Positions 1 to 6,962 of a stretch of DNA of 6,962 bases are shown here, one piece after another (the stretch's first letter is position 1; each line of letters starts with the position of its first letter). The DNA lies in NCBI GenBank assembly GCA_017476085.1, contig JAFVEJ010000158.1, forward strand, positions 1-6,962, in the 5' to 3' direction. Made by a program: the position numbers and the translations under genes. Origin of the DNA: Alphaproteobacteria bacterium. GTDB lineage: Bacteria > Pseudomonadota > Alphaproteobacteria > RF32 > CAG-977. The notes under the pieces were generated by a model. That model was not told the DNA's origin and searched no databases. It saw only the letters and a program-made list of their open reading frames with translations.

Positions 1-240
1 AAACACGCCGTTTCTTTGGTTCACGGATTGGGCGGAAAAATTTTAAACGCGGACATTACAATCATTTGCGAACGCCCGAAAATCGGCGCCTACCGCTTGG
101 AAATGAGCGAAAAGCTGTCGGAAGTTTTAGGTATTTCCGCTTCCCGCATCAGCATCAAAGCGACGACGACGGAGCAGCTAGGCTTCACGGGGCGCAAAGA
201 AGGCATCGCCGCACAAGCCTGCGTCAGCGTTTCTTTTTAA
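1..240 (+). CDS. ispF: 2-C-methyl-D-erythritol 2,4-cyclodiphosphate synthase (IspF), C-terminal part, 5' truncated by window edge
   Basis: The reading frame is open from base 1 to a TAA at 238-240 and gives 79 residues. IspF cyclises CDP-methylerythritol 2-phosphate to ME-cPP with loss of CMP in the cytosolic MEP isoprenoid pathway. The family signature is the segment IKATTTEQLGFTGRKEGIAA (about residues 48-67 of this fragment). It matches the conserved KATTTE-LGFTGR-EGIA block whose Thr and Glu contact the CDP phosphates. The upstream stretch NADITIICERPKIGAYRLEM also fits the family (VDVTII-PK-MR). The zinc-binding Asp/His residues lie outside the window. In some proteobacteria IspF is the C-terminal half of an IspDF fusion, and the window cannot tell which form this is. 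An internal TTG at 16 is not a credible start because homology runs upstream of it. The next gene follows after 14 bases, so the two are probably co-transcribed. Confidence 0.93.
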   Translation, partial: KHAVSLVHGLGGKILNADITIICERPKIGAYRLEMSEKLSEVLGISASRISIKATTTEQLGFTGRKEGIAAQACVSVSF

Positions 241-254
241 AAAGGAGTTTTTTC

Positions 255-973
255 ATGTCTGCAAAAAAATACGATCTCATTTTCAGTCTCGGAGCCGCTT
301 GTTTATGCTCGTCAATGCTGCGCAAAAAAATCTGCAGATTCATTCCTATCCGCTGGATTGGGTTTTCGGCGGAGATTTTACTTCCCGCGTTGATCTGCTC
401 GTTTCCGATTTTGCAGATTATATCAACAAAGAAGACCTTGTCTTTACCGGCAAACAAAACGAAGCAAAAAACAACTTATGCGATATTTATTTCAATAAAC
501 GAACCAATATGGGATTTAATCATGACTTTCCCGTCGGCATCCCTTTTGAAGAAGCCTTTCCGATCGTCAAAGCCAAATATGAAAGAAGAATCAGCCGGTT
601 GATCGAAAATATCAATCGAGCCAAAGATATCCTGATTGTTTATACAGTCCCCCCGTATCAACCTGAAGAAACTTCAGACAGCGCTTTGCTGAACGGTTAT
701 GAACGCATTGTCCAACGCTTCCCCAATAAAAATATCGACATTCTGTATATTTCCTGCGCCGATGAATTTTCAGAAACACCTGTTAGCGAACATATCAAAA
801 AAATCGCGTTTGATTACAGAAGACCTGAGAGAAATCCTCCGCACGACGCGCGTCTTCTGCGAAAAATCGCAATAGCCCATAAATACAAACTGCGGCAAAC
901 GCTGTCCGACCGGATACGCAACTTTATCTTTAAAATGAAAAAAAGAATTAAACGCTGGAAAAGAAAATTCTGA
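255..973 (+). pseudogene. DUF1796-like putative papain-like cysteine peptidase, broken by a one-base frameshift
   Basis: The ATG at 255 has a Shine-Dalgarno AAGGAG at 242-247. The first frame reads MSAKKYDLIFSLGAACLCSS then MLRKK up to about 329. The matching continuation (NLQIHSYPLDWVFGG) lies in the -1 frame from 329 to a TGA at 971-973. Joining them over the A7 run at 324-330 restores about 239 residues. The pattern SLGxxCxxxxxLRxxxLxxxSYPLDW resembles the N-terminus of the DUF1796 family, described as putative papain-like cysteine peptidases. The candidate nucleophile is C16, and H30 and D35 are other conserved-looking residues. The C-terminus is strongly basic (RNFIFKMKKRIKRWKRKF), which could contact membrane or nucleic acid. 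The true function is unknown. One lost A (A8 to A7) is the simplest cause, and a sequencing error is possible. The gene is more AT-rich than ispF and ends two bases before the convergent guaD. Confidence 0.72.
324..330 (+). other. A7 homopolymer at the frameshift junction
   Basis: The reading frame opened at 255 uses codons CGC AAA AAA ATC here, while the homologous downstream protein is read as AAT CTG CAG from 329. Adding one A gives R-K-K-N-L-Q-I-H-S-Y-P, an uninterrupted family-like sequence. This is not a canonical -1 slippery heptamer, because the base before the two in-frame AAA codons is C rather than A. Confidence 0.7.
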
Positions 974-974
974 A

Positions 975-2240
975 TTATTTTACTTTCCGCCCATCGCTGT
1001 AAACGGCGACGATATCGCGTTTCGTCATCAGGTAAAGCGCGCGTTCGAAACGTTCCCTGACAGTCAGCTTTTTAGCGGGCATCGGAAAAGCTGAATCATC
1101 AACGACAACGGCATGCAGGCTGTCGCCTTCGGCAAAGCCGCCTTTCGCGCCGAAGAACTTCGCCCCCGCGGCCGTGCCGAGGTAAAACGCCTCTGCCACC
1201 GTTAAAAAGTCTTCCGTCCAATCCGTCTGAATCCGTTTCATTTTGGACGCGCGGATAGCCGAAGTTACGACTTGCGGCATCGCCAGCAACGCCCCGCCCG
1301 CTATGTCCGAACCGAGCGTTACGCGCACGCCTTCGTTCATCATTTTGCGCACGGGCGCAACGCCGCTGACCAAATTGATGTTGGAATCGGGACAATGCGC
1401 GACCCAGACGCCGTTTTCCTTCATCGCGTTGCGTTCGCGTTCGTCGGAATGGACACAGTGCGCCATCACGGTACGTTCGTTGAACAGGCCGTATTTTGCA
1501 TAACTCTCCCAATATTGGGCGCAATCGGGATGAAGCTCTTTAACCCAGGCAATTTCCGACGTGTTTTCGGACAAATGCGACTGAACGGGCAAATTTCTTT
1601 CCTGCGCCAACCTGCCTAAGAAAGCCATCAGTTCGTTCGTGCAGGTCGGCGTAAAGCGCGGCGTCAAAATCGGTTTGACATGTTCGAATTTATCCGAAGC
1701 CTCGTCCAGCCAGGCCTCTGTTTCGCGCATGGATTCTTCCGTCGTTTCGGTCAGCACGTCGCCGGAATTGCGGTCCATATTCACTTTGCCGACAAAGCCG
1801 GTCATTCCCGCGTTTTCAAATTCTTCCATCAAAATCATCGTGGATTCTCGGTGCAGAGAGGAAAAGGCGCAAACGCGCGTCGTGCCATTGTCGATCATTT
1901 CTTTGGCCAGAGCGCGATAGACTTCGCGGGCATAGGCCGTATCCCTGAATTTCGCTTCCGTTTTAAAGGTGTATGTGTTCAGCCAGTCCAACAACGGCAA
2001 ATCCATTCCCATTCCCAGCATCGCGTATTGCGGCGCGTGCATGTGCATATCGGCAAAGGACGGCATTACCAGTTTGTCCGCATAATCCGTTTAAGGAGCA
2101 TTGCGGTACGTTTCCGGCTATTCGGAAAAGACTCCTTCAATTTTGCCATTATTCAGCACCAGATATCCGTTTTCCGTAATATTCAGCTTGCCGAAAGCGG
2201 GCGCGTCAACGATATGTCCTTTGATGATCTGAACGGTCAT
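975..2240 (-). pseudogene. guaD: Guanine deaminase (amidohydrolase) interrupted by two in-frame stops near the N-terminus
   Basis: The enzyme hydrolyses guanine to xanthine and ammonia in cytosolic purine catabolism or salvage. The full frame from the ATG at 2240-2238 would give 421 residues, close to the family's usual 420-450, with a ribosome binding site AAAGGA at 2253-2248. Codon 41 is TAG (2120-2118) and codon 50 is TAA (2093-2091). Sequence on both sides is typical of the family in one frame: ENGYLVLNNGKIEGVFSE before, PETYRNAP between, and TDYADKLVMPSFADMHMHAPQ after. Metal and substrate residues are all present in full-length numbering: H66 and H68 (HxH), Q71, R195, H222 and E225 (HLSE), H261 (MAHCVH) and D312 (GSD). 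The uninterrupted part, 975-2066, starts at an internal ATG without a good ribosome binding site and lacks the N-terminal beta segment. The gene is preceded by its own promoter, purine riboswitch and terminator. Identity is strong; whether it is functional is uncertain. Confidence 0.9.
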
Positions 2241-2264
2241 ACTTTTTTCCTTTCTGTCAGACAT

Positions 2265-2305
2265 AAAAAAAGGCTTAAAACACCGCGTTAAACGGCGCTT
2301 CAAGC
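2265..2305 (-). terminator. Intrinsic terminator of the purine riboswitch expression platform
   Basis: On the minus strand a 13-bp stem pairs 2305-2293 (GCTTGAAGCGCCG) with 2285-2273 (CGGTGTTTTAAGC), including three G-T wobbles, around a 7-base loop (TTTAACG). After one C, a run of seven T follows at 2271-2265. It lies between the aptamer and the guaD ribosome binding site, so it would stop transcription before guaD when formed. The 5' arm starts one base after the P1 3' strand, so P1 and this terminator can coexist. Confidence 0.85.
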
Positions 2306-2306
2306 A

Positions 2307-2369
2307 CTCATAGCAGAACACGTTCCTGTTCAGTAGAAACTTCCTCCGGCGTCAGAGGAATTATATGAG
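2307..2369 (-). ncRNA. Guanine-class purine riboswitch aptamer upstream of guaD (variant loop-loop pairing)
   Basis: Minus-strand layout: P1 CTCATA (2369-2364) pairs with TATGAG (2312-2307). J1/2 is TAAT. P2 is TCCTCT (2359-2354) with GGAGGA (2347-2342) around L2 GACGCC (2353-2348). J2/3 is the hallmark GTTTCTAC (2340-2333). P3 is GAACA (2331-2327) with TGTTC (2320-2316) around L3 GGAACG (2326-2321). The base before the P1 3' strand, equivalent to xpt position 74, is C (2313), which specifies guanine over adenine in this class. T51 of J2/3 is kept, so the 2'-deoxyguanosine-I signature is absent. Departures: the L2-L3 G-C pairs appear with strands exchanged, the A73 equivalent is G, and the C54-G72 pair is T/T. 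The position before guanine deaminase supports the call independently of the motif. Confidence 0.88.
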
Positions 2370-2380
2370 CCGTTTTTGAT

Positions 2381-2409
2381 TCTATAAGGATTCCTGCCGG
2401 AAATGTCAA
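2381..2409 (-). promoter_or_regulatory. Sigma-70-type promoter for the riboswitch-guaD transcript
   Basis: On the minus strand a perfect -35 box TTGACA (2409-2404) is separated by exactly 17 bases from TATAGA (2386-2381), a 4/6 match to the -10 consensus. The predicted start, near 2374, is only a few bases upstream of the P1 5' strand at 2369. That is where a riboswitch transcript should begin. Confidence 0.75.
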
Positions 2410-2463
2410 GACGACATACGGAAATATACAAGAAACTCTTTAAAATCAGATGGTTGAATTCCT

Positions 2464-3867
2464 CTAATTTTCAGGTTTTACCAATTTTTTCAAACGAAGC
2501 GGTATCGTCAGATATGCGTCATACGCGGAAAATATATTCGCCGCATTTAAATGAAAATTACCCGCCGTCGTCAAAAAAACATTTTTTTCCGTCGCTAATT
2601 CCCTGATTTCATTTTCCTCTATCAAACGCTGTTTTTCTTTAAAAAAGTTCTGTTCCGTTCCTTTTAATATACGAACATCATGGTTCGGAAAATGATAATA
2701 AAGCCAATAAACCAGCTGCCAATCCTCAACGACGACGACATCATCCGCAGCAACATTTTGCTGAAACATCTGATAAAACAACGGCTGTACACTTATTTCC
2801 CGGCGCATCTTATGCGGATAAATCGCGGGATAGAAAGAAAGAAGCAATAAAACGGTCAAAAGAATCTTATTTCCGCGATTATTAAAAACACCAAAAGTGA
2901 AAAAAATGACGGAACAGCCATATACAACATCCAAATAGCGGCCGACTAAAAAAGGAGAATAAACAAAAGAAATCGCAAACGGAATCCCCCACACGCCCAA
3001 TGCAATAAAAACAGCCGCTTTTGATGTTCTTTTTTGATCGGTATTCTCTTCGTTCAACAAAAACTGAAATCCGACAATCCAAAGGAAATACATCATAAAA
3101 GCAGGAAGTTTTTGAAAAAACGCGTTTTGATTATAATCAAAAAAGAACTCTCGCCACGCATCCATAACGTATTCTTTTTTTATCCATCCCACTCCTTCGA
3201 TATTTTGCTGCAGCAAAATATAAATTTCCGGACAAACAAGCAAAAACAAAACAGCGTTATAAATAAAGCACTTTTTAAACAGCTCTTTGTCTTTTTTCCA
3301 TGACTGAAGTAAAAAAGAAACAGCGATCAAAGCACACGTCAAGGTTCCGTAGTAATGCGTCCATGCGCCTAAAAATGCATATATCAGATAAAGAACAAAA
3401 TATTTTTTTGTTCCTTCCGACAAGGCCAACTGAGCCGATAAAAAAGCCGCCGCGCAAAAGAAACTCACCCACGAATACATCCGTATCGTCAAAGCCAGAG
3501 AAAAAGACACCGGCAAAAATAAAACAAGGACCGTATACCAAAAACCTGCTTTTTCCCCGTAAAGTTTTTTAATCATTCCTCCCGCGACAAAGGCTCCCGC
3601 CAACACACCGACGTAGGAAAAACATCTGGCCGCAAAAATGGAATCCCCGAAAACAAACAGCCACATTTTTAACAAAATAAAATAAACCGGCAGATGAATG
3701 TCTTCCACAGACAGAAACCGCAGCATTTCACCAAAAGGCATGCGCACTTCCAGCATAGTGGCCATATCATCATTATATAATAAAAAATGGCTGCCCAAAT
3801 ATAGAAAAACAATCCAACTGATCGTCAACAGAACAATGTTTATTTGATTATATGTCAATTTTTTCAT
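2464..3867 (-). CDS. Multi-pass membrane glycosyltransferase, GT-C / PMT-2-like
   Basis: The protein has 467 residues and starts with a short basic tail followed by a hydrophobic helix (about 9-31). Many further membrane segments follow up to about residue 345, then a soluble C-terminal domain of roughly 110 residues. GT-C enzymes transfer a sugar from a lipid-phosphate donor on the outer face of the inner membrane. Supporting signs are the acidic pair D33-D34 in the first periplasmic loop (LLYNDDMATM), the DIHLPVYF motif (56-63, like the HPPLYY region of ArnT/PMT-type enzymes), RMYSW (129-133) and THYYG (170-174). Donor and acceptor cannot be predicted. The start at 3867 lacks a clear ribosome binding site. 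The stop is TAG at 2466-2464, followed in frame by TGA after five codons. The gene is visibly A/T-rich compared with guaD and the thioesterase, which may indicate transfer. The methyltransferase gene lies 76 bases upstream on the same strand. Confidence 0.8.
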   Translation of the reverse strand: MKKLTYNQINIVLLTISWIVFLYLGSHFLLYNDDMATMLEVRMPFGEMLRFLSVEDIHLPVYFILLKMWLFVFGDSIFAARCFSYVGVLAGAFVAGGMIKKLYGEKAGFWYTVLVLFLPVSFSLALTIRMYSWVSFFCAAAFLSAQLALSEGTKKYFVLYLIYAFLGAWTHYYGTLTCALIAVSFLLQSWKKDKELFKKCFIYNAVLFLLVCPEIYILLQQNIEGVGWIKKEYVMDAWREFFFDYNQNAFFQKLPAFMMYFLWIVGFQFLLNEENTDQKRTSKAAVFIALGVWGIPFAISFVYSPFLVGRYLDVVYGCSVIFFTFGVFNNRGNKILLTVLLLLSFYPAIYPHKMRREISVQPLFYQMFQQNVAADDVVVVEDWQLVYWLYYHFPNHDVRILKGTEQNFFKEKQRLIEENEIRELATEKNVFLTTAGNFHLNAANIFSAYDAYLTIPLRLKKLVKPEN

Positions 3868-3943
3868 TATGAATTACCGCTTTTAAACCTTTGTTTTTTT
3901 TACTCTAGCGCTTTTAAAAAAAAACGAAAGAAAAAATTTCAAA

Positions 3944-4564
3944 TTAATGTTCCGGATGTTGTTTGACGGCGATCCCGTCTATAAAATGACAAATTCCGAA
4001 ATAATCTTCTTCCGTTTCCGAAACGGCCGCCGTTTCAAAAACGGATAAAACGTCCGTCATATATTCCGGCCGGAAAAAATGGCGCGTCCATTCGTCAAAA
4101 TACATATCCTCGCCAACCTTTTCGCCGACACCGTACGCTTTGTCTTTGACCGATTTACAGCGAATAAAGAACAATCCCCCCGCCCGCAAAGACCGGTGCA
4201 CTTTGTCAATGATCAGGCGAGTCATCGCATCGCCGAAATAGTGCAGAGACAGGCAGGCAAACACTGCGTCATAGCGTTCCGGTTCCAAATCCGATTTGGA
4301 AATGTCCGCGCACACCGTCCTGATTTTCGGGTGGCGCAAAGCCTCGACCGTTTTCAGGGCTTCGTCGGAAATGTCCATTGCCGTCACGTTCATGCCGTTT
4401 GCCGCGAAATACAAACTGTTGCGCCCTTTGCCGCACCCCAAATCCAGAACGTCGTGCATATCCTTGATTTTCATCAGCTTAAACGCTTTTTCAGCAAACG
4501 GAGACGGTTTGAAATCCTCCTTCCAGTTCGCCCAGTTTTTATTCCAAACGCTTTGTTCCGTCAT
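3944..4564 (-). CDS. Class I SAM-dependent methyltransferase (TehB/UbiE-like fold)
   Basis: The protein has 206 residues. It carries the Rossmann-type SAM site: motif I VLDLGCGKGRNS (39-50), an acidic residue ending strand 2 (D64 in VTAMDIS), D87 in CADIS near the adenine, and the motif YDAVFACLSLHYF (98-110). Strand 5 follows as SLRAGGLFFIRCKS (125-138). The N-terminus (VWNKNWANWKEDFKPSPFAEKA) resembles small stand-alone methyltransferases such as TehB or thiopurine-type enzymes, but the substrate cannot be assigned. The ATG at 4564 has AAAAGG at 4576-4571 about six bases upstream. The stop is TAA. It lies 76 bases upstream of the glycosyltransferase and may share its transcript, though the T-rich spacer between them has no clear hairpin. 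It is divergent from the thioesterase gene across 67 bases. Confidence 0.85.
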   Translation of the reverse strand: MTEQSVWNKNWANWKEDFKPSPFAEKAFKLMKIKDMHDVLDLGCGKGRNSLYFAANGMNVTAMDISDEALKTVEALRHPKIRTVCADISKSDLEPERYDAVFACLSLHYFGDAMTRLIIDKVHRSLRAGGLFFIRCKSVKDKAYGVGEKVGEDMYFDEWTRHFFRPEYMTDVLSVFETAAVSETEEDYFGICHFIDGIAVKQHPEH

Positions 4565-4588
4565 TTTCAGCCTTTTATTTTCTACGCT

Positions 4589-4619
4589 TTTATATTAGCT
4601 TTTATAAAAAATATATCAA
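4589..4619 (-). promoter_or_regulatory. Possible promoter for the methyltransferase in the divergent spacer
   Basis: On the minus strand TTGATA (4619-4614) and TATAAA (4594-4589) each match consensus at 5/6 positions but are 19 bases apart, which is longer than ideal. The 67-base spacer 4565-4631 is very AT-rich and must also serve the thioesterase on the plus strand, for which I see no convincing -35/-10 pair. Confidence 0.35.
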
Positions 4620-4631
4620 AGGAAGAATGAA

Positions 4632-5363
4632 ATGGAAACGCTGGAGTTGCCGCACACCGTCAAAGTTTACGAATCCGACCGCAAAGGGGAACTGCACCTG
4701 CGCAGTTTGTACAATTTATTGCAGGACGCCGCAGACAGGCACGCGGACGCTTTGGGATGCGGATACGAATTCTGCCTGACGCACGGCATCGGCTGGGTCG
4801 GCGCGAACTATCATCTGAAAATCGACAGACTGCCGAAACGGCACGAATCCTTTGTTTTAACAACTTGGGCCAGCGGCAGGACGGCCGTCTGCGGCATCCG
4901 CGATTTCAAAGCGGTCAACGAAAACGGCGAGGTGCTGTTTTGCGCGTCCAGTCAATGGGCGTTGATCGACCTGAACAGTAAACGCCCCGTCGGCGTCGCC
5001 AAAAATCTGCCAGAATACCCGTTACACAACGAGCGTATGATCGAAACAAAATTTCCGGCGATCGCTTTTCCCGACCTGCCCGAAACGGAAACGCGCTTTC
5101 CCGTCCGGTACGAGGAAATCGATCTGAACAACCATGTCAACAACGCCGTTTATCCCGTCTGGGCGGCGGAAGGCGTGCCGCATTCTTTCCGCCTGACGCA
5201 CGACATCGCGGAAATGGAAATCGCGTTTAAAAAGCCGGCTGTTTTCGATGATGACATTGCCGTTTTTTCGCAAACGGACGGACTGACGACCATCCATAAA
5301 ATCGCTTCGCCCGACAAGGAAAAAGAATTTTCCCGCGTGCGGATTTTGTGGAAAGAAGCGTAA
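4632..5363 (+). CDS. Acyl-ACP thioesterase (FatA/FatB-like, double hotdog)
   Basis: The protein has 243 residues, about the size of bacterial acyl-ACP thioesterases. It would hydrolyse fatty acyl-ACP to free fatty acid and holo-ACP in the cytosol. The N-terminal hotdog has RSLYNLLQDAADRHADALG (24-42) and GIGWVGANYHLKIDRLP (52-68). The C-terminal hotdog carries the catalytic block DLNNHVNNAVYPVWAAE, giving D164, N166, H168 and E180, which match the Asp-Asn-His-Glu set of plant FatB. Next come EMEIAFKKPAVFDDD and a closing beta strand SRVRILWKEA. The ATG at 4632 follows AAAGGAAG at 4618-4625. The stop is TAA. No fatty acid gene lies beside it, so it appears to be a single-gene unit. Chain-length preference cannot be read from the sequence. 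Confidence 0.9.
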   Translation: METLELPHTVKVYESDRKGELHLRSLYNLLQDAADRHADALGCGYEFCLTHGIGWVGANYHLKIDRLPKRHESFVLTTWASGRTAVCGIRDFKAVNENGEVLFCASSQWALIDLNSKRPVGVAKNLPEYPLHNERMIETKFPAIAFPDLPETETRFPVRYEEIDLNNHVNNAVYPVWAAEGVPHSFRLTHDIAEMEIAFKKPAVFDDDIAVFSQTDGLTTIHKIASPDKEKEFSRVRILWKEA

Positions 5364-5375
5364 AAAGACCTTTCA

Positions 5376-5412
5376 TTGACTTTTACGATCCTATCCGATA
5401 AGCTATACTTAT
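5376..5412 (+). promoter_or_regulatory. Putative promoter and palindromic operator overlapping the start of the small HxxCxxC gene
   Basis: TTGACT at 5376-5381 is a good -35 box. A perfect 5-bp inverted repeat, ATAAG (5398-5402) and CTTAT (5408-5412) around CTATA, follows and overlaps the ATG at 5411. With a 17-base spacer the -10 is TAAGCT (5399-5404, a weak 3/6 match) and transcription would begin near 5411, giving a leaderless message. The better -10, TATACT at 5404-5409, is 22 bases away and would start downstream of the ATG. A repressor such as Zur or Fur on the palindrome is conceivable but not shown. Confidence 0.4.
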
Positions 5413-5689
5413 GTTTTGGAAAAGGCTGAAATTATTTCCCGTTATCTGTTTGCTGGCGGCGCAAATCATTGTCGCCGGACATATTCACGATGACAATGAA
5501 GCCGTTCCCCATGAACAATGCGTTTACTGTCAAACGGCTGCGGAACTGTCCGGCATGGACACGCCGCAAGTCGTTTCTCCGGTCATTCCCGTTCGTATAG
5601 AAACACCGCAAAAGATTTTAAAGGCGGCTCTTGTTTCGGATCAGACGTTAAGCGCCGGTTATCATTCCCGCGCACCGCCCGCCGCATAA
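5411..5689 (+). CDS. Small exported or membrane-anchored protein with HxxCxxC motif, DUF2946-like
   Basis: The protein has 92 residues. A basic start (MFWKRLK) and a hydrophobic stretch LFPVICLLAAQIIVAG (8-23) look like an uncleaved anchor or signal peptide. It is followed by HIHDDNEAVPHEQCVYCQ, holding H24, H26, H34, C37 and C40, a plausible metal site. The C-terminus YHSRAPPAA recalls the R-[AG]-P-P ending of DUF2946-type small proteins. The function of that group is not established. No Shine-Dalgarno is visible before the ATG, and the next upstream in-frame codon set holds a TAA at 5399-5401, so an earlier start is excluded. It lies 80 bases upstream of an outer-membrane barrel gene of a family often tied to zinc, which suggests a periplasmic metal-related role. 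This is inference from motif and context only. Confidence 0.68.
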   Translation: MFWKRLKLFPVICLLAAQIIVAGHIHDDNEAVPHEQCVYCQTAAELSGMDTPQVVSPVIPVRIETPQKILKAALVSDQTLSAGYHSRAPPAA

Positions 5690-5709
5690 ATTTATCCTGA
5701 TTTTGAAAT

Positions 5710-5738
5710 ATCGCCGGAAACGCATCGTTTTCGGTGAT
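5710..5738 (+). other. 13-bp intergenic hairpin between the small protein and outer-membrane protein genes
   Basis: ATCGCCGGAAACG (5710-5722) pairs with CGTTTTCGGTGAT (5726-5738) around the loop CAT, with two G-T wobbles. No T-run follows, so it is not a standard intrinsic terminator. It sits 31 bases before the downstream ATG and about 20 bases after the upstream stop. It could act in mRNA processing or stability, or as part of a leader structure. Confidence 0.6.
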
Positions 5739-5769
5739 TGGTGTTATCCGTAAACAAAAGGAAAAATTT

Positions 5770-6962
5770 ATGAAAAATCAAAAAACGGCGGCATTGACCG
5801 CTTTGGCCGTGTTGTCCTGCCCGTTTTATGCGCAGGCGACGGAACAGGAATTATTAAATCGCATCAACCTGTTGGAAAACAGAATCAAAACTTTGGAAAC
5901 AAATCAAGCCCAACCCTCTTCAAAGGGAAGCGGACTAAGCGCTTTCAATCCGTATATCAGCGTCGTTTTGAACGGCGCGTACACGCATTATTCCCGTGAT
6001 GAAAAAGACATTCCAGGCTTTCAGGTCGGCGAAGAAGGCGAGTTTTCGGACAAAGGCTTCGGTCTGGGGGAATCTGAAATTATGATCGGGGCGAACGTTG
6101 ACGATAAATTTTCGGCGAACCTGACCGCCGCGATCGTCAGTGAAGACGGAGAAGACAAAATCGAATTGGAGTAGGCTTTTGTTCAATCCATCGGTTTGCC
6201 TTACGGAATCAGTTTCACGTTCGGCCGCTTAAAACCCGTTTTCGGCTATCTGAACGAAAAACACGCCCACACGGACGATTTCGCGGACAGACCGCTTCCG
6301 TACCGCGTGTTTCTGAACAATGCCTATAAAGATGACGGCGCGCAGGTGTCCGTTGTTCTGCCAACGGATTTCTATGCGGAAATCGGCGGCGGCGCGTATC
6401 GGGGCGGCTTTTTCCCCGCAGCGTACGAAGGTTCCGGCATCGGCGCGGCAAACGGCTATTTGCGCTTCGGCGGCGACATAACCGACAATCAGTCCTGGTT
6501 GGCGGGTGTTTCTTATCTTTATGCCAAAAGCAAAGACGCCGAACGACAAACGGAAGCTTTGACCTTTGACGGCAAAGATCATCTTTATGCCGCGTCTTTA
6601 AAATATTCCTACGCGCCGAACGGCAACAACAAACAAAGCGAATTCGTTCTTTCAGGCGAATATATGTTCCGCAACGAAAAGGGAGAATACGACGACAGAA
6701 ACGGTTCCGCCGGAGATTTTGACAGCAAGACTTCCGGTTGGTACGCGCAAAGCACGTTTAAATTCCTGACGAATTGGAAAATCGGTTACCGCTATGCGCA
6801 GATGAAACCGAAAAAAACGCCGGCGGCTTTGAATAACACTGTTTTAAATGCGGAACACCATAAACCGGAAATGCACTCGATAATGGCGGAATGGGACAAT
6901 TCCGAATTTTCGCGCATACGACTGCAGTACAATCGCGATAAGACCGGCTTTAAAAACGACAA
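5770..6962 (+). pseudogene. Outer-membrane beta-barrel protein (zinc-regulated receptor/porin-like), in-frame TAG, 3' end beyond window
   Basis: The ATG at 5770 has AAAAGGA at 5756-5762, seven bases upstream. A signal peptide (MKNQKTAALTALAVLSCPFYAQA) probably ends near residue 23. A short coiled-coil-like segment follows (TEQELLNRINLLENRIKTLETNQ, about 24-46), as in porin-type proteins anchored at the cell wall. The rest alternates beta strands rich in aromatic and Gly residues. Codon 135 is TAG (6172-6174) in KIELE-stop-AFVQSIGLPYG. The same frame then stays open for 262 codons to the window edge, with family-like blocks such as FGYLNEKHAHTDDFADRPLPYR and NNAYKDDGAQ. Proteins with these blocks are, from memory, annotated as zinc-regulated TonB-dependent outer-membrane receptors, although no TonB box or plug domain is visible here, so a porin-like barrel is equally possible. 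GAG or CAG to TAG would be a single change. The uninterrupted N-terminal piece is 5770-6174. Confidence 0.78.

Follow-up and report, generated by a model that had tools for sequence, protein, structure and literature searches.

The minus strand of the window (the whole 6,962-nucleotide stretch of DNA that was analysed) carries at 2370-2306 a purine-type aptamer fold, a P1-P2-P3 three-way junction by Rfam alignment and folding, which immediately precedes a guanine deaminase (guaD) frame, with a promoter on one side and an intrinsic terminator on the other. With little better than even confidence, we read this element as a divergent guanine-type purine riboswitch that would control guaD transcription and whose loops L2 and L3 would dock through changed base pairs. 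That a natural lineage has swapped the "universally conserved" kissing pairs for other Watson-Crick pairs, with the guanine pocket retained, is a wider claim that we put forward only tentatively.

Studies of RNA tertiary folding use the L2-L3 dock as a standard model, and the available text of PMC5480868 reports that its base quadruples tolerate mutation less well than the rest of the loops. A natural family whose dock letters differ while its pocket is intact would reveal the requirements of the dock. If the wider claim is true, docking would depend on complementarity and not on the G-C quadruples, and a G at position 73 together with an open 54/72 may serve to offset the change in the dock. 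The uncultured bacterium and its close relatives would offer a natural test of how the loop lock may change, and the element places a guanine-type riboswitch in an Alphaproteobacteria lineage, before guaD, under the Rfam annotation score.

Identity, features and distribution of the element

The cmscan search showed a match to RF00167 (Rfam Purine) over the whole model length at 2388-2291 of the minus strand, with 33.0 bits and an E value of 0.026 for 6962 bases against 4227 families, or about 6e-6 after division by the number of families. As this score lies under the gathering score of 37 bits, routine annotation would miss the element. All eight copies stay below it, the seven relatives scoring 26.9 (L004, the lowest) to 35.7 bits. 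By folding energy alone, the window element is unexceptional (z of -1.92, 13 of 200 shuffles being equally good), and five folded relatives gave z values of -2.25 to -0.29, with G004 and G005 at -0.29 and -0.42. The helices P1, P2 and P3 are paired in 91 to 100% of the alignment cells of the eight copies and, since the core is kept in seven relatives, the element is no chance find.

The first-pass annotation had proposed a guanine-class purine riboswitch before guaD and scoring with the Rfam covariance model. The full-length alignment to RF00167, the guaD-type frame next to it and the core kept in 8/8 copies bear this identification out, and the coordinates given for L2, L3, 54, 72, 73 and J2/3 are all exact on the minus strand. 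The features are listed below, with position numbers in the B. subtilis xpt scheme.

2404..2409, minus strand: -35 box TTGACA, read from the sequence; TTGACA or TTGACT in 8/8 leaders
2381..2386, minus strand: -10 box TATAGA, 17-nt spacer; TATAGA in 4/8 and TATAAA in 4/8 leaders
2364..2370, minus strand: P1 5' strand GCUCAUA (A21 and below), from the Rfam alignment
2354..2360, minus strand: P2 5' strand UUCCUCU, from the Rfam alignment and fold
2348..2353, minus strand: L2 GACGCC, with CC = 37, 38 (2349, 2348), from the sequence and leader comparison
2341..2347, minus strand: P2 3' strand GGAGGAA, from the Rfam alignment and fold
2333..2340, minus strand: J2/3 GUUUCUAC, which holds pocket letters U47 and U51; identical in 7/8
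2332, minus strand: position 54 (U), opposite U72; U in 7/8, G in G001
2327..2331, minus strand: P3 5' strand GAACA, from the Rfam alignment and fold
2321..2326, minus strand: L3 GGAACG, with GG = 60, 61 (2326, 2325), from the sequence and leader comparison
2316..2320, minus strand: P3 3' strand UGUUC, from the Rfam alignment and fold
2313..2315, minus strand: U72, G73 (2314) and C74 (2313); UGC in 8/8, C74 being the expected Watson-Crick partner of guanine
2306..2312, minus strand: P1 3' strand UAUGAGU, from the Rfam alignment
2273..2305, minus strand: intrinsic terminator hairpin of 14 pairs, adjoining P1, from the terminator scan and fold
2265..2271, minus strand: U-tract of 7 T, from the terminator scan; a U-tract in 7/8 leaders, not in G009
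2249..2254, minus strand: Shine-Dalgarno-like GAAAGG, read from the sequence
975..2240, minus strand: guaD frame, ATG at 2240; stop-free stretch 2066-975

A scan of genome contigs yielded six guaD loci (L001 to L006). Five of them (L001 to L005) carry the element, all in MAGs titled Alphaproteobacteria or Rhodospirillales and two from the rumen according to their titles; at the L006 guaD locus none was seen. The covariance model R1, built from the window and the L001 to L005 copies, matched in 7 of the 12 genomes of G002's family with 80.6 to 100 bits, each time upstream of guaD, including two genomes absent from its building set (G008, 93.1 bits, and G009, 80.6 bits). A search at order level returned the same 12 genomes. 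Aligning the homologous guaD leaders, as had been proposed, gave seven related leaders with the same aptamer core, identical to the window in J1/2 and J3/1 and almost so in J2/3: the latter reads GUCUCUAC in G005 and GUUUCUAC in the other seven of the eight copies. The guaD gene is present in 10 of the 12 family genomes; in three of these (G011, G012 and G013), within 1,500 bases of guaD, there was no RF00167 match up to E = 3, and R1 reached at best 12.2 bits without filters.

Strong R1 matches lay inside G002's family alone, in 4 of 385 class genomes and 1 of 388 phylum genomes sampled. These wide searches were strictly filtered, and the RF00167 search of the class gave 3 of 385 genomes (G003, G009 and the unrelated G118) and missed the element-bearing G002, so that absence elsewhere is soft. 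Ten weak R1 matches (16.8 to 24.9 bits) were set aside as chance matches, the six of them that were inspected by eye showing no purine core; among these six, L019, L020 and L021 are one nearly identical stretch. RF00167 was found in 0 of 282 genomes from the phylum of G006 and gave no match at E up to 1 in plasmid sequences, and no convincing purine aptamer was seen by pattern scans, script and eye among the matches listed for viral contigs. The G118 match, L292, is a purine riboswitch that clears the cut-off with 58.6 bits; the frame after it has a formylglycinamide ribonucleotide amidotransferase linker domain (purL-like), and G118 is the sole genome sampled of its order.

The proposed contact between loops L2 and L3

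On the minus strand L2 does end in CC and L3 does begin with GG, as annotated. With a loop register that numbers L2 backwards and L3 forwards from J2/3, pairing being unused, CC (37, 38) and GG (60, 61) occur in four of the eight copies (window, G001, G002 and G008). The other four (G003, G004, G005 and G009) form a sister sub-group with an L3 of AAGUCCG, GAGUCCG or similar and an L2 that varies in length and letters, and exhibit neither CC/GG nor GG/CC at the fixed positions. GG/CC stands at these positions in none of the eight family copies. The comparison set comprised 14 RF00167 matches in 10 of 398 phylum genomes, of which 13 parsed and L037 did not; GG and CC are present in 13/13 of these riboswitches of other Pseudomonadota, by eye in five at the fixed positions and in eight base-shifted. 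Seven of the set (L033 to L036 and L039 to L041) have the kissing CC of L3 one base later and, by eye, an apparent 7-pair P3 with a 5-nt loop. The six-nucleotide loops described at first hold for the window if U31.G39 closes L2, and are not constant in the relatives: the L2 of G008 counts 7 nt, and G001 and the sister sub-group have a differing L3. The window lacks the usual U34, A65 and A66 of the loops.

Positions 37 and 61 are pairable in 7/8 copies (C-G in four, U-A in three) and positions 38 and 60 in 5/8 (C-G in four, U-A in one). In alignment A2 the kissing register pairs in 12 of 16 cells (75%). Slides of one to three columns gave 12.5 to 50% (2 to 8 of 16 cells for slides down to -3 and up to +1, 25% of 12 for +2 and 27.3% of 11 for +3), the kissing register being the best. 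In 500 shuffles of A2 the observed value was reached 6 times for the paired share, 13 times for cells changed on both sides and twice for covariation, measures that overstate the support because the family sequences are kin. Pairs changed on both sides, as high in 139 of 500 shuffles, and pair types, in 498 of 500, gave no support. When the columns of L3 were shuffled in a way that keeps kinship, a fraction of 0.13 of 5000 trials placed the match of the CC/GG sub-group exactly where it stands; a conserved two-pair stack of some kind, wherever it lay, came up in 0.675 of 400 trials for one sub-group and in 0.715 for the other.

The double compensatory change that the first-pass annotation saw here is thus conserved as CC/GG in 4/8 copies, but as CC/GG never varies within its sub-group it may be a single event. 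In the GuaD tree, where the row of G003 has only 111 aa, G012 with G013 is the single fork with support, and the two loop sub-groups are not told apart. As to covariation between the loops, the other expectation voiced at the outset, 37-61 has C-G and U-A pairs in the family and G-C in other purine riboswitches; 38-60 pairs in 5/8 only.

The alternative that survives best is a guanine riboswitch in which loop docking has dispensed with these two Watson-Crick pairs, and we consider it substantial though short of even. The loops would have drifted, with CC/GG coincidental in one sub-group, or the sister sub-group would dock by a shifted GG/CC, and the junction, a weaker dock or Mg2+ would keep the pocket in place. 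In its favour, both loop positions pair in none of the four sister copies, and conserved stacks arise as readily under shuffling as described above, the exact-place match less so. Moreover, ligand binding to the add aptamer draws P2 and P3 close to each other even when a loop is mutated, as the available text of PMC8191784 states; the same text describes docking as disabled in an L2 mutant that includes both kissing G to C changes.

The sister sub-group also has one P2 position unpaired in 4/4 copies, which makes its loop register unsure, and the only conserved Watson-Crick stack found there by the scan joins the GG of the P2 3' strand with the CC of L3, again in 4/4. If P2 had only four pairs in these copies, this GG/CC could be ordinary pairing in a shifted register, the register in which cmscan aligned G009. 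The absence of the canonical GG/CC from homologous leaders, on which the first reading of the loops depended, stands for the fixed positions (0/8), and a shifted-register GG/CC is possible in the four sister leaders. Two observations speak against such a loss of the docking pairs: of the slides from -3 to +3 none pairs as well as the canonical position, and four copies hold CC and GG constant, with varying middles in both loops.

Docking through the changed pairs is for the window sub-group the better reading of the sequence comparison, with moderate and not decisive support, since it draws on few events, one of the chance controls (0.13) is weak and the sister sub-group may have a shifted GG/CC. 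In this sub-group, complementarity suggests that L2 and L3 would still dock by C37-G61 and C38-G60, and most of the sister sub-group would have U37-A61 at the kissing position.

Ligand pocket, expression platform and guaD frame

The ligand-contact letters U22, U47, U51 and C74 are kept in 8/8 copies. By analogy with solved purine riboswitch structures, guanine would be held by C74, U51, U47 and U22. Position 73 is G in 8/8 copies, and 54/72 is U/U in 7/8 and G/U in G001. The G at 2314, the T/T at 2332/2315 and the intact J2/3 and C74 reported by the first-pass annotation were thus all confirmed on the sequence. Among the 13 parsed matches of other Pseudomonadota, A73 and a paired 54-72 (C-G or U-G) occur together in 12; they do so in 0/8 family copies. 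The exception, L038 of genome G611, has G73 and an A54/C72 mismatch with ordinary loops. G73 and the open 54/72 are lineage features. A tie between them and the loop exchange was ruled out, G73 being present in both loop sub-groups and in L038, and the latter, with its junction change and ordinary loops, shows that junction and loop changes are separable. In the mechanism that we propose, G73 and the open 54/72 would lie above the ligand in place of A73 and the closing P3 pair, and probably concern stability and not ligand choice. U34, G37, G38, C60, C61 and A65 are among the letters named universally conserved in PMC3764141, and A73 is not among the examples named in the available part of that text.

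Considering this junction, membership of the guanine-II arrangement, or convergence on it, is an alternative that we regard as unlikely. An open 54/72 would give J2/3 and J3/1 one more base each, with U22, U51 and C74 staying, and the window junction can be drawn in this way from the text description in PMC9295807. There, guanine-II is described as having a one-nucleotide J2-3 insertion and keeping most other xanthine-II changes, including the J3-1 insertion, together with U22, U51 and C74. In guanine-II structures the crossing pairs that are usual at the junction are missing, according to the available text of PMC13374515. The like combination of G73 and an open 54/72 in L038 also fits; the retention of a G.U at 54/72 in G001 and the origin of the published variants from Firmicutes, where guanine-II is most often found before phosphoribosyltransferase genes (text of PMC9295807), do not.

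Still less probable is a ligand other than guanine, be it xanthine, hypoxanthine or a guanine nucleoside. The first-pass annotation had taken the altered junction as a possible sign of a shifted ligand preference, and second-shell changes at 73 and 54/72, a catabolic regulated gene and the existence of variants of the purine fold with other ligands (described in the text of PMC9295807) would agree with it. These changes are lineage-wide, however, and also found in L038, and the contact letters, intact in 8/8, predict guanine, the expected substrate of the regulated enzyme. The adenine-riboswitch U74 is absent (C74 in 8/8), as is the U51G change of xanthine-II (U51 in 8/8), and this claim was not upheld.

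By eye, 8/8 leaders have TTGAC[AT] and TATA[GA]A with a spacer of 17 nt between them; a promoter pattern scan that demands T at the last -10 position reported none. As the -35 and -10 boxes stand just upstream, the transcript would start a few bases before P1 and fold as P1-P2-P3. The terminator stretch 2306-2263 has -20.0 kcal/mol with a z of -5.25, and the terminators of five folded relatives gave z values of -5.98 to -1.90, G003 being the weakest with 9 of 200 shuffles equal. The leader of G009 (L017/L048) has the aptamer without a U-tract after it, so its expression platform differs.

In the proposed mechanism, the ligand would steady P1 and so decide the formation of the adjoining terminator. 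The logic of guanine inducing its own deaminase favours an ON switch. In folding models of the full-length leaders of the window sub-group, P1 and terminator coexist, with a P1 probability of 0.96 to 0.97. In partial transcripts ending 16 to 20 nt past P1, the P1 probability is 0.07 to 0.5 in the window, G002, G008, G003 and G009, and at least 0.75 in G001, G004 and G005. The competing pairs in the window join J2/3 and the 5' end to the 5' arm of the terminator, which leans towards OFF; the full terminators of G004 and G005 extend into P1 (P1 of 0.61 and 0.26), which leans towards ON. On these models and the gene logic, we give the ON type a slightly better than even chance. A P1-extending helix of the 5' leader with the terminator 5' arm (UCAA/UUGA and similar) was rejected, because the transcript is taken to begin only downstream of it.

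The guaD frame matches Amidohydro_1 and, among solved structures, PDB 2i9u and guanine deaminases; the guanine deaminase model TIGR02967 gave 343.4 bits against a cut-off of 375.4, scored on the shortened stop-free frame. Its first 58 codons (2240-2067, minus strand) contain one in-frame TAG and one in-frame TAA, which may reflect a pseudogene or an assembly error; the guaD matches in the relatives have no internal stop. Recoding was ruled out, as TAA, TAG and TGA each terminate other frames of the window. A second frame, 5734-6960 of the plus strand, is cut by a TAG at 6172-6174 and continues in the same frame (listed from 6196), and neither piece matches a Pfam family. That the window copy is a decaying remnant, as the two stops in guaD and the other stop-cut frame might suggest, is improbable, since its promoter, aptamer core and terminator are preserved as well as in relatives with a stop-free guaD and the stops may be an assembly error.

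Comparison with known purine riboswitches

The element resembles the guanine-I riboswitches of RF00167 in its three-way junction, in J1/2 UAUAA and J2/3 GUUUCUAC, in U22, U47, U51 and C74 and in a terminator adjoining the aptamer. It differs in its score (33.0 bits for a gathering score of 37), in an L2 with CC and an L3 with GG in place of GG and CC, in 6-nt loops, and, in the window, in G73 for A73 and U54/U72 for the closing pair, as well as in its alphaproteobacterial host and its place before guaD. By the text description of guanine-II, C74, U51 and U22 are kept in both and, if 54/72 is open, the extra J2/3 base and the longer J3/1 would be shared; the window differs in its Alphaproteobacteria origin and position before guaD, as against Firmicutes and mostly phosphoribosyltransferase genes.

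Among the matches listed for open-licence PMC papers, chiefly from searches on subjects other than the loop-loop contact, no description of a natural CC/GG exchange was found, and none paired a guanine riboswitch with guanine deaminase. L038, the second purine riboswitch of its genome (1501-1598, minus strand), precedes a Na+-dependent nucleoside transporter gene and is possibly another variant. It is like the window element in G73, the unpaired 54/72 and C74, and unlike it in its ordinary loops, with L2 ending in AUAUGG and an L3 of CCAAUAA. The xpt mutant G37A/C61U, which binds hypoxanthine only with enough Mg2+ according to the available text of PMC5480868, likewise has changed yet complementary bases at 37 and 61, but it is laboratory-made and changes one pair.
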